Below are positions 1 to 64,000 of a DNA stretch of 64,000 nucleotides, piece by piece (within the stretch, counting starts at the first letter, position 1; every line of letters begins with the position of its first letter). Source of the DNA: Thermodesulfobacteriota bacterium (lineage in GTDB: Bacteria; Desulfobacterota_D; UBA1144; Nemesobacterales; UBA2774); contig BQJP01000012.1 of assembly GCA_021604765.1 (NCBI GenBank), positions 1 to 64,000 on the forward strand, written 5' to 3'. A model generated the notes under the pieces. The model was not told the origin of the DNA. It did not search any database and worked only from the letters and a program-made list of their open reading frames with translations. Made by a program: the position numbers and the translations under genes.

Positions 1-2
1 TT

Positions 3-578
3 TTGTTTCTCGACCTATTTGATACAGTTGGAGCCTTAGTAGGGGTAAGCCAGTCTGCTGGATACATGAAGAATGGAAAACTTCCCAGGGCCCGGGGGGC
101 ATTGCTATCAGATGCAATCTCGACGACTACAGGAGCGCTACTGGGAACTTCCACTGTTACTGCATATATAGAAAGCACAACAGGAATATCCGCAGGAGGA
201 AAAACCGGATTAACAAGTATTGTAGTTGCGCTGCTTTTTATACTAGCTATATTCATAAATCCTTTAGTTCAACTAATTGGAGCAGGCTATGATGCTAATG
301 GTATTACACTTTATCCAGTTATTGCACCGGCATTAATAATGATTGGTGCCATGATGTTCAAGAATATTGCTAATATAGATTGGGAAGATTATACGGAGTC
401 AATTCCGGCATTCCTTACACTGCTTATCATGCCGCTGGCTTTTAGCATAACACAGGGGATATCTTTCGGAGTTATTTCGTATGTGCTTTTAAAAATAGTA
501 AGTGGCAAAGGCAAGAAAATTCACTGGCTATTGTACCTTTTTGCAGCTCTTTTTATTGCAAAATATATATGGCTTTGA
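3..578 (+). CDS. NCS2-family purine (adenine/guanine, AzgA-type) permease, C-terminal part
   Basis: This is the C-terminal 191 residues of a membrane transporter of the NCS2 family, AzgA/PbuG-like branch, which imports adenine, guanine or hypoxanthine with protons. The opening FLDLFDTVGALVGV is the conserved mid-protein segment of the family, followed by a stretch rich in Gly, Ser and Thr (STTTGALLGTSTVTAYIESTTGI) and then hydrophobic membrane segments at about residues 70-90, 100-120, 130-165 and 170-190. Full-length members have about 430 residues, so the gene runs off the left edge and the codon at position 3 is internal, not a start. The family call is sure; the exact purine is not readable. 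Confidence 0.85.
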   Translation: MFLDLFDTVGALVGVSQSAGYMKNGKLPRARGALLSDAISTTTGALLGTSTVTAYIESTTGISAGGKTGLTSIVVALLFILAIFINPLVQLIGAGYDANGITLYPVIAPALIMIGAMMFKNIANIDWEDYTESIPAFLTLLIMPLAFSITQGISFGVISYVLLKIVSGKGKKIHWLLYLFAALFIAKYIWL

Positions 579-674
579 GATTAAGATTCTATATAAATTA
601 CAAAGCTTGGATATGGAATGTTTGCAATGATGTAATCAACTAGTAGAATATCGTAAAAACCAAAAGATACTTCA

Positions 675-1541
675 ATGAAAACCGTCAAAATAGCTCTAAT
701 TCAAACCAAAGTCTCAGAGAACATACCCTCAAATGTTACAAACACGCTCAAGATGATTGAAAAAGCCGCGAATAAAGGTGCTCAGATAATTGCATTACAA
801 GAGCTTTTTCAAACCCCGTATTTCCCACAGTGGAAGAACATCAAAAAAGACAATTATGCCGAAACACTCAAGGGCTATACTGTCAGCGAAATGAAGAAAG
901 CGGCTAAAAGATTATCCGTGACTATAATCGTTCCTATTTATGAGAAAAAAAATGAGAAGTATTTCAATACAGCAGTAGTTATTGGAAAAGATGGCAAACT
1001 ATTAGGACAGTATAACAAAACCCACATACCACACGACCCGGGATTTTATGAAAAAGAGTATTTCGAAGAGGCTAAATCAGGCTATAAAGTTTTTAGCGCA
1101 GATGGGGTTAAATTTGCAGTCCTCATATGCTACGATCAGTGGTTCCCTGAAGCTGCTCGCTTGGCACGCTTAAATGGCGCTGAGATTATTTTCTACCCGA
1201 CCGCCATTGGAGATATCGTCGGTAACGAAGAGGAAGGCAATTGGCATGATGCATGGGAAACGGTTCAAAGAGGTCATGCAATCTCAAATAGTATTTACAT
1301 AGCCGCAATCAACCGTGTAGGGCGTGAAGGCAATATTAACTTCTGGGGACTGTCATTTGTCTCAGACCCCTTTGGCAAAATTCTCAAGCGAGCTTCTGCC
1401 ACTAGACAAGAAACAGTTGTAATAGAACTCGACTTAGAACTGAACAACTTTTACTCTGAGGGCTGGGGATTTTTAGATAACCGCAGACCTGATACATACT
1501 CAAAAATCACCTCGAGTATTAATAAGAAAAAAACTAAATGA
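675..1541 (+). CDS. aguB: N-carbamoylputrescine amidase
   Basis: The product hydrolyses N-carbamoylputrescine to putrescine, CO2 and ammonia. The 288-residue protein is a whole nitrilase-superfamily domain with the Glu-Lys-Cys triad visible: E43 in LQELF, K115 in YNKTHIPH and C152 in LICYDQWFPE. The length and the HIPHDPGFYEKEYF segment are typical of the AguB branch, rather than of aliphatic nitrilases. Its stop overlaps the start of aguA by four bases (ATGA), so the two are translationally coupled and form the two-step agmatine-to-putrescine route. The ribosome site upstream is weak. Other C-N hydrolases look similar, but the neighbour makes this assignment firm. Confidence 0.92.
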   Translation: MKTVKIALIQTKVSENIPSNVTNTLKMIEKAANKGAQIIALQELFQTPYFPQWKNIKKDNYAETLKGYTVSEMKKAAKRLSVTIIVPIYEKKNEKYFNTAVVIGKDGKLLGQYNKTHIPHDPGFYEKEYFEEAKSGYKVFSADGVKFAVLICYDQWFPEAARLARLNGAEIIFYPTAIGDIVGNEEEGNWHDAWETVQRGHAISNSIYIAAINRVGREGNINFWGLSFVSDPFGKILKRASATRQETVVIELDLELNNFYSEGWGFLDNRRPDTYSKITSSINKKKTK

Positions 1542-2572
1542 AGAATTTTATTGATCTGAATTACTCAATGCCCGCTGAATGGGAGCCACACTCCGCCATA
1601 TGGCTTGCGTGGCCCTATGATGAGGACACATTTCCTGATAGAGTGGAAAAAGCAGAAGCTCTCTTTATTGAAATTATAAAGGCCGTCCACTTAAGTGAAC
1701 AAGTAGAGCTCTTGGTGCTTAATGAGGTAATGAAAGATCGAGCTACTGAGTTAATTAAGAAGTCAGGAGCTGATCTATCAAAGATAAAATTTCATATGAC
1801 ACAATATGCCGATGTCTGGTTAAGAGATACGGGACCAATTTTTGTAAAAGATAACTCTGGAAAAATAGTTATAACCAAATGGAACTTCAACTCATGGGGA
1901 AACAAATTTCCGGAACTATTAATAGATGGAGAAATACCTGAAAAAATCAGCAAGTGGAAAAGTCTTCCACTAGTCAGACCCGATTTAGTGCTCGAGGGCG
2001 GAGCCATTGAAATAAATGGGCATGGGGTTTGTCTAACAACTGAGCAATGTTTATTAAATGAAAACCGGAATCCTGGAAGAACCAAAGAAGATATAGAGCA
2101 GTTTCTTCAAAATTACCTAGGTATAAGAAAAACAATCTGGCTTAAAGAAGGTCTTACTAATGATCATACTGACGGGCATATCGATGAGCTTGCGCGTTTT
2201 GTCACTCCTAACAAAATAGTTTGCGCTTTTGAGGACAACGAAGATGATGAGAACTACCACATATTGCAAGAAAACTACAAACAGCTAACACAAGCAACTG
2301 GTATTAATGGAGAATCTTTTGAGATAATCAAGCTTCCAATGCCGCATATGAATTATGATGATGGAAGGAAAGCACCTGTATCCTACACCAACTTTTACAT
2401 AGGAAATGAAGTTATCCTAGCTGCGATCTTCAGAGATAAAAATGATGCTGCGGCGCTTGAAATCCTAGAGAAATGCTTCCCAGATCGTCAGATTATAGGA
2501 ATTGACTGTAGTGACATAATTTATGGCGGTGGTGCCGTTCACTGCATAACTCAGCAGGAACCGGCACAGTAA
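1538..2572 (+). CDS. aguA: Agmatine deiminase
   Basis: Agmatine deiminase (PAD_porph family) converts agmatine to N-carbamoylputrescine and ammonia, the step before AguB. Family motifs are in place in the 344-residue protein: VWLRDTGP at residues 93-100, NFNSWG at 116-121, HTDGH at 210-214, and the nucleophile C336 in GGGAVHC near the C-terminus. The start ATG lies inside the aguB stop (ATGA). Together the genes give putrescine from arginine-derived agmatine. No arginine decarboxylase gene is in the window. The gene ends 15 bases from the convergent pgl gene, and no clear terminator is visible between them. Confidence 0.93.
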   Translation: MKNFIDLNYSMPAEWEPHSAIWLAWPYDEDTFPDRVEKAEALFIEIIKAVHLSEQVELLVLNEVMKDRATELIKKSGADLSKIKFHMTQYADVWLRDTGPIFVKDNSGKIVITKWNFNSWGNKFPELLIDGEIPEKISKWKSLPLVRPDLVLEGGAIEINGHGVCLTTEQCLLNENRNPGRTKEDIEQFLQNYLGIRKTIWLKEGLTNDHTDGHIDELARFVTPNKIVCAFEDNEDDENYHILQENYKQLTQATGINGESFEIIKLPMPHMNYDDGRKAPVSYTNFYIGNEVILAAIFRDKNDAAALEILEKCFPDRQIIGIDCSDIIYGGGAVHCITQQEPAQ

Positions 2573-2587
2573 TTAAGACTTGGATAA

Positions 2588-3322
2588 TTATAGTTCAGGG
2601 GCAGCGGCTTTATCCAAAAACCATTCTAAAATACCATTTTCTGGGTCAACCATAGAAGCAGGATATGGAAGCGCTTCTGAAGCGCCCTTCTCAAGAATTT
2701 CTTTAAACACAGGTTCTTTTGCTGCACCTGCTACCAGGAAAGAAACTCTTTTGGCATTGTTTATTACCGGGAATGTAAGGCTAACCCTTTTCTGTCCTGT
2801 TTGAGGATGCTTTGCAACAACACAGATCTTTTCCATCTCTTTTAAATTAGAAGCTCCTGGAAAGAGTGAAGCAGTATGACCATCATCACCCATGCCGAGA
2901 AATATCCAGTCAAACTGTGGAAACCCATTTGCGCTAGAAACATTTTCTTCGATCACTTTGGCATACCTTAAGGCTTCGTTTGTAGGAGGGTCTTCGCCTA
3001 ATACTCTGTGAATATTTGAAGCAGGTATATCAATATGCGAAAGTAGCGCTAGATTCGTCATCTTGTAATTACTCTCATCATCATCTGGTGGAACACAGCG
3101 TTCGTCGCCCCAAAAGAAAATCACATTGTTCCAGGATATCCCTTCTCTATAAGGTGACTCCGCAAGGATTTCAAAAAAAGCTTTTGGTGTGTGTCCGCCG
3201 GATAGAGCAACAGTCATAACCTCGCCGGATGCAACTTTCTCTGAAACAGCATTGTTGAAATCTACTGCTAATTGTGCCGCTAATTCAGATTTGTCTTCAA
3301 ACAGATAATATTTCTTTTCCAT
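2588..3322 (-). CDS. pgl: 6-phosphogluconolactonase
   Basis: Hydrolyses 6-phosphogluconolactone to 6-phosphogluconate, step two of the oxidative pentose phosphate pathway. The 244-residue DevB-type protein shows ALSGGHTPKAFFE near residues 43-55, FFWGDERCVPPDDDESNY near 69-86 and FLGMGDDGHTASLFPG near 142-157, all family signatures. It is the last gene of the minus-strand sugar-phosphate cluster, 19 bases after zwf, whose product makes its substrate. The ribosome site is weak, so translation may depend on coupling to zwf. Confidence 0.93.
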   Translation of the reverse strand: MEKKYYLFEDKSELAAQLAVDFNNAVSEKVASGEVMTVALSGGHTPKAFFEILAESPYREGISWNNVIFFWGDERCVPPDDDESNYKMTNLALLSHIDIPASNIHRVLGEDPPTNEALRYAKVIEENVSSANGFPQFDWIFLGMGDDGHTASLFPGASNLKEMEKICVVAKHPQTGQKRVSLTFPVINNAKRVSFLVAGAAKEPVFKEILEKGASEALPYPASMVDPENGILEWFLDKAAAPEL

Positions 3323-3341
3323 AATTGTTCAAACTACATTT

Positions 3342-4877
3342 TTATAGCTCGCAGTATTCACCGTCATGAGCTAGATTCCTGCATGGATAACGCCAATCCT
3401 CTCTAGGGTCATCAAAGAGTTTGCTTGCTTCAGGCGGGCCCCAGGTGCCTGCCGGGTAACCATACATTTTAATCCTGGAGTTACTCTCCCAGGCTTTTAG
3501 TATCGGATCAACAAACTTCCAGCACGCTTCCACCGCATCTGCTCTTGCATAGTGAGTAGCATCCCCTAGTATGCAGTCAAGTATGAGGCGTTCATAGGCT
3601 TCTGGAATATATGCATCGGCAAGCTCAGAATAACGGAAGTCCATACCGACTTCTTTAATATCAAATCCAGCTCCGGGTTTTTTCATGCCGATCTTAAGCA
3701 GAATTCCCTCATCCGGCTGAATTCTTATAATCAGCTGGTTAGGCATAGCTTCGCATAACTCGCCCTTAGTAAACAAATGATGGGGTGTTCTTTTAAAATG
3801 AACCACGACTTCTGTTACTCTTGTAGGCAGATACTTTCCTGTTCGAATGTAAAACGGAACATCTCCCCAGCGCCAATTGTCTACAAATAATTTAAGAGCT
3901 ACATATGTAGCTGTGCGGGAATCAGGAGCAACATCTTTTTCCTGTCTGTAGCCTAGAACTTTTTTACCCTTTATTTTTGATGCAACATACTGACCCTGCA
4001 CTGCAAATTTCTTTACCTCACTGGTTTTAATGGGTCGAAGGGACTCAAACACTTTAACACTTTCGTTACGAACGTCAGTCGCATTAAAAAATGAAGGAGG
4101 CTCAATTGCTATTGTACCAAGCACCTGAAGTAAATGGTTTTGCACCATGTCCCTCATTGCGCCGTAGTGGTCATAATAGCCCCCACGCTCTTCAACTCCG
4201 ATTGATTCTGCAGCCGTAATCTCTACATGACTGACATAATTCCTGTTCCAAAGCGGTTCAAAGATACCGTTAGCAAATCTTAGTGCAAAAATATCCTGGA
4301 CAGTTTCTTTACCCAGGTAATGATCAATCCTGTATATCTGATCTTCATCAAATATGCTTTGAAGATCCCGGTTTAAAGCCTTAGCTGACTTCAAATCCCT
4401 ACCAAAAGGCTTCTCAACAATGATCCTTCTCCAAGAAGAGTTTTTGCCTTCTTCTTGTAACCCCTTTTTGCCAAGGTTCTTGGCTATCGCAGTATATAAA
4501 CTTGGTGAGGTTGAGAGGTAATAAATATAGTTTCCACCGATCTTAAGTTTTTTATCAATCTCCGCTAATCTAACTTTCAGATCATCATAGTGATTTATCT
4601 GTGTTGCGTCTAGAGCCTGATAATAGAGGTGCTTAGAAAACGGTATGAGTTGTTTTTGATCGGCTCTTTTAAGTTTGGCATAAGTTTTAATATCACTCAC
4701 AATTTTCTTTCGGAAAGCTTCATCTGAATAGGGTGATCTGCTCGTGCCAAGAATTGCAAAATTCTTAGGCAGAAGTCCCTGACGGTATAAAGCATAAATC
4801 GCCGGCATCAATTTTCGTTTTGTTAAATCCCCTGAAGCTCCGAATATCACAATTACGCAATTGTTCTCTTGTGCCAT
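3342..4877 (-). CDS. zwf: Glucose-6-phosphate 1-dehydrogenase
   Basis: Oxidises glucose-6-phosphate to 6-phosphogluconolactone, with NADP as the usual acceptor. The nucleotide-binding segment is GASGDLTKRKL (residues 13-23) and the catalytic signature RIDHYLGKE is at 183-191; VEKPFGRD (154-161) is also conserved. At 511 residues it is full length for the bacterial family. A GAGGTG ribosome site precedes the ATG. It lies between gnd (48-base gap) and pgl (19-base gap) in the same operon, so the three oxidative-branch enzymes are made together. Confidence 0.95.
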   Translation of the reverse strand: MAQENNCVIVIFGASGDLTKRKLMPAIYALYRQGLLPKNFAILGTSRSPYSDEAFRKKIVSDIKTYAKLKRADQKQLIPFSKHLYYQALDATQINHYDDLKVRLAEIDKKLKIGGNYIYYLSTSPSLYTAIAKNLGKKGLQEEGKNSSWRRIIVEKPFGRDLKSAKALNRDLQSIFDEDQIYRIDHYLGKETVQDIFALRFANGIFEPLWNRNYVSHVEITAAESIGVEERGGYYDHYGAMRDMVQNHLLQVLGTIAIEPPSFFNATDVRNESVKVFESLRPIKTSEVKKFAVQGQYVASKIKGKKVLGYRQEKDVAPDSRTATYVALKLFVDNWRWGDVPFYIRTGKYLPTRVTEVVVHFKRTPHHLFTKGELCEAMPNQLIIRIQPDEGILLKIGMKKPGAGFDIKEVGMDFRYSELADAYIPEAYERLILDCILGDATHYARADAVEACWKFVDPILKAWESNSRIKMYGYPAGTWGPPEASKLFDDPREDWRYPCRNLAHDGEYCEL

Positions 4878-4925
4878 TTAAACACCTCTTTTTATATTCT
4901 TAATGTTTAAAGTCAAAACTTCTTA

Positions 4926-5831
4926 TTAATCGTCCGCTTTCTTCTTAACAGCATGACCGCCAAACTGATTTCTAAGCGCAGCAATTGTTTTCATCGAGAA
5001 AGAATCGGTATCTCTTGAAGCAATTCTTGCCAGAAGTGATGCTGTAATAATTGGAGCTGGAACATTTTGTCTTAGCGCTGCTTCAACTGTCCAGCGTCCT
5101 TCTCCACTGTCCCAAACATATGGGTCCAAATCATCAAGAGTTGGGTCAGCTTTAAATACCCTCTCTGCGAGTTCCAGTATCCAGGAGCGGATTACGCTAC
5201 CATATTGCCATACTTTACTGATCGCACGTAGATCAAGATCAAAGTCAGAGCTTTGAAGAACAGCATAACCTTCGGCATAGGCTTGAAGCATTCCGTACTC
5301 AATACCGTTGTGTACCATTTTCACATAGTGGCCTGAACCCTCTGCACCGCAGTACAAATATCCGTTTTTAGGTGCTAATGTTTTAAAAATTGGTTCTGCT
5401 TTTTCACAGGTTGCTTTATCTCCGCCATACATTAAGCAGTAGCCTTCTTTAAGACCCCAGACGCCGCCGCTAACTCCGCAGTCAATATATTTGATACCAC
5501 TTGATTTAAGTGACTTGGCTCTTTTTTGAGAGTCTTGCCATTCAGAATTTCCACCATCTATAATTATGTCGCCTTTTTTAAGGTATTTCTTAAGTTCCCT
5601 TATGTTTTGGTCAACCGGCTTACCAGCTGGAACCATTAGCCAGACAATTTTTGGCTTAGGCAGTTTCTTAACCAGGTCGGCAACTGATTTAGCGGGGATT
5701 GCGCCCTTCTTTGCTGCTTCGTCAATAGGTCCCTGAGTCAGGTTATAAACTACAACCTCATGCTTATCACGAAGCAGACGCTCCGTCATGTTACCACCCA
5801 TTTTTCCAAGACCAATCATTCCAATCTTCAT
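4926..5831 (-). CDS. gnd: 6-phosphogluconate dehydrogenase (decarboxylating), short form
   Basis: Converts 6-phosphogluconate to ribulose-5-phosphate, CO2 and NAD(P)H. The Rossmann motif GLGKMG is at residues 7-12, IDGGNSEW at 91-98, CGVSGGVWGL at 118-127, and the catalytic Lys and Asn are K171 and N175 in KMVHNGIEY. The 301-residue length marks the short, single-repeat form (GndA/YqeC-like), often NAD-preferring, rather than the roughly 470-residue E. coli type; cofactor choice is inferred, not seen. A clean GGAGG site precedes the ATG. It follows rpe with a 75-base gap. Confidence 0.93.
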   Translation of the reverse strand: MKIGMIGLGKMGGNMTERLLRDKHEVVVYNLTQGPIDEAAKKGAIPAKSVADLVKKLPKPKIVWLMVPAGKPVDQNIRELKKYLKKGDIIIDGGNSEWQDSQKRAKSLKSSGIKYIDCGVSGGVWGLKEGYCLMYGGDKATCEKAEPIFKTLAPKNGYLYCGAEGSGHYVKMVHNGIEYGMLQAYAEGYAVLQSSDFDLDLRAISKVWQYGSVIRSWILELAERVFKADPTLDDLDPYVWDSGEGRWTVEAALRQNVPAPIITASLLARIASRDTDSFSMKTIAALRNQFGGHAVKKKADD

Positions 5832-5906
5832 GCTGCCCTCCTTAAAATGTTATTTGTATTTTTTAATCTACAAAACCCTATTTTTTATAATATCACTATT
5901 TTTATC

Positions 5907-6563
5907 TTACTGCACGCTCTTTAGTAACGCATTAACATTTTCTTTGACCGAGGCTTTGGAGTTATAGACACTGGACCCTGCTATCAATACAGTAGCTCCT
6001 GCTTCGACGATGAGTGGTGCTGTTTCTACCCCCACACCACCATCAACTCCAATAGGAACGTCCAGACCTCGATCCTCAAGCATTTTTTTTAAGGTTTTGA
6101 TTTTATTAAGCTGGCTCTGTATAAATTTCTGCCCGCCAAAGCCGGGGTTTACTCCCATTACTTGTACAAAATCTGAGAGCTCAAGCACATCTTCGATCAT
6201 ATCGGGTGGGGTAGCCGGATTTAAAGTTACTCCTGACTTTATCCCGAATTCTCTAATAGATTGAAGAGTGCGGTGAAGATGAGGACATGTCTCCTGATGC
6301 ACTATAATTTGATCAGCTCCCGCTTTAACGAAATCTTCTATATATTTCTCCGGCTCTACTATCATTAGATGAACATCCAGAAACATTTTTGTAATAGGCC
6401 TTATAGCAGCAACAACACCTGGACCAAAATTAATGTTTGGAACAAAACGTCCGTCCATAACATCAATCTGTATTGCTGTTACACCAGCGTCCTGCGCCTC
6501 TATCACTGCGTCCCCTAACTTGGCAAAATCTGCCGACAAAATTGATGGTTCTATAATTATCAT
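5907..6563 (-). CDS. rpe: Ribulose-phosphate 3-epimerase
   Basis: Interconverts ribulose-5-phosphate and xylulose-5-phosphate. The 218-residue TIM barrel starts with EPSILSADFAKLG and carries IDVMDGRFVPNINFGP, HLMIVEP, NPGFGGQKF and VDGGVG, the metal- and phosphate-binding motifs of the family. It sits between rpiA (16 bases upstream) and gnd in the pentose phosphate operon, so the enzymes that handle ribulose-5-phosphate are adjacent. Confidence 0.95.
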   Translation of the reverse strand: MIIIEPSILSADFAKLGDAVIEAQDAGVTAIQIDVMDGRFVPNINFGPGVVAAIRPITKMFLDVHLMIVEPEKYIEDFVKAGADQIIVHQETCPHLHRTLQSIREFGIKSGVTLNPATPPDMIEDVLELSDFVQVMGVNPGFGGQKFIQSQLNKIKTLKKMLEDRGLDVPIGVDGGVGVETAPLIVEAGATVLIAGSSVYNSKASVKENVNALLKSVQ

Positions 6564-6579
6564 AATATACGCTCACTTT

Positions 6580-7302
6580 TTAAGAATCGTTTCTTTTCTG
6601 ATATCGAATACCGTTTGATGTAGCTACAATAACTTCACTTGCTGTGCCCAAGAACAGTCCAAATTCAGCAATGCCTGCTTTTTGACCTAATTTTTGTGCC
6701 AGTTCCTCTAAATTAGAAATCGGTCCGAAATTAGAATCCAGAATAAAATTATCTTGATCGGTAGTATAAGTCTTTCCATCGTCTTTTTTTCTAAGAACAG
6801 GATCACCGCCCAGAGATTTTATGAACTTAGCAACTGGCATCCATGCAAAAGGAATTACTTCTATAGGAACAGCGAAGTGTGTACCTAATTTTGGAGAAAG
6901 TTTACTTTCATCCACTATCATAATATTTCTTTTGCTCGACTGGGCCAGGACTTTCTCTCTAAGCAGCGCTCCGCCACCGCCTTTTATTAGATTGAGTTGC
7001 GGATCGACTTCATCAGCTCCGTCTATGGTGAGATCAAGCTCCTGTTTTTCGTCAAAAGTAATAATAGGAATCCCAAGTTCCTTTGCCCTGTTTTCTGTCT
7101 GGACCGAGCTGCATATGCCAACTATATCTTTTAGTCTTCCTTCTTTGAGCCTTTTCCCTAACTCTTCAAGTGCAAAGCGGGTAGTACTGCCTGTACCGAG
7201 CCCTAAAACCATTCCAGACTCTACAAAGTCTACTGCACTTATACCGGCTTCCTTTTTCAGCTTATCCTGAAGGCTAACTCCGTTGTTAGAAGGTGATGTC
7301 AA
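6580..7302 (-). CDS. rpiA: Ribose-5-phosphate isomerase A
   Basis: Interconverts ribose-5-phosphate and ribulose-5-phosphate. The motifs GLGTGSTTRFALEEL (near residues 34-48), DGADEVDP and KGGGGALLREK identify the RpiA fold rather than RpiB. The start is a TTG at 7302 that overlaps the stop of the upstream HAD gene (TTGA), with GAGG eight bases before it, so the pair is translationally coupled. At 240 residues it is slightly longer than E. coli RpiA (219), mainly at the N-terminus. Confidence 0.94.
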   Translation of the reverse strand: MTSPSNNGVSLQDKLKKEAGISAVDFVESGMVLGLGTGSTTRFALEELGKRLKEGRLKDIVGICSSVQTENRAKELGIPIITFDEKQELDLTIDGADEVDPQLNLIKGGGGALLREKVLAQSSKRNIMIVDESKLSPKLGTHFAVPIEVIPFAWMPVAKFIKSLGGDPVLRKKDDGKTYTTDQDNFILDSNFGPISNLEELAQKLGQKAGIAEFGLFLGTASEVIVATSNGIRYQKRNDS

Positions 7303-8054
7303 TTAGTAATCCTCTTATGTGAATTTAATTCAGAGATAAAACTTTTTGCCGTCTCAAGCAAATTAGATGGGTTATCAACAATACGCAGAATATCACTTGG
7401 AGGAAGTTTATGCACCCCCTCTCTTGTGTAGTCTGTAGTTACTGCAATGCAGCCAATAGTTGCAGCAAGAGCAGCTTTAACACCTGAGGAGGAATCCTCA
7501 ATTGCCAATGCTTCATCATGTGAGACTCTAAGCTCTTCGGTAAGTAAATTGTATATTTCTGGGTCGGGCTTCCCATATTCTACATCCTGAATGGTAGAGA
7601 TAACATCAAACTCAGAGCGGATATTGAGAACATCCAACACTCTATAAGCCTCTTTTCGGTGTGACATCGTACCGAGCCCAGTAGGGTAACCTTCACTTCT
7701 GGCCCATTTAAGTAGAGCCAGATTATAAGGACATAAATGTTCTTTTAATATTTTTGGATCAGATATCATTTTAAAATATGTATCAAGCCTAATATCAACA
7801 AAAGCCTGCCACGGCTTGGCAACATCAAACTCTTTCATTCTAGCTGAAGCAGCTTCTGTAAGATCAAATTTACTAAGTAAACCTTTAGCAACTTCTTTTC
7901 TGGATAATCCCACAAAATCCTTAAAGCCTTCAACTACGTCCTCTTGCCGTAATGAAGGCATTAATTCAACAGCGGCCTTGGCATAAGATTTAGCCTTTAA
8001 AGCTTCTGTTTGCACAAGTGTGCCGTCGAGATCAAAAATAAGTGCTTTTATCAA
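7299..8054 (-). CDS. HAD-superfamily sugar-phosphate phosphatase / beta-phosphoglucomutase-like hydrolase
   Basis: A 251-residue haloacid dehalogenase family protein with the nucleophile motif DLDGT (D8, D10), a helical cap region at about residues 20-105, and the late motif EDSSSGVKAA. This group includes phosphatases of phosphosugars and beta-phosphoglucomutases; the sequence does not fix the substrate. Its place between tal-pgi (4-base gap) and rpiA (4-base overlap) suggests a sugar phosphate, either as a metabolite-repair phosphatase or as a mutase feeding glucose-6-phosphate. The apparent start is TTG at 8054. Confidence 0.8.
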   Translation of the reverse strand: MIKALIFDLDGTLVQTEALKAKSYAKAAVELMPSLRQEDVVEGFKDFVGLSRKEVAKGLLSKFDLTEAASARMKEFDVAKPWQAFVDIRLDTYFKMISDPKILKEHLCPYNLALLKWARSEGYPTGLGTMSHRKEAYRVLDVLNIRSEFDVISTIQDVEYGKPDPEIYNLLTEELRVSHDEALAIEDSSSGVKAALAATIGCIAVTTDYTREGVHKLPPSDILRIVDNPSNLLETAKSFISELNSHKRITN

Positions 8055-8058
8055 TTTT

Positions 8059-10887
8059 CTATATGCTTCTTGTCAATTTGTTAATATCTTTCACAACATC
8101 TTCCCCTAAGTGGAATGTTATCACATTTCTTTTGTTGCGGAGAAGTGCCTGACGGTCACCAAGGGCCTGTGCGTTCTTCAATACACCAAAGCTCATTGAT
8201 GAAGCCTTCTTACCAGCTTCGTCTGGAATCGGGGCATCTTCAGGCATTTCAGATGTAAACTGTATAAATAGCCCGTTTCCGGCGTCTCCCTTATGAAGTT
8301 GTCCTGTTGAATGTAAGAATCTCGGCCCAAACCCCGAAGTTGTTGCTAAACGGAATTTAGACTGGATTTTTTTACGCATCTTCTGCATTGCTTCGTAAGT
8401 CTTGTCATCAGGCTTCACATAAGCCTGGAGTGTTACGTAGCTTCTGCCCTTGCCCCCATTACTACCTTTTTTAGCGAGTGCAAGAAATTTCTTAAGTGCA
8501 TCCTCTACACTCTTAGCCTTAAAACCAGAATAAACCGTTATACCTTTATCCGTTAAAGTTGGTTTTACATAAGGGAGTTTTCCCTTCTCCTGGTACTGTG
8601 CAATCATCTTGCGAGCCAAAATCTTGGCAGCCTCTACATTGGGCTGATTAAAAGGATGGATTCCTATTATTCTACCTGCTATTGCTATTGCAAACTCCCA
8701 TCTAAAGAACTCGCCTCCAAGATCGTATATGTCTTGTAAATTGATCCTTACTACTGGATGTCCGTGGTCTTCAAGTGCTTTCACTTTTCTGTCATATGTA
8801 CTGTCATTCGCAAGGCGTAGATACACAAAAAGTCTGTCATTTGCGTAATTCTCAGGAGGACCCATAGGCTCACGGTCTACGGGAAGAATTCCTTTTCCAG
8901 TCTTACCCGTGCTTTCAGCAATTAGCTGCTCAGCCCATGCGCCAAACCCCTGAATTGGAGGTGAGGTTATGAGTGTAACCTTGTCATGCCCGGCTAAAGT
9001 CAACTCACCCATAATTGCTCCAAGCCATGCTCCGGAGTGATCACCCTCTACAGCACAGTTACAACTCTCGTTGTTATGCAGCATTTTTATAGCACGCTCT
9101 AAAAGAAGCGGAACATCTACACCTTGAAAAGCTGCAGGTGGGATTCCGACAAAAGAAAGAGCAGAATAACGCCCGCCAATATTTGGATCATTTAAGAACG
9201 TTGTTCTGAATTTAAGATCCTGAGCTATATTCTCAAGGTTGCTTCCGGGATCTGTAATTGCAACAAAGTGCTTTCCGACATCTTTTTTACCAACCTCGTC
9301 TAGCACCTCGTTGTAGAAATACTTCATGTAGGAAAGAGTCTCTGCTGTACCACCTGATTTGGTGGAGACAACAAAGAGAGTTTTTTTCATATTTAGGTTT
9401 CGTCTATACTCCAAGACCATGCCAGGGTCTGTGCTGTCCAGAACATGTACATTAAGATAGCCTCTCTTAGTCCCATATGTTTCCTTTATTACTTCAACAG
9501 CCAAGCTTGATCCGCCCATACCTAAAAGAAGCAGGTCTTTATAGCCTTCTTTTCTTACTTGGTTGACTACTACATTTATACCGGCAAGAGCATCTGCCAT
9601 GACCTCGGGTATATGAAGCCAGCCGAGCCGGTTACTTATTTCTGTCGATTTCTTTTCCCAAACCAGATAGTCAAAATTCCAGATCTTCTCGATTATGTTG
9701 TTTTCGCGTATATCCTCCAAAGCCTTATCGACGGCAGCCTGGTACTTACCCAGACTAGCCGTATACGGCTTTTTTCCCTGAACAATCTGCTCCTTTTTAT
9801 CAGCAATGCTTTGCATTAAAGTCTCAAAAGACGCTGCAAACTTCTTAACTCCGTCCTTAAGCAGAAAATCAGTAACGTCATCTAACTTAATCCCGAGTCT
9901 TTTAAGCTTAGCTAGATCGGCATGCGCCTGCTTCAGATTTTTGGTAAGCGTAGTCTTTGGAGTGCCGTGGTCACGGAAATTTTTATATGTTGCTGGCGGA
10001 ACCGTATTTACTGTATTAGGACCGATCAGCTCGTCTACATAAAGCGTGTCAGAATAGGCTGGGTTTTTGGTGCTCGTGCTAGCCCAGAGAACCCTTTGTG
10101 GTCTGGCGCCTAATTTTTTAAGTTTATTCCATCTCGGACCTTTAAAAACTTTTCTGTATTCTTCATAAGTTATCTTTGAATTAGCAATTGCAATTTTGCC
10201 CTGTAGATCCTTGTTACCTTTTTTCTCAAGCTCAGCATCCACAACTCCATCGACTCTGCTTACGAAAAAAGACGCGACAGAAGCGACTTTATCAACTTTG
10301 TGTCCCTTAAATACTGTAGGACCATTTTCAGCAAGTCTCTCAAGTCCTTTAATGTATGCCTCAGCTACAGCCTTGTACTGATCAAGACTGAACATGAGAG
10401 TAACGTTAACATTGATACCAGAGGCTATTACCTCTGTGATTGCTGGAATACCAGCTTTAGTAGCTGGAATTTTTATCATCACATTTGGCCTGCCCAGTGC
10501 AACAAAGTATCTTTTGGCATCTCTAATAGTTTGTTTCGTTTTATTGGCTAAAGTTGGGCTGACTTCAAGACTAATAAACCCGTCTCCGCCATTAGTTTCT
10601 TCATATAGTGGTCTGAACTCATCAGCAGCCATAGCTATATCTTTTAATGCGAGAGCTTCATAAATTTCATCAACTGATTTATCTTGCTCAACTAATGCTT
10701 TCAAATCTTCATCATAATCAGAACTACCCGCAATAGCTTTCTCAAGAATAGATGGATTTGAAGTTTCACCTCTAAGACCTTCATCAATTAAGGCTCTTAA
10801 TTCACCTTTAGTTAAAAAAGAACGCCTGATGTAATCATACCAAATTGATTGCCCCAACTCGGTTAGTTCCTTAATTTTCTTAGACAT
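8059..10887 (-). CDS. Bifunctional transaldolase / glucose-6-phosphate isomerase fusion
   Basis: A 942-residue fusion. Residues 1 to about 365 are transaldolase (TalB family), with ETSNPSI at 41-47, SLEVSP at 106-111 and the Schiff-base Lys K139 in MIKIPATKAG. Residues from about 385 to the end are phosphoglucose isomerase, with LLGMGGSSL, VSTKSGGTAET, GGRYSALSF and HPFNQPNVEAAK. Transaldolase links the non-oxidative branch to fructose-6-phosphate, and the isomerase returns that to glucose-6-phosphate for Zwf, so the fusion closes the cycle. Such Tal-Pgi fusions are known in several phyla. The reading frame is intact and GGAG precedes the ATG. Confidence 0.94.
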   Translation of the reverse strand: MSKKIKELTELGQSIWYDYIRRSFLTKGELRALIDEGLRGETSNPSILEKAIAGSSDYDEDLKALVEQDKSVDEIYEALALKDIAMAADEFRPLYEETNGGDGFISLEVSPTLANKTKQTIRDAKRYFVALGRPNVMIKIPATKAGIPAITEVIASGINVNVTLMFSLDQYKAVAEAYIKGLERLAENGPTVFKGHKVDKVASVASFFVSRVDGVVDAELEKKGNKDLQGKIAIANSKITYEEYRKVFKGPRWNKLKKLGARPQRVLWASTSTKNPAYSDTLYVDELIGPNTVNTVPPATYKNFRDHGTPKTTLTKNLKQAHADLAKLKRLGIKLDDVTDFLLKDGVKKFAASFETLMQSIADKKEQIVQGKKPYTASLGKYQAAVDKALEDIRENNIIEKIWNFDYLVWEKKSTEISNRLGWLHIPEVMADALAGINVVVNQVRKEGYKDLLLLGMGGSSLAVEVIKETYGTKRGYLNVHVLDSTDPGMVLEYRRNLNMKKTLFVVSTKSGGTAETLSYMKYFYNEVLDEVGKKDVGKHFVAITDPGSNLENIAQDLKFRTTFLNDPNIGGRYSALSFVGIPPAAFQGVDVPLLLERAIKMLHNNESCNCAVEGDHSGAWLGAIMGELTLAGHDKVTLITSPPIQGFGAWAEQLIAESTGKTGKGILPVDREPMGPPENYANDRLFVYLRLANDSTYDRKVKALEDHGHPVVRINLQDIYDLGGEFFRWEFAIAIAGRIIGIHPFNQPNVEAAKILARKMIAQYQEKGKLPYVKPTLTDKGITVYSGFKAKSVEDALKKFLALAKKGSNGGKGRSYVTLQAYVKPDDKTYEAMQKMRKKIQSKFRLATTSGFGPRFLHSTGQLHKGDAGNGLFIQFTSEMPEDAPIPDEAGKKASSMSFGVLKNAQALGDRQALLRNKRNVITFHLGEDVVKDINKLTRSI

Positions 10888-10930
10888 GATGCTCTCCTAT
10901 AAATGGTTTTATCTTTTTCATAACTACTTA

Positions 10931-12970
10931 TTATTTTTTTCTGTTTTTCTTAAGAGTTTGTCTAGCTTTAGCCGCAACATTATTAACTGTAAACCCAAAC
11001 TCAGGCCACAGATCGGCTATAGGGGCCGATTCTCCAAAGGTGTCTACACCTATCGCTGTACCCTTGTCATGAAGCCCAACATATTTTTGCCATCCAAAAG
11101 TGGCGCCGGCTTCAACTGATACTCTTGCTCGAACTGAATCGGGCAGAACCTTTTCCTGATATTGTGGGCTCTGCATGTCAAACAACTCCCAGCAAGGCAT
11201 GCTGACTACCCGGACTTTAATTCCCTCTTTTGTAAGCCTTTCATACGCGCCCAGACACAGCTGAACTTCAGACCCCGTTCCAATGAGTATTAAATCGGGC
11301 TTACCTTTGCAGTCAGCAAGAATATAGGCACCTTTTAAAGCTCCCTTGGCAGGAGCGTATTTGCTCCGGTCGATGGTAGGAACATTCTGTCGGGTAAGGA
11401 CCAAAGCAATTGTTCTATCTTTGACTTCCATTACATGCTTCCACAACGCACTCAGCTCATTTGCGTCAGCAGGCCTTATAACATCAAGGTTAGGCACTGC
11501 TCTGAGCGCTGCAAGATGTTCGATCGGTTGATGGGTAGGCCCATCTTCTCCAAGTCCTATACTGTCATGAGTAAATATATAAATGACAGGATTTTTCATT
11601 AAACACGACAGCCGAAGAGGCGCTTTAAGATAATCTGAAAATACAAAATAGCATGAGGCATAAGCCCTTAGCTTGCTCAAAACCATTCCGTTAGTCACAG
11701 CCGCCATACCGGCTTCTCTAATCCCAAAGTGGAAATTTCTTCCGTCGTAAGCGTTTTTTTCAAAACTGCTGGCATCGTCTAAGTAGGTTTTAGTTGAAGA
11801 GCCCACATCACCAGCGCCCCCAAGTAACCATGGAATATCCTTACCAATGGCATTTAGTATCTTACCGTTAGAGCTTCTGGTAGCCGGCCCTTTTGGATCT
11901 GCTGGGAAAGTCGGTAAGCACTTCTCCCAGCTTTCGGGCATCTCGCGATTCTCCATCATTTCAAACTGCTTTGCTAAATCCGGGTACTTAGAGGCGTACT
12001 TGGAAAATTTCTTGTTCCACTTATCCTCATCATTTTTACCCCTTTTTAGAATTTGTTTTCTGTAGTCTTTTACTTCGCTTGGAACATAAAATTTCTTTTT
12101 CGGGTCCCATCCGTAATTAATCTTTGTTTTTATAATTTCATCCTCTCCAAGAGGCTCACCATGCGCAGCTGGAGTGTCTTGTTTATTAGGGCTCCCAAAA
12201 CCAATTTCACTGTCTACAATTATTAAAGAGGGCTGCTCTGTTTCTTTTTTGGCTCTACCAAGCGCTTCTTCTAAGAGTTCTAAATTATTTGCGTCTCCAA
12301 CGCGCTGCACATGCCAGTTGTAGCCCATGAACCGGGCCGCTACGTCTTCACTAAAAGCAAGGTCTGTGTGACCTTCAATGGTTATGTGGTTGTTATCGTA
12401 CATCCACACCAGGTTGCTGAGACCCAAATGGCCTGCAAGGGAGGCAGCTTCACTGGAGATTCCCTCCATCATGCAGCCGTCTCCTCCTAGCGCGAAAACA
12501 TGGTAGTTGATTATCTCATGTCCGGGGCGGTTGAAGTGTTTAGCTAACCATTTCTCGGCGATTGCCATTCCAACAGAAGTCGCATAGCCCTGTCCCAGGG
12601 GACCTGTAGTAGTTTCAATACCTGGAGCCATGCCGTATTCGGGGTGTCCGGCACATTTACTATGAAGCTGTCTGAAGGTTTTGATATCATTTAGAGAAAG
12701 GTCATAACCGGTAACATGCAGCAAGCTGTATAAAAGCATTGAAGCATGGCCGGCAGAGAGAACAAAACGGTCACGGTTTGGCCAATCTGGGTTTTTAGGG
12801 TTAAACCTCATGAATTTATCCCAGATGGTGTAAGCCACAGGAGCCATAGACATAGGTGTTCCCGGATGTCCGGAGTTTGCTTTTTGAACTGCATCCATAG
12901 ACAGAGTTCTAACTGTATTAATAATCAATTGTTCTAGTTTATCTTTCTTCTTACTAGGCTTAGATGCCAT
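10931..12970 (-). CDS. tkt: Transketolase
   Basis: Thiamine-diphosphate enzyme that moves two-carbon units between ketose and aldose phosphates. In 679 residues it shows GHPGTPMSMAP, GPLGQGYATSVGMA, the TPP/metal motif GGDGCMMEGISSE through YDNNHITIEG, and the C-terminal HDSIGLGEDGPTHQPIE. I place the start at the ATG at 12970, seven bases after AGGAG, rather than at an in-frame TTG two codons upstream. It is the first gene after a 377-base spacer that carries a candidate promoter, so it probably heads the operon that runs to pgl. Confidence 0.95.
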   Translation of the reverse strand: MASKPSKKKDKLEQLIINTVRTLSMDAVQKANSGHPGTPMSMAPVAYTIWDKFMRFNPKNPDWPNRDRFVLSAGHASMLLYSLLHVTGYDLSLNDIKTFRQLHSKCAGHPEYGMAPGIETTTGPLGQGYATSVGMAIAEKWLAKHFNRPGHEIINYHVFALGGDGCMMEGISSEAASLAGHLGLSNLVWMYDNNHITIEGHTDLAFSEDVAARFMGYNWHVQRVGDANNLELLEEALGRAKKETEQPSLIIVDSEIGFGSPNKQDTPAAHGEPLGEDEIIKTKINYGWDPKKKFYVPSEVKDYRKQILKRGKNDEDKWNKKFSKYASKYPDLAKQFEMMENREMPESWEKCLPTFPADPKGPATRSSNGKILNAIGKDIPWLLGGAGDVGSSTKTYLDDASSFEKNAYDGRNFHFGIREAGMAAVTNGMVLSKLRAYASCYFVFSDYLKAPLRLSCLMKNPVIYIFTHDSIGLGEDGPTHQPIEHLAALRAVPNLDVIRPADANELSALWKHVMEVKDRTIALVLTRQNVPTIDRSKYAPAKGALKGAYILADCKGKPDLILIGTGSEVQLCLGAYERLTKEGIKVRVVSMPCWELFDMQSPQYQEKVLPDSVRARVSVEAGATFGWQKYVGLHDKGTAIGVDTFGESAPIADLWPEFGFTVNNVAAKARQTLKKNRKK

Positions 12971-13347
12971 TACCAATCTCCTTGAATGTTGATTCCCTAA
13001 ACCAATACCGTATTATCTTGAAACACCTGTTTTATCTTTACAGTATTAAACTATATATATTAACTCCAATCAAAATAATTCATAGAACTACATGATTTTT
13101 TTGGTACATATTTCAGTATTTTTAATTCCTTGATCTAAAACTCTTAAAAATATGTTCTTACAACAATAATTGTAATATAGTATTTGATTATTGATGTATT
13201 TATTAGGATGTAACTTTTGAAGAATTTGTTTACAAAACAAGTATAATTACCTCACCTTTTTAGAACCCAATTACTCCGCCTGATGAAAATTATACCCTTT
13301 CGGGATTATCTCATATCAAATATCGTTTTTCAAGAACCACAAGAACA
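12971..13347. other. Intergenic region between ppgK and tkt
   Basis: AT-rich spacer of 377 bases with no convincing coding frame. It holds the candidate tkt promoter listed separately. Around 13229-13243 there is a short inverted repeat, TTGTTTacaAAACAA, just before a TATAAT on the plus strand, but no plus-strand gene follows it. I see no tRNA, riboswitch consensus or strong terminator. Confidence 0.5.
13045..13073 (-). promoter_or_regulatory. Candidate sigma-70 promoter for the tkt-to-pgl operon
   Basis: Read on the minus strand: TTGATT (13073-13068), a 17-base spacer, then TTTAAT (13050-13045). This would start transcription roughly 70 bases before the tkt ATG. The hexamers match the consensus at four or more positions with ideal spacing, in an AT-rich region where chance matches are common. 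Confidence 0.4.
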
Positions 13348-14130
13348 TTAAAGTTCTATAGATAAAGCAGCTCCTACAATACCAGCATCATTATGCATTT
13401 CGGCAGGAACTATTTTTGCTTTAAGTTCAATAAAATCAAAAAATTTCTCAGGTTTTTTACTAACACCGCCGCCGATAATAAAGAGATCAGGGGAGAGCAA
13501 TTTTTCCATAGTCTGAAGATAGGTATTAACTCTATGGCCCCATTTCTTCCAACTCAATTTCTTACGCTCTCTGACACTGGCTGCAGCGCGTTTCTCAGCA
13601 TCCTTGCCGTCAATCTCAATGTGTCCAAGCTCTGTGTTGTGCACGAGATGTCCATCAACAAAGAGCGCAGTACCTATTCCGGTACCTAGAGTTACCATAA
13701 TGACAACTCCGCCGCCGTGCTTATTATATTCCTTCCCGGCGCCGAATTTCATCTCTGCAAGCCCAGCACTATCCGCATCATTGATAACAACTGCTTCACA
13801 AGAGGAAATTTTGTTTATCTGATCAGCCAAATTGATGCCAACCCACTGTTTAGAAAGATTGGCCGCCGTATGTACTTCCCCATGTTTTAAAACCCCCGGA
13901 AAACCACATCCAATTTTCCCTTTCCACTCCCAGTGCTCAATCAATTGGCCAATTACTTCCAACATTGCTCTAGGTGTGGGGGGTTGGGGAGTTTCTAATC
14001 GAAGACGATCTTCCAGTAACACTCCTTTTTTTATATCAACTGGAGCCGCCTTTATTCCCGTCCCGCCAATATCAATACCAAGAATTTTGTTTTGAGTTCT
14101 ACTTGTTTTCTTTGTGGTTCTTGTCGCCAT
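13348..14130 (-). CDS. ppgK: Polyphosphate glucokinase
   Basis: ROK-fold kinase that phosphorylates glucose using inorganic polyphosphate (and usually ATP) as donor. DIGGTG at residues 20-25 is the phosphate-binding motif, with TLGTGIGTALF further on. The stretch TELGHIEIDGKDAEKRAA and the C-terminal LSPDLFIIGGGVSKKPEKF are strongly like actinobacterial PPGKs and unlike ordinary ROK glucokinases or repressors. There is no N-terminal helix-turn-helix. The 260-residue length fits. GGGAT precedes the ATG. Upstream of tkt on the same strand, it supplies glucose-6-phosphate to the pathway encoded downstream. Confidence 0.9.
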   Translation of the reverse strand: MATRTTKKTSRTQNKILGIDIGGTGIKAAPVDIKKGVLLEDRLRLETPQPPTPRAMLEVIGQLIEHWEWKGKIGCGFPGVLKHGEVHTAANLSKQWVGINLADQINKISSCEAVVINDADSAGLAEMKFGAGKEYNKHGGGVVIMVTLGTGIGTALFVDGHLVHNTELGHIEIDGKDAEKRAAASVRERKKLSWKKWGHRVNTYLQTMEKLLSPDLFIIGGGVSKKPEKFFDFIELKAKIVPAEMHNDAGIVGAALSIEL

Positions 14131-14226
14131 TTAGATATCCCTTTTTAAACTCTGGTTTGATTAACTATTGTACACCAAATCAATCTAAGAAATAAAGTAC
14201 TCAGATTTATTTATTGGATATATAGA

Positions 14227-14253
14227 TTGCGAAAGAGATTCATTATTTATAAT
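14227..14253 (+). promoter_or_regulatory. Candidate promoter for the SMR exporter gene
   Basis: TTGCGA at 14227-14232 and a perfect TATAAT at 14248-14253, separated by 15 bases (slightly short). The predicted transcript start is about 55 bases before the ATG at 14316. I looked for guanidine riboswitch features in the leader and saw none. Confidence 0.4.
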
Positions 14254-14315
14254 AGCAAGAACGACTAAGTTGGTTACATTATTACAGGAATTCGAAAGTC
14301 AGGAGGATATATAAA

Positions 14316-14639
14316 ATGCCTTGGATATATCTACTTATAGCCGGGATAATGGAATGGGGATGGCCTATGGGGCTCAAATACGCGTGGACAGATAAAGGAT
14401 TTCAATACGGACCAGCAGCTTTCGCAATAGTGAGCATACTTCTTAGCGGCTTCTTTTTGTTTCTGGCTCAGAGAGAAATTCCGGTTGGTACAGCATATGC
14501 GGTTTGGGTGGGAATAGGAGCGGTAGGCACTTTCTTCCTAGGCATTTGGTTATTAGGCGAACCCACTAACCTACTTAGATTCGTATTTATTGGATTTATA
14601 ATAGTCGGCATCATAGGTCTTAAATTAGCTTCAGCTTAA
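14316..14639 (+). CDS. gdx: Small multidrug resistance exporter, Gdx/SugE type
   Basis: A 107-residue four-helix SMR protein, expected to work as an antiparallel dimer that exchanges protons for a small cation. The central carboxylate E13 lies in AGIMEWGW, and VGTAYAVWVGIGAVG is the signature of the SugE/Gdx guanidinium exporters rather than of Qac drug pumps; W16 is also Gdx-like. A strong AGGAGG ends ten bases before the ATG. It stands alone between the minus-strand sugar cluster and the folate genes. Guanidinium as substrate is inferred from subfamily motifs only. Confidence 0.85.
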   Translation: MPWIYLLIAGIMEWGWPMGLKYAWTDKGFQYGPAAFAIVSILLSGFFLFLAQREIPVGTAYAVWVGIGAVGTFFLGIWLLGEPTNLLRFVFIGFIIVGIIGLKLASA

Positions 14640-14703
14640 ACTTCAGTGTTGAGTGCTAATTAGCTGTGTGTGATATACTTTCCTAAGGAAAACTAAAAAT
14701 ATT

Positions 14704-15417
14704 ATGGGCAAAGCAGCACTTATTACAGGTGGGGGAAAGAGGTTGGGAAAAGCGATATCACTCAGCTTAGCGGAAAAGGGATATGATATTGCTATACACT
14801 ACAACCATTCGGATAGAGAAGCTAAGGAAACAGCAGAATTAATTAGGGAAATGGGGAGAAAATGCGAGATATTTCAGGCAAATCTATCTGATATCAAGCA
14901 GGTACGTACGCTCATTCCTAGGGTTTTTGAGACTTTTCCGGATTGCTCAATTTTAGTAAACAGCGCTTCAATATTTGAAGATGTAGGATTTCAAGATGTA
15001 ACTGAGGAAATTTTTGATAGAGACTTAAATGTCAATTTTAAAGCCCCTTTTTTCTTATCTCAAGATTTTAGCAAAGGACAAAATGCCGAGCTTATTATAA
15101 ATATGCTCGACATGCGTATTAATAAAATTGAGACTCAACATTTTAGCTATAACTTGAGCAAGAAAGCGCTTAGAGATTTTACCCTGATGGCGGCAAAAGA
15201 GTTAGGGCCGAAAATACGAGTTAACGGAATATGCCCTGGACCCATTCTCCCGCCTCCTGACAAAGATATTAAATATTTAGAAAAAATAGCGGAGAATACA
15301 CCACTAAAAAAACCAGGGAATCCCGATTATATAATTGATGCTGTAAAATACATACTAGATAATCCTTTCGTCACTGGGCAATACCTTTTTGTTGACGGTG
15401 GACAACATCTTATATAG
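14704..15417 (+). CDS. Short-chain dehydrogenase, pteridine reductase-like
   Basis: A 237-residue SDR enzyme. The N-terminal TGGGKRLG is the pteridine-reductase form of the cofactor motif, usually NADPH-binding; NSAS follows, and the active-site pattern NMLD ... YNLSKKAL matches the Asp-Tyr-Lys set of PTR1-type reductases rather than the classical Ser-Tyr-Lys. VNGICPGPI and the C-terminal YLFVDGGQ complete the fold. Lying ten bases before folB and with folK next, it most likely reduces dihydrofolate or dihydromonapterin (a FolM-like role). The substrate is inferred. Confidence 0.8.
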   Translation: MGKAALITGGGKRLGKAISLSLAEKGYDIAIHYNHSDREAKETAELIREMGRKCEIFQANLSDIKQVRTLIPRVFETFPDCSILVNSASIFEDVGFQDVTEEIFDRDLNVNFKAPFFLSQDFSKGQNAELIINMLDMRINKIETQHFSYNLSKKALRDFTLMAAKELGPKIRVNGICPGPILPPPDKDIKYLEKIAENTPLKKPGNPDYIIDAVKYILDNPFVTGQYLFVDGGQHLI

Positions 15418-15426
15418 GAAGAACCA

Positions 15427-15774
15427 ATGATAATAAAGATTGAAAATTTGAAGCTAAGAACAATTGTTGGAATATATGAATGGGAAAAGAAAACCAAGCA
15501 GGATATTGTAATTAACGTTGAAATAGAATTTGACGGAACTAGAGCGATAGAAACTGATGATATTGAGAATACTGTTGATTACAAAACTATAACAAAAAAG
15601 ATAATAGCTATGGTTGAAGGGGCTCAATTTAATTTAATTGAGAGAATAGCAGGGGAAGCCATGAAAATAGTTATGGAGAATGAGAAAGTAGAGAAAGCCA
15701 GCGTACGTGTTGATAAACCTGGAGCCCTTCGATTTACGGATTCAGTCTCAGTTACACAAACTCAGAGTCGTTAA
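15427..15774 (+). CDS. folB: Dihydroneopterin aldolase
   Basis: Splits 7,8-dihydroneopterin to 6-hydroxymethyldihydropterin and glycolaldehyde in folate synthesis, and may epimerise it. The 115-residue protein has the FolB pattern: IVGIYEWEKKTKQDIVINVE near residues 14-33, DTVxYKTI-like TVDYKTITKKI near 49-59, and NLIERIAGEA with the catalytic Lys region SVRVDKPGAL at the end. GGAAGAACC precedes the ATG as ribosome site. It sits between the pteridine reductase and folK. Confidence 0.92.
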   Translation: MIIKIENLKLRTIVGIYEWEKKTKQDIVINVEIEFDGTRAIETDDIENTVDYKTITKKIIAMVEGAQFNLIERIAGEAMKIVMENEKVEKASVRVDKPGALRFTDSVSVTQTQSR

Positions 15775-15785
15775 CAAGAAAGCTT

Positions 15786-16184
15786 ATGAAATTAAATGAA
15801 GTAGTAATCGGCGTCGGATCAAACATTGATCCTGAAAACAATATAAAAGAAGCTAAAAAGGCTGTTGAGCTAACTCACAACTTAATCAGAACCTCATCCT
15901 TCATAGAAACAGAGCCTATAGGTTGTAAAAATCAAAACAACTTCTTAAATGGCGCTTTTCTTATAAAGACAGAAATGGATACTCTCACTTTAAAGTCCTG
16001 GCTAAAAAGTCTAGAGAAAAAATTAGGAAGAATTAGATCGGAAAATAAAAATGGTCCAAGAACAATTGATCTTGATATTATAATTTGGAATAAAGAAGTC
16101 GTAGATAATGAAGTTTATGAGCGGGAATTCCTATTAAACTCTATTAACGAGCTTCTTCCTGAACTCAAAATCAATACGAAATAA
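15786..16184 (+). CDS. folK: 2-amino-4-hydroxy-6-hydroxymethyldihydropteridine pyrophosphokinase
   Basis: Transfers pyrophosphate from ATP to 6-hydroxymethyldihydropterin, the FolB product. The start GVGSNIDPENNIKEA and the signature GPRTIDLDIIIW are diagnostic. At 132 residues it is short compared with E. coli FolK (about 159); the loss is at the C-terminus, which here ends soon after the signature. It follows folB by 11 bases. No folP or folC is present in the window. Confidence 0.92.
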   Translation: MKLNEVVIGVGSNIDPENNIKEAKKAVELTHNLIRTSSFIETEPIGCKNQNNFLNGAFLIKTEMDTLTLKSWLKSLEKKLGRIRSENKNGPRTIDLDIIIWNKEVVDNEVYEREFLLNSINELLPELKINTK

Positions 16185-16270
16185 TTATTATTTAGAAACT
16201 TCCCCCTTACATTTCGTATCTAAGTTAATGTAATATTGTTTTAGAAATCTACCTCCGCGGAGACTAAATA

Positions 16271-16897
16271 ATGCAGGCATTGAATTTATCAATTCTTTTT
16301 TTGCTAACCATATTACTTTTACAAATTAATAGCTACGCTGACACTGATGATGTTCAGATTGTACGTGGTCAACTAGCTTGTGTTCAGTTGGATAAGACTG
16401 GGAATGCTGAAGTGTCAAAAGAATTTACCGAGTGCGGCGGATTATTATATTTGATTGGAGTTGACGGGAATTTGTACTCTCTTCATGGATCTGAAGAAGA
16501 GATAGAAAAAATAAAGAAAAGTTCTAAGGATAGGATGGGTTACCGCTTGCCACTAAGGCTCGAAGGCAAAACTGTCGGTCATGAGAGAGCATGGCAGATG
16601 TATACACCATCATTAGACCTTAACGATAGTTCAATAAAAACCACTGTAACAGGATCAGTCCTATGCGTGTTTCCGGATTATGATGAAGACAACGTGAAAC
16701 CAGTAATAGCTGATGGTGCTTGTGATGAATATGAACCACATGCTCATTTTATTAAAACAGACAAAGGTGAAGTTTATGCTCTTCTAGGCTCTCCTGAGAC
16801 AATTAAAACACTTGAGAAGAGCTCCCAAAAAGAAAATGTGACCTTAGATGGAACTCTAAAAGCTAATAAAAGAGGATGGATTCTTTATGTTGATTAA
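16271..16897 (+). CDS. Secreted protein of unknown function with an internal duplication
   Basis: I do not recognise a family. The 208-residue product has a signal peptide (hydrophobic residues 7-19, likely cleavage after the Ala in SYA). The mature part is two copies of one unit of about 80 residues: 31-111 and 126-207. Matching landmarks are VRGQLACV and VTGSVLCV, a Cys pair at C37/C55 and C132/C151, LYSLHGSEEEIEKIKKSS and VYALLGSPETIKTLEKSS, and a closing AWQMY or GWILY. The paired Cys suggest a disulfide in each copy. GGAG lies eight bases before the ATG. Probably periplasmic or surface-located. Confidence 0.65.
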   Translation: MQALNLSILFLLTILLLQINSYADTDDVQIVRGQLACVQLDKTGNAEVSKEFTECGGLLYLIGVDGNLYSLHGSEEEIEKIKKSSKDRMGYRLPLRLEGKTVGHERAWQMYTPSLDLNDSSIKTTVTGSVLCVFPDYDEDNVKPVIADGACDEYEPHAHFIKTDKGEVYALLGSPETIKTLEKSSQKENVTLDGTLKANKRGWILYVD

Positions 16898-16900
16898 ATC

Positions 16901-17521
16901 TTATTTAAAGTATACGCAGTAATGAAGCAGTTTCTTGTCTAGAGTATTGTCCTCCAGCTCATAGTTCCTTCCAAATGATTGAAGCTCGCTAAAGTCAAAG
17001 TTCTTGGGGAGTCTTATCACTACCGAGTCTGTAATTGAAAATGCTAGTTTCAGCAATATGGTCCCATCCGGCTCGAAATCTGTTAACTGAAACTTTTCTC
17101 TTTTGTTGTAATCAACCCCTCCCCATGGAGGATCTAAAAAAATGGTATCTGCTTTCAAAGTAGTCAGTAGTTCTAATGAGTCTCCGTTAATGAATTCAAT
17201 CCGATCCGAAACCTCGAATAGCGATGCATTATATTTTGCCATCTCTAATCTAGATTGATCTTTTTCAATGGAAACTACACTTTTGCCTGCCCTGGCAAAA
17301 CCAATTGCTGAGCCTCCTAAACCGCAAAAAGCATCAAGTATTAAATCCCCAGGAGTTCTCTCGGCTATTTCAAGAGCGACTGACTCAAGGGCAAGGGAAT
17401 AGAGTCCCTCTTCATCAAGCTTCATGCTTTTTTCCCTATCAGATAAGCGGTCCCAGTAGTGTTGAAGATCGGAACCAAGAGGACATATATCATTGGCTTG
17501 AATTTTTCTCACCTTTACCAA
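16901..17521 (-). CDS. TGS1-like RNA cap guanine-N2 methyltransferase-family protein
   Basis: A 206-residue SAM-dependent methyltransferase. Residues 20-50 (HYWDRLSDREKSMKLDEEGL...) resemble the N-terminal motif of trimethylguanosine synthase (K/HYW..R..L....LD.EG), motif I is LDAFCGLGG (62-70), and the catalytic motif is DPPWGG (130-135), the form used by TGS1 rather than NPPY. Bacteria have no m7G-capped snRNA, so the true substrate is unknown; RNA or another guanine-containing target is possible. Its start lies 32 bases inside the end of the glycosidase gene, on the same strand, implying co-transcription. Confidence 0.75.
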   Translation of the reverse strand: MVKVRKIQANDICPLGSDLQHYWDRLSDREKSMKLDEEGLYSLALESVALEIAERTPGDLILDAFCGLGGSAIGFARAGKSVVSIEKDQSRLEMAKYNASLFEVSDRIEFINGDSLELLTTLKADTIFLDPPWGGVDYNKREKFQLTDFEPDGTILLKLAFSITDSVVIRLPKNFDFSELQSFGRNYELEDNTLDKKLLHYCVYFK

Positions 17522-18593
17522 ACCATCCGGATATTACCTTTTCAGCTTCTTTACCATATGGGGTAAAACCCTTCTCATTATTTCCCTTCTCATAGCTATT
17601 CATATCTGTAAAATATTTCCAGATAAATATCCCTGCTAAATAGGGTTTATCCTTAAATGCAATTGAAGTAGCTTCAAAGGCTAGCGCTTGTTCTTCTTGA
17701 CTGGTTTTACCTTTTTGTTCCCACTCCCATGGTTTTATTGCCGTGCCCTCAACTGATTTAAATCCGATTTCAGTGAAGATAATTTGCTTTCCATATTTAT
17801 CTGCTAAGGATTTGATTTGTGGCTCGTATTTTTCCCACCCTTTTGTAAGCTCCTCTAAACTTGGTTTGGCTTTATCCGTAAGGGGAAAATACGCATCAAT
17901 CCCAATGTAATCCAAATCATCCCAGAACTTGATCTTTTGTGCGTTCATTCCCTCCGCGGCATATGTAAGTTTCCCGCTATATAGTTCTCTTATCTTCGCA
18001 ATAATTCTTCCCCATTCATCAGTATATTTAGAGACACCTACAAGCTCAGTACCCACAACCAACATTTCAGTCCCTGTTCTTTCTGCAATCTCTGCCTCTG
18101 CTAAAATAAATTCACTGTAACTCTCAAACCATTTCTTTCTTTTCTTCGGATCATCAAAATCTATCTTGCTTCTCCAGTTATCAGGGTCAAGATCATGTCC
18201 CCCTATCCAAATATGTGGTTTCAGCATGACTTTAAAACCCATATCATGAAGGTTGCGAATCTCATTCTCAACAAATTGAGGTGCCATCGATGGGTCTCCA
18301 CCAATATATATCTTCACATCTTTACGGTTACGCATATAAGCAAAAGTATTTAGCTGAACGTAGTTATAGCCTATAGAGCTAAGATGTTTATGCATATCAA
18401 TTGATAAAGTTGACCCGTACCCGTTTCCAATTCTGTGGATATGGGCTAAAACTGCACCTTTGTATTTAAGTTCTTTTGTATCACTATTATCAGGAACTTT
18501 TATTGTCGAGGAGATTGTAAATATAAGTGCTGCTGGAATTACCACAAATAGGACAAGATATCTTGTAAATGTCAGATTTTGAAGATAGGACAT
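17490..18593 (-). CDS. Membrane-anchored GH113-like glycoside hydrolase
   Basis: A 367-residue protein with one N-terminal hydrophobic helix (about 11-30; signal anchor) and an exported TIM-barrel domain of the glycosidase-like GH113 type. The two candidate catalytic acids are E183 in VVGTEL and E275 in FTEIGF, with LKPHIWIGG (124-132) and DYIGIDAYFPL between or before them. Characterised GH113 members are endo-beta-mannanases, but many homologues are uncharacterised, so the glycan is not predicted. The only close neighbour is the overlapping TGS1-like gene. Confidence 0.72.
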   Translation of the reverse strand: MSYLQNLTFTRYLVLFVVIPAALIFTISSTIKVPDNSDTKELKYKGAVLAHIHRIGNGYGSTLSIDMHKHLSSIGYNYVQLNTFAYMRNRKDVKIYIGGDPSMAPQFVENEIRNLHDMGFKVMLKPHIWIGGHDLDPDNWRSKIDFDDPKKRKKWFESYSEFILAEAEIAERTGTEMLVVGTELVGVSKYTDEWGRIIAKIRELYSGKLTYAAEGMNAQKIKFWDDLDYIGIDAYFPLTDKAKPSLEELTKGWEKYEPQIKSLADKYGKQIIFTEIGFKSVEGTAIKPWEWEQKGKTSQEEQALAFEATSIAFKDKPYLAGIFIWKYFTDMNSYEKGNNEKGFTPYGKEAEKVISGWFGKGEKNSSQ

Positions 18594-18662
18594 ACCTATT
18601 AAATTACCTTCAGGGGATTAAATTTTAAACAACAAATATCAAACATATAAATTATGATGTGA

Positions 18663-20024
18663 TTAAACAGCTTTGGTTTTTCTCTCAAGAAATATCCAAG
18701 CGATAATAAGAACGAGCAAAGTAAATAATCCCGTAGTCATAAAAACGATCTTATAAGTATGAATCTCTCTTAACAAAGCGCTAAGTACTGACAAACCGAT
18801 AGTAGCTCCAAAAATCTGAGCCGTCAGAACAATCCCACTTGCCTGACCTTGTTTCTCAACAGGGACCGAGTTCATAACTGCTACCAATGCCGGTGCAAAC
18901 ATCCAGGCAACAGATATACCCCATATCAATAGTGTAGGAACGAGAAATAAGTATCGATCTGTGCCTACAGTTAACCCCATAAGAGTAAGCGCTATCGCAG
19001 CCAGAAATAATCCCACTAGAACCGGATTCCTAGCGCCATATTTATCCGTCGCATTCCCAGCTAGCACTGCCATAATTGGAATGGGCAACATTGCCGGTAT
19101 TAGCGCAACACCCGCTTTTAATGGGTCCATCTTTAAAACTTCTTGTAAATAAAGTGCTCCGAAAACAATCACCGCAATCTTGGTAAACTGACCGGTAAAG
19201 ATAACGAGATTTGAAGACGAGAAAGTCCCGTTTTTAAAAAGGTCTATCTCGATCAAGGGTTCTCTTACCTTAAGCTCAAATATATAAAACAACGCTAAGA
19301 AAAGAGCTGCAATTATAAAGAGGCCTATTATTAGGGTGGAACCCCACCCCCACTCGGCTCCCTGCATTATTGCAAGAACTAGAGAACTGATACCAATAAC
19401 GAGTGTGATCAGTCCGGCAACATCTATTCGGGGACGTGGTATATTCAAGTCAGGCTCCCGCCAAGCAAGCCAAAAAATGAACGCTATTATTAAGATTATG
19501 GGAAAGTTTATCCAGAATATCCATCTCCATGATATGTCGTTGGTAAGATATCCCCCGATGAGTGGTCCGGAGGCACTACAGCTTGAACCTATTGCGCCGT
19601 ATATACCCATTGCCTTTCCCCTCTGTTCGACAGGAAAAGTAAGGGCTAATAGAGCCATGGAAGCGGGGAAAATTATAGCGGCCCCTAATCCCTGTAATGC
19701 TCTTGTGGTTAGTATCCAAGTTGAGCTCTCCGCAAAACCGGCAGCAAGTGAGAATATTCCAAATACCAGAACACCCGCAATAAATAGTGTTTTATAACCA
19801 ATTACATCACCCAGTTTTCCACCTACTGCGATGAACCCTGCAATCACTAGAAGGTATGAGTTGATGATCCAGTGAGATTGCAGCACATTCATTGAGAGAT
19901 CATGCTGCATTGTAGGCAGTGAAACAGCAACTATTGTCTCATCAAGCATGATAAGCCCGAAAGCCAGACTAGCCACTGAGAGAATAATCCATTTCCTGTT
20001 TTGATCGTTGATCAAAAAAACCAC
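18663..20024 (-). CDS. MFS exporter, DHA2 (EmrB/QacA-like) family
   Basis: A 453-residue major facilitator with the DHA2 motif LDETIVAVSLP in the first helix (about residues 27-37), the cytoplasmic loop motif GGKLGDVIGYK, RALQGLGAAIIFPASMAL in helix 4 and the antiporter motif C-like GSSCSASGPLIGGYL. The hydrophobic pattern fits 14 helices. It starts 21 bases after the flavin monooxygenase gene ends, so the two are probably one transcript; the pump may remove the compound the monooxygenase acts on or makes. The substrate is unknown. Confidence 0.85.
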   Translation of the reverse strand: MVFLINDQNRKWIILSVASLAFGLIMLDETIVAVSLPTMQHDLSMNVLQSHWIINSYLLVIAGFIAVGGKLGDVIGYKTLFIAGVLVFGIFSLAAGFAESSTWILTTRALQGLGAAIIFPASMALLALTFPVEQRGKAMGIYGAIGSSCSASGPLIGGYLTNDISWRWIFWINFPIILIIAFIFWLAWREPDLNIPRPRIDVAGLITLVIGISSLVLAIMQGAEWGWGSTLIIGLFIIAALFLALFYIFELKVREPLIEIDLFKNGTFSSSNLVIFTGQFTKIAVIVFGALYLQEVLKMDPLKAGVALIPAMLPIPIMAVLAGNATDKYGARNPVLVGLFLAAIALTLMGLTVGTDRYLFLVPTLLIWGISVAWMFAPALVAVMNSVPVEKQGQASGIVLTAQIFGATIGLSVLSALLREIHTYKIVFMTTGLFTLLVLIIAWIFLERKTKAV

Positions 20025-20045
20025 CCCGTAGTTTAAAATTAGATT

Positions 20046-21707
20046 CTAATTAAATATCGTTACCAGATACTCAAGCAAGTCAGATGCGCTTGCCGGCTGA
20101 TTACGAAAGGCAATATAGCCGTCAGGGCGAATTAAGTAGATGCTTGCTTTTGCAGCACCAAAATCTTTATGCATATTGTGACCAGTATCAATCCAGGTTG
20201 ATGGAACCTCTGGAAGTCCATCTGGAGTTTCTTTTGAGCCAATAAGCAAATGAGTTTCGATCAAGCTTCCGTATTCTTTAACTGACTCAACTATCTTAGA
20301 GAGCTCCTGGATCTCCATATCTTCAGGCTCAGCTCCAGTAAAAATCAGGAGCTCATGTTCGGAGCCACTTAAAAGATTATATAATTCAGTTGGGCTTGAG
20401 CCGTCTACACTCTTAAGACTATAGTCTTTGAACCTTTCTCCGGCTTTTAAGTCGTGACCATGAGGAACATAACCCTCTACTTCTTTTGATTCAAACCATC
20501 TTTCATCAACTATAGGACTGTCTTTGTAATGAAACTCAAGCTGTGTAAGTGTGCTTACAATCTTTTCCTGCACAGGGGTAATTTTTGATAAAATTCCAAC
20601 CATTTTATTTCTGATTACACTAATAACCGGGTTATGAATAGTTGCCATTTTCGTAGCTGTATCTGTAAGCCCCACTACCTCCTTCCCAATCCGGTGCCTC
20701 TCAGTGTTGTAGCTATCTAAGAGTCTTTCTTGGGATTTGCCTTTGAGAACCAGTGCCAATTTCCAAGCTAGATTGTAAGCATCTTGCATACCTGTGTTCA
20801 TACCCTGTCCACCCATTGGGCTGTGGATATGTGCTGCATCGCCGCATAGAAAAACTCTGCCCTCACTGTACTTATCTACCATTCTATGATGGAGCTTAAA
20901 GTACGCAAGCCAATTAGGTTCTGAAATTCCATTGTGCTGGATTCCTCTTTCCTCCATAAGTCTGTGTACATCATCTATAACTGGAAGAGCCATCTCTTCA
21001 TCAATTGGAGCATTCTCGAGCTCGAACATTAACCTCCCTCTATCCTCACGAAGTGGAAAATAAGCAGTTACTCCAGTTGGGTGTATGAAAATCGACAAAT
21101 GAAAAGTAGGGTATTTCCAATCTATATTACAATCAGCGAGGAGCCAGTAATTAGGGTATGGGGCTCCTTTGAATTCAAAATTGAGCTGGTGCCTTGTAAT
21201 ACTATGCGCACCGTCACATCCCACAAGATACTTAAAATTAAAATCTTCTCTGGAGCCATATTGGTTTTTAATAGTTGCAACCACACCATCTTCTGTTTGT
21301 TTAATTCTATTAAGTTCAGCATTGCGCTCTACTTCTATTCCATAACTAAGCAGGTGTTCATGTAATATTTTCTCAGTATCACTTTGAGCCAGCATTAACA
21401 CAAAAGGATATTTGCTCTCTATGTTATCGAACTTAACGCTAGCCAAAGGCTCTCCACAATCATACATATCAAAGGCGTTACATGCATTTCCCTGGTTTAG
21501 AAATGTGCCTACTATGCCCATGTTTTCCAGTAGCTCAAGCGTTCTCGGATGAATCCCAAAAGCCTTTGATTTATCAGTCGGGGCAAGCGCTTTATCTATA
21601 ATTCTGGGAGTGATACCATGACGAAGTAGCTCACAAGCTAGAGTAAGGCCTGTGGGTCCCGCACCTACTATCAATACATCTGCATTAGAATTGTTAGAAA
21701 AAGTCAT
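20046..21707 (-). CDS. FAD-dependent aromatic-ring monooxygenase (PheA/MhpA-like)
   Basis: A 553-residue group A flavoprotein hydroxylase. ADVLIVGAGPTGLTLACELL is the N-terminal dinucleotide-binding motif, VGCDGAHS is the DG motif, and GRVFLCGDAAHIHSPMGGQG is the FAD ribityl-binding motif. A thioredoxin-like C-terminal domain of about 150 residues ends with RPDGYIAFR, as in phenol and 3-(3-hydroxyphenyl)propionate hydroxylases and rifampicin monooxygenases. I start it at the ATG at 21707 because GGAGG lies seven bases upstream; 27 extra in-frame codons before that have no ribosome site. An MFS exporter gene follows directly. The substrate is not readable. Confidence 0.85.
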   Translation of the reverse strand: MTFSNNSNADVLIVGAGPTGLTLACELLRHGITPRIIDKALAPTDKSKAFGIHPRTLELLENMGIVGTFLNQGNACNAFDMYDCGEPLASVKFDNIESKYPFVLMLAQSDTEKILHEHLLSYGIEVERNAELNRIKQTEDGVVATIKNQYGSREDFNFKYLVGCDGAHSITRHQLNFEFKGAPYPNYWLLADCNIDWKYPTFHLSIFIHPTGVTAYFPLREDRGRLMFELENAPIDEEMALPVIDDVHRLMEERGIQHNGISEPNWLAYFKLHHRMVDKYSEGRVFLCGDAAHIHSPMGGQGMNTGMQDAYNLAWKLALVLKGKSQERLLDSYNTERHRIGKEVVGLTDTATKMATIHNPVISVIRNKMVGILSKITPVQEKIVSTLTQLEFHYKDSPIVDERWFESKEVEGYVPHGHDLKAGERFKDYSLKSVDGSSPTELYNLLSGSEHELLIFTGAEPEDMEIQELSKIVESVKEYGSLIETHLLIGSKETPDGLPEVPSTWIDTGHNMHKDFGAAKASIYLIRPDGYIAFRNQPASASDLLEYLVTIFN

Positions 21708-21736
21708 GTGCAACCCTCCGTAGTATCTGAATTGTG

Positions 21737-22300
21737 CTAAAAGTTCTGAACTCTTTTTATTACTGCCTGTGCTCTTGGAAACATCCAAAAACTCAACCCA
21801 AGTGAAACAATACCGAACGGAACGATTCTTGAAACATCGTCATATATAAAGGATATTGCAGATCCGAATATGACTATAAGTTCATTTAATATTAAGGTTA
21901 GAATCGTAATTTTTTGAAGCTCAAATATTAGGGAATATATTTTTAACTCATCTGAGGAAAGAGACTTAAGCTGGGCAAGCTTAGTTTGATCAATTTCTTT
22001 AGTCCTAGGATTTTTAGCCAACAGATCGATATCAACATCTTTCTTCAAGAAGCTCTTCAAGTTATTGTCAGAAAGTGCATGGCGATAATAGAAAATTGAT
22101 CCAATAGCACACGCTGCTGCAAGAATGTATATCAAATAATCTACTACGCTTGCAGAAGAGATCGCTAAAGCTTTATCGCCGCCTAAAACGAGATAGACAA
22201 AAGCAATATAAAAAATTATGGAACCTACGATAACGAACCAAATTATGTTCTGTACAAGTATTGCTGGACGAATTAATTCTCTTAGCTCATCTGATATCAT
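21737..22300 (-). CDS. Small membrane protein of unknown function
   Basis: I do not recognise a family. The 187-residue product has hydrophobic segments at about residues 17-39, 50-70, 128-148 and 153-175, giving four membrane helices. A charged cytoplasmic-type stretch of about 50 residues (75-125, rich in Lys, Asp and Glu) lies between pairs two and three. No ribosome site is obvious before the ATG. It ends 29 bases before the monooxygenase start and could be co-transcribed with it and the MFS gene. Confidence 0.6.
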   Translation of the reverse strand: MISDELRELIRPAILVQNIIWFVIVGSIIFYIAFVYLVLGGDKALAISSASVVDYLIYILAAACAIGSIFYYRHALSDNNLKSFLKKDVDIDLLAKNPRTKEIDQTKLAQLKSLSSDELKIYSLIFELQKITILTLILNELIVIFGSAISFIYDDVSRIVPFGIVSLGLSFWMFPRAQAVIKRVQNF

Positions 22301-22392
22301 ATTTGTCTACTTGTATATTGCCTTTGATGTGGATTATACACAGAATCCGCATTACAAGAAAATTGAGTTGGTACTAATCACTTTTGATAAGA

Positions 22393-23502
22393 TTATTTAC
22401 CGCTATTTTGCGGATTAGAATTATTTTGTCCCATAAATTGGGAAAGAGTCCCTTTGGGGTTAATGATGCCTTTTAATTGAACATAATTTATAGTAACAAA
22501 GAATGCTCCGTCTGAATATGGACCTACTGCGTATGGAGCAAAAGCAAACTGAATGCCACGCGGAGAAAGTGCAAACGGACCAATTTCATCCTCTTTGAGT
22601 GATGTTATCTCTCCATTGACGACCCATCCAGCTTTTTGTTTCTTAAGGTCCTTTATAATTAGGTCAGATATAACGCTTACATAATCTGTCTTTTCTTTAA
22701 AAAGATCTGATAGTTTTAGGAGTTTGGAATCTCCGTCTTTAATAGAATAGTTAGATGATACAAAGTATGTATTTCCATGAGCTCCGCCTGTATATGAATA
22801 AACCTGGCCGGTAAAGCTAATGAGTTCCTCTGAGTAATATTCAATAGAATAATCATAGGTAAATAACCAGGTACTTGTAATTACATCTGTCATGAACCCT
22901 TCTTTAGCATCTTTTTGGTACTCCTCTATTTGAGGCTTCATTCGATCTCTAAGTTTGACAGATACTTTCTGAAGAACCTCATTGTCAGAAATTAGTAAAG
23001 GGTAAGACCATTTAGCTTCACTATACTTACCTTGCTTAATGATAGAGAAATCATAATTGGCTACTTTAGTAAGTTTAATAGGAAGTTTTTCTGAAGTAAC
23101 TTTATCTAAGTAGGTACCATTAATAGTGGTTCCTAAGCCCCCGTTAATTGGGGTAAACTTTGCATTAATATCGCCCTCTTTGTTTGAGAGCGGACCTCTA
23201 GCCTTTAGATTCCCACCCTCACCTCTAACTACTAAATTGATTGTAGATTCATTGGAATTTATTTGCCCTAAAAGAGATCTAACTGCTCCGCCTTTATTTC
23301 CACCCTGTTCATAATAGAAGGAGCCCCTTATATCACTGCCTTCAACTAATATTTCCATCTGTACAGAAAGTTGATATATGGAGGTCTCATCTCCGATCTT
23401 ACCAACGTAGTAATATTTAGCTTCGTCTTTATCTTGAGCAAAAGCTAAAACCGAAGAAAGTAGAAACATTAGAATTGTTAGACACATATAGTGCTTTTTC
23501 AT
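22393..23502 (-). CDS. Exported DUF4163/DUF3298 (RsiV-like) domain protein
   Basis: A 369-residue protein with a signal peptide (hydrophobic 5-20, ending in VLAFA). Residues 22-140 form a beta-rich region of unknown type with repeated Gly and Asn. Residues 150-360 fit the DUF4163 plus DUF3298 pair found in RsiV and in PdaC-type enzymes: FTGQVYSYTGGAHGNTYF and the C-terminal LSPRGIQFAFAPYAVGPYSDGAFFVTI are its signatures. In RsiV this fold binds lysozyme; here it has no anti-sigma region or membrane anchor, so it is likely a free periplasmic protein of unknown ligand. Confidence 0.72.
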   Translation of the reverse strand: MKKHYMCLTILMFLLSSVLAFAQDKDEAKYYYVGKIGDETSIYQLSVQMEILVEGSDIRGSFYYEQGGNKGGAVRSLLGQINSNESTINLVVRGEGGNLKARGPLSNKEGDINAKFTPINGGLGTTINGTYLDKVTSEKLPIKLTKVANYDFSIIKQGKYSEAKWSYPLLISDNEVLQKVSVKLRDRMKPQIEEYQKDAKEGFMTDVITSTWLFTYDYSIEYYSEELISFTGQVYSYTGGAHGNTYFVSSNYSIKDGDSKLLKLSDLFKEKTDYVSVISDLIIKDLKKQKAGWVVNGEITSLKEDEIGPFALSPRGIQFAFAPYAVGPYSDGAFFVTINYVQLKGIINPKGTLSQFMGQNNSNPQNSGK

Positions 23503-23522
23503 ATTATCACTTTTAACTGGAG

Positions 23523-24296
23523 CTAATCATCAAGTGCCAAGATCTCCATCATTTGTCCGTGAACAATGGAATTCGATGCTAAAATTTCTTTGTCGTAAAT
23601 GCTGTATTCATCACCTGTAAAAGTACATACATGACCGCCCGCTTCTTTTAGGATCAATACGGCAGCGGCTGTGTCCCATGGATTTAGCCCAAGCTCCCAA
23701 AAACCGTCAAACCGCCCGCACGCAACATAGCAAAGATCAAGCGCAGCTGAGCCATCGCGCCTGACTGCTCTTGCTCTTCTTATAAAATTCCCGAAGTGTC
23801 TGATATTCGCTTCGACCATCCACTCAACCTCGTGCATGAATCCCGTGCAAACATGACAATGTTCAATTGCATCGGATTTAGAAACACTTATGCGTTCACC
23901 ATTTAAAAAAGCGCCTTTACCCTTCTCGGCGGTAAACATTTCATCTTTCACAGGGTCGTAGACTAATCCAACTTCTACTTCCCCATTTATCTCAAGCGCA
24001 ATAGATATAGAAAAGAATGGGTAAGCATGGGCATAATTTGTAGTTCCGTCTATTGGATCGATTAACCAGACATTGGGAGATGTATTTGAGTCCCTGCCAG
24101 ATTCTTCGGCAAAAATCCCGTGGGAAGGAAAGTTATTTTTTATGTTGGTAATAATAATTTCTTCTGAGAGCTTATCTACTTCAGTAACAAGGCTGTTTTT
24201 GGCTTTAAACTCAATTTCTTTAACTTTTCCCAAGTTTTCTAAAAGAATAACTCCCGCTTCTCGCGCAGTTTTCTCAGCAACTTCCAGATAGTTCAC
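23523..24296 (-). CDS. suhB: Inositol monophosphatase-family phosphatase
   Basis: A 257-residue Mg-dependent, Li-sensitive-type phosphatase. Metal ligands are visible in IFAEESG (E64/E65), WLIDPIDGTTNYAH (DPIDGT at 80-85) and the late LNPWDTAAAVLILKEAGG. In bacteria SuhB acts on inositol-1-phosphate and related sugar phosphates, and in E. coli also takes part in rRNA antitermination. The start is a GTG with AGGAG just upstream. It is preceded on the same strand by PspC and followed by the RsiV-like gene. Confidence 0.9.
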   Translation of the reverse strand: MNYLEVAEKTAREAGVILLENLGKVKEIEFKAKNSLVTEVDKLSEEIIITNIKNNFPSHGIFAEESGRDSNTSPNVWLIDPIDGTTNYAHAYPFFSISIALEINGEVEVGLVYDPVKDEMFTAEKGKGAFLNGERISVSKSDAIEHCHVCTGFMHEVEWMVEANIRHFGNFIRRARAVRRDGSAALDLCYVACGRFDGFWELGLNPWDTAAAVLILKEAGGHVCTFTGDEYSIYDKEILASNSIVHGQMMEILALDD

Positions 24297-24384
24297 ATCC
24301 GCTCCTATTTTATAAGTAAATTTTTTAGATCACTCGTTAGTATGTATCGAATTAGTGAGCTAGGTACTATAACTTAATCAGGCG

Positions 24385-24591
24385 CTAATCCTGAGCGCCT
24401 TCAGGAATTATTATCCAGCCAATTATGTAGGCTATTGCAATCGGAATGACTGCAGTTATTAATCCTACAACAACTACGCCCAAACGAATCATTGTAGGGT
24501 CAACTGAAGTCATCTCTCCAATCCCCCCACAAATTCCAGCTATCATCTTATCGTGACTCGAACGATAAAGTTTTCTTACTTTTTCAGCCAT
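24385..24591 (-). CDS. PspC-domain membrane protein
   Basis: A 68-residue protein with a single PspC domain: KLYRSSHDKMIAGICGGIGEMTSVDPTMIRLGVV followed by a hydrophobic helix ending IGWIIIPEG. PspC domains sit in the inner membrane and relate to envelope-stress (phage-shock) responses, but stand-alone short copies are common and often uncharacterised. I start at the ATG at 24591 because a GGGGG stretch eight bases upstream can serve as its ribosome site; five more in-frame codons exist upstream. No pspA or pspB is nearby. Confidence 0.82.
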   Translation of the reverse strand: MAEKVRKLYRSSHDKMIAGICGGIGEMTSVDPTMIRLGVVVVGLITAVIPIAIAYIIGWIIIPEGAQD

Positions 24592-24694
24592 CTCATACAC
24601 CCCCATTTTAGAGTAATAATTAAATTATACCAAATAACCCAAGAATAACCTTAATATTAATTTTTGATCGTTAAGAAGGGATTAATAAGTTTGT

Positions 24695-25165
24695 TCAGTC
24701 CAGAGTTTCTAACATCTTTAATTCGTTGTAATAATTCTCAGATAATAGATCATCCGCTGCTAGAAGATGATCCAAATATAACCTGGTGGGCTTAAGTTGA
24801 TCACGTGTTTTATCTTGTTGGGCAATGTAAGTCTTTATCTCTAAATGCTGGTTGACTTTATATGGAACTCTTAGAATTACCCTGTCATATTCATTGGGAT
24901 AATGTTCATATTTATCTAAATTCAGTATCCCTTTTAAAGTAACTTGATACAAAACACCCTCAACCACAGCATTCTTATCTGGAACTATGTTGGCCGCTCC
25001 GGCGTTTGGGGTCGAAACAGTTTTGTTAAATATTAGGCCATAGCCTGGGAGTATCAAGCGTTGTCTTGAATAAAAAAGAACCCCTCTTTCCCTCATTCTT
25101 TCAGGGTTCATATTAGAACCATATGCGAAATAGTTCACAAGTCGTGTTCGATCAATGTGTTTCAT
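24695..25165 (-). CDS. Gamma-glutamylcyclotransferase-like (AIG2/GGCT fold) protein
   Basis: A 156-residue GGCT-fold protein. FAYGSNM at residues 13-19 is the substrate-loop motif, and the likely catalytic Glu is E87 in LDKYEHYPNEYDR. In characterised members this fold forms 5-oxoproline from gamma-glutamyl amino acids or splits gamma-glutamylamines; which of these applies is not visible. It ends the run of genes downstream of the ABC exporter (17-base gap), so it may share its transcript. Confidence 0.8.
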   Translation of the reverse strand: MKHIDRTRLVNYFAYGSNMNPERMRERGVLFYSRQRLILPGYGLIFNKTVSTPNAGAANIVPDKNAVVEGVLYQVTLKGILNLDKYEHYPNEYDRVILRVPYKVNQHLEIKTYIAQQDKTRDQLKPTRLYLDHLLAADDLLSENYYNELKMLETLD

Positions 25166-25182
25166 TACACTGTGTGTTTAAA

Positions 25183-26901
25183 TTATTCAAAGGTCTGGAT
25201 TTTATAAAGACCATGGTAGATACCGCTTTCAGCCATGAGCTCTTGGTGTGTACCCAGCTCTGCTAACTTGCCCTCATCAAATACTGCTATTTTATCAAAT
25301 CCACTTATTGATGGCACTCTGCTTGATATTGCCAGAAGTGTACTACCCTTCATCTCTCTTCTTAAATTTCTCAATACAAGGCTTTCGGTCTTAAGGTCTA
25401 GAGACGAAAACACATCATCTAGAATCAATACTTTGGGTTTTAGCAAAATAGCTCGTGCAAGGGCCAACCTCTGTCTCTGACCTCCTGAAAGACTTAGACC
25501 TCTCTCGCCTACTCTTGCTTTAAAGCCTCCGGGGAATTTCATTATCTCATCGTATATCTCAGCAACTTTGGCTGCATTCTCGATTTGCTCCTCTGTGATT
25601 TCAGGATTCATAAAGGAGATATTATCCTCTATCGTCCCACTGAAAACAGTTGTTTCCTGAGGCACATAAATAACACCATGTCTGAGGCTTTCCCGTTTAA
25701 TGGTTTTTACATCCAAATTGTCAATATAGATCGAACCATCAGGCGGCTCTTCTATTCTGGATAATAAGTGGAATAAAGTAGTCTTTCCTGATCCTGTCGC
25801 ACCTGTAATTCCCAGCGCTTGTCCAATTGGTATCTTTAAGGAAATATCCTCAAGAACTGGCTTTCCATTATAGGAAAAAGTTAAATCCCGAAATTCAATA
25901 TTTCCTTCTATTTCAACCTCTGTGGCATTAGGTTCTGATAGAGTTTTGGGTTTATTAGCGAGAACAGCATTGATCCTGTTCAATGAAGCGTTGCCCCGTT
26001 TAATGATGTCGACCGCCCATCCCATTGCCATCATAGGCCATGTAAGCATAGTCAGGTAAACAAGGATAGCTGCGAAACTCCCGAGGGTGATATCAAGGGT
26101 TATTGTATCGATGCCTCCAAGCCAGAGAAATATCGCTGTTGCCGAAGCCGCAGCAAATGTAATAATAGGCTGATAGACACCCCATATTTTTATTAGGCTC
26201 AGATTTTTATCCAAATAATTATTGCTGGACTCTGCAAATTCTACTAGTTCCTTATCGTGTCTTACTAAAGCTTTTACAACTTTAATTCCCGATATCGATT
26301 CTCTAGCACTCTCGGTGAGCTCTGAAAACGAATCCTGCACCTTTTGAAACCTCTGCTCAATCATTTTACCAAACATATATATAACAATGCCAAGAATTGG
26401 AAATGGGATGAATGCATATAAAGTAAGTTGCGGCGATATGTACAGCATTGCTCCAAATATAAAAACCAATAGAAAGATGCCGTCGTAAGCAACTAACACA
26501 CCGAGACCGCATGCGAATTTGAGAGTCTCAACATCGTTAACAGTGTGAGCCATGAGGTCTCCAACCTTTTTTTCTGAAAAGAAATCAAAGTTGAGGCTTT
26601 GTAGATGAGCAAAGAATTCGTTTCTGAGTGATTGCTCGATTTTCCTTGCGGCGCCCATGATGAAGTATCTCCAAAAGAACCTAAAGACTGACATGGTTAT
26701 CGCAATGATAAGCATATAAAGACCATATTTGGAAATGTCGCTTATCGTTGCGTCTTCTAGAGTTAGCGCATCTATAACTCTTTCAATTATGAGCGGAATG
26801 GAAAGCTGACATAAATCCACGACTGACAGCGCAACCAAACCAGCCAGAAAAGAATATTTATATTTTAATAGAAGAGAAAAGAGGGTTTTCTTTTTAGTCA
26901 T
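25183..26901 (-). CDS. ABC exporter half-transporter with degenerate ATPase site
   Basis: A 572-residue type IV ABC exporter subunit: six membrane helices in residues 15-300, then a nucleotide-binding domain with Walker A GATGSGKTT (367-375), signature LSGGQ (471-475) and Walker B VLILDD (491-496). Two catalytic positions are unusual: the Glu after Walker B is Asp (D496), and the H-loop that normally reads IAHRLST reads ISSRVPS, with no His. These are marks of the degenerate half of heterodimeric exporters such as TM287/288 or BmrC/D, yet no partner gene is adjacent. Substrate unknown; YheI/MdlA-like drug or lipid exporters are the nearest type I recognise. Confidence 0.88.
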   Translation of the reverse strand: MTKKKTLFSLLLKYKYSFLAGLVALSVVDLCQLSIPLIIERVIDALTLEDATISDISKYGLYMLIIAITMSVFRFFWRYFIMGAARKIEQSLRNEFFAHLQSLNFDFFSEKKVGDLMAHTVNDVETLKFACGLGVLVAYDGIFLLVFIFGAMLYISPQLTLYAFIPFPILGIVIYMFGKMIEQRFQKVQDSFSELTESARESISGIKVVKALVRHDKELVEFAESSNNYLDKNLSLIKIWGVYQPIITFAAASATAIFLWLGGIDTITLDITLGSFAAILVYLTMLTWPMMAMGWAVDIIKRGNASLNRINAVLANKPKTLSEPNATEVEIEGNIEFRDLTFSYNGKPVLEDISLKIPIGQALGITGATGSGKTTLFHLLSRIEEPPDGSIYIDNLDVKTIKRESLRHGVIYVPQETTVFSGTIEDNISFMNPEITEEQIENAAKVAEIYDEIMKFPGGFKARVGERGLSLSGGQRQRLALARAILLKPKVLILDDVFSSLDLKTESLVLRNLRREMKGSTLLAISSRVPSISGFDKIAVFDEGKLAELGTHQELMAESGIYHGLYKIQTFE

Positions 26902-26989
26902 GGATCAGGCATCTAATATTAGTAGAATTCAATTAGTAATACAGCACAATTGAGAAACTTTAGTATACCCGAAGGCTATTTTTGAAATA

Positions 26990-27022
26990 ATACCCCATCT
27001 AGTTTTAGACTAGATGGGGTAT
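26990..27022 (-). terminator. Hairpin downstream of the P460-like lipoprotein gene
   Basis: A 14-bp perfect inverted repeat: ATACCCCATCTAGT pairs with ACTAGATGGGGTAT around a five-base loop. On the minus strand it is followed by a T/A-rich tract, 50 bases beyond the stop of the gene at 27072-27527. It would end that transcript before the ABC exporter gene. Confidence 0.6.
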
Positions 27023-27071
27023 AGGGTTTTCTACAAGTTTAAGGGCTAAATGTAAAACATGAGGCAATTAA

Positions 27072-27527
27072 TTATGGTCTGATATTAATAACATTCTTGT
27101 TTACTTTAATCACTTCTCCATCAGGAGCATAGTCAGCAGCAAACCACCCTTCGGTTTGTTCGTTTCCACCAATTCTGGACGCAACGTTAATTTTATCGAG
27201 ATTTCCATCAGTTGAAAACTTCTCTCTTACTATAATTGTTCCGATTGGAAACTCGGCTTCGTCTTTTTGAATGGCTTCAAATGCAACCGGGTTTACATAA
27301 ATGTTATCTTTTCCAGGCCAATTTTCCCATTTTAATTTGTAATCTTCTGTCTGGATTAAGTCCCATACTTCAGGAGCTACTTTGTCAGGCATTGATGCAT
27401 CGAATTTCATTTCGGCTTCTTGATGCATCTCTTCAGATTTGTCTACAACTTCTTCACCTTGCTTACATCCTAAAAAGACGAATGAAACAGAGAAAACTAA
27501 TAAAAGTAATAATCCTGTGCTTCTCAT
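27072..27527 (-). CDS. Lipoprotein with cytochrome P460-like domain but no haem motif
   Basis: A 151-residue lipoprotein: signal sequence, lipobox FLGC, a short Glu/Lys-rich linker, then a domain resembling cytochrome P460 (PEVWDLIQTEDYKLKWENWPGK; NPVAFEAIQ; FPIGTIIVREKFS; GWFAADYAPDGEV). In true P460s a CxxCH haem site comes at the C-terminus; here the protein ends in INIRP with no CxxCH anywhere, so haem attachment is not expected. AGGAGG precedes the ATG. The gene faces away from the TetR gene across a 303-base spacer. The domain call is by pattern only. Confidence 0.6.
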   Translation of the reverse strand: MRSTGLLLLLVFSVSFVFLGCKQGEEVVDKSEEMHQEAEMKFDASMPDKVAPEVWDLIQTEDYKLKWENWPGKDNIYVNPVAFEAIQKDEAEFPIGTIIVREKFSTDGNLDKINVASRIGGNEQTEGWFAADYAPDGEVIKVNKNVINIRP

Positions 27528-27556
27528 AACTACCTCCTATATTTATTTTATTTGTT

Positions 27557-27586
27557 ATAGTATCATTAAGAATTAAGCAATTGCAA
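27557..27586 (-). promoter_or_regulatory. Candidate promoter for the P460-like lipoprotein gene
   Basis: On the minus strand: TTGCAA (27586-27581), 18 bases, TACTAT (27562-27557). It would give a leader of about 25 bases that contains the AGGAGG ribosome site. Confidence 0.4.
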
Positions 27587-27745
27587 CTTCTATCTCCTTC
27601 TATCTTATATACGATCATTCACTAATCTGTATTCTCGATACGGCATTATAATTTCAATGGGAATTATCCAAAAATGATTATTAACCGGGACCCAGTTTAG
27701 TAATGCCGGTTGAAAATATTTTTTTCTTAAACTGAAAAAAAGTAC

Positions 27746-27774
27746 TTGACAAAGAATTTTAGTTATAATACTAT
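27746..27774 (+). promoter_or_regulatory. Sigma-70-type promoter for the tetR gene
   Basis: A perfect TTGACA (27746-27751), a 17-base spacer and TACTAT (27769-27774). Transcription would begin near 27781, exactly where the palindromic operator starts. Confidence 0.65.
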
Positions 27775-27780
27775 TCAGTG

Positions 27781-27794
27781 ACTGACTAGTCAGT
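27781..27794. promoter_or_regulatory. Palindromic operator, probably bound by the adjacent TetR regulator
   Basis: ACTGACTAGTCAGT is a perfect 14-bp palindrome placed at the predicted transcription start of the tetR gene. TGACTGACTAGTCAGT-type sites recur as operators of TetR-family repressors, so autorepression is likely. I saw no second copy in the nearby intergenic regions. Confidence 0.65.
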
Positions 27795-27830
27795 TCAGTA
27801 ATTGCGTGATGGGATATATTGGGATATATA

Positions 27831-28469
27831 ATGGCAAAACCACAAAAACTAATGAATAAGAAAGTACCCCCAAGTAAAAAGAGGGTTACGAAAAAAAGCC
27901 GTAAAGAAGAGATAATAAAGGCGGCAGCCGTTCTCTTTTCTCAGAAAAGCTATCATGACGTAACTGTAGACCAGATAGCTGAGCAAGTCGGAGTTGCTAA
28001 GGGAACTATCTACCTTTACTTCGAATCTAAAGAAAATTTGCATCTCGGAATTTTGGAACATACACACGAGACAATAGAATCAATTCTGGTTAAAGAAATC
28101 GAAAAGAATGACCCGGCTCCTCAGAAGCTGAAAAAAGTTCTTACTCTTATATTCCAGTTCTATTTCCAGAATAGGGACGTGCTAAGGATTTTAACCAGAG
28201 ATGAAACTCGTCTTATTAGAGAACACTTCGACTTTACAGAGCGTTGGAGACATAGAAGAATAAAACTTTACAGAAAAATTTTAGAAAAAGGTATTAAGGA
28301 AGGATCGTTTCGACCTGCAAATACTGAGCTTATGGCTCTTATTATCTTTGGATTGGTGGGATCAGTGATGTCTTATCATCCAAAAGGTATGACTGCGGGA
28401 GAAATAGCGGAGGAGGTATTTTCAATGATTTCTGAGGGCATAATGATCTCTCAAAAGAAAGTACCCTAG
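27831..28469 (+). CDS. TetR-family transcriptional regulator
   Basis: A 212-residue regulator. A basic tail (first 25 residues, Lys/Arg-rich) leads into a TetR helix-turn-helix: EEIIKAAAVLFSQKSYHDVTVDQIAEQVGVAKGTIYLYFESKENL, about residues 26-70. The remaining residues form the ligand-binding and dimerisation part, with no identifiable ligand. I start at the ATG at 27831; a TTG four codons upstream is in frame but no better placed. The gene has a consensus promoter with a palindromic operator over its start site. Targets could include itself, the aminotransferase downstream and the divergent lipoprotein. Confidence 0.88.
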   Translation: MAKPQKLMNKKVPPSKKRVTKKSRKEEIIKAAAVLFSQKSYHDVTVDQIAEQVGVAKGTIYLYFESKENLHLGILEHTHETIESILVKEIEKNDPAPQKLKKVLTLIFQFYFQNRDVLRILTRDETRLIREHFDFTERWRHRRIKLYRKILEKGIKEGSFRPANTELMALIIFGLVGSVMSYHPKGMTAGEIAEEVFSMISEGIMISQKKVP

Positions 28470-28527
28470 GGGAGAGAGGTTTATAAGTACATCTTTAGAA
28501 GTCATTAATTTATAGGAGGTATTTCAA

Positions 28528-29706
28528 ATGTCAGTTTCATATCCATTCAGTTCAAAGATTAGCCATTTTGTTCCACCAAGACAATGGGCTAGCATGAGAG
28601 TGGCTCGGGATTTAGAGAAAAAGACTGGGCAGAGAATTATTCATTTTGAGAAGGGAGATTATCAGGGACCCGATTTTGATACTCCCCAACATGTATTAGA
28701 CGCAACTGAGCAGGCACTCAGAGACGGTTATGTAAGGTATGATCCAGGGCCCGGACTTCCAGAGCTTAGAGAAGCTCTTGCAGAAGAAATGACAGGGCGC
28801 GGAAGACCGACAAAACCTGAAGAAGTAATTGTTACGGCAGGTGCTAAACACGCTCTGACCATGACATTATTAACTTTCCTTGAAGAAGGAGACCATGTGA
28901 TTTTCCCAAATCCAGGTTATCCACCTGATGAAGTATGGGCTAAGTATGTTAGGGCGCAAATTGATCATACACCTCTTACCGACCCTGATTGGCAGTTTGA
29001 TGTCGACAAACTCGATGCTATGATCACGCCAAAAACAAAGTTGCTTATCATCAATACCCCGCAGAGACCGAACGGACATCTTGTTGAAAATCCTGAGGCG
29101 ATCGCTGAACTCGTTTTTAAAAATCCACAATTAATGGTAATCACAGACGAAATATTTTCACACGTGACATATGATAAGCCTCATAAATCCATATCTAATA
29201 TTCCGGGTATGGCTGAGAGATCATTGGTTATTGATACATTCTCAAAAACTTATGCTATGACAGGATGGAGAATAGGTTTTGCAGTTGCTCCAGTTCCCGT
29301 TATCGATAAACTCTCAATATTCCTGCAGGACAGTATTACAAACGTTGCAGCTTTTATTCAAAAAGCGGCTTATGTTGCACTAACCGGACCTCAGGATTGG
29401 GTTCATGAAAAGCATGCAATGCTCAAACAAAAAAGAGACAGAATGGTTGCAGGTTTAAATACTGTTCCAGGTGTTAGTTGTGACACCCCTGACGGAGCAT
29501 TCTATGCTTTCGCCGACATTAGAGGCACAGGGTTAACATCTCAGGAATATACAGACCAATTAGTTGAAAAAGCCGGAGTTGCTGTTGTAGCCGGAACTGC
29601 ATTTGGAAGCCAGGGTGAAGGATTTATCAGGGTAACCTATGCATGCGCCGATGAAGACATTGATGAAGGCGTTAGAAGAATGAAAGAAGCTAACTTAAGC
29701 AAATAG
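28528..29706 (+). CDS. PLP-dependent class I/II aminotransferase (AspC-like)
   Basis: A 392-residue fold-type I aminotransferase. The PLP Lys is K240 in TFSKTYAMTGWRIGF, with D207 in VITDEIF and N182 in a variant NTPQRPNG loop (usually NPxNPTG). GYVRYDPGPGLPELREALAEEM near residues 68-88 is the family N-terminal motif. Substrate pair is unknown; aspartate and aromatic or branched amino acids are all possible. AGGAGG lies nine bases before the ATG. It is 58 bases after tetR on the same strand and may be under its control. Confidence 0.85.
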   Translation: MSVSYPFSSKISHFVPPRQWASMRVARDLEKKTGQRIIHFEKGDYQGPDFDTPQHVLDATEQALRDGYVRYDPGPGLPELREALAEEMTGRGRPTKPEEVIVTAGAKHALTMTLLTFLEEGDHVIFPNPGYPPDEVWAKYVRAQIDHTPLTDPDWQFDVDKLDAMITPKTKLLIINTPQRPNGHLVENPEAIAELVFKNPQLMVITDEIFSHVTYDKPHKSISNIPGMAERSLVIDTFSKTYAMTGWRIGFAVAPVPVIDKLSIFLQDSITNVAAFIQKAAYVALTGPQDWVHEKHAMLKQKRDRMVAGLNTVPGVSCDTPDGAFYAFADIRGTGLTSQEYTDQLVEKAGVAVVAGTAFGSQGEGFIRVTYACADEDIDEGVRRMKEANLSK

Positions 29707-29733
29707 GCTTTATATAAAAAGTAGATAGGGGAC

Positions 29734-29773
29734 AAGCTTTTATCTGCCGTTAACTTGCGGTAGATAAAAGCTT
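29734..29773. terminator. Long hairpin after the aminotransferase gene
   Basis: AAGCTTTTATCTGCCG (29734-29749) pairs over all 16 positions, with one G-U, to CGGTAGATAAAAGCTT (29758-29773) around an eight-base loop. No T-run follows, so it may be a processing or stabilising hairpin rather than a classical Rho-independent terminator. Confidence 0.5.
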
Positions 29774-29843
29774 AGATCCGAAATTTTAATTAAGAATCGA
29801 CTATAAATAGGTTATATTAACTACTAAAAATAGGTGATTCGCA

Positions 29844-30683
29844 ATGTTAAAAAACCTCATTTCAAAAAAACTAAGTATTCCATTATTAGTCCTTGTAATT
29901 ACCCTTTTATTTTCTACTACGATAATATCGTGTTACAAAGCTCCCGTGACTGGGCGCAACCAGTTTATTATTCTTTCCCAAGCTCAGGAAAATGAGATGG
30001 GGCTTACCGCATTTAAGCAGGTACTAAAAGACGAAAAAATCTCTAATAACCAATCATATAACGATGCGGTTACCAGAGTAGGCCAGAGAATTGCAGCAGT
30101 ATCGCACACCCAGGGGTACGATTGGGATTTTAAAGTCATAGATGATGATGAGCAGATTAACGCATTTGCTCTACCTGGTGGTAAAGTTGCAGTCTACACA
30201 GGGATACTGCCCGTTGCACAGACTGACGCTGGCCTTGCCACTGTTATGGCGCATGAAGTTGCACACGTAGCAGCGCGGCATGGTGGAGAGAGAGTATCTA
30301 CAGGAGTGCTTGCCCAATTAGGAGCTGTTGGAATTGGGGCAGCTATGGGTGGTAGTGATCCTTACGTATATGAAGCAGTAATGCAGGCATACGGGCTTGG
30401 AGCAAATGTAGGGGTACTTTTGCCCTTTGGCAGGTCTCAGGAATCAGAAGCAGATAGGATTGGACTAATTTATATGGCTAAAGCAGGATATGATCCTAGA
30501 GAAGCAGTAGGATTTTGGGAGAGAATGAATGCCGCTTCAGAGGGAAAATCAGCACCACCTGAATTTCTTTCAACACATCCCGGTTATCAAACGAGGATTA
30601 ACAATTTAAAGATGTGGCTTCCTGAAGCAATGACTTATTACAATAGCGCTTCCAAAGCACCGAACAACAAAATCACAAATTAA
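29844..30683 (+). CDS. M48-family metalloprotease lipoprotein (LoiP/BepA-like)
   Basis: A 279-residue zinc peptidase anchored by lipid: signal peptide 11-29 with lipobox IISC (C30). The zinc motif HEVAH is at residues 137-141 in MAHEVAHVAARHGGER, and the third ligand is the Glu of ESEADRIGLIYMAKAGYDP. The segment PVTGRNQFIILS after the lipid Cys is shared by the LoiP/YcaL group, which degrade or mature outer-membrane proteins in the periplasm. It lacks the TPR region of BepA. It stands alone between hairpins and the HhH glycosylase gene. Confidence 0.9.
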   Translation: MLKNLISKKLSIPLLVLVITLLFSTTIISCYKAPVTGRNQFIILSQAQENEMGLTAFKQVLKDEKISNNQSYNDAVTRVGQRIAAVSHTQGYDWDFKVIDDDEQINAFALPGGKVAVYTGILPVAQTDAGLATVMAHEVAHVAARHGGERVSTGVLAQLGAVGIGAAMGGSDPYVYEAVMQAYGLGANVGVLLPFGRSQESEADRIGLIYMAKAGYDPREAVGFWERMNAASEGKSAPPEFLSTHPGYQTRINNLKMWLPEAMTYYNSASKAPNNKITN

Positions 30684-30733
30684 TTTCCGTCAGCAAATAA
30701 ATATCGCCTCACAGATTCTAGCGGCACAAAACA

Positions 30734-31390
30734 ATGAACACGTCAGAGCGCATCAAAAACATATACAGACTGCTCTATAAAAAATACGGAGCTCAGGGCT
30801 GGTGGCCGGGAGATTCCCAACTGGAGTGCATATTAGGAGCAATACTAACTCAAAACACTTCCTGGAAGAATGTAGAAAAAGCGATCCATAATTTGAAAAG
30901 CTTGGATCTAATATCTATAGAAAAATTAAAATTAATAACAACTCAAGAGTTAGCAGTACTGATTAGACCTTCAGGATATTTTAATCAAAAAGCGATAAAG
31001 ATTAAGAACTTCATAGCTTTTTTATTCGAGAATTACGAAGGTAGCCTTGATACAATGTTTGATGAGGATGACCATGTAATTAGGAATAAACTTCTGAGTA
31101 TAAAAGGAATAGGACCTGAGACAGCAGATTGTATTATGCTGTACGGCGGGAACAAGCCTATATTTGTAATAGACACCTACACATACAGAATCCTTTCAAG
31201 ACATTGGCTTGTGCCCGAGCAAACAAACTATAACGAAATGCAAGAGTTATTCATGGATTCATTGAACAGCGATCCTAAAATGTTTAATGAGTATCACGCA
31301 TTACTTGTAAAACTAGGCAAAGAGCATTGCAAGAAGCAAAATCCGATATGTGCGGGCTGTCCTCTTGAGGAAGACCCGCACACCGTTTAA
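30734..31390 (+). CDS. HhH-GPD DNA glycosylase, endonuclease III-like
   Basis: A 218-residue base-excision repair enzyme. LGAILTQNTSWKNVEKAI is the first helix motif, and LLSIKGIGPETADCIMLY then FVIDTYTYRI give the helix-hairpin-helix and catalytic Asp (of VIDTYT). The C-terminal iron-sulfur site is incomplete: C199, C206 and C209 fit C-x6-C-x2-C, but the fourth Cys expected five residues later is absent and the protein stops. The Lys typical of Nth at the hairpin is replaced by Glu (GPETA), so a monofunctional glycosylase, for example on alkylated bases (MagIII type), is more likely than a lyase. Confidence 0.82.
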   Translation: MNTSERIKNIYRLLYKKYGAQGWWPGDSQLECILGAILTQNTSWKNVEKAIHNLKSLDLISIEKLKLITTQELAVLIRPSGYFNQKAIKIKNFIAFLFENYEGSLDTMFDEDDHVIRNKLLSIKGIGPETADCIMLYGGNKPIFVIDTYTYRILSRHWLVPEQTNYNEMQELFMDSLNSDPKMFNEYHALLVKLGKEHCKKQNPICAGCPLEEDPHTV

Positions 31391-31466
31391 TTTTGTTAGT
31401 TTTTAAGATTTGAACTGGAGTATTGTAGGAACTAAAAACAATACTATTGTAGAACAACCGAAGTTT

Positions 31467-31820
31467 TTAATTTAAGCCTGACTTAGCTACATCAACTACT
31501 GCTTTAAAACTCTCAGGTTCTCTGATAGCCATCTCTGAAAGTGCTTTTCTATCAAGCTCGACCCCTGCTTTCTTTAAAGAACCCATGAATTTGCTGTAAG
31601 ATAATCCATAAGGTCTTACTGCTGCATTGATTCTTGCAATCCACAGTCTTCTGAAGTCTCTTTTTCTTTGACGTCTGTCTCTATAGGAATAAGCCAGAGC
31701 TCGGATTAGAGTCTCTTTAGCTCTTCTAATGTTATTTTTTCTTCTGCCCCAGTAACCTTTGGCTTGTTTTAATAGCCTCTTTCTTCTTTTTCTAGAAGGA
31801 ACTCCTCTTTTTACTCTCAT
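31467..31820 (-). CDS. rplT: 50S ribosomal protein L20
   Basis: The 117-residue protein matches L20 throughout: [27 protein letters not shown] at the start, [17 protein letters not shown] in the middle and [30 protein letters not shown] at the end. It binds 23S rRNA early in 50S assembly and in many bacteria represses its own infC-rpmI-rplT operon. It is the last gene of thrS-infC-rpmI-rplT, 30 bases after rpmI. Confidence 0.97.
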
Positions 31821-31850
31821 TTCTTTCTCCTAATATCTATAGACCCTTAT

Positions 31851-32039
31851 TTATATATAAGTTTTTATTCTTTTAGCCACGGCACCGCTTAAAAACTCAG
31901 TTTCGTTAAGCCTTCTCTTACGCTTTCTTGCCTTCTTAGCGTTCAGATGGTGTCCCCCACCCCTCGCTCTTTTTACCTTGCCGCTACCAGTAAGCTTAAA
32001 TCTTTTAGCAGCGCTTCTATTTGTCTTAACTTTCGGCAT
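31851..32039 (-). CDS. rpmI: 50S ribosomal protein L35
   Basis: A 62-residue L35: MPKVKTNRSAAKRFKLTGSGKVKR is the universal start of the family. I place the start at the ATG at 32039, preceded by an AAGGTGG ribosome site inside infC; an in-frame GTG four codons earlier would give a non-conserved extension. It overlaps the end of infC by 14 bases and so is probably translated by coupling. Confidence 0.95.
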   Translation of the reverse strand: MPKVKTNRSAAKRFKLTGSGKVKRARGGGHHLNAKKARKRKRRLNETEFLSGAVAKRIKTYI

Positions 32040-32619
32040 TCTCTTTCCCACCTTGAGTATTTTTCTTTGGTGTAATCACCATTATTAAATTCTTACCTTC
32101 CATCTTTGGAGGGATATCGACACCCCCGAGATCCGCGACCCTTTCAAGAATTCTATTTGCTAACTTTCGTCCCAAATCAGGGTGCACTATCTCTCTACCT
32201 CTAAAAAATATTCTAATTTTTGTTTTATTATCTTCTTCTAAGAACTCCCTGATGCGATTAATCTTTACATCAAGGTCATGATCTCCAATATTTGGGCGAA
32301 ATTTAATTTCTTTAACTGTCTGAGATTTCTGTTTTTTTGCCGCAGCTTGTTTCTTTAGTTCATATTTATATTTCCCGTAATCCATCAACCTACATACAGG
32401 AGGATCTGCATTCGGTGCAACTTCGACTAAATCAACTCCTCTTTGTTCAGACAAATCAAGCGCTTCTCTAATTGTGACGACGCCTAATTGTTCACCACCG
32501 GTATCAACAAGCCTAACTTCTCGTGCCCTAATCCGTTGGTTTATCCTAACCTCAGGTTCTTTAGGCCTACTATATCCTCTTCCTTTCACTCTAGCTATCT
32601 CTAATCGACCTCCCGCCAT
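32026..32619 (-). CDS. infC: Translation initiation factor IF-3
   Basis: IF-3 keeps 30S subunits free and checks start-codon choice. Both domains are present: N-terminal INQRIRAREVRLVD...DLVEVAPNADPPVCRLMDYGKYKYE, a Lys-rich linker, and C-terminal EIKFRPNIGDHDLDVKINRIREFLEE. The start is uncertain. The ATG at 32619 overlaps thrS but has no ribosome site; a GGGAGG lies just inside the frame and points to the ATA at 32598. infC in E. coli starts at a rare AUU as part of its autoregulation, so a non-standard start would fit. Confidence 0.95.
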   Translation of the reverse strand: MAGGRLEIARVKGRGYSRPKEPEVRINQRIRAREVRLVDTGGEQLGVVTIREALDLSEQRGVDLVEVAPNADPPVCRLMDYGKYKYELKKQAAAKKQKSQTVKEIKFRPNIGDHDLDVKINRIREFLEEDNKTKIRIFFRGREIVHPDLGRKLANRILERVADLGGVDIPPKMEGKNLIMVITPKKNTQGGKENAES

Positions 32620-34529
32620 GTTTGGGGATCAAGTTCAGATTCTATAGAATTTAAGAAATCTTCAATTGTCATAGAAGATAAATTCTTCCCTCCCAATTTT
32701 CTAGGAGCTACTGTGCCCGATTCCATTTCATTATTCCCTATAACAAGTAAATAAGGAATTTTCTCAAGTTGAGCTTCCCTTACTTTAAATCCTAATTTTT
32801 CATTTCTAAAATCTGTTTCAACTCTCATATTTTTTTCTTTCAAGACTTGATACACTTTCTCGCCGTACTCAACATGTTCATCGGCTATTGTTGCAATACG
32901 CATCTGAACAGGACTCAACCACAATGGAAACGCTCCCCCATAGTGTTCTATCAATACCCCAAAGAACCTTTCCATCGAACCGAATATAGCGCGGTGAATC
33001 ATTATAGGCTGATGACGAGCATTGTCATCACCTATAAAACTCATGTCAAACCTCTCAGGAAGGTTAAAATCTACCTGAACTGTAGAGCACTGCCAAGCTC
33101 TACCCAAAACATCTTTTATTTTTAAATCAATCTTGGGACCATAAAAAGCTCCTCCACCCTCATCTACTTCATATTCAAGACCTTTTGAATCAAGAGCATT
33201 TCTAAGAGCATCTGTCGCTCGATCCCAAACTTCTACGTTCCCTACAAATTTCTCAGGACGCGTAGAAAGATAAATTTCATAATCATCAAATCCAAATGTT
33301 TTAAGAAATAAAATTGTTAAATTAAGTACACCGAGCACTTCTTCCTCAATCTGATCAGGTCTGCAAAAAATATGCGCATCATCTTGGGAAAATCCTCTTA
33401 CACGAAGAAGCCCATGTAAAACTCCAGAGCGTTCATAACGATATACTGTTCCAATTTCCGCCCATCTCAGTGGTAAATCTCTATAGCTTCTAATATCAGT
33501 TTTGTATATCATGATATGGAAAGGGCAGTTCATTGGCTTAATCTGATACTCTGTGTTGTCGACTTCCATACGCGGATACATATTTTCGCTATAAAACTCT
33601 AAATGACCGCTTGTCTTCCATAGATCAATATTTGCAATGTGAGGTGTATATAGAAGCTCATATCCATAGCGGTCATGCTGCTCCCGCCAGAAATCCTCAA
33701 TGACTCGCCTTATTCTTGATCCCTTTGGGTGCCAAAGAACTAAACCCGGTCCTATATCTTCTTGTATGCTGAATAGGTCAAGTTCTTTCCCTACTTTTCT
33801 GTGGTCACGTTTTTTTGCTTCTTCAAGTCTATTTAGGTAACTCTTGAGTTCTTTGCGATCCCAAAATGCAGTGCCGTATATCCTTTGAAGCATTGCATTT
33901 TTCTCATCCCCTCTCCAATATGCCCCAGCTGAGCTTAACAACTTAAAAGCTTTTACAAACCCTGTAGATGGCGCATGAGGACCTCGGCAGAGATCATACC
34001 AACCGTTCTGGTCATAAATAGTTATCGGTTCGTCTGAAGGAAGATCATTTACTATCTCTACCTTATATGTCTCTCCGTCTTTATCAAAAATTCCAATCGC
34101 ATCATCTCTTGAAACCGTCTTTCTAGTTAGAGGTTTCTTCTGATTTACGATCTCCTTCATCTTATTTTCTATTTTCTCTAAATCCTCAGGTGTAAAACCC
34201 CTTGAGTATTCAAAGTCATAATAGAAACCGTTATCAATAACTGGACCAATAGTAACCTTTGCTTCAGGATAGAGACTCTGCACTGCCTCAGCCATTATGT
34301 GTGCCGCAGTGTGTCTGATAAAATAAAGTCCTTCCTCGGAATTAATTTTAATTGGCTCTATTTCAGAGTCACAATCAATTTCGAAGAAAAAGTCAGCCAA
34401 ATTGCCATTAACTTTGGCCCCAACAGCAGAGTTCTGAGCACCGATAGATTCTATAACCTCACCTACCGTTGTCCCTATTGGGAATGATTTATTAACTCCG
34501 TCCGGGAGTTGTATGTTTATTTCAGCCAT
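32601..34529 (-). CDS. thrS: Threonine-tRNA ligase
   Basis: Charges tRNA-Thr. The 642-residue protein has the TGS domain (1-65, starting MAEINIQLPDGVNKSFP), the editing domain with HTAAHIMAEA and CRGPHAP, and the class II core with RRVIEDFWREQH, MNCPFHIMIYK, RYERSGVLHGLLRVRGFSQDDAHIF and HRAIFGSMERFFGVLIEHYGG, followed by the anticodon domain. I start at the ATG at 34529 because the 21 codons upstream in frame lie inside tRNA-Val. It has no clear ribosome site. It overlaps infC by up to 19 bases. Confidence 0.96.
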   Translation of the reverse strand: MAEINIQLPDGVNKSFPIGTTVGEVIESIGAQNSAVGAKVNGNLADFFFEIDCDSEIEPIKINSEEGLYFIRHTAAHIMAEAVQSLYPEAKVTIGPVIDNGFYYDFEYSRGFTPEDLEKIENKMKEIVNQKKPLTRKTVSRDDAIGIFDKDGETYKVEIVNDLPSDEPITIYDQNGWYDLCRGPHAPSTGFVKAFKLLSSAGAYWRGDEKNAMLQRIYGTAFWDRKELKSYLNRLEEAKKRDHRKVGKELDLFSIQEDIGPGLVLWHPKGSRIRRVIEDFWREQHDRYGYELLYTPHIANIDLWKTSGHLEFYSENMYPRMEVDNTEYQIKPMNCPFHIMIYKTDIRSYRDLPLRWAEIGTVYRYERSGVLHGLLRVRGFSQDDAHIFCRPDQIEEEVLGVLNLTILFLKTFGFDDYEIYLSTRPEKFVGNVEVWDRATDALRNALDSKGLEYEVDEGGGAFYGPKIDLKIKDVLGRAWQCSTVQVDFNLPERFDMSFIGDDNARHQPIMIHRAIFGSMERFFGVLIEHYGGAFPLWLSPVQMRIATIADEHVEYGEKVYQVLKEKNMRVETDFRNEKLGFKVREAQLEKIPYLLVIGNNEMESGTVAPRKLGGKNLSSMTIEDFLNSIESELDPQTWREVD

Positions 34530-34543
34530 ATTATTAAGTCTTG

Positions 34544-34618
34544 TGGTGAGCACGGCAGGATTTGAACCAGCGACCTCTTGCATGTCAAGCAAGCGCTCTA
34601 CCCCTGAGCTACGCGCTC
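34544..34618 (-). tRNA. tRNA-Val (anticodon GAC)
   Basis: A 75-nt cloverleaf on the minus strand: acceptor GAGCGCG paired with CGTGCTC (one G-U), anticodon arm CTTGC-TTGACAT-GCAAG with GAC at 34-36, T-loop TTCAAAT, and encoded CCA. The T-stem GCTGG/CCTGC has one U-U mismatch. The 3' end lies only 14 bases before the thrS ATG, so the two are likely cut from one transcript. Confidence 0.93.
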
Positions 34619-34638
34619 ATAAAGTTTTAAAACGCTTA

Positions 34639-34667
34639 ATTCTCTTATATAAATCACTACCTGTCAA
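34639..34667 (-). promoter_or_regulatory. Candidate promoter for the tRNA-Val-thrS-infC-rpmI-rplT operon
   Basis: On the minus strand: a perfect TTGACA (34667-34662), 17 bases, and a weaker GAGAAT (34644-34639), giving a start about 14 bases before the tRNA 5' end. Confidence 0.5.
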
Positions 34668-34719
34668 GGTTAATGCCTTAAAGCTATAAAAATGAATTTT
34701 TTTCTTGAATTTACATAGA

Positions 34720-34749
34720 TTACAGTAATTTTATTGATAAGGATATAAA
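34720..34749 (+). promoter_or_regulatory. Candidate promoter for tRNA-Gln
   Basis: TTACAG (34720-34725), 18 bases, TATAAA (34744-34749), about 20 bases before the predicted transcript start region and 28 before the tRNA. The hexamers are only fair. Confidence 0.35.
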
Positions 34750-34776
34750 ATCTTGGTAACATACTCACGTTTGTGT

Positions 34777-34850
34777 TGGGCCGTCGTCTAATGGTAGGAC
34801 CCTGGCCTTTGACGCCAGTTGTAGAGGTTCGAATCCTCTCGGCCCAGCCA
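34777..34850 (+). tRNA. tRNA-Gln (anticodon TTG)
   Basis: A 74-nt cloverleaf: acceptor TGGGCCG with CGGCCCA, anticodon arm CTGGC-CTTTGAC-GCCAG with TTG at 34-36, T-arm AGAGG-TTCGAAT-CCTCT, discriminator G and encoded CCA. The U1-A72 pair is typical of bacterial tRNA-Gln. Confidence 0.96.
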
Positions 34851-34977
34851 ACGTTTCATAGCTTACTGTAAACACTATATTATTATATATCCCTGACTCC
34901 TCCTTTCGTCGTCAGTACCAATAAATCAATCATTGATCATGCAAATCTATATAATATATGATCCCATAGGAGTAAAA

Positions 34978-35022
34978 ATGAGTACTTATTATCGGAAGCA
35001 TGGCTTTTTAGTAGATCATTAA
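34978..35022 (+). CDS. Possible 14-residue leader peptide upstream of the patatin/ion-channel operon
   Basis: A small frame, ATG to TAA, encoding MSTYYRKHGFLVDH, with AGGAG five bases before the ATG. It lies about 75 bases ahead of the patatin gene and after tRNA-Gln. No attenuator hairpin is obvious between its stop and the patatin gene, apart from the palindrome at 35037-35051. It could be a leader peptide or chance. Confidence 0.25.
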   Translation: MSTYYRKHGFLVDH

Positions 35023-35036
35023 AACTTGCATTAAGG

Positions 35037-35051
35037 TTATCAAGTTGATAA
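35037..35051. promoter_or_regulatory. Palindrome upstream of the patatin gene
   Basis: TTATCAAgTTGATAA is a perfect 7-1-7 inverted repeat. Its right arm contains TTGATA, a usable -35 element (a poor -10, AAATAT, follows after 17 bases), so a repressor bound here would cover the promoter. No regulator gene is adjacent. Confidence 0.35.
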
Positions 35052-35096
35052 AAGTACTAATATAGCAAAATATCTTGCAGTGGAGGGATGCAAATC

Positions 35097-36395
35097 ATGA
35101 AAGGGTCAAAATATCAGGTGCTTAATAATAACTATAGGATTAAAAGAATTGGTTTTCTATTCTTTTTATTGTCTGTGTTTGCATTTTCAATTTTAATTAC
35201 TGGTTGTGCAAAAACTTACACACGCACAGCCCTGCCTCAGAATCTAGAAGATCAAGTTCGAGTAGCAGGATTTGAAGATGTGAAGGGATTAAGGGCATGG
35301 GGGGATAAACCTAACAAAGAGTTTAATGAAACTGCTATACTTTCTGTGAAGAAAGAATCTCAATCATCTACTCAGATAGGAGATGAAGTTTATTTCTTAG
35401 CTATAAGTGGTGGAGGTGCTGATGGTGCTTATGGAGTAGGACTTCTAAACGGATGGAGCGAAGCAGGTACACGGCCAGAATTTAAATTAGTTACAGGAAT
35501 TTCTACAGGTGCCCTTATAGCCACTTTTGCCTTTTTGGGGTCTGATTACGATCAGCAATTAAAAGAATCTTATACGGGTTCATCAGATGAAGATATCTAC
35601 ACAAAGAAAAGCATACTCACTGCTTATTGGAGAGATTCCTTATTTGGTGTAGAGCCACTTAAAAATCTAATTGCTCAAAACATAACTCAGGAAGTGCTAC
35701 AAGCAGTTGCAAGGGAATATGAGAAGGGAAGGTTTTTACTTGTAGGAACTACTCAATTAGATGCACAACGTTTAGTAATTTGGAATATGGGAGCTATCGC
35801 TGCAAGTGGGAAGCCTGGAGCGCTAGATCTCTTTAGATCTGTACTTCTGGCAAGTGCAAGTATGCCTTCAATATTCCCACCTGTTTTCATACCTGTAAGC
35901 GTAAATGGGCAAACCTATGAGGAAATGCACGTTGACGGTGGAACATTTACCGAAGTGATGCTCTACAATGAAGCCCTATCCCCAATGCTTAAAAATGTAG
36001 ACGATGTAAAAAAAATAGTTGGCGACAATGAGACATTTGAGAAATTTCTTAAGAGAAAAAGAGTTCTTTACGTGATTAAGAATGATCAAAAAGAACCAGA
36101 GTGGAGTGATGTTCAAGACAGAATTGCACCTATAGCTGGAAGAGCAATTGGAACTCTAATCAAGTCTCATTATGACGGAGATATCTACAGGATTTATGTT
36201 CTCTCTGAGAGGGATGAGATTTCATTTAACCTAGCTTCTATTCCAGAGGGAACCAACATAAAAACAACCAATGGAATGTTTGATACAGTGTATATGCAGA
36301 AGCTTTATAACTTAGCTTTTGAGAAAGCTAAGAACGGCTATCCATGGAGCAATTATCCTCCGGGCTTTCAACCTGTAGAAGAAGGACAAGAATAG
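35097..36395 (+). CDS. Patatin-like phospholipase lipoprotein
   Basis: A 432-residue lipid hydrolase. The signal peptide ends in lipobox ITGC (C37), so it is anchored in a membrane from the periplasmic side. The patatin domain shows the oxyanion motif SGGGADGAYG (near 104-113), the nucleophile elbow GISTG (134-138, S136) and the Asp of the dyad in HVDGGTF (D280). The start ATG at 35097 has GGAGG ten bases upstream; an ATG three codons earlier abuts that site. The ion-channel gene begins two bases after the stop. Phospholipid hydrolysis is the expected activity; its physiological target is unknown. Confidence 0.88.
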   Translation: MKGSKYQVLNNNYRIKRIGFLFFLLSVFAFSILITGCAKTYTRTALPQNLEDQVRVAGFEDVKGLRAWGDKPNKEFNETAILSVKKESQSSTQIGDEVYFLAISGGGADGAYGVGLLNGWSEAGTRPEFKLVTGISTGALIATFAFLGSDYDQQLKESYTGSSDEDIYTKKSILTAYWRDSLFGVEPLKNLIAQNITQEVLQAVAREYEKGRFLLVGTTQLDAQRLVIWNMGAIAASGKPGALDLFRSVLLASASMPSIFPPVFIPVSVNGQTYEEMHVDGGTFTEVMLYNEALSPMLKNVDDVKKIVGDNETFEKFLKRKRVLYVIKNDQKEPEWSDVQDRIAPIAGRAIGTLIKSHYDGDIYRIYVLSERDEISFNLASIPEGTNIKTTNGMFDTVYMQKLYNLAFEKAKNGYPWSNYPPGFQPVEEGQE

Positions 36396-36397
36396 AA

Positions 36398-37447
36398 ATG
36401 GGTAGACTCCTATCTGTAGGGCTAATATTACTATGCTTTACTTCATTTGCACTATCTGAGGAGGAGTTTAAACTCGGCCCTCCAAATCAAGACAGGCCTG
36501 TTGAGGTTAAGGCCCACTTTGAACTTCATGACATAAATGAAATTAATGATGAAGCGGATACATTTGAGTTCTCAGGTGTACTAACACTCAAGTGGGTGGA
36601 CCCAAGAGCAGCTTTTGATCCTGCTCTGGCTGGTGTTGATGAAAGAATCTTTCAGGGAGCCTATCAGTTCAATGAGGTTGCGACTGGATGGTACCCGCAG
36701 TTATTCCTTATAAATGAGTCTGGCCTATACGAAATTAATGGAGTTACATTACGTATTCTTCCTGATGGAACATCAACCCTAATCCAGACAATTAACGCTA
36801 CGGCGGAAGTAAGACTAGATATGAGAAAATTTCCTTTTGACAAACAGCGTCTGGATGCAATTTTCCAAGTCCTGGGGTTTGACAATGGTGAAGTATTGCT
36901 GCATCAAGAATCTGATAGTACCGAGCCAGTAGAGATTCTATTTCCAATACCACAATGGACTATAAGTAGTCTCACTCAATCTGTACGTGATTTCCCCTCA
37001 TATTATGCTGGGACCAAAGGGATTTCATCGACTTTTGTCTTAAGTGTTGATGTAAAGCGAAAACCTTTTTATTTAATCCGACTTGTCGTTATACCTCTGA
37101 TTGTAATTGTGCTCCTTTCTTTTACCGTATTTTGGATGGATAAATCCTCACTCGGTGACAGGCTTAATGTCTCATTCATAGGGATTCTGACAGGTGTTGC
37201 TTACCTGCTAGTTACTAGTGATCATTTGCCTAACATTTCTTATTTTACACTTATCCACGGATTCCTGAATCTCAGCTACTTAACTATGTGTGCCACAGTT
37301 GTGATCAACCTTATAGTGGGCTCACTTGATAAGCAGGGTAAAAGTAAAGCTGGTGATCGTGTCGATCAAGTTTGTAGGTGGGCATTTCCTATAGTTTATT
37401 TTGGACTGTTGATAATAATGTTTGTGATAGCTGACCTCACCTTCTAA
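36398..37447 (+). CDS. Pentameric ligand-gated ion channel homologue (GLIC/ELIC type)
   Basis: A 349-residue Cys-loop receptor homologue. After a signal peptide (1-20) comes a beta-rich extracellular domain with the conserved KWVDPR (65-70) and FPFD (145-148) motifs, lacking the Cys pair of animal receptors as usual in bacteria. Four membrane helices follow: M1 at 223-246 with its Pro (IPLIVIV), M2 252-273 (LGDRLNVSFIGILTGVAYLL), M3 282-308 and M4 328-347. The M2-M3 link is SDHLPNISY. No large cytoplasmic domain is present. Gating ligand and ion selectivity cannot be read. It starts two bases after the patatin stop, so both are one operon. Confidence 0.88.
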   Translation: MGRLLSVGLILLCFTSFALSEEEFKLGPPNQDRPVEVKAHFELHDINEINDEADTFEFSGVLTLKWVDPRAAFDPALAGVDERIFQGAYQFNEVATGWYPQLFLINESGLYEINGVTLRILPDGTSTLIQTINATAEVRLDMRKFPFDKQRLDAIFQVLGFDNGEVLLHQESDSTEPVEILFPIPQWTISSLTQSVRDFPSYYAGTKGISSTFVLSVDVKRKPFYLIRLVVIPLIVIVLLSFTVFWMDKSSLGDRLNVSFIGILTGVAYLLVTSDHLPNISYFTLIHGFLNLSYLTMCATVVINLIVGSLDKQGKSKAGDRVDQVCRWAFPIVYFGLLIIMFVIADLTF

Positions 37448-37495
37448 ATTCTTAATATCTCTATTATCAGCTGACTAGAGACTGGACCTAACAAA

Positions 37496-38866
37496 CTAAG
37501 ATCCAGTACAAACTTCATCTGCCGACGGACACCCGACACATGTGCCGATTGATGGATCATCGCACAAACATGCGTTGCACCATAGTGCTCCGCTAAAATC
37601 TGCACCGAACAATATCGCACCGGTTAAATTTGACTCCAGTAACCTTGCATCTGTTAAATCGGCAAAGGCCAAATTCGCATTGGTTAAATTTGTTTCGTTT
37701 AAATCCGCAGTGTTCAATCTCGCCTCAAACAAATTCGCGCCCGTCAAATTCGCAAAGAACAAATCTGCAATACGCATATCCGCACCAGTGAAATCCGCTC
37801 CGGACAGATCTGCGCCGGTCAAATCAGCGCCGAATAATACCGTATCTCTTAAGTTGGCATTAATTATGACCGCAGTTTCGAAAAGTGCGTTTTCCAAATT
37901 TGCACCTTGGAAAGTAGCATTTTCCAAATTTGTATCTGGTAAAAACGCAAAGCTTAAATCCGCATCCGCCATATTAGCACCCATCATATCTGAAAAGTCA
38001 AATTCCGCTTCTATCAAATTAGCAGAGTTTAAATTTGCATTGACCAAAGTAGCAAATGTTATATTAGCACCCAATAAATTTGCACCAATCAAATTCGCGC
38101 CCGTCAAATTCGAAAGGAACAACCTTGCTCCCATCAAATCCGCACCCGCCAAATTTGCTCCTGACAAATCGCAAAACACACATCTGTTTGTACTCAGAAG
38201 TACTTCTACGTTTTCCTCTACTGGTCCAGGTTGAGGTTGAGGTATAGTTTGAGTTTGAGTTTGAGCTTGAGCTTCTTTGGTTACAGTCTTTTCTATTCGT
38301 TTAAACATATTTGCAGCAGCCAGTTTGAAACTGTTGAACAATCCCTGTGTATTTTGAGCTTGCTCTATATTTTCAGGATTTGGAATTATAAAAATAGGAT
38401 GAGTGGTCTCTATTCTTCCATCATGATGAAGAGTAATCACATAATCCCCTGCCTCCAATACAACCGTTTTACATTCTCCGTTCACATCCAATCTAAATAT
38501 CTCCTTACCCGCACTATCATCAAGCTCCATAAAATGCCCTGCTTCTCCATCATCATCTTCCCAGCAGAAGGTATGATCAACCGTACGGCTATATCTTAAT
38601 GGTATAGTGTCATTTCCTGTCTCCCCTGTATCGTTTTCAGGAGTATCAGAGTCTGGATGCTCAAGGAACTTTACTACTATCTGGTTTTCAAGGTTGGCTT
38701 GTAAACTTGGGTTGTTTGAAAAATCATTTTCAGTAAGTGCTTGTGTGTTTCCTTGCCCCCCACCGTTATCACTACAGCCCCCGATTGCAAATATAGATAT
38801 CAACCCGAGTAGCAATACAGCACTACACTTTCCAAAAAAATTTCTTGGTTTTTGTAATGTAATCAT
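37496..38866 (-). CDS. Pentapeptide-repeat lipoprotein with Cys-rich caps
   Basis: A 456-residue lipoprotein: lipobox IGGC (C31), a region of about 130 residues (60-195) of unknown fold with HFMELDD and a beta-rich segment, a Gln/Pro linker (199-215), then about 39 pentapeptide repeats of A(D/N)LxG type from residue 233 to 428, which should form a right-handed quadrilateral beta-helix. The repeats are bracketed by Cys: C229/C232 before, and C430, C433, C435, C443, C446 and C453 after. GGAGGGAGAG precedes the ATG. Function unknown; the repeat does not imply gyrase binding outside the cytoplasm. Confidence 0.85.
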   Translation of the reverse strand: MITLQKPRNFFGKCSAVLLLGLISIFAIGGCSDNGGGQGNTQALTENDFSNNPSLQANLENQIVVKFLEHPDSDTPENDTGETGNDTIPLRYSRTVDHTFCWEDDDGEAGHFMELDDSAGKEIFRLDVNGECKTVVLEAGDYVITLHHDGRIETTHPIFIIPNPENIEQAQNTQGLFNSFKLAAANMFKRIEKTVTKEAQAQTQTQTIPQPQPGPVEENVEVLLSTNRCVFCDLSGANLAGADLMGARLFLSNLTGANLIGANLLGANITFATLVNANLNSANLIEAEFDFSDMMGANMADADLSFAFLPDTNLENATFQGANLENALFETAVIINANLRDTVLFGADLTGADLSGADFTGADMRIADLFFANLTGANLFEARLNTADLNETNLTNANLAFADLTDARLLESNLTGAILFGADFSGALWCNACLCDDPSIGTCVGCPSADEVCTGS

Positions 38867-38992
38867 ATCTCTCCCTCCTTGCCTATTACTACTGGCTCAC
38901 CACTTCTTATAATACTATAACAGTGATTTTGAATGCAATACGGAATTTTAATTGAGTAGTCTTGAATTGTAATAATAGAAATCAAAGTTTAA

Positions 38993-39892
38993 TCATGCAG
39001 GCATTTCACTTATTCTATTACATAAACGAACAAACGCGTGCTCTAGATTAATGTTTAAGAGATCTAAAAATTTCTTTTTTAATGGTCGTTCTCGCCAGTC
39101 AAAATATCTTTGATATAGCTCCTCATTGTATGACAACTCCTGCAAGTAAGCCGCGAGTGATTCAGGATTATCCCACTTGGAAGCATCAATAAAACAGTTC
39201 TCACCGGGACTGAAGTCCTCAATGTTTGGAGCGCCCAGATATACTGGAACAGATCCTGCAATCAGTGGCTCATAGAATTTTTCAGTAACATAGTCAGTGC
39301 TTATAGAGTTTTCAAAAGCAAGAGTGAATTTGTATTGGGAGATGATATCCATCTTGGTCTGACGTCCTTTGTCTCTATTGAGAATATGAGTATTGAGCAA
39401 CTCTCCGTATGAATCAACTTGAATGTGGCCCATCAACTGCATTAGCAGCTGAATTCTTCCGCTTTTATTCAAGGGCCTTGAAATAAATGTATTTGCTATA
39501 TTTTCCGGTTTCTTTGGACTAGGAGTGTGCTTAATTAAATCTGTAAAATCATTGGTCACATAGGGAACCGGAATGTCCGAATCAAGATGGTATGTCATGG
39601 TCATATCAAAATGAGACATGAAGTGCCGATCCATCATAATAGGATAATAAGAATCCGATTCCATAGACCATGCAACCCAGATCTGATCTTTTTTCTTGTT
39701 CACATTTTCTTTTAAGAGCAAGTCTGTAGATAGTGTGGGTATATGAAAAACTACTGCAGCAGCCCGATCCATCATGTTCCTATCTGTTGTTATCACAAAC
39801 CCTTGCGGTATCTCTTTTGAGGGATAATTCAAGGGAATATTCCACATTTTATTATAAAATAATACTATCTTGGGTGTATTCATATCAATCAT
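38993..39892 (-). CDS. GT10-family (alpha-1,3-fucosyltransferase-like) glycosyltransferase
   Basis: A 299-residue glycosyltransferase. The C-terminal half has the donor-binding signature of family GT10: YKFTLAFENSISTDYVTEKFYEPLIAGSVPVYLGAPNIEDF (about residues 187-227). The N-terminal half contains WSMESDSYYPIM and FDMTMTYHLDSDIPVPY, also typical. It would move fucose (or a related deoxysugar) from a GDP-sugar to a surface glycan. It is an orphan: no GDP-fucose synthesis or other glycan genes are nearby. An ATG three codons downstream is an alternative start. Confidence 0.85.
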   Translation of the reverse strand: MIDMNTPKIVLFYNKMWNIPLNYPSKEIPQGFVITTDRNMMDRAAAVVFHIPTLSTDLLLKENVNKKKDQIWVAWSMESDSYYPIMMDRHFMSHFDMTMTYHLDSDIPVPYVTNDFTDLIKHTPSPKKPENIANTFISRPLNKSGRIQLLMQLMGHIQVDSYGELLNTHILNRDKGRQTKMDIISQYKFTLAFENSISTDYVTEKFYEPLIAGSVPVYLGAPNIEDFSPGENCFIDASKWDNPESLAAYLQELSYNEELYQRYFDWRERPLKKKFLDLLNINLEHAFVRLCNRISEMPA

Positions 39893-40107
39893 TCAACGTA
39901 ATTTTATACTTATATGTAATGTTTTATGGATAATACATCAAGAACCTTAGTTATAAGTGATATAAATCTCACATTATGTTTATAATAGTGAATATCCGGG
40001 TATTTTTAAACTATACGGTAAAGAGTGAAGACTCCAGTTCCCGAGATATTTGATTAATCACACAGTTCAAGAAAACTAGTATTATTTAACAAAACCTTAA
40101 AAGCTAT

Positions 40108-42258
40108 ATGAGCACTTCACATAAAAACAATTTAAATACGGATCAAAGCCGGGCTGTAAAGCACTTGGGAGGGCCACTTCTTGTACTTGCTGGTGCCGGT
40201 TCTGGAAAAACCAGAATTATCACTGAAAGGATCTCTAATCTTATAAGTGAGCACAATGTAAGACCTTTTAATATACTTGCCGTGACTTTTACTAATAAAG
40301 CGGCGAACGAGATGAAAGAGAGGGTTTATCGTCTTGCTCAGAAAGAAGCTAAAAATGTTTGGATAGGAACATTTCATTCAACCTGTCTTAGAATTCTGAA
40401 AAGAGATATTAACAAATTAGATGGATATAACCGGAATTTCATAATATATGATGACGGAGATCAATTAAAACTTATAAAAGACTGCATGGGGCGGCTTAAT
40501 ATTGGGGATAAACTAGTAAGCCCTAAATCAGCCAGGTCTCAAATAGACGGTGCCAAGAACAAAACTATAGGACCCAATGATCCTGAGTTAAGAGAATATG
40601 ACAAACATGTTCAGAGGATATATTCGTTATACGAAGAGGAGCTTAGAAAATCAAATGCGCTTGATTTCGGAGATCTCCTCCACCTAACTGTAAAACTCTT
40701 AGAGAAAAATCCCGATGTCTTAGAGAGCTATCAAAACCAATTCCAGTATATATTAGTAGATGAGTACCAGGACACAAACCATGTTCAGTACAAAATTGTC
40801 GAGATGTTATCTAGAAAACACAGAAACATATTCGTTGTGGGAGATGACAATCAATCAATTTACGGTTGGCGCGGGGCAGATATTAAGAACATACTTAACT
40901 TCGAAAAAGATTTTACGGATGCAAAGATCATTAAGCTTGAGCAAAACTACAGATCCACGCAAACTATCCTTGATGCTGCCAATAAGCTTATAACACATAA
41001 TAAAAACAGACATGAAAAAAACCTGCACACCAAAAATGATGTGGGTGATTTAATAAACTACTATGAAGCTAGTGACGATAGGGACGAAGCCAAGCATATA
41101 TCCTCACAGATCGTAAACCTTAAAAAAACCTCAGACTACACATATAAAGATATAGCCGTCTTTTTTAGAACCAATACACAGTCAAGATTGATTGAAGAGG
41201 AATTACTACAAAAAAGTATTCCTTATAAAATGGTAGGCGGTACAGAGTTTTATAAGAGAAAGGAGATTAAAGACATTCTCGCTTTTCTTAAAGTAGTAGT
41301 AAACCCTTCAGACGAAATAAGCCTTAAGCGAATTATTAATGTCCCACCCAGAGGCATTGGTAATGTGACAATTAATAACATTGATGAGATTACAAGAGAC
41401 AGAGGAGTCTCTTTTTATGAGGCAATTCAAATTGCTCTTAAAGAAAAGAGTATTTCAAATAGTGTTCTGATTAAAATTGATAGGCTAAACAAATTGCTTA
41501 CAAAACTAATAGAGTTCCCTGAAAAGGATGATATTGTCGGTCTTATTAACCATGTACTTCATAAAACCAAATATTTAGACATGCTGGAGAAAGAAGAGGA
41601 GAGAAGAGAGAATATAGGTGAGATTATAAATCTGGCTGTTGAATTCCAAAAAGAACGTGAGGAACCTACACTAAATGATTTTCTGGACAGTGTTTCACTT
41701 GCGAGCGATCTTGACAACTACTCTGAAAACAGCGATCAGGTAACTCTTATGACTCTTCATTCGGCAAAAGGACTGGAATTCCCAGTAGTATTCATTGTAG
41801 GCATGGAAGAAAATCTTCTCCCCCACTTCAACTCAACAATAAACGGGCAGGTTGAAGAAGAAAGAAGACTATTTTATGTTGGAATAACAAGGGCTAAAGA
41901 AAAAGTATATCTCGCCGGCGCTGCGAGACGGATGGTATTTGGAAAGCAGCAAGGCTCAATCCCTTCAAGGTTCATATCAGAACTCCCGGAAGAGCTTATA
42001 AACTTAGAGACCCGTAAATTTGAAGGTAGTTATCAATCTAAAAAAGCTAAGCGGTCTTCAACAATAACCACTTCTATACCAACTAGAAACTATCAAGACA
42101 CAGGACGTTATAAAGTCGGACAAAAAATTGTCCACTCGGCTTTTGGTGAGGGTCTGATAAAAAAGGTAGAAGGCTCAGGAGACGACGCAAAAGTAACAAT
42201 ATTCTTCCCCAGCGTAGGTGGTCATAAGAAAATCATTGCAAGTTATCTGGAGAATTAA
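40108..42258 (+). CDS. pcrA: ATP-dependent DNA helicase, PcrA/UvrD type
   Basis: A 716-residue superfamily 1A 3'-5' helicase. Motifs in order: LNTDQSRAV (Q-motif), AGAGSGKTRI (Walker A, 28-37), TFTNKAANEM (Ia), LVDEYQDTN (II), VGDDNQSIYGWRGAD (III), LEQNYRST (IV), TLMTLHSAKGLEFPVVF (V) and EERRLFYVGITRAK (VI). The C-terminal VGQKIVHSAFGEGLIKKVEGSG...IIASYLEN is the Tudor-like tail of PcrA, which contacts RNA polymerase. It acts in nucleotide-excision repair and in clearing stalled forks. Ends eight bases from convergent selO. Confidence 0.94.
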   Translation: MSTSHKNNLNTDQSRAVKHLGGPLLVLAGAGSGKTRIITERISNLISEHNVRPFNILAVTFTNKAANEMKERVYRLAQKEAKNVWIGTFHSTCLRILKRDINKLDGYNRNFIIYDDGDQLKLIKDCMGRLNIGDKLVSPKSARSQIDGAKNKTIGPNDPELREYDKHVQRIYSLYEEELRKSNALDFGDLLHLTVKLLEKNPDVLESYQNQFQYILVDEYQDTNHVQYKIVEMLSRKHRNIFVVGDDNQSIYGWRGADIKNILNFEKDFTDAKIIKLEQNYRSTQTILDAANKLITHNKNRHEKNLHTKNDVGDLINYYEASDDRDEAKHISSQIVNLKKTSDYTYKDIAVFFRTNTQSRLIEEELLQKSIPYKMVGGTEFYKRKEIKDILAFLKVVVNPSDEISLKRIINVPPRGIGNVTINNIDEITRDRGVSFYEAIQIALKEKSISNSVLIKIDRLNKLLTKLIEFPEKDDIVGLINHVLHKTKYLDMLEKEEERRENIGEIINLAVEFQKEREEPTLNDFLDSVSLASDLDNYSENSDQVTLMTLHSAKGLEFPVVFIVGMEENLLPHFNSTINGQVEEERRLFYVGITRAKEKVYLAGAARRMVFGKQQGSIPSRFISELPEELINLETRKFEGSYQSKKAKRSSTITTSIPTRNYQDTGRYKVGQKIVHSAFGEGLIKKVEGSGDDAKVTIFFPSVGGHKKIIASYLEN

Positions 42259-42266
42259 TTTACTGT

Positions 42267-43736
42267 TTATGAAGAGCAGCTAATTACTAATTTCTTGCCC
42301 CAATCTGGCGAAGCTGCCGCGTAATCTTGATATTGAATTTGCTCAGAAAAAGGATCTCTTAAAATTCTATGCAGACGCTCAATCTCTAAGTAATCTCCGT
42401 CATCAACCGCTTTTCGGATCGCATTCTCAGCAAGATAATTCCTAAGTATGAATTTAGGGTTTATTAAATCCATTTCTTTTTTACGCCTGCTATCAGAGCT
42501 GTTTTCAGCTTTAAGCCTGAGTTTATATGACGCTATCCAATCTGTAATGGCGGTACCATCTTCAAACATAGAAACTATGTATAGAGCATCATCTGAATTA
42601 CTTGACGAGATATTTCCCAGTTTTCTAAAGAAAATTGTATAATCCACTTCATTGTTGACCAATATGTCCAATATTCTTTTTATTAACTCCACATCTTCTG
42701 GTAATTCCTCATTAAATCCAAGCTTTTTGCTCATAATGTCAACATAACTCTGTGAGTAAATGTTTCTAAATTCATCCAAGTTCTTCTGAGCCCGCTCTCC
42801 ATCGATAATAGAACTTAAAGCCACTGCTAACTTATTTAAATTCCAGTGCGCTATTGCCGGCTGGTTCTGAAACGAGTATCTCCCAAAACTATCTGAATGA
42901 TTAGGAGTAAACTCTGGATTATAATCCTCTAAAAAACCATAGGGTCCATAGTCAATTGTAAGCCCCGTGATAGACATATTGTCAGTATTCATAACTCCGT
43001 GTGTAAACCCGATTGATTGCCATTTAGAGACGAGCCTGGCAGTCCTATCAACTACTTCAGAGAAAAACAGGGAATATTTATCACTCTCTGAGATAATATC
43101 TGGAAAATGATGCTCAATTACGTAATCCGCCAACAGCTTCACATAATCTGCCCGGTCAGTATAGTGAAAAGCTTCGAATGAACCAAATCTGACATGAGTA
43201 GGCGCCATTCTAACTATCATAGCGCCTCTTTCAGTGGTCTCACGCTCCACCTTTTCGTCGCTTCCTATGATACATAGAGCCCTAGTCGTCGGAATACCAA
43301 GCCCATTCATGGCCTCACTGCATAAATACTCTCTAATAGATGATCTCAACACAGCTCTACCGTCAAAAACGCGTGAGAACTCAGTTCTTCCAGAGCCTTT
43401 TAAATGTAGGTCCCAGCTCTCTCCTTTATTATTTCTAACCTCACCTAATAGTATTGCCCTACCGTCTCCAATATCAGGATTATAGACTCCAAACTGATGG
43501 CCAGTGTAATACATAGCAAGCGGATCTGAACCCGGGAGTGTTTTTTTTCCGGAGATATAATCTGAGAATTCAGGACTCTGTGCTTCACGAGAATCAAGAT
43601 CAATTAGAGCCGCCGCATCAGTATTAAAAGCAACAAGATGAGGGTTATTAAAAGGAGTTGGCTTAACCAGGTGATAAAAGTCCTCTGGTAACTTTCGGTA
43701 CGTATTTTCAAATTGAAGATCAGTGATTTTTCTCAT
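42267..43736 (-). CDS. selO: Protein adenylyltransferase SelO (YdiU family)
   Basis: A pseudokinase-fold enzyme that transfers AMP to Ser, Thr or Tyr of proteins, described in redox stress. In 489 residues it shows the family start NTYRKLPEDFYHLVKPTPFNNPHLVAFN, YTGHQFGVYNPDIGDGRAILLGEV, LKGSGRTEFSRVFDGRAVLRSSIREYL, HGVMNTDNMSITGLTIDYGPYGFLEDY (metal- and catalytic-loop region) and FGRYSFQNQPAIAHWNL. No selenocysteine codon is visible: the protein ends CSS, with an ordinary Cys near the C-terminus. Confidence 0.93.
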   Translation of the reverse strand: MRKITDLQFENTYRKLPEDFYHLVKPTPFNNPHLVAFNTDAAALIDLDSREAQSPEFSDYISGKKTLPGSDPLAMYYTGHQFGVYNPDIGDGRAILLGEVRNNKGESWDLHLKGSGRTEFSRVFDGRAVLRSSIREYLCSEAMNGLGIPTTRALCIIGSDEKVERETTERGAMIVRMAPTHVRFGSFEAFHYTDRADYVKLLADYVIEHHFPDIISESDKYSLFFSEVVDRTARLVSKWQSIGFTHGVMNTDNMSITGLTIDYGPYGFLEDYNPEFTPNHSDSFGRYSFQNQPAIAHWNLNKLAVALSSIIDGERAQKNLDEFRNIYSQSYVDIMSKKLGFNEELPEDVELIKRILDILVNNEVDYTIFFRKLGNISSSNSDDALYIVSMFEDGTAITDWIASYKLRLKAENSSDSRRKKEMDLINPKFILRNYLAENAIRKAVDDGDYLEIERLHRILRDPFSEQIQYQDYAAASPDWGKKLVISCSS

Positions 43737-43897
43737 ATAGATATATTTTGAGTTTGCGTTGGTAACTACAAAGAAGAAATTATAACATCCCTCACTTCAT
43801 AGCAAACTAACCAAAATCATTGTATATTATTTTGAACAATAGAATACATACAAGTTTGTACGATCTTTGAGAACATAAGCAATTAACTTCGGAACAG

Positions 43898-44185
43898 ATG
43901 AAACATAGAAAAAACAAAATAAAGCGTCAGCATGGAATTATAAAGGGTTTAAAGAAATTTCTTGAGCACAACGTTTCATCGCTTGACTCAGTTGAAGGGA
44001 TAATTCCCGGGCGAATAAAAGTAGGAAAGACACCAGGTGAAAACCTGATAGTAAGCTATCAATACAGCACTGTAAGCGGGGCAAAATTAATAGGAAGAAG
44101 CGGTACATCAGTACAAGAAGTTTTCGTTATAACTAATGATCCAGAAAAACTTAAAGATGTAATCAATGAACACTATCCTGATTAG
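43898..44185 (+). CDS. Small conserved-looking protein, possibly DUF2103-like
   Basis: A 95-residue basic protein beginning MKHRKNKIKRQHGIIKGLKKFLE, followed by VEGIIPGRIKVGK and SGAKLIGRSGTSVQEVFVIT. This pattern reminds me of the DUF2103 'predicted metal-binding' family, but I cannot verify it. GGAACAG precedes the ATG. It ends four bases from the convergent dnaE, so there is no room for a terminator between them. The compact, charged sequence and the good ribosome site argue that it is a real gene. Confidence 0.6.
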   Translation: MKHRKNKIKRQHGIIKGLKKFLEHNVSSLDSVEGIIPGRIKVGKTPGENLIVSYQYSTVSGAKLIGRSGTSVQEVFVITNDPEKLKDVINEHYPD

Positions 44186-44189
44186 TGAA

Positions 44190-47100
44190 CTAGATAAATC
44201 TCACAGCACGCTCACCCAACAGCTCTTCAACTTCGGATATAAATCGGTCTTCCACATCAACTTTAAAATCACCAACCTCTACAACTAATTCGCCATCATC
44301 GGTATTTATATGTACATGAACTTCACAGCTCCCCGGATATTTGCCTAGAATTCGCCTTAATTGCTCAAAGTTCTCTTTGTTTGAACAAGGCCGATCAAAA
44401 TTAATGTGCACTGTCGAGCCATTTCTCAAACCCCTTAGTGAAATAATATCCAGTGCGCGTAGTTTTACTTGATCCTCATTAGGCTCAGCCATTGCTTTAA
44501 TAATAATGGGCTCTACTTTTTCTTCTAAAATTGTACGGGTTTTTCTTAATAATTTGTCAAAAATAATGACTTCTACAGAACCTTTCATATCTTCTAGAAC
44601 CAGGTTTGCGTAAATCCCAGAGCCGCTTTTAGTAGTTTTGATAACAAGCGTTCTTACAACCCCAGCAATACTAACTTCCTGTTTTTCTGTTATTTCCATA
44701 AGCGATTCAGTATCTATGCTGGTGATTGCGTTATTCATTTCAGATGAGTATTTAGCCATAGGATGACTCGTAACATAAAATCCAAGCACTTCCATTTCAT
44801 TGGACAACACATCTTTTTCTTGCCACTGATCGATATCAGATAAAGTAGGCATAGTCACGGAATCGTTCATAGCAAAAAGTGAATGCTGTCCTTCTGCAGA
44901 GCTCTTTTGTTTAATGGAGGTATAGCTAAGCAGGGTTTCTACCGACTCCATCAGACAGGCGCGGTGTTGTCCCAAAGAATCAAACGCTCCACTTTTAATT
45001 AGACTTTCAAAAGTTCTTCTGTTTAACTTTCTAGCCTCAACTCGCTCACAAAAGTTAAAAATTGATTCAAAATTCCCGCCTTCTTCTCTAGCTTCTATAA
45101 TAGCTTGTACTGTGCTTCCTCCAACATTCTTAATACCCGATAAGCCAAATCTTATTTTGCCGTTAGATGCAGTAAAGCCCGCCATGCTCTCATTTACATC
45201 AGGAGCAAGAACAGGTATTCCCATTTGCTTACATTCTGTAATGCTGGAAATAACTTTGTCGGTGTTCCCTGATTCCACGGAGAGAAGAGCTGCCATAAAT
45301 TCAGCGGGGAAGTGAGCTTTTAGGTACGCAGTTTGATATGTAATTAGGGCATAAGCTGTGCTGTGACTTTTATTAAATGAATATTCGGCAAATTTTTCCA
45401 TAGTATCAAATAGCTCTTTTGCCTTCTTATCATTAATCCCTTTTTTCTTAGCGCCCTTAAGAAACCTGTCACGCTGAGCTTTCATTTCCTCAGGCTTCTT
45501 TTTACCCATGGCTCGCCTAAGAAGATCCGCTTCACCGAGGCTATATTCCGCAACTACACTTGCGGTCTGCATAATCTGTTCCTGATATACGAATAAACCG
45601 TATGTATCTTTTAGGATTTCTTGTAAATCAGGAAGTGGAAATTTAATTTTTTCCTTTCCATGTTTTCTTTTAATAAAATCATCTACCATGCCGCTATCGA
45701 GTGGTCCTGGTCGATATAAAGCTAATAGAGCAATCAAGTCTTCAAATTCTGTTGGATGAAGCTTATTAAGAACATCTTTCATACCAGAGGACTCAATTTG
45801 GAATATCCCGCGGGTACGTCCTGTTGTAAGAAGTTCGTATACTTTCTTGTCATCTAATGGAATTCGATCTATCCGTATCCATTTGTCCTCTTCATAATTA
45901 TCTTTTATTAGATTTAGCGCTTTATTTATAACGGTAAGAGTCTTTAAACCTAGGAAATCAAATTTTACAAAGCCCAACTCTTCAATTGAGTTCATATCAT
46001 ACTGCGTAACTACCTCATTCTTTGAGCCTTTGTATAGAGGAATATGGTCAGCTAGTGGCTCATTAGCTATTACGATCCCCGCTGCGTGAGTTGAAGAATG
46101 TCTCACCATATTTTCAAGGGGTCTGGCTAACTCAATCATTTCCTGAAGTTGTGGGGAGTTTTTAATTAGGTCTTTTAACTCTTTGACCTCTTTAATTGCT
46201 CTGTCAATGCTGAAAACCTTTCCTCTGAACGATGGAATTAGTTTTGAAACCCTATCAACATCTGCGTAAGGAATACCAAGTACACGGCCGACATCTTTAA
46301 CCACCGCTTTTGCAGACATAGTTCCAAAAGTACCTATCTGAGCAACTTTATCAGCCCCGTATTTTTCAGTAACATATCTGATTACTTCATCCCTACCCTC
46401 TCCACAAAAATCAATATCTATATCTGGCATACTGATACGTTCAGGATTTAGAAATCTCTCAAAAATAAGATCGTATGGTATTGGATCCACTTCTGTTATG
46501 CCTAACACATAAGCAACCAGACTGCCCGCGGCACTACCCCTACCTGGCCCAACCGGTATGCCGTTTGATTTTGCGTAATTGATAAAATCGGCAACAACGA
46601 GAAAGTAACCGGGAAATCCCATTTCTAGGATTATTTTAAGCTCAGTCTCTAACCTATCTGAATATTCCTCAAATTTTTCTTCTGGTATTAATCCTTCATC
46701 TATTTTTTCCTTTAATTTCTGCCTTGAAAGCTCAGCCATATATTCGTCGAGCGACTGATCCCCTTCAACCTCATATTCAGGGAGCTTGTATCCAGTATGC
46801 TCAAACTCAAAGTTACACCGCTTGGCAACCTCGCCAGTCCTCTGAATTGCGTCCTCGAACCCGTCTAGATCTCCGAGCATCTCACCTTCTGACTTTAGGT
46901 AATATTGATCTCCCTGAAACTTAAACCTGTTCTCATCCTGAATAGAAGAGCCTGTTTGTATACAAAGAAGCGCGTCATGAGGCTTTGTATCTTCTTTTCT
47001 TAAGAAATGACAATCATTTGTGGCTACAAGCGGAATACCGAGTTTCTCTCCGACTTCCTTAACTTTTTTATTAACCCTTACTTGTTCCGGCAAACCTGTG

Positions 47101-47624
47101 GCCTGAACCTCAAGGTAATATCTGTCCCCAAAAATCTCTCTATACATGGCTGCAACATCAAGCGCTGCTTTCATGTCTTTGCTGAATATCGCTTTAGCCA
47201 ACTCACTGTTAAGACAACCGCTTAGAACTATTAGCCCTTCATTATGTTTATCTAAGAGTTCGTGGTCTACTCTGGGCCTTCTGTAAAAACCGTCAAAATA
47301 AGCTGTAGTAACAAGCCTTGAGAGATTTTGATAACCTTTTTGATTCATTGAGAGCACAGTTAAATGATGCGTCTTACCCTCTGAAGCATTATCGGGATTG
47401 ATCTTGGGAGTTACATAAATTTCACATCCAATTATGGGCTTAACCCCTGTTTCTTTAGCTTTTTTGTAAAAATCATACGCGCCAAAGAGATTGCCGTGAT
47501 CAGTTAGAGCAACAGCCGGCATTCCAAATTCCTTAGCTTGCGGAAAAAGGTCTTCGAACTTAATGGCGCCGTCTAAGAGTGAATACTGCGAGTGAAGATG
47601 GAGATGAACAAATCCGTCTGACAT
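44190..47624 (-). CDS. dnaE: DNA polymerase III subunit alpha
   Basis: The 1,144-residue replicative polymerase. The PHP domain opens with FVHLHLHSQYSLLDGAIK, the catalytic core has MPDIDIDFCGEGRDEVIRYV (palm aspartates) and GPGRGSAAGSLVAYVLGIT, and the C-terminal half has the helix-hairpin-helix, an OB fold (EVSIAGVV...VEVIIFDKLL) and the tail. I use the ATG at 47624 (MSDGFVHLH), the conserved start; a TTG six codons earlier is in frame. Its length and order match the DnaE1 type. The gene is divergent from ftsY. Confidence 0.96.
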   Translation of the reverse strand: MSDGFVHLHLHSQYSLLDGAIKFEDLFPQAKEFGMPAVALTDHGNLFGAYDFYKKAKETGVKPIIGCEIYVTPKINPDNASEGKTHHLTVLSMNQKGYQNLSRLVTTAYFDGFYRRPRVDHELLDKHNEGLIVLSGCLNSELAKAIFSKDMKAALDVAAMYREIFGDRYYLEVQATGLPEQVRVNKKVKEVGEKLGIPLVATNDCHFLRKEDTKPHDALLCIQTGSSIQDENRFKFQGDQYYLKSEGEMLGDLDGFEDAIQRTGEVAKRCNFEFEHTGYKLPEYEVEGDQSLDEYMAELSRQKLKEKIDEGLIPEEKFEEYSDRLETELKIILEMGFPGYFLVVADFINYAKSNGIPVGPGRGSAAGSLVAYVLGITEVDPIPYDLIFERFLNPERISMPDIDIDFCGEGRDEVIRYVTEKYGADKVAQIGTFGTMSAKAVVKDVGRVLGIPYADVDRVSKLIPSFRGKVFSIDRAIKEVKELKDLIKNSPQLQEMIELARPLENMVRHSSTHAAGIVIANEPLADHIPLYKGSKNEVVTQYDMNSIEELGFVKFDFLGLKTLTVINKALNLIKDNYEEDKWIRIDRIPLDDKKVYELLTTGRTRGIFQIESSGMKDVLNKLHPTEFEDLIALLALYRPGPLDSGMVDDFIKRKHGKEKIKFPLPDLQEILKDTYGLFVYQEQIMQTASVVAEYSLGEADLLRRAMGKKKPEEMKAQRDRFLKGAKKKGINDKKAKELFDTMEKFAEYSFNKSHSTAYALITYQTAYLKAHFPAEFMAALLSVESGNTDKVISSITECKQMGIPVLAPDVNESMAGFTASNGKIRFGLSGIKNVGGSTVQAIIEAREEGGNFESIFNFCERVEARKLNRRTFESLIKSGAFDSLGQHRACLMESVETLLSYTSIKQKSSAEGQHSLFAMNDSVTMPTLSDIDQWQEKDVLSNEMEVLGFYVTSHPMAKYSSEMNNAITSIDTESLMEITEKQEVSIAGVVRTLVIKTTKSGSGIYANLVLEDMKGSVEVIIFDKLLRKTRTILEEKVEPIIIKAMAEPNEDQVKLRALDIISLRGLRNGSTVHINFDRPCSNKENFEQLRRILGKYPGSCEVHVHINTDDGELVVEVGDFKVDVEDRFISEVEELLGERAVRFI

Positions 47625-47893
47625 TTGAACTAGTATATCCAAGAAGATTTAAGCTTAGCAAGTAGTGAAAAAACATTCTTTGATTTCCGATATTTACAAC
47701 CCTTATTTCATTAGTTTTTAAAAAGGATTTATAGAAATTAATATTTTATGATGTTGAAAAGCATCATCTTAAAAGTATATTTACCAGATAATTTAGGGAT
47801 AAGTACTTTCTAAAGCACTTATGTTATTCTAACTACTCAAGCAAACAATAAAGATAACCGTTCTCATTTGAGAGAAAGGAGGATGTATAAATA

Positions 47894-49180
47894 ATGGAAG
47901 AAATATTATCTATATTAAACACGATACCGAGTCCATATAACGACCTGGTGGCTGTCGCTATCATATTTGTAATAATTGCTGCAATAGGATTTATCATTTC
48001 ATTTCTATTTGGCGGGAAAGCTCCAGAACAACCAGAAGAAATTGAACTCCCACAAGAGGTTGTTGAAGAATTAGAAACTCCGGATCTTGAAGAAACAGCC
48101 GGTCAGGAATTTCAGACACAAACTCCAGTGGTGAGTGAAGATGCAGTAGAAACACAAGTTGTTCCTGAGCAAGAAGAGATAATAACCCAGGAGTTTGAAG
48201 AAGAACTCGAAGAAGAAATTGAGCCAATTGAAGAGGTCGATGAATCAAAAGAAGGCTTATTTGCAAGGCTTCGCCGGGGGCTCTCTAAAACACAAGCAGG
48301 ACTTTTAGGCGGATTGGGCACAATAGTTTCGAAAAAAGAAATAGACGCCAACCTCTGGGATGAATTCGAAGAGACTCTTATTATGGCCGACCTGGGTGTC
48401 AACACCACTATGAAGCTCAGGGAAAATATAGAAACTAAGCTTTCCAAACAGTCGTTAAACAGCCCGGAATCTATAACCGATACTCTAAAAGAAGAAATTT
48501 TAGAAATTCTAAAGAGCGCCCAGGGCGCACCGATTAATGTCGACGCAAGCCCTTTTGTGATTATGGTAGCCGGAGTAAACGGAGTTGGTAAAACAACAAC
48601 AATTGGCAAGCTCGCCAACAGACTTAAAACTGAAGACAAAAATGTTATGGTCGCTGCTGGGGATACTTTCAGGGCTGCAGCAACTGAGCAGCTTGAGGTA
48701 TGGTCAAAAAGGGTCGGCACTGATTTTCTAAAAGGGCAAAGTGGCGGAGACCCATCGTCGGTTGCATTCGATGCCGTCAAAGCCGCGCAAGCGCGCGGGA
48801 CGGATATTCTTATTATTGATACCGCTGGAAGGCTTCACACAAAAGGAAATTTGATGGATGAGCTTACAAAAATGAAGCGCATTGTCGGCCGTGAGCTTGA
48901 AGGCGCTCCACACGAAACTCTACTTGTACTAGACGCAACAACCGGACAAAATGCGGTTCAGCAAGCCAAGCTCTTTAATGAAGCTATTGGAGTTACAGGA
49001 ATTGTTCTCACCAAGCTAGACGGAACTGCTAAGGGCGGAGTGATAATCGCTATTGCAAATGAACTCAACATACCGGTTAAGTACATAGGAATTGGTGAAA
49101 GTCTAAGCGACCTAAGGGAGTTTAACGCTGATGAATTCGTCGAGGCTCTATTTTATTCCGGAGATGAAACTGTTCATTAA
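47894..49180 (+). CDS. ftsY: Signal recognition particle receptor FtsY
   Basis: The 428-residue SRP receptor GTPase delivers ribosome-nascent chains to the Sec translocon. Unusually clear is a hydrophobic helix at residues 17-40, which would anchor it in the membrane, then a very acidic linker (43-117). The N domain starts near residue 121 (GLFARLRRGLSKTQ) and the G domain has GVNGVGKTTT (227-236), DTFRAAATEQL, DTAGRLHTKGNLM and TKLDGTAKGG. GGAGG lies about ten bases before the ATG. ribD, nadD and rsfS follow. Confidence 0.96.
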   Translation: MEEILSILNTIPSPYNDLVAVAIIFVIIAAIGFIISFLFGGKAPEQPEEIELPQEVVEELETPDLEETAGQEFQTQTPVVSEDAVETQVVPEQEEIITQEFEEELEEEIEPIEEVDESKEGLFARLRRGLSKTQAGLLGGLGTIVSKKEIDANLWDEFEETLIMADLGVNTTMKLRENIETKLSKQSLNSPESITDTLKEEILEILKSAQGAPINVDASPFVIMVAGVNGVGKTTTIGKLANRLKTEDKNVMVAAGDTFRAAATEQLEVWSKRVGTDFLKGQSGGDPSSVAFDAVKAAQARGTDILIIDTAGRLHTKGNLMDELTKMKRIVGRELEGAPHETLLVLDATTGQNAVQQAKLFNEAIGVTGIVLTKLDGTAKGGVIIAIANELNIPVKYIGIGESLSDLREFNADEFVEALFYSGDETVH

Positions 49181-49237
49181 AGTCGATTTTGGCTCAAGTT
49201 CATAATCACATTAATATGCTTTTCAAAATAATAGACA

Positions 49238-50335
49238 ATGGATAGTCACACTAAATACATGTCCCTAGCTTTAAGACTGGCTAAAAAAGCTGAGGGGATG
49301 ACAAGCCCAAACCCTATGGTCGGTGCAGTGCTCGTAAAGAAGAACAAGATTATAGGACAAGGCTTTCACAAAAAAGCAGGACTGCCTCACGCTGAAATTG
49401 AAGCATTTAACGATGCAATAAAAAAGAGAAACTCTATAAATGGCGCGACCCTCTATGTAACACTTGAGCCTTGCTGCCATGAGAACAAAAGAACCCCCCC
49501 TTGTGTCAGAGCAATCATTGAAAACAAGATATCAAAGGTATATGTCGCCATGCTCGATCCAAATCCCAAAGTCTCGGGAAATGGGATTAAATTACTAAGA
49601 AAAAATGGAATTAAAGTAGAAACCGGTATTCTTGAAGACAAAGCAAAAGAACTAAATGAAGCTTTTACAAAATATATTACTACCGGAAAACCCTTCGTAA
49701 TCTTAAAACTTGCTGCAACTATGGACGGTAAAATCGCTGCATATACTGGCGACTCTAAATGGATCGGGAGCCCGATACAGAGAAAATATGCTCACAAACT
49801 AAGAAATCAAGTAGATGGAGTAATGGTAGGTATTGAAACTGTCCTCAAAGATAATCCCAGTCTTAATGTAAGACTTAGTGGAAAAAAAGCGGACCCTATT
49901 CCTATCGTTTTAGATCGTAAGCTACGAATACCACTCGATGCCAATCTCCTAAAAATCCATGAGAATCAAATAGTTGCAACATCAACTCAATCAAAATCAA
50001 CTAAGGTTGAGAGATTAGAAAACCTAGGAGCAACCATTTTACAGATTAAAGAGGATAAAAGTGGACGTCTTAGCTTGAGAGAATTAGTAAGAAAATTAGG
50101 AAAACAGGAGATCATGAGTGTCCTAATAGAAGGCGGTAGCAAGGTGGCAGCTTCGGCATTGAAAAGTGGCATTGTAGATAAAGTAGTATTCTTCTATTCA
50201 CCTAAAATTGTTGGGGCCGAAGGTATTAGCATGATAGGAGAGCTCGGAATCTCAACAATTAAGAAATCTCTGCAAATAAAAAATATTAAAATAAGAAAAA
50301 TCAAAGACGAAGTGATGATTGAAGGTTATTTATAG
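49238..50335 (+). CDS. ribD: Bifunctional riboflavin deaminase-reductase
   Basis: Carries out the deamination and reduction steps after GTP cyclohydrolase II in riboflavin synthesis. Residues 1-145 are the zinc deaminase domain with HAE (51-53) and EPCCHENKRTPPC (77-89); the loop is one residue longer than in E. coli. Residues 150-365 are the reductase domain (LKLAATMDGKIA, GSKVAAS). No FMN riboswitch can be seen in the short 57-base gap before it, and no other rib genes are in the window, so it is separated from its pathway. Confidence 0.94.
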   Translation: MDSHTKYMSLALRLAKKAEGMTSPNPMVGAVLVKKNKIIGQGFHKKAGLPHAEIEAFNDAIKKRNSINGATLYVTLEPCCHENKRTPPCVRAIIENKISKVYVAMLDPNPKVSGNGIKLLRKNGIKVETGILEDKAKELNEAFTKYITTGKPFVILKLAATMDGKIAAYTGDSKWIGSPIQRKYAHKLRNQVDGVMVGIETVLKDNPSLNVRLSGKKADPIPIVLDRKLRIPLDANLLKIHENQIVATSTQSKSTKVERLENLGATILQIKEDKSGRLSLRELVRKLGKQEIMSVLIEGGSKVAASALKSGIVDKVVFFYSPKIVGAEGISMIGELGISTIKKSLQIKNIKIRKIKDEVMIEGYL

Positions 50336-50383
50336 GAACTCCCTCAGCATAAACCCTATAACATGTTACAATCCCTATTGATT

Positions 50384-51046
50384 ATGGGCACTAACAAACA
50401 AAAAAGAGTAGGTCTTTTCGGAGGCACTTTTGATCCAATTCATTTCGGACACCTTCGAGCTGCTGAGGAGATTAAAGAGATACTCAGTCTTGATAGAGTT
50501 TATTTTATTCCTTCTGCAATTCCACCCCATAAATCAGATTCAAAGATAACTAATTCTTCAAAACGGCTAGAAATGTTGAGACTGGCTATAGAAGGAAACA
50601 AATATTTTGATCTCTCTGTATTTGAATTACAGTCCGAAACCCCATCTTATACAATAAAGACTCTTGAGTATTTCAATCACGCTGAGCCTAACACTGAATA
50701 CTATTTTATTCTTGGTAACGAGCAGTTTAACCATATAGAAAGCTGGAAAGATTACAAAAGGTTGTTTGAACTTTCCAACTTTGCTGTTATCACTAGACCG
50801 GGGTTTTCAGAACCAGGCTTAAATAAAGTCCCACTTGCACTTAAAGATGATTTTCTATATTATAATTGTATAGAAAACGTGATTTCATATACCAATAAAA
50901 CAAAGGATATTGTATTTATAGAAATTAAAGGAATAGAAATTTCTTCTACAGATATTCGAACCTTTGTTAAATCAAAAAAATCCATTAAATATCTTGTTCC
51001 GGATAAAGTAGAAAACTTCATATTGTCTGAGAAACTGTATGACTAG
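50384..51046 (+). CDS. nadD: Nicotinate-nucleotide adenylyltransferase
   Basis: Makes deamido-NAD from nicotinate mononucleotide and ATP. The nucleotidyl-transferase start VGLFGGTFDPIHFGHLRAAEE contains the HxGH motif, PPHKSD follows, and the C-terminal ISSTDIRTFVKSKKSIKYLVPDKV carries the ISSTxIR motif. I prefer the ATG at 50384 (220 residues) because family members begin a few residues before the first strand; an ATG at 50363 is the alternative, and neither has a good ribosome site. Followed directly by rsfS, a common pairing. Confidence 0.94.
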   Translation: MGTNKQKRVGLFGGTFDPIHFGHLRAAEEIKEILSLDRVYFIPSAIPPHKSDSKITNSSKRLEMLRLAIEGNKYFDLSVFELQSETPSYTIKTLEYFNHAEPNTEYYFILGNEQFNHIESWKDYKRLFELSNFAVITRPGFSEPGLNKVPLALKDDFLYYNCIENVISYTNKTKDIVFIEIKGIEISSTDIRTFVKSKKSIKYLVPDKVENFILSEKLYD

Positions 51047-51050
51047 GAGG
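51045..51050 (+). promoter_or_regulatory. Ribosome-binding site that fixes the rsfS start
   Basis: AGGAGG overlaps the nadD stop and lies seven bases before the ATA at 51058. The next in-frame ATG is at 51229, which would remove nearly half of the conserved protein. Confidence 0.7.
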
Positions 51051-51057
51051 CACCTAA

Positions 51058-51453
51058 ATAAACTCTAAGAATAAAGCTATTTCAGTTGCACATGCAGCCT
51101 GGGAAAAGCAGGCTATAAACCCTATCTTACTAGAAGTAAAATGTACTAGTGATGTTACTGATTATTTCTTTGTTTGCAGCGCCAATTCTGATCGTGGTGT
51201 TAAAACTATAGTTGAAAACATAGAACGGATGCTAAAAGATACAGGAGAAAAAGTGATCGGCATTGAGGGTTACAAAGAGGGTAAATGGGTCCTTGTAGAT
51301 TCAGCAGATGTGGTTGCGCATGTGTTTTACGAACCACTTAGAGAGTTTTATAACTTAGAGAGTTTATGGATAGATGCCCCGAGACTGGATCTAGATTTTG
51401 AGGATAACCCCACTCCACATAATCCAAAACATTCTCAAGAAATATCCAGATAG
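51058..51453 (+). CDS. rsfS: Ribosome silencing factor RsfS, apparently with an AUA start
   Basis: Binds L14 of the 50S subunit and blocks subunit joining when nutrients run out. The conserved protein reads (M)NSKNKAISVAHAAWEK, then LLEVKCTSDVTDYFFVCSANSDRGVKTIVENIE and on to GKWVLVDSADVVAHVFYEPLREFYNLESLWIDAP, a full RsfS domain of 131 residues. In this frame there is a stop at 51055-51057, then ATA at 51058, and no ATG, GTG or TTG before 51229. An AGGAGG seven bases ahead of the ATA marks it as start. It follows nadD by 11 bases, the usual gene order. Confidence 0.88.
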   Translation: MNSKNKAISVAHAAWEKQAINPILLEVKCTSDVTDYFFVCSANSDRGVKTIVENIERMLKDTGEKVIGIEGYKEGKWVLVDSADVVAHVFYEPLREFYNLESLWIDAPRLDLDFEDNPTPHNPKHSQEISR

Positions 51454-51466
51454 GATTTCTAATAAG

Positions 51467-51511
51467 CCCAACTACTTGTTACCACGTCAACACAACTAAA
51501 GATTAGTTGGG
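51467..51511. terminator. Possible terminator between convergent rsfS and ftsZ
   Basis: CCCAACTA (51467-51474) can pair with TAGTTGGG (51504-51511) across a 29-base loop, and a competing short hairpin CAACTAA-AGA-TTAGTTG (51493-51509) shares the right arm. There is no clear T-run, so the signal is weak. Confidence 0.3.
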
Positions 51512-51543
51512 AAACTTCAATAAAATCAATCGGTTACAGCAGA

Positions 51544-52620
51544 TTACTGGCCTTCATTAACACCGCGTCTTCTAATAAATGCCGGTATTTCAAATTCATC
51601 GTCACTACTGACTTCAGGAGGAAGTTGTGTAACGACTTGCTGTAGTTTTTCTGCCTTAGCAGAATTTATTCCAGTAGCAATCACAGTAAGCTGTACAGCT
51701 TCTTTAAAATCATGATTGAAAACTAATCCGAAAATTAAATTCACATCTTGATGTGCTCTTTCTTTAATGTAATTACACGCTTCATTTAATTCTTCAATCC
51801 CAAAATCAGGTGAAGCTGTAACGTTCAATAAAATACCTGTTGCGCCGTCTATAGATATGTCTTCAAGAAGTGGGCTGGTAATTGCGGCTTCCGCTGCTTC
51901 AATAGCCCTGTTAGCTCCTTCGGCATAACCTGCTCCCATAAGAGCCTTGCCGCCGTTTTCACCCATAATACTTTTAACATCAGCAAAGTCGACATTGATA
52001 TAACCGGTTCCTGTAATTATGTCAGAGATCCCGCGAACCGCCTGATGAAGCACTTCATCTGCTTTTTTGAAAGCATCCAATATGCTTACCTTGTGAACTT
52101 CAGCAAGTCTATCGTTTGGAATGACGATTAAGGTATCAACTTCGCCATCTATATTGCTTATTCCTTCAATTGCCTGTTTGTTTCTTTTAGGTCCTTCAAA
52201 ACCAAAAGGCTTAGTTACCACACCTATTGTCAAAGCACCTATTTCTCTAGCGGCTTGAGCAATAATGGGAGAAGCTCCGGTACCAGTACCACCGCCCATT
52301 CCAGCAGTGATAAAAACCATATCAGCTCCATCAAGGGCTTCGGCAATCTTTGCCTGATCTTCAATTGCAGCTTCTCTACCCAAGTTTGGGTTTCCGCCAG
52401 ATCCTAATCCCTTAGTAGTTCTAGTACCTATCTGTAATTTTGTAGGAGCAAGGGATTTTCTGAGATCTTGAGCATCGGTATTTGCAACTACAAACTCAAC
52501 ACCGTTAAGACCTCTTTCTATCATAGCATTAACAGCATTGCCTCCGGCGCCGCCAGCTCCTACTACTTTAATCTTTGCTTTTTGTTCCACATTGATATCT
52601 TCTAGTTCAAAATTGGCCAT
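51544..52620 (-). CDS. ftsZ: Cell division protein FtsZ
   Basis: The tubulin-like GTPase that forms the division ring. GGGTGTG (109-115) is the tubulin signature, NTDAQDL and VIPNDRL are conserved, and the C-terminus IPAFIRRRG is the standard peptide that binds FtsA. With only 358 residues the disordered linker between core and tail is short (about 30 residues). AGGAG lies upstream of the ATG. It is the last gene of the wall and division cluster, 39 bases after ftsA. Confidence 0.97.
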
Positions 52621-52659
52621 ATCCTATCACTCTCCTGCAGTCTATATTTTCATTGTAAC

Positions 52660-53892
52660 CTAAAAAAACTCTTCAAACCAGTGTTTCATGCTATCAAATA
52701 TTTTTTTAAATACATTTTCGTCTCTAATACGGAGTTTTTTATCCCCTGTATACCCCGCACCGTAAAGAACTAAGCCTACACCAGTTGAGTAAACTGGGTT
52801 TGCAATAATATCAGTTAAACCACCCACAGCAGTTGGAATGCCCATTCTAACAGGCATTTCAAGAATACGCTCGGCAAGTTCAACCGTACCATTCATGATA
52901 ACACTACCACCGGTTATAACAACACCGGCAGGTACTAAATCTTCATAACCTGATTTTTGTATTTCACTTTTTGCTAAAGCAAAAATTTCTTCCATCCTAG
53001 GTTCGATAACCATAGCAAGATCTTTTCTAGAGACTTTTCTAAAATGCTTCCCTCCGACGCTTGGAACCTCGATCTCTTCTTCGGGAGAAACAAGTTCAGC
53101 TAAAGCGGTGCCATGTTTTTCCTTTATCTTTCTTGCCTCAGCTAAAGGGGTTGAAAGTCCCAAAGCAATGTCTCGGTCAATATTATCACCACCCAAGGTC
53201 ACATTCTCTGTATATCTTATACTTCCACTCACAAAAACTGCAATATCCGTTGTTCCTCCACCACAGTCAATAAGAACCACTCCTATTTCTTTCTCATCTT
53301 CTGTGAGGACAGCTTCGCTTGATGCCAGCTGTTCTAGAACTACATCGGCTACATCCATTCCAGCACCATGTATACACTTTACGAGGTTCTGTGCTGCTGT
53401 GACTTGACCTGTGACTATATGAACTTTTGTCTCTAATTTAATTCCATAGATTCCAACCGGATCTTTTATTCCGGCTTGGCCGTCTACAATATATTCTTGG
53501 GGAATAACGTGGATTATTTCTCTATCGGCTGGAATTAGAACTGCATTGGCTGACTCTATGACTCGGTCCAGATCACGCCTGGCTACTTCACGCTCTCTAA
53601 TCGTAATCATTCCATGTCCGCTAATGCCTTTGATATGACCACCGGCTATACCTACAAAAACGGTCCTGATTTCACAACCCGCCATATGCTCAGCTTCTTC
53701 TACTGCATTTTTGACTGACTGGATAGTATTTTCAATATTGACAACTACTCCTCTTTTGAGACCAAAGGAGGGATAGGTTCCCACTCCTATAATCTCGACT
53801 TCCTCAGTTTGAGGATTCAGCTCTCCAACTATGGCACAAATCTTAGTAGTGCCAATATCCAACCCTATTATTAAGTTTTGCTCTTTACCCAT
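52660..53892 (-). CDS. ftsA: Cell division protein FtsA
   Basis: Actin-like ATPase that ties FtsZ filaments to the membrane. In 410 residues: LIIGLDIGTTKICAIVGE (phosphate 1), the SHS2 insert with HVIPQEYIVDGQ, VVLIDCGGGTTDIAVFVSG (phosphate 2), GVVITGGSVIMNGTVELAE, and the C-terminal amphipathic helix KIFDSMKHWFEEFF for membrane binding. Its ATG lies within the end of ftsQ (8-base overlap, ATGGGTAA), giving translational coupling. Confidence 0.96.
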   Translation of the reverse strand: MGKEQNLIIGLDIGTTKICAIVGELNPQTEEVEIIGVGTYPSFGLKRGVVVNIENTIQSVKNAVEEAEHMAGCEIRTVFVGIAGGHIKGISGHGMITIREREVARRDLDRVIESANAVLIPADREIIHVIPQEYIVDGQAGIKDPVGIYGIKLETKVHIVTGQVTAAQNLVKCIHGAGMDVADVVLEQLASSEAVLTEDEKEIGVVLIDCGGGTTDIAVFVSGSIRYTENVTLGGDNIDRDIALGLSTPLAEARKIKEKHGTALAELVSPEEEIEVPSVGGKHFRKVSRKDLAMVIEPRMEEIFALAKSEIQKSGYEDLVPAGVVITGGSVIMNGTVELAERILEMPVRMGIPTAVGGLTDIIANPVYSTGVGLVLYGAGYTGDKKLRIRDENVFKKIFDSMKHWFEEFF

Positions 53893-54655
53893 CTTCTTCG
53901 GTATCTGTTTTTACAACAGGCAAATCAAAGTTAACAACACCCATATTATCCAAACTAATATTTATGTATTTCCCCTCAATACCAATCAATTCGGCATGAG
54001 TAATGATTTTTTCAACCTTCCGCCACTTATCGACAATATTCTTAGTATCAAATTCAATACGCTTCTTATCAATTGTAAATAAGTTAATCCCGTATATTGA
54101 ATCAAGATGGACTTCAGAAATAGTGCTCCAGTTAAGCACTTTGCTTTCTGAAGATAACTCCAATAATTGTATTGCCTCTTTTACAAGATCAGGATCGTTT
54201 ATACCTTCGCCTATCAGAACGGGAAAATCAAGACCCTGATCAAAATTTGCGGGACCTAGTTTTTTCCCGCCCTTACTTATGTAGTAAAGTTCTTCATTTT
54301 CATCAAACAATAGGCAGTATGATTCTTCCTCATTTATTTGAATATTAACTTTCTTGGGAAACTCCTTTGTAACAGATACATCCTTTACCCAGGGATTTTT
54401 TAATATATTTTCTTCCACCGAAGCTTCGAAAAAGAAAATGCTGCTCTGGCCCTGTCTTAGACCGGATCTTTTAAGAATTTCTTTTTTATTGATCTTTGTA
54501 TTGCCACTGATGTTAATCTCTTGGACAGTGAAAATTCCGAGGTGAAGTGTGAAATAAGCTGATGCAGTCAAAGCTATCAGCACTAAGAATACGGACAAGA
54601 TTTTTATATATTTGAGATATGAGAAACTACTCTCTTCGTTATTTTGATCGTTCAC
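53885..54655 (-). CDS. ftsQ: Cell division protein FtsQ
   Basis: A 256-residue bitopic divisome protein: short cytoplasmic tail, one membrane helix (about 15-37), then a POTRA domain (FTVQEINISGNTKINKKEILKRSGL...) and the beta domain (NPWVKDVSVTKEFPKKVNIQINEEE). It starts with GTG at 54655 overlapping the murB stop (GTGA), and ends overlapping ftsA. It would recruit FtsB/FtsL, neither of which is in the window. Confidence 0.92.
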   Translation of the reverse strand: MNDQNNEESSFSYLKYIKILSVFLVLIALTASAYFTLHLGIFTVQEINISGNTKINKKEILKRSGLRQGQSSIFFFEASVEENILKNPWVKDVSVTKEFPKKVNIQINEEESYCLLFDENEELYYISKGGKKLGPANFDQGLDFPVLIGEGINDPDLVKEAIQLLELSSESKVLNWSTISEVHLDSIYGINLFTIDKKRIEFDTKNIVDKWRKVEKIITHAELIGIEGKYINISLDNMGVVNFDLPVVKTDTEEDG

Positions 54656-55554
54656 TTTTCTTTGTTTCCTATAACCCTAACTTCTGTCTCAAGTTTTATT
54701 CCCCTTTTTGAAAGAGCCTCGTTTTTTGCTTTCTCTATGAGCTCTAAAACATCGCTAGCCTTTGCGTGTCCGGTATTGACAATGAAGTTTGCGTGGAGAT
54801 CAGAGAACTGAGCACCGCCGATACTAAATCCTTTTAAACCCAGTTCTTCTATTAACTGACCTGCTGCAATATCAGGAAGATTTTTAAATATGGAGCCGGT
54901 ATTGGACATCTTTATGGGCTGAGTTGAATTTCTTTTTGTCATATATTCTTTTACATTCTGCTCGCTTTTATTGCTTTCTCCATGTTTCAAGTTAAATAGC
55001 GCTTTTGTAACAACACTTCCCTCAGGCAAATTACTTTTACGATACTCAAAATTTATTTCACTTCTTTTTATCGAAATTTCTTTGCCGTCTAGCCAAATCC
55101 ATACAGTATCAACTACGTCTTTAATTTCACCATTATTAGCGCCTGCATTCATGAAAATTCCACCGCCGACTGTGCCGGGAATACCAGCAGCAAACTCAAA
55201 CCCTGTGAGCCCGGCTTTAATTGTCTTATTTAAGATTGCACCAAGTATCGCACCTGATTCAGCAAGCACTTTGGTCTCCTCAATAATCTCAACTTTTTTA
55301 AGTTTCTTAGTTGAAATTACAACGCCTGAAATACCTTTATCATAGACAATAGTGTTAGAGCCCTCACCTAGTACAACCCAAGGCACGTTTGATTTAGATA
55401 AAACATTAAGAAGGCTTATAAACTCATCATTACTATTTGGCTCAACAACAAAATCGGCATCACCGCCAACCCTGAGCCAAGTATATTTTTTCATTGGGTA
55501 ATTAGGGCTTACTTTGCAACCAATGTCTTCAATTTGATTAATCAAATCTTTCAC
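54652..55554 (-). CDS. murB: UDP-N-acetylenolpyruvoylglucosamine reductase
   Basis: Reduces the enolpyruvyl group to lactate to give UDP-MurNAc, using FAD and NADPH. The 300-residue protein has TWLRVGGDADFVVEP, VLGEGSNTIV, GFEFAAGIPGTVGGGIFMNAGA and the C-terminal QLIEELGLKGFSIGGAQFSDLHANFIVN, matching the type II (shorter) form. I start at the GTG at 55554, which overlaps the murC stop (GTGA) with GAGGGG just upstream; the 12 codons before it lie inside murC. Confidence 0.95.
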   Translation of the reverse strand: MKDLINQIEDIGCKVSPNYPMKKYTWLRVGGDADFVVEPNSNDEFISLLNVLSKSNVPWVVLGEGSNTIVYDKGISGVVISTKKLKKVEIIEETKVLAESGAILGAILNKTIKAGLTGFEFAAGIPGTVGGGIFMNAGANNGEIKDVVDTVWIWLDGKEISIKRSEINFEYRKSNLPEGSVVTKALFNLKHGESNKSEQNVKEYMTKRNSTQPIKMSNTGSIFKNLPDIAAGQLIEELGLKGFSIGGAQFSDLHANFIVNTGHAKASDVLELIEKAKNEALSKRGIKLETEVRVIGNKEK

Positions 55555-56915
55555 CGAAGCCCCTCGACTATTTTTTCTCCAAATGCCCAAACATTCCCTG
55601 CTCCAAGTGTGAGAACTACGTCACCTTCTTTTAGTTCTTTAAGCACTGCAGAGAGTATCTTCTCACCATTTAAATGCCTGACATTCTTACCGCCTTTCTC
55701 TATAACTGCTTTGGACAGAGTTTCAGACGAAACTCCAGAGATCGGATCCTCACTTGCAGCATATATATCCATTATATAGAGCATATCTGTTTTTGTAAGC
55801 ACTTGAACAAACTCATCAAATAGTAGTTTTGTCCTGCTATATCTGTGCGGCTGAAAGATAACCACAACCCGGCCGTTGTGTGATTGTTTAATGGCTTCCA
55901 AAGTAACTTCAATCTCTCTTGGATGATGGGCATAATCATCTATAACTTTAATTCCCCTTCCCTCACCTTTTATTTGTAACCTTCTGTCTATTCCTGTAAA
56001 TTCAGATAGTCCAAGGCGTACATCCTCAAAGCTCATTCCAAGCTCCATTCCAACAGCAATTGCTGCAAGAGCATTCTGGGCATTGTGCCGACCTGGCACA
56101 TGAAGGGTTATTGAGCCAAGTTCTGTATTATTTAAAAACACTTCAAACTTTGTCTGAAATCCTTCTATAGACACATTCTCTGCTCTAAGTTCTGCCCCTT
56201 TATCAAAACCATAAGTTAAAAACCTCTTTTTAAAACTTCTGGATAGTTCTTTAGTTCTTGGACAGTCGATACATAAAACAGATAGACCATAGAAAGGTAT
56301 TTTGTTTATAAAGGTTGAGAACGCGCCCTCAAGCTCATTCATATCTTTATAGTGGTCCATATGCTCTTCATCGATATTTGTGAGTATAGAAATAACTGGA
56401 GAGAGCCTCAAGAATGAGCCGTCACTCTCGTCAGCTTCAACAACCATAAAATCACCCCTACCTAAGCGTGCATTGGTGCCCATAGCGGTTACCTTACCGC
56501 CAACTACAATTGTTGGATCTAATTTCCCGTAAGAAAGTACTGCGGCAACCATAGAAGTTGTAGTTGTTTTACCGTGGCTTCCTGCAACTGCTATACCATA
56601 GCGTAGCCTCATAAGTTCAGCCAACATCTCAGCCCGTGGTATAACGGGTATGTTGAGTTCTTTAGCGCTTAGTACTTCAGGATTATCAGCCCTTATAGCA
56701 GAGGATATCACCACAACTCCTGAACCTTCTACATTCTCTGTGCTATGTCCAATAGTTATATCAGCGCCCAGATCCTTAAGTCTTTTTACAGTAGATGATT
56801 GCCCTATGTCAGAGCCGCTTATTTCATATCCCATATTAATTAACACTTCAGCAATACCACTCATCCCAATACCGCCTATCCCTATAAAATGAATCCTTTT
56901 AATCTTTCCGTACAC
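55551..56915 (-). CDS. murC: UDP-N-acetylmuramate-L-alanine ligase
   Basis: Adds L-Ala to UDP-MurNAc. In 454 residues: IHFIGIGGIGMSGIAEVL at the N-terminus, ATP loop GSHGKTTTTSM, EADESDGSFL, HVPGRHNAQNALAA and IDDYAHHPREIE, all MurC-specific. The start is a GTG at 56915 that shares one base with the murG stop (TAGTG). Part of the continuous wall-synthesis operon. Confidence 0.97.
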   Translation of the reverse strand: MYGKIKRIHFIGIGGIGMSGIAEVLINMGYEISGSDIGQSSTVKRLKDLGADITIGHSTENVEGSGVVVISSAIRADNPEVLSAKELNIPVIPRAEMLAELMRLRYGIAVAGSHGKTTTTSMVAAVLSYGKLDPTIVVGGKVTAMGTNARLGRGDFMVVEADESDGSFLRLSPVISILTNIDEEHMDHYKDMNELEGAFSTFINKIPFYGLSVLCIDCPRTKELSRSFKKRFLTYGFDKGAELRAENVSIEGFQTKFEVFLNNTELGSITLHVPGRHNAQNALAAIAVGMELGMSFEDVRLGLSEFTGIDRRLQIKGEGRGIKVIDDYAHHPREIEVTLEAIKQSHNGRVVVIFQPHRYSRTKLLFDEFVQVLTKTDMLYIMDIYAASEDPISGVSSETLSKAVIEKGGKNVRHLNGEKILSAVLKELKEGDVVLTLGAGNVWAFGEKIVEGLR

Positions 56916-57985
56916 TAGTTCTCTCCGGCTAATTTATATAGTTCATCTACTATTACTTTTGAAGCTTCTGGCTTACCTAATTTTTTAGCATTAGAAGACA
57001 TTACGTTTAGTTTGTCTTTGTCTAATACATTGGTCAATGTGTGAGCTAATTTATCGGGTGTTGCGTCTTTATCTTCGATAAGTATAGATGCCCCTTGCTC
57101 TTCTAAGATTTTTGCATTTTCTAACTGGTGATTATGCGCCGCATAAGGAAAAGGAACCAGTATAGATGGTTTTCCAAGCGCTGTAATCTCGGCAATAGTT
57201 CCAGCTCCGGCTCTTCCTATAACCAAATCTGATTGGCTATATGCAAGTGCCATATCGTCTATAAACGCTCGAACATCTGCATCAACAGCGTTATTGTGAT
57301 ATGAATCCTTTACGTAATCAAAATCCTTGGTGCCTGTTTGATGAATAATTGAAAGATTCTTGTTTTCGATTTTGGAAATTGCCTCAGGCGCGGCTCTGTT
57401 TAATGATGTTGCTCCCTGACTGCCTCCGAATATTAAAATTGATAGAGAATCAGATTTCCGTGTACTTTCAGAGGTCTGAAGTATTTTGTTTCTAATCGGG
57501 TTTCCAGTTACGTGGAATTTCTTTGATGGAAAATACTGAATACTCGAATCGTAAGACGCAAAAACCTTGTCAACAATTTTGCCTAGAATACGGTTTGTAA
57601 CCCCAGGCACTGTATTTTGTTCGCAAATTGCAGTTGGTTTTCGAACAAGGAAAGCGGCAAGTAAAAATGGGCCGGAAACATAACCCCCAACTCCTAATAC
57701 GACATCTGGTTTATACTCTTTGATGATTGAGATGGAATCAAATAATCCTTTCAAAGCATGAAAAAAGGCTATAAAGGTTTTGAAAACACCACGCCCAACA
57801 AAACCTCTTGAGCTAATATGCTTTATTTGATAACCGTTTTTGTGAACTAATTCGTTCTCCATACCTTTTTGAGTCCCGACAAAAAGGATTTCATCACTAT
57901 TATTTCTTCCTGAGATTTCATCGGCAATTGATATTGCGGGAAAAACGTGCCCGCCAGTACCACCGCCGGCAATTATTATCCTCAT
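56915..57985 (-). CDS. murG: Lipid II synthase MurG (GlcNAc transferase)
   Basis: Adds GlcNAc to lipid I on the inner face of the membrane. The GT28 motifs are IIAGGGTGGHVFPAISIADE at the start, GVGGYVSGPFLLAA, EQNTVPGVTNRI, ILIFGGSQGATSLN and the donor site IGRAGAGTIAEITALGKPSILVPFPYAAHNHQLENA. The 356-residue length is standard. The ATG overlaps the ftsW stop (ATGA). Confidence 0.97.
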   Translation of the reverse strand: MRIIIAGGGTGGHVFPAISIADEISGRNNSDEILFVGTQKGMENELVHKNGYQIKHISSRGFVGRGVFKTFIAFFHALKGLFDSISIIKEYKPDVVLGVGGYVSGPFLLAAFLVRKPTAICEQNTVPGVTNRILGKIVDKVFASYDSSIQYFPSKKFHVTGNPIRNKILQTSESTRKSDSLSILIFGGSQGATSLNRAAPEAISKIENKNLSIIHQTGTKDFDYVKDSYHNNAVDADVRAFIDDMALAYSQSDLVIGRAGAGTIAEITALGKPSILVPFPYAAHNHQLENAKILEEQGASILIEDKDATPDKLAHTLTNVLDKDKLNVMSSNAKKLGKPEASKVIVDELYKLAGEN

Positions 57986-59091
57986 TTTATTCCTGATCTA
58001 GAGACATTAAGTATTACTCCAACCGCTGTTAAACTTGTTATTAAAGATGTTCCTCCGTAACTGATAAAAGGCAGTGTAAGCCCTTTTGTGGGAAATAGAC
58101 CTACAGCAACAGCCATGTTCATTCCGGCCTGAAGAGCAATGAGCACTACACAACCAAAGACTAAATAACAGCCGAACAGATCAGGAGCTCTAAGTGATAC
58201 GCGCAGGCTCCTTACCAATAAAACTACAAAACCTATTATTACTAACAGCACACCAATAAAGCCAAGCTCTTCTCCAATTATTGAGAAAATGAAATCAGTA
58301 TGAGCCTGCGGCAAGAAAAATAGTTTTTGCGAGCTGTCCCCCAAACCTGTGCCGTAGATACCTCCTAGAGCGAAGGCAATAAACGATTGTATGGACTGAT
58401 ATCCAGCGCCAAGAGGGTCTTGCCATGGATCCATGTAAGCAGTAATACGCCTCATCCTATAACCTTTGGTCAGCACTGCCACTGTCAGTAAAGCAGCAGA
58501 GATTAATCCCAGTGGTACTAAATACCTAAACCTTACTTCCCCTATAAACATCATGGAAAAAAGAACTGCAATCATAGTCGTGGCTGTACCAAAATCTGGC
58601 TCAAGTAGTACAAGAATCACATAGATTCCTGCAACAAGTATATGAGACGCGAATCCTACTACAAAACTATCTACTTTATCCCTTTTTTTGGTTAGTGAAT
58701 GAGCTAGATATAGCACCAATAGATATTTTGCAATCTCTGAGGGCTGAAAGCTAAATGGACCTAAATCAATCCACCTTCTCGCCCCACCAACATCTTTACC
58801 AATTACAAGAACAGCTACAAGCAAAACTATTCCTAATATATAAGCCGGGTAAACAAGCTTTCTAAAAACTCTATAATCAACACTCATTACAGCGAACATT
58901 CCTAGCAAACCTAATGCAAGATACATTGCGTGGCGTTTTAAGTAATAATTCGGATCTCCAAAATTTTCCATGGAGTAGACTGAGCTTGTGCTATATACCA
59001 TCAGCACTCCTACAGCAGTTAAAAAAACCGCTGAGAGGATAACGCCAATATCATAATTCCTACCCTTTGCGGGTTCAAAGTTCTTTAACAA
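57982..59091 (-). CDS. ftsW: Peptidoglycan glycosyltransferase FtsW (SEDS family)
   Basis: Polymerises lipid II at the division site together with a class B PBP. Ten membrane helices are predicted in 369 residues, with MVYSTSSVYS, GGARRWIDLGPFSFQPSEIAKYLLVLYLAH, LLEPDFGTATTM, the catalytic-loop segment YRMRRITAYMDPWQDPLGAGYQ, and ALGGIYGTGLGDSSQKLFFLPQAHTDFIFSIIGEE. No ATG fits. I use a TTG at 59091, overlapping murD by 17 bases, because residues further upstream in frame belong to the murD coding region; GGGGGG lies 15 bases before it. Confidence 0.93.
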   Translation of the reverse strand: MLKNFEPAKGRNYDIGVILSAVFLTAVGVLMVYSTSSVYSMENFGDPNYYLKRHAMYLALGLLGMFAVMSVDYRVFRKLVYPAYILGIVLLVAVLVIGKDVGGARRWIDLGPFSFQPSEIAKYLLVLYLAHSLTKKRDKVDSFVVGFASHILVAGIYVILVLLEPDFGTATTMIAVLFSMMFIGEVRFRYLVPLGLISAALLTVAVLTKGYRMRRITAYMDPWQDPLGAGYQSIQSFIAFALGGIYGTGLGDSSQKLFFLPQAHTDFIFSIIGEELGFIGVLLVIIGFVVLLVRSLRVSLRAPDLFGCYLVFGCVVLIALQAGMNMAVAVGLFPTKGLTLPFISYGGTSLITSLTAVGVILNVSRSGIK

Positions 59092-60403
59092 TTTCTTTAA
59101 ACTTAGCCCCCCTATCTTCGTATGACTTAAACATATCAAAGCTGGAACAAGCCGGTGAAAACAAGACACTATCTTCATCTGTAATATTTTGAAATGTAAT
59201 ATCCAGCGCCTCTTTAAGAGAATCTGCCAATTCGCTATGAACACTAATCCCTAACTCTTCTTTCATTCTTTGTTTGGACTCTCCGATGAGAACCATAAGC
59301 CTTACTTTTTCATTTACCAACTGTTTAAGAGGTTCAAAACTAACCCCCTTGTCCTTTCCACCGGCGATTAGAATAATTGGCTGCGGGAGACTCTCTAAAG
59401 CTCTTACAGTAGCAGCCGGGCTGGTTGATTTCGAATCATTATATACCTTTGCTCCTGATAAATTGCCGACGTATTCATTTCTGTGCTCAAGAGGTTCAAA
59501 ACTGTTTATCTCCTCTTGGATTAGTTGTGGATCACAACCTAAGATGGAAGTACCAATAATAGCTGCCATCATATTCTCTACATTATGTATGCCTAAAAGC
59601 TTGGTAGAGCTTATATCGTAAGTATGTTCCTGAAATTTTATATCAGTGCCGTTAAAGGTGGCGCCATCTTCTACACTGTCCTTACTAAACGGTACTTTTT
59701 GTGATTTAACATTAGGCAAATACTCACTTGTGATTTCATCGTCTTTGTTATAAACAAACCAGTCATCAGAACTTTGGTTGGAATATATTTTCATCTTAGA
59801 TTCCACATATTCTTCAAATGACTCGTGATGATCCAGATGGTTAGGGGAAATGTTTAATATAAGAGCTATATAGGGTCTGAAAGTTTTTATCCCTTGCAAC
59901 TGAAAACTGCTTAATTCCAGTACAAGAATATCAAACTCATCAGCTTGCCCGGCAATTTGAATAAGAGGGGTTCCTATGTTTGCGCCGAGAAAAACCTTCT
60001 TGCCATTTCTTTCAAGTATTCTGGCAATCAGTGTAGAGGTTGTAGTTTTTCCATTGGAGCCGGTAATTGCTATGATAGGTGTTGTGATAAATCTTGAAGC
60101 AAGTTCTACCTCACTTATAACTTCAATGCCTTCTGTAATTGCTCTTTGGATCTGAGGGACACTGAAGGGAACTCCAGGGCTAAGAACAATAGTTTGTGCC
60201 CAAAGAAATGTCTCATCTGTGTGGGTTTCTGCTTCTACCCTGACCCCTTTAGATTCAAGTTCAGCTACTATCTCTTTAATTTTTTCTATGGAAGAGCTAT
60301 CACTAGCTCGCACCTGAGCGCCTTTATTCAGCAAGAATTTAATAGTGTCCTGACCTGTTTTACCAAGTCCGACAACAAGAATTTTTCTATCTTTAAGTTC
60401 CAT
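59075..60403 (-). CDS. murD: UDP-N-acetylmuramoylalanine-D-glutamate ligase
   Basis: Adds D-Glu to UDP-MurNAc-L-Ala. In 442 residues: KILVVGLGKTGQDTIKFLL, SPGVPF, ATP loop GSNGKTTTSTL, NISPNHLDHHESFEEYVESK, GIHNVENMMAA, NDSKSTSPAATVRAL and LIAGGKDKG. The start ATG at 60403 (MELKDRK) fits the family; 26 in-frame codons upstream are not conserved. It follows mraY by 49 bases, the widest gap in this operon. Confidence 0.96.
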   Translation of the reverse strand: MELKDRKILVVGLGKTGQDTIKFLLNKGAQVRASDSSSIEKIKEIVAELESKGVRVEAETHTDETFLWAQTIVLSPGVPFSVPQIQRAITEGIEVISEVELASRFITTPIIAITGSNGKTTTSTLIARILERNGKKVFLGANIGTPLIQIAGQADEFDILVLELSSFQLQGIKTFRPYIALILNISPNHLDHHESFEEYVESKMKIYSNQSSDDWFVYNKDDEITSEYLPNVKSQKVPFSKDSVEDGATFNGTDIKFQEHTYDISSTKLLGIHNVENMMAAIIGTSILGCDPQLIQEEINSFEPLEHRNEYVGNLSGAKVYNDSKSTSPAATVRALESLPQPIILIAGGKDKGVSFEPLKQLVNEKVRLMVLIGESKQRMKEELGISVHSELADSLKEALDITFQNITDEDSVLFSPACSSFDMFKSYEDRGAKFKEIVKEL

Positions 60404-60452
60404 TATCTTTCTAAAAACTCCAGTTTCAAAAAAGCTTATGCACTTATCACTC

Positions 60453-61562
60453 CTACCTAAGCTTAAGTGTAGATAGTGCAAATAATGCTAGTACCAATGA
60501 TATTATCCAAAATCTGATTACAACTTTTGATTCAGACCAGCCGCTTAATTCAAAATGATGATGAAGAGGAGCCATTTTGAAAATTCTCTTTCCTGTGAGC
60601 TTAAATGAAAAGACTTGAAGAATTACGGAAAGCGCCTCCGCAACAAAAAGCCCCCCTACTATAATGAGTAATAATTCTTGTTTGATTATTAGTGCTACTG
60701 AACCGATCGCGGCACCTAGAGCAAGCGAACCCACGTCGCCCATAAAAACCTCTGCCGGATGAGAATTGTACCAGAGAAAACCAAGACATGCCCCGCCCAC
60801 GGCGGCTAAATAAACCGCAAGCTCTCCTCCCTGTGGTATATATGGAATCTGAAGATAACTTGAGAATTCTTGGTGTCCGGAAAGATAGGCAAAAATAATA
60901 TATGTAGCTGTAGCTATCAAGATTGAACCAATCGCAAGACCGTCTAGACCATCTGTTAAATTTACAGAGTTTGAAGCCCCCACAACAACTATCACGCCGA
61001 AAGGTATATAGAACCAGCTAAGGTCTAAGACCGCCTTCTTAAAAAATGGGATTAATATGGATGTATATGAATATTCAGTCGCTTCAGTTCCGCTAAGAAC
61101 CATACTAAAGCCGTTGATTTCGCTTAAAATTAGTGCAACAAAGAGAGTCCCAAAAACTATCTGCAATAGGAACTTTAATCTGGCGCTCATGCCCTTTCCT
61201 TTTGAGTATTTGAGCCAATCGTCTAAAAATCCAATAAGCGCATAACTAAATGTGAAGAGGAGAACAGTCCACATAACCTGGCTTGAAAGGTCTACCCAGA
61301 GTAGAGTAGATACAGTTATTGCTACCACTATAAATGCGCCGCCCATTGTAGGGGTGCCGGCTTTTGTTTTGTGGCTTTCAGGACCGTCGTCGCGAATATT
61401 TTCCTTGAACTGCCTTCGAGCAAGAAATCTGATAAAATATCCGCCTAAAATTATACTAATAAGGAATGCCGTCACACCTGCCCCAAATGATCGGAACGTT
61501 ATATATCTAAATACATTAAATATTATAAAATCATCCTTCAGTAAATACAGAAGATGAAACAT
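60453..61562 (-). CDS. mraY: Phospho-N-acetylmuramoyl-pentapeptide transferase
   Basis: Transfers phospho-MurNAc-pentapeptide to undecaprenyl phosphate to make lipid I. The ten-helix, 369-residue protein has DGPESHKTKAGTPTMGG (loop A), FLDDWLKYSKGKGMSARLKFLLQ with the catalytic Asp pair, NSVNLTDGLDGLAIG, FMGDVGSLALG and the closing HHHFELSGWSE. Its ATG follows the murF TGA directly with no gap. Confidence 0.97.
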   Translation of the reverse strand: MFHLLYLLKDDFIIFNVFRYITFRSFGAGVTAFLISIILGGYFIRFLARRQFKENIRDDGPESHKTKAGTPTMGGAFIVVAITVSTLLWVDLSSQVMWTVLLFTFSYALIGFLDDWLKYSKGKGMSARLKFLLQIVFGTLFVALILSEINGFSMVLSGTEATEYSYTSILIPFFKKAVLDLSWFYIPFGVIVVVGASNSVNLTDGLDGLAIGSILIATATYIIFAYLSGHQEFSSYLQIPYIPQGGELAVYLAAVGGACLGFLWYNSHPAEVFMGDVGSLALGAAIGSVALIIKQELLLIIVGGLFVAEALSVILQVFSFKLTGKRIFKMAPLHHHFELSGWSESKVVIRFWIISLVLALFALSTLKLR

Positions 61563-62939
61563 TCAATCTTGCTCCTTTACTATTTCTTTTATAACTTGTT
61601 CCATTCTGGATCCTCTAGAACCCTTTACCAAAACTAAATCTCCGGGGGTTGCTAATTCCATTAATAGCTTTGCGGCTTCTTCGTGTGTTTGAGCTAGTAA
61701 TCCTCTTTGCGAGTTACCGTAGCCCTCTAAAGTTTTACTTGAAAATGTGCCAAACGAAATAAGATTATCTACCCCTTCATTTGAAACGTACTTACCTAAT
61801 TCATAATGCTCTCTGTCACTTCCTTCGCCAAGCTCCAACATGTCACCTAGAACCGCTAGGGTTTGTCCTGCACCTTTTAATCTAGCGAGCTCATCAATCG
61901 CCCTTCTCATTGAATCCGGATTAGCATTATAAGCGTCGTTTATGATTTTAAACCCATAGGGAGTATCCAAAACTTGAAGACGCATATTTGTCGGAGTGTA
62001 ATTTGAAAGACCTTCTTGAATTTGTGCGCTGTCACAGCCTAAAGAAAGAGCAATGCCGGCTGCACAAAGCGAGTTCAAAACATTATGAAGACCAATCCCT
62101 TTCATTTTTATAGGTAATCGTTCTCCGGAAATTATCATATTAAAAGTCATATTTGAGAGATCATTAGATTCTATATCTTGTGCTCTAATCATTGCATCTT
62201 CTGAATTGACTCCAAAAGTTACTTTCTGGCAGTTGAGGTTATCAGATATTTTTCTCACACGCGGATCATCTAGATTCACAACGAAGACATTATCTTCCTT
62301 AAAGTTCTCAACCAGCTCCCCTTTTGCTTTGGCCACTCCGTCAAGACCGCCAAGCTTTTCCAGATGAGCGTGACCTATGTTAGTAATTGCTCCAATGTTA
62401 GGTCTTGCGATTTCAGAGAGTCTCTTGAGCTCACCGAAATCGTTCATACCAACTTCCACAACAGCAGCGCTGTAATCTTTATTCAGCTCAAACAGTGTCA
62501 ATGGCAAACCAATCAGATTATTAAAGTTACCCGTATTTTTTAAAGTGTTGTGTTTTAAAGAAACAATACTCCAGGTCATCTCCTTCGTTGTTGTTTTTCC
62601 ATTAGATCCGGTAATTGCAGCTACCTTGAGATCAGGGAAACTCATTCTCCAGCTTGAAGCAAGATCCCCCAAAGCTTTAAGTGTCGAAGGGACCTGTATA
62701 AGAACTTTACCATTTACCTCTTGTGTTTGAGAATCCTCTACAACTGCTCCACTAGCCCCATTATTAAAAGCTTCTTCTATAAAATCCTGGCCGTTAAAAT
62801 TCTCTCCTTTTAAAGCAAAAAAGAGTTCATCTTTTGTTATTTTTCTCGTATCTGTAGAAACTCCGGTAAAAACGCTAGCGGCATTCCCTGAGAGTAGTTT
62901 TCCTTTTGTTGAGTTAAGAATAAAATCTAGATCCATCAT
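61563..62939 (-). CDS. murF: UDP-N-acetylmuramoyl-tripeptide-D-alanyl-D-alanine ligase
   Basis: Adds D-Ala-D-Ala to the UDP-MurNAc-tripeptide. In 458 residues: VSTDTRKITKDELFFALKGENFNGQDFIEEAF, ATP loop GSNGKTTTKEM, EVGMNDFGEL, NIGHAHLEKLG, INDAYNANPDSMRRAID and VLGDMLELGEGS. No ddl gene for making D-Ala-D-Ala is in this cluster, so the dipeptide must be made by an enzyme encoded elsewhere. It lies 16 bases after murE. Confidence 0.96.
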   Translation of the reverse strand: MMDLDFILNSTKGKLLSGNAASVFTGVSTDTRKITKDELFFALKGENFNGQDFIEEAFNNGASGAVVEDSQTQEVNGKVLIQVPSTLKALGDLASSWRMSFPDLKVAAITGSNGKTTTKEMTWSIVSLKHNTLKNTGNFNNLIGLPLTLFELNKDYSAAVVEVGMNDFGELKRLSEIARPNIGAITNIGHAHLEKLGGLDGVAKAKGELVENFKEDNVFVVNLDDPRVRKISDNLNCQKVTFGVNSEDAMIRAQDIESNDLSNMTFNMIISGERLPIKMKGIGLHNVLNSLCAAGIALSLGCDSAQIQEGLSNYTPTNMRLQVLDTPYGFKIINDAYNANPDSMRRAIDELARLKGAGQTLAVLGDMLELGEGSDREHYELGKYVSNEGVDNLISFGTFSSKTLEGYGNSQRGLLAQTHEEAAKLLMELATPGDLVLVKGSRGSRMEQVIKEIVKEQD

Positions 62940-62955
62940 GTCATTATCCTAATAT

Positions 62956-64000
62956 CTAAATCTCTTTTAATGCCTCCCTTGCAATTTCTCTGTCATCAAA
63001 CGGGTGCTTGGTTGTTCCAATAATCTGATAATCCTCATGTCCCTTACCGGCAATTAGAATTGTGTCATCTTTCTTAGCTGTCTTTATTGCTTTTCTAATT
63101 GCTTGAGTTCTATCAGCAATTCGATGATAAGATTTTTCTTTTTCGGAGGCTTGATTAACACCTTGTTCAATATGATCCAAAATTATTTCCGGGTCCTCAG
63201 TACGAGGGTTATCCGAAGTTATAATGAGTACATCTGATAGCTCCATTCCGATCTTGCCCATTAGAGGTCTTTTAGCATTATCTCTATCACCGCCACATCC
63301 AAATACCAGTATTAGTCGTCCCTTTGTGAGTGGTCTTGAAGCCTGAAGTACATTCTTAAGAGCATCTGGTGTATGCGCGTAATCTACAAGCACATTGAAC
63401 CCACCTTTATTTTCTATCCCTTCTAATCTTCCGGGAACCGACTTTATATTAGAAATACCTCGTTCTATAGACTCCTTGGATGATCCCAGTGAAACAGCTG
63501 TTGCAACCGCAGCCAGGATATTTGATAAATTATGCTCACCAAAAAGTGTTGAATTAATTTGGATATCGCCAATGGGACTATTTATATTAGCCTCTATACC
63601 TTCCTCTGTAATTCGTGAGGTTTTTGCATAAACTGTGGAATTAACATTCTTAATAGAATAGGAAACTAAATTACCGGAAATCTCTTTAACAAGCCGAGCT
63701 CCAAATGGATCATCAATATTAATGATGGAGTATTTCTTTTCCTTTTTACTATTTGCTAAATACTCTGAGAATAGTCTTTTCTTAACTTGGAAATAGTCCT
63801 CCATCGTATCATGATAATCTAGGTGATCTTGAGTTAAATTAGTAAAAACCGCTGCGTCAAACTGACACTGAAGAGCCCTATCTTTATCAATTGCGTGTGA
63901 AGAAACTTCCATAGCTACAGTTTCTACTCCTAATTCCCTCATTTCTCTAAACATCCTCATTAGATCTAAAGACTCAGGGGTTGTCATGGATGATTGCTTT
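62956..64000 (-). CDS. murE: UDP-N-acetylmuramoyl-tripeptide synthetase, meso-DAP type, partial
   Basis: The C-terminal 345 or so residues of MurE; the first 140 or so lie past the right edge. The frame runs open to the edge (K-Q-S-S before TTPESLDLMRMF), so the ATG at 63987 is internal. Visible motifs: AMEVSSHAID, FTNLTQDHLDYHDTMEDYFQVKKRLF, VDYAHTPDALKNVL, FGCGGDRDNAKRPLMG, and SDNPRTEDP. The DNPR motif marks addition of meso-diaminopimelate rather than lysine. First visible gene of the wall and division operon. Confidence 0.95.
   Translation of the reverse strand, partial: KQSSMTTPESLDLMRMFREMRELGVETVAMEVSSHAIDKDRALQCQFDAAVFTNLTQDHLDYHDTMEDYFQVKKRLFSEYLANSKKEKKYSIINIDDPFGARLVKEISGNLVSYSIKNVNSTVYAKTSRITEEGIEANINSPIGDIQINSTLFGEHNLSNILAAVATAVSLGSSKESIERGISNIKSVPGRLEGIENKGGFNVLVDYAHTPDALKNVLQASRPLTKGRLILVFGCGGDRDNAKRPLMGKIGMELSDVLIITSDNPRTEDPEIILDHIEQGVNQASEKEKSYHRIADRTQAIRKAIKTAKKDDTILIAGKGHEDYQIIGTTKHPFDDREIAREALKEI

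Follow-up and report, generated by a model that had tools for sequence, protein, structure and literature searches.

Patatin and channel genes

The analysed window, a stretch of 64,000 nucleotides from a Thermodesulfobacteriota bacterium (G000 in our genome sample), holds a patatin gene followed directly by the gene of a pentameric ligand-gated ion channel (pLGIC). Both are well-formed members of known families.

The patatin gene (35097–36395, + strand) is an intact reading frame for a lipoprotein patatin-like phospholipase of 432 aa, which scored 78.3 bits against Pfam PF01734 (cut-off 27.7 bits). All six copies of its subfamily (see below) matched the same Pfam family and, by sequence, are exported lipoproteins. 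In the alignment of the six members, the lipobox Cys37 (35205–35207), the oxyanion motif GGGxxG (GGG at residues 105–107), the nucleophile Ser136 in GISTG (35502–35504) and Asp280 in DGG (35934–35936) were invariant. The motifs GGGxxG, GxSxG and DGG are common to patatin-like phospholipases of PF01734, including CBASS effectors and VipD. The protein differs from these phospholipases in its N-terminal lipoprotein signal and in about 150 additional C-terminal residues beyond the Pfam match, and its sequence is only distantly similar to any solved structure. Its predicted structure, based on a shallow alignment, had a pLDDT of 36, and no reading was drawn from it. The preferred start is the ATG at 35097, as a Shine-Dalgarno-like GGAGGG (35082–35087, + strand, read directly from the sequence) lies 9 bases upstream. 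An alternative in-frame ATG at 35088 leaves no spacing to this motif and is less likely. Judging by family and lipobox, the protein should be exported, lipid-anchored and able to hydrolyse ester-linked lipids on the periplasmic side.

The channel gene (36398–37447, + strand) is intact and complete. It encodes a Pro-loop pLGIC of the GLIC/ELIC type (349 aa) with a signal peptide, a periplasmic ligand-binding domain and four transmembrane helices. Pfam detected Neur_chan_LBD (PF02931, 55.9 bits, cut-off 26 bits) and Neur_chan_memb (PF02932, 33.4 bits, cut-off 28.1 bits). The match to NCBIfam LGIC_1 had an E value of 4e-67, yet stayed under the strict cut-off of that model. The best solved relatives by sequence were GLIC chains (E about 1e-28). 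An AlphaFold monomer model (mean pLDDT 81) matched GLIC, sTeLIC, ELIC and DeCLIC in Foldseek, with TM about 0.72–0.80 over about 320 residues. The KWVDPR motif is present, and the Pro-loop FPFD (36830–36841, + strand) contains P146 and D148, both invariant among 16 sequences.

A beta ligand-binding domain followed by a four-helix membrane domain, a Pro-loop of the form FPxD, and a pore helix that reads as having a hydrophobic 9′ and charged selectivity positions place the protein among the prokaryotic pLGICs. It is not an animal Cys-loop receptor in the strict sense: the disulphide-closed 13-residue loop is absent, and the extracellular domain has no cysteine. With GLIC (Gloeobacter) and ELIC (Erwinia) it has in common the fold, the domain order, the Pro-loop FPFD, the four helices and the lack of Cys-loop cysteines, at about 20–24% identity.

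The pore helix M2 (−2′ to 20′, GDRLNVSFIGILTGVAYLLVTSD; 37154–37222, + strand) was located by M2 comparison, with the numbering anchored on the conserved Leu-Pro after M2. It has Leu at 9′, Asp254 at −1′, Arg at 0′ and an acidic residue at 20′. The Asp at −1′ was invariant in 16 channel relatives, and the acidic 20′ was found in nearly all of them. Animal cation channels have the pore pattern GEK. With its GDR start and acidic 20′, the M2 of the window channel is nearer to these than to GLIC. Because its −1′ Asp, 0′ Arg and acidic 20′ resemble the GEK pattern, the channel is predicted to be cation-selective. It would sit in the inner membrane with a periplasmic ligand-binding domain, and should pass cations upon ligand binding.

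The patatin stop and the channel start, both on the + strand, are separated by exactly two bases (36396–36397). A Shine-Dalgarno-like AAGGA for the channel (36382–36386, + strand, direct reading) lies inside the last codons of the patatin gene. These belong to a short extension of the patatin C-terminus that the copies of G006 do not share. A weak scan found neither a terminator-like site in the region, including the gap between the genes, nor a + strand promoter-like site between them or just before the channel. The initial annotation had described a lipoprotein patatin (GISTG, DGG) ending two bases before a complete GLIC/ELIC-type channel (KWVDPR, FPFD, four helices), and intact reading frames, Pfam matches, motifs, the GLIC relatives and the model bear this out. 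It had also called the pair a two-gene operon. The tight pairing is there. With two bases between the genes and a ribosome-binding site at the end of the patatin, they probably form a small bicistronic, co-transcribed unit.

An accessory slot between tRNA-Gln and uvrD

Patatin and channel are part of a 5.2-kb accessory block (34851–40107), as delimited by slot comparison and edge alignment. The left border is tRNA-Gln (TTG; 34777–34850, + strand, ARAGORN), which is conserved in congeners, and the right border is a uvrD-type helicase gene (40108–42258, + strand, Pfam), which is conserved in the family. The block is inserted exactly between the two and holds, in this order, the patatin, the channel, a pentapeptide-repeat lipoprotein convergent with the pair (456 aa; 37496–38866, − strand, PF00805) and a GT10 fucosyltransferase-like gene (38993–39892, − strand, PF00852). 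The pentapeptide repeats create long frames on the opposite strand (37542–38234, + strand) that are not likely to be genes. A GT10 relative in G007 sits between tRNA-Val and tRNA-Gln, i.e. before tRNA-Gln.

Five family members (G002, G005, G006, G009 and G013) have an empty slot, with the order ThrRS, tRNA-Val, tRNA-Gln, uvrD and a distance of about 90–250 bp from tRNA-Gln to uvrD. The whole block is therefore an insertion. The congener G004 carries a DJ-1/PfpI protein, a thiamine-diphosphate enzyme, an orthologous channel and a collagen-like protein in the same slot. This channel is the closest orthologue (73% protein identity) and has an unrelated gene 300 bp upstream; no patatin was found in the G004 slot. 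Being empty in five genomes and filled with different cargo in G000 and G004, the slot next to tRNA-Gln is thus a variable site for accessory genes. A duplicated tRNA-Gln end, as an attachment-site scar, was sought within the window and not found.

We consider it fairly probable that patatin and channel are co-expressed envelope genes joined as accessory cargo in this variable slot, with no dedicated coupling. They would be carried as one small bicistronic unit, and the reason for joint expression would be that both proteins act at the envelope. The lipid-anchored patatin would hydrolyse ester-linked lipids on the periplasmic side, and the inner-membrane channel, with its ligand-binding domain in the periplasm, would pass cations upon ligand binding. 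Each would work alone, neither needing the other. The orthologous channel without patatin in the same slot of G004 and the slot left empty in five family members agree with this explanation, although a two-base gap is tighter than usual for accidental cargo. Tight adjacency within an accessory slot is no proof of a working pair.

Two other explanations touch on the same evidence. In a dedicated lipid-signalling pair, products of the patatin would gate or desensitise the channel. The two-base gap and the co-orientation point in this direction, but the G004 channel does without a patatin in the very same slot, and we regard such a pair as unlikely. The other is pure chance, i.e. two unrelated inserts with no meaningful common transcript or process. 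A variable slot by a tRNA gene, its cargo differing from genome to genome, is where this might be expected, yet the two-base spacing speaks against it, as does a ribosome-binding site that arises within the end of the patatin gene. Chance juxtaposition appears quite unlikely to us.

Patatin–channel neighbourhoods within the phylum

Across 58 species genomes of the phylum, the lipoprotein patatin subfamily was sharply bounded, with six copies in four genomes (E below 1e-180) and no further match under 1e-6. Three of the six have a pLGIC gene within about 600 bp, namely those of G000, G010 and Desulfobacterota bacterium AH_259_B03_O07 (G022). The G022 genes are on the same strand with a 468-nt gap, and the channel is orthologous. 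In G010 the genes are divergent and about 600 bp apart, and the channel belongs to another subfamily.

By a simple uniform-placement estimate, 0.011 such cases were expected outside G000 and 2 were observed (P about 6e-5). The value becomes 1.4e-3 if accessory genes are confined to a fifth of the genome, and 0.01–0.05 if G010 alone is taken as independent. A pLGIC occurs in all four genomes with a subfamily patatin, vs 13 of the 58 overall (hypergeometric 0.0017, uncorrected for relatedness). The proximity of half of the patatins to a pLGIC (P about 6e-5 or 1.4e-3) and the 4/4 vs 13/58 count weigh against mere accessory cargo. This above-chance recurrence near pLGICs in G022 and G010 also favours a dedicated pair, and proximity in three genomes and two channel subfamilies speaks against pure chance.

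The G022 pair is located in a GC-rich island of an AT-rich contig, with high values for the channel (GC3 0.745) and the next two genes, 0.44 for the patatin and about 0.35–0.41 GC for the flanks, which suggests horizontal arrival. In the patatin tree, the G000 and G022 copies do not group together; as a test of shared descent of the two pairs, holding them together gave an AU p of 0.075. The G010 patatin has its sister in G006 (support 99/100), and no channel was found beside the latter on its contig. Thus, the pairs recur in the phylum, yet they are not conserved, and the nearest relatives of two of them are without linkage. Adjacency was not maintained between close relatives or across lineages; the three pairs belong to one phylum only.

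The accessory-cargo explanation gains from the GC-rich island of G022, and from G010, with its divergent orientation, its channel of another subfamily and a sister patatin in G006 that has no channel beside it. That two of the three pairs have nearest relatives without linkage would also be consistent with pure chance. A dedicated pair is weakened by the G000 and G022 patatins not being a demonstrated clade (AU p 0.075). A further-reaching proposal is that the lineage repeatedly recruited lipoprotein patatins next to pLGICs of at least two subfamilies as an enzyme–channel signalling unit, with local lipolysis gating or desensitising the channel; this we judge unlikely.

The patatins of this subfamily have other neighbours in common. 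A DUF3313 lipoprotein and a small membrane protein accompany those of G006 and G010, and DUF2092 together with a glycine-rich DUF6515 or similar protein accompanies those of G006 and G022. These neighbourhoods are L070 (G006:C27, 220–5046), L065 (G010:C100, 5414–8033) and L051 (G022:C388, 7370–12180). DUF2092 is also found near channels in L044 and L066. Another subfamily patatin, in L068 (G006:C116, 1–5403), lies between an AsmA-family gene and an apparent efflux outer-membrane factor lipoprotein, a fragment without Pfam match that was called by sequence reading.

Occurrence beyond the phylum

The channel belongs to a scattered subfamily (VFWMD..SLGDR) present in several phyla. Channel relatives were found in 16 named genomes, including Desulfobacteraceae, Binatia, Thiohalocapsa, Myxococcota, Haliea, Methyloceanibacter and Phycisphaerae. 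No patatin was detected near the channel in 14 of them; several of these loci were short, and the absence applies to the DNA examined. The other two were G022, with its 468-nt gap, and a member of the Phycisphaerae (4.3 kb). The latter pair (L042) has another gene between patatin and channel and was too loose to count. In eight of the 16, the patatin family occurs somewhere in the genome. A plasmid search with the channel as query gave no match. Nearly all relatives, including those without a patatin nearby, retain the M2 motif GDR...D (−2′ to 20′), and channel function is therefore independent of the pairing. Retention of the motif without a patatin partner is in line with accessory cargo.

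Even genome samples were taken from two other phyla (395 genomes, and 399 of Pseudomonadota). The patatin family occurred in 13 and 42 of them, respectively; for the channel domain the counts were 15 and 7. Genomes with one family thus nearly always lacked the other: both occurred together in one genome (G062, on different contigs), vs about 1.2 expected over the 395 + 399 genomes. Outside the phylum, there is no general association between the two families. The co-occurrence by genome in the window phylum (4/4 vs 13/58) was thus not seen in the 395- and 399-genome samples, as would be expected for accessory cargo. For a dedicated pair, the lack of co-occurrence in two other phyla is unfavourable, as is the absence beyond the phylum save for one loose case.

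The initial annotation had suggested that the channel senses or responds to membrane lipids or lipolysis products, or that the pair works together against another membrane. A dedicated patatin–channel system was not supported, with no patatin in the G004 slot or, in the DNA examined, near the channel in 14 of the 16 relatives, and with the families uncorrelated in two phyla. It had also stated that homologues unlinked in related genomes, with each gene expressed from its own promoter, would make the pairing a chance event. Homologues are largely unlinked (G004, 14/16 relatives), but the G022 and G010 neighbourhoods do exist. The search for co-occurrence and adjacency that it had suggested gave these two further neighbourhoods within the phylum, and no correlation in the two others.

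Lipid modulation and defence

Very little is known about what bacterial relatives of neurotransmitter receptors do physiologically. For a bacterial pLGIC, a lipid hydrolase made from the same transcript would be a natural modulator, in keeping with lipid effects on GLIC and ELIC. Abstracts of the published work describe that docosahexaenoic acid promotes GLIC desensitisation (PMC5378477), that ELIC is inhibited by polyunsaturated fatty acids (PMC8786314) and that outer-leaflet phosphatidylglycerol potentiates ELIC (PMC9668969). These effects lend support to a dedicated pair. The patatin would then free fatty acids and lysolipids, or remove phosphatidylglycerol, at the periplasmic leaflet beside the channel, and the cation flux would report or respond to envelope damage or foreign lipid. 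The lipid-sensing idea is a weak one, drawn from the published lipid sensitivity of GLIC and ELIC and not from the sequence. By the same analogy, modulation of the channel by lipolysis is plausible. For co-expressed accessory cargo, this influence would be modulatory, acting via membrane lipid composition as in other pLGICs, with no dedicated mechanism.

We also considered a defence or attack module, in which a membrane phospholipase effector and a pore would act against a phage or competitor. The patatin core is weakly similar to CBASS phospholipase effectors (29.4 bits vs a cut-off of 200), its PADLOC effector match reached 43 bits, and a cUMP-AMP-activated phospholipase is among its PDB relatives. 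However, six of six patatins are exported lipoproteins and so are not positioned to meet a cyclic nucleotide in the cytosol. Neither the slot nor the surroundings of the other patatin copies contained a recognisable nucleotidyltransferase-like gene, and the channel had no PADLOC match. Such a module is highly improbable. Membership in CBASS was rejected on the score (29.4 bits vs 200), the export of the patatin and the lack of a recognised CD-NTase/cyclase in the slot.

Partner genes of other pLGICs

Bacterial ART-LGIC operons with PBP-II or Cache proteins have been described (Tasneem et al. 2004, PMC549065). As in the window, a bacterial pLGIC gene is tightly paired there with the gene of an exported partner, but these partners are ligand-binding proteins, whereas the window neighbour is an enzyme. 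Lipases or phospholipases are not mentioned by Tasneem et al. (PMC549065). The initial annotation knew of no described patatin–channel system, and none was found in the literature searched. Thus, a pLGIC with an exported partner gene has already been described (PMC549065), a patatin as the neighbour was not found in that literature, and there is a modest chance of more to it. Other pLGICs of the phylum have lipoproteins of quite another kind (PBP-like, TTR-like) as tight neighbours, which also fits accessory cargo.

G000 has four pLGIC genes, and pLGICs were found in 13 of the 58 phylum genomes vs 7 of the 399 in the Pseudomonadota sample. Another subfamily is followed by a PBP_like_2 lipoprotein, with a 4-nt overlap in G000 and G002 and a 43-nt gap in G013 (L048, G000:C42, 6346–8423; L053, G002:C29, 7505–9591; L061, G013:C59, 3183–5298). 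These pLGIC–PBP pairs match the PBP-II pairing described in 2004 (PMC549065). A third pLGIC lineage, in five congeners (L054, L057, L059, L062 and L067 in G002, G004, G006, G001 and G005, respectively), has a lipoprotein with a weak TTR/CarboxypepD_reg-like match 36–57 bp downstream. In four of the five, a very large protein (about 1240 aa, without Pfam match) and a small lipoprotein are encoded upstream, a layout that recalls YdbH–YnbE.
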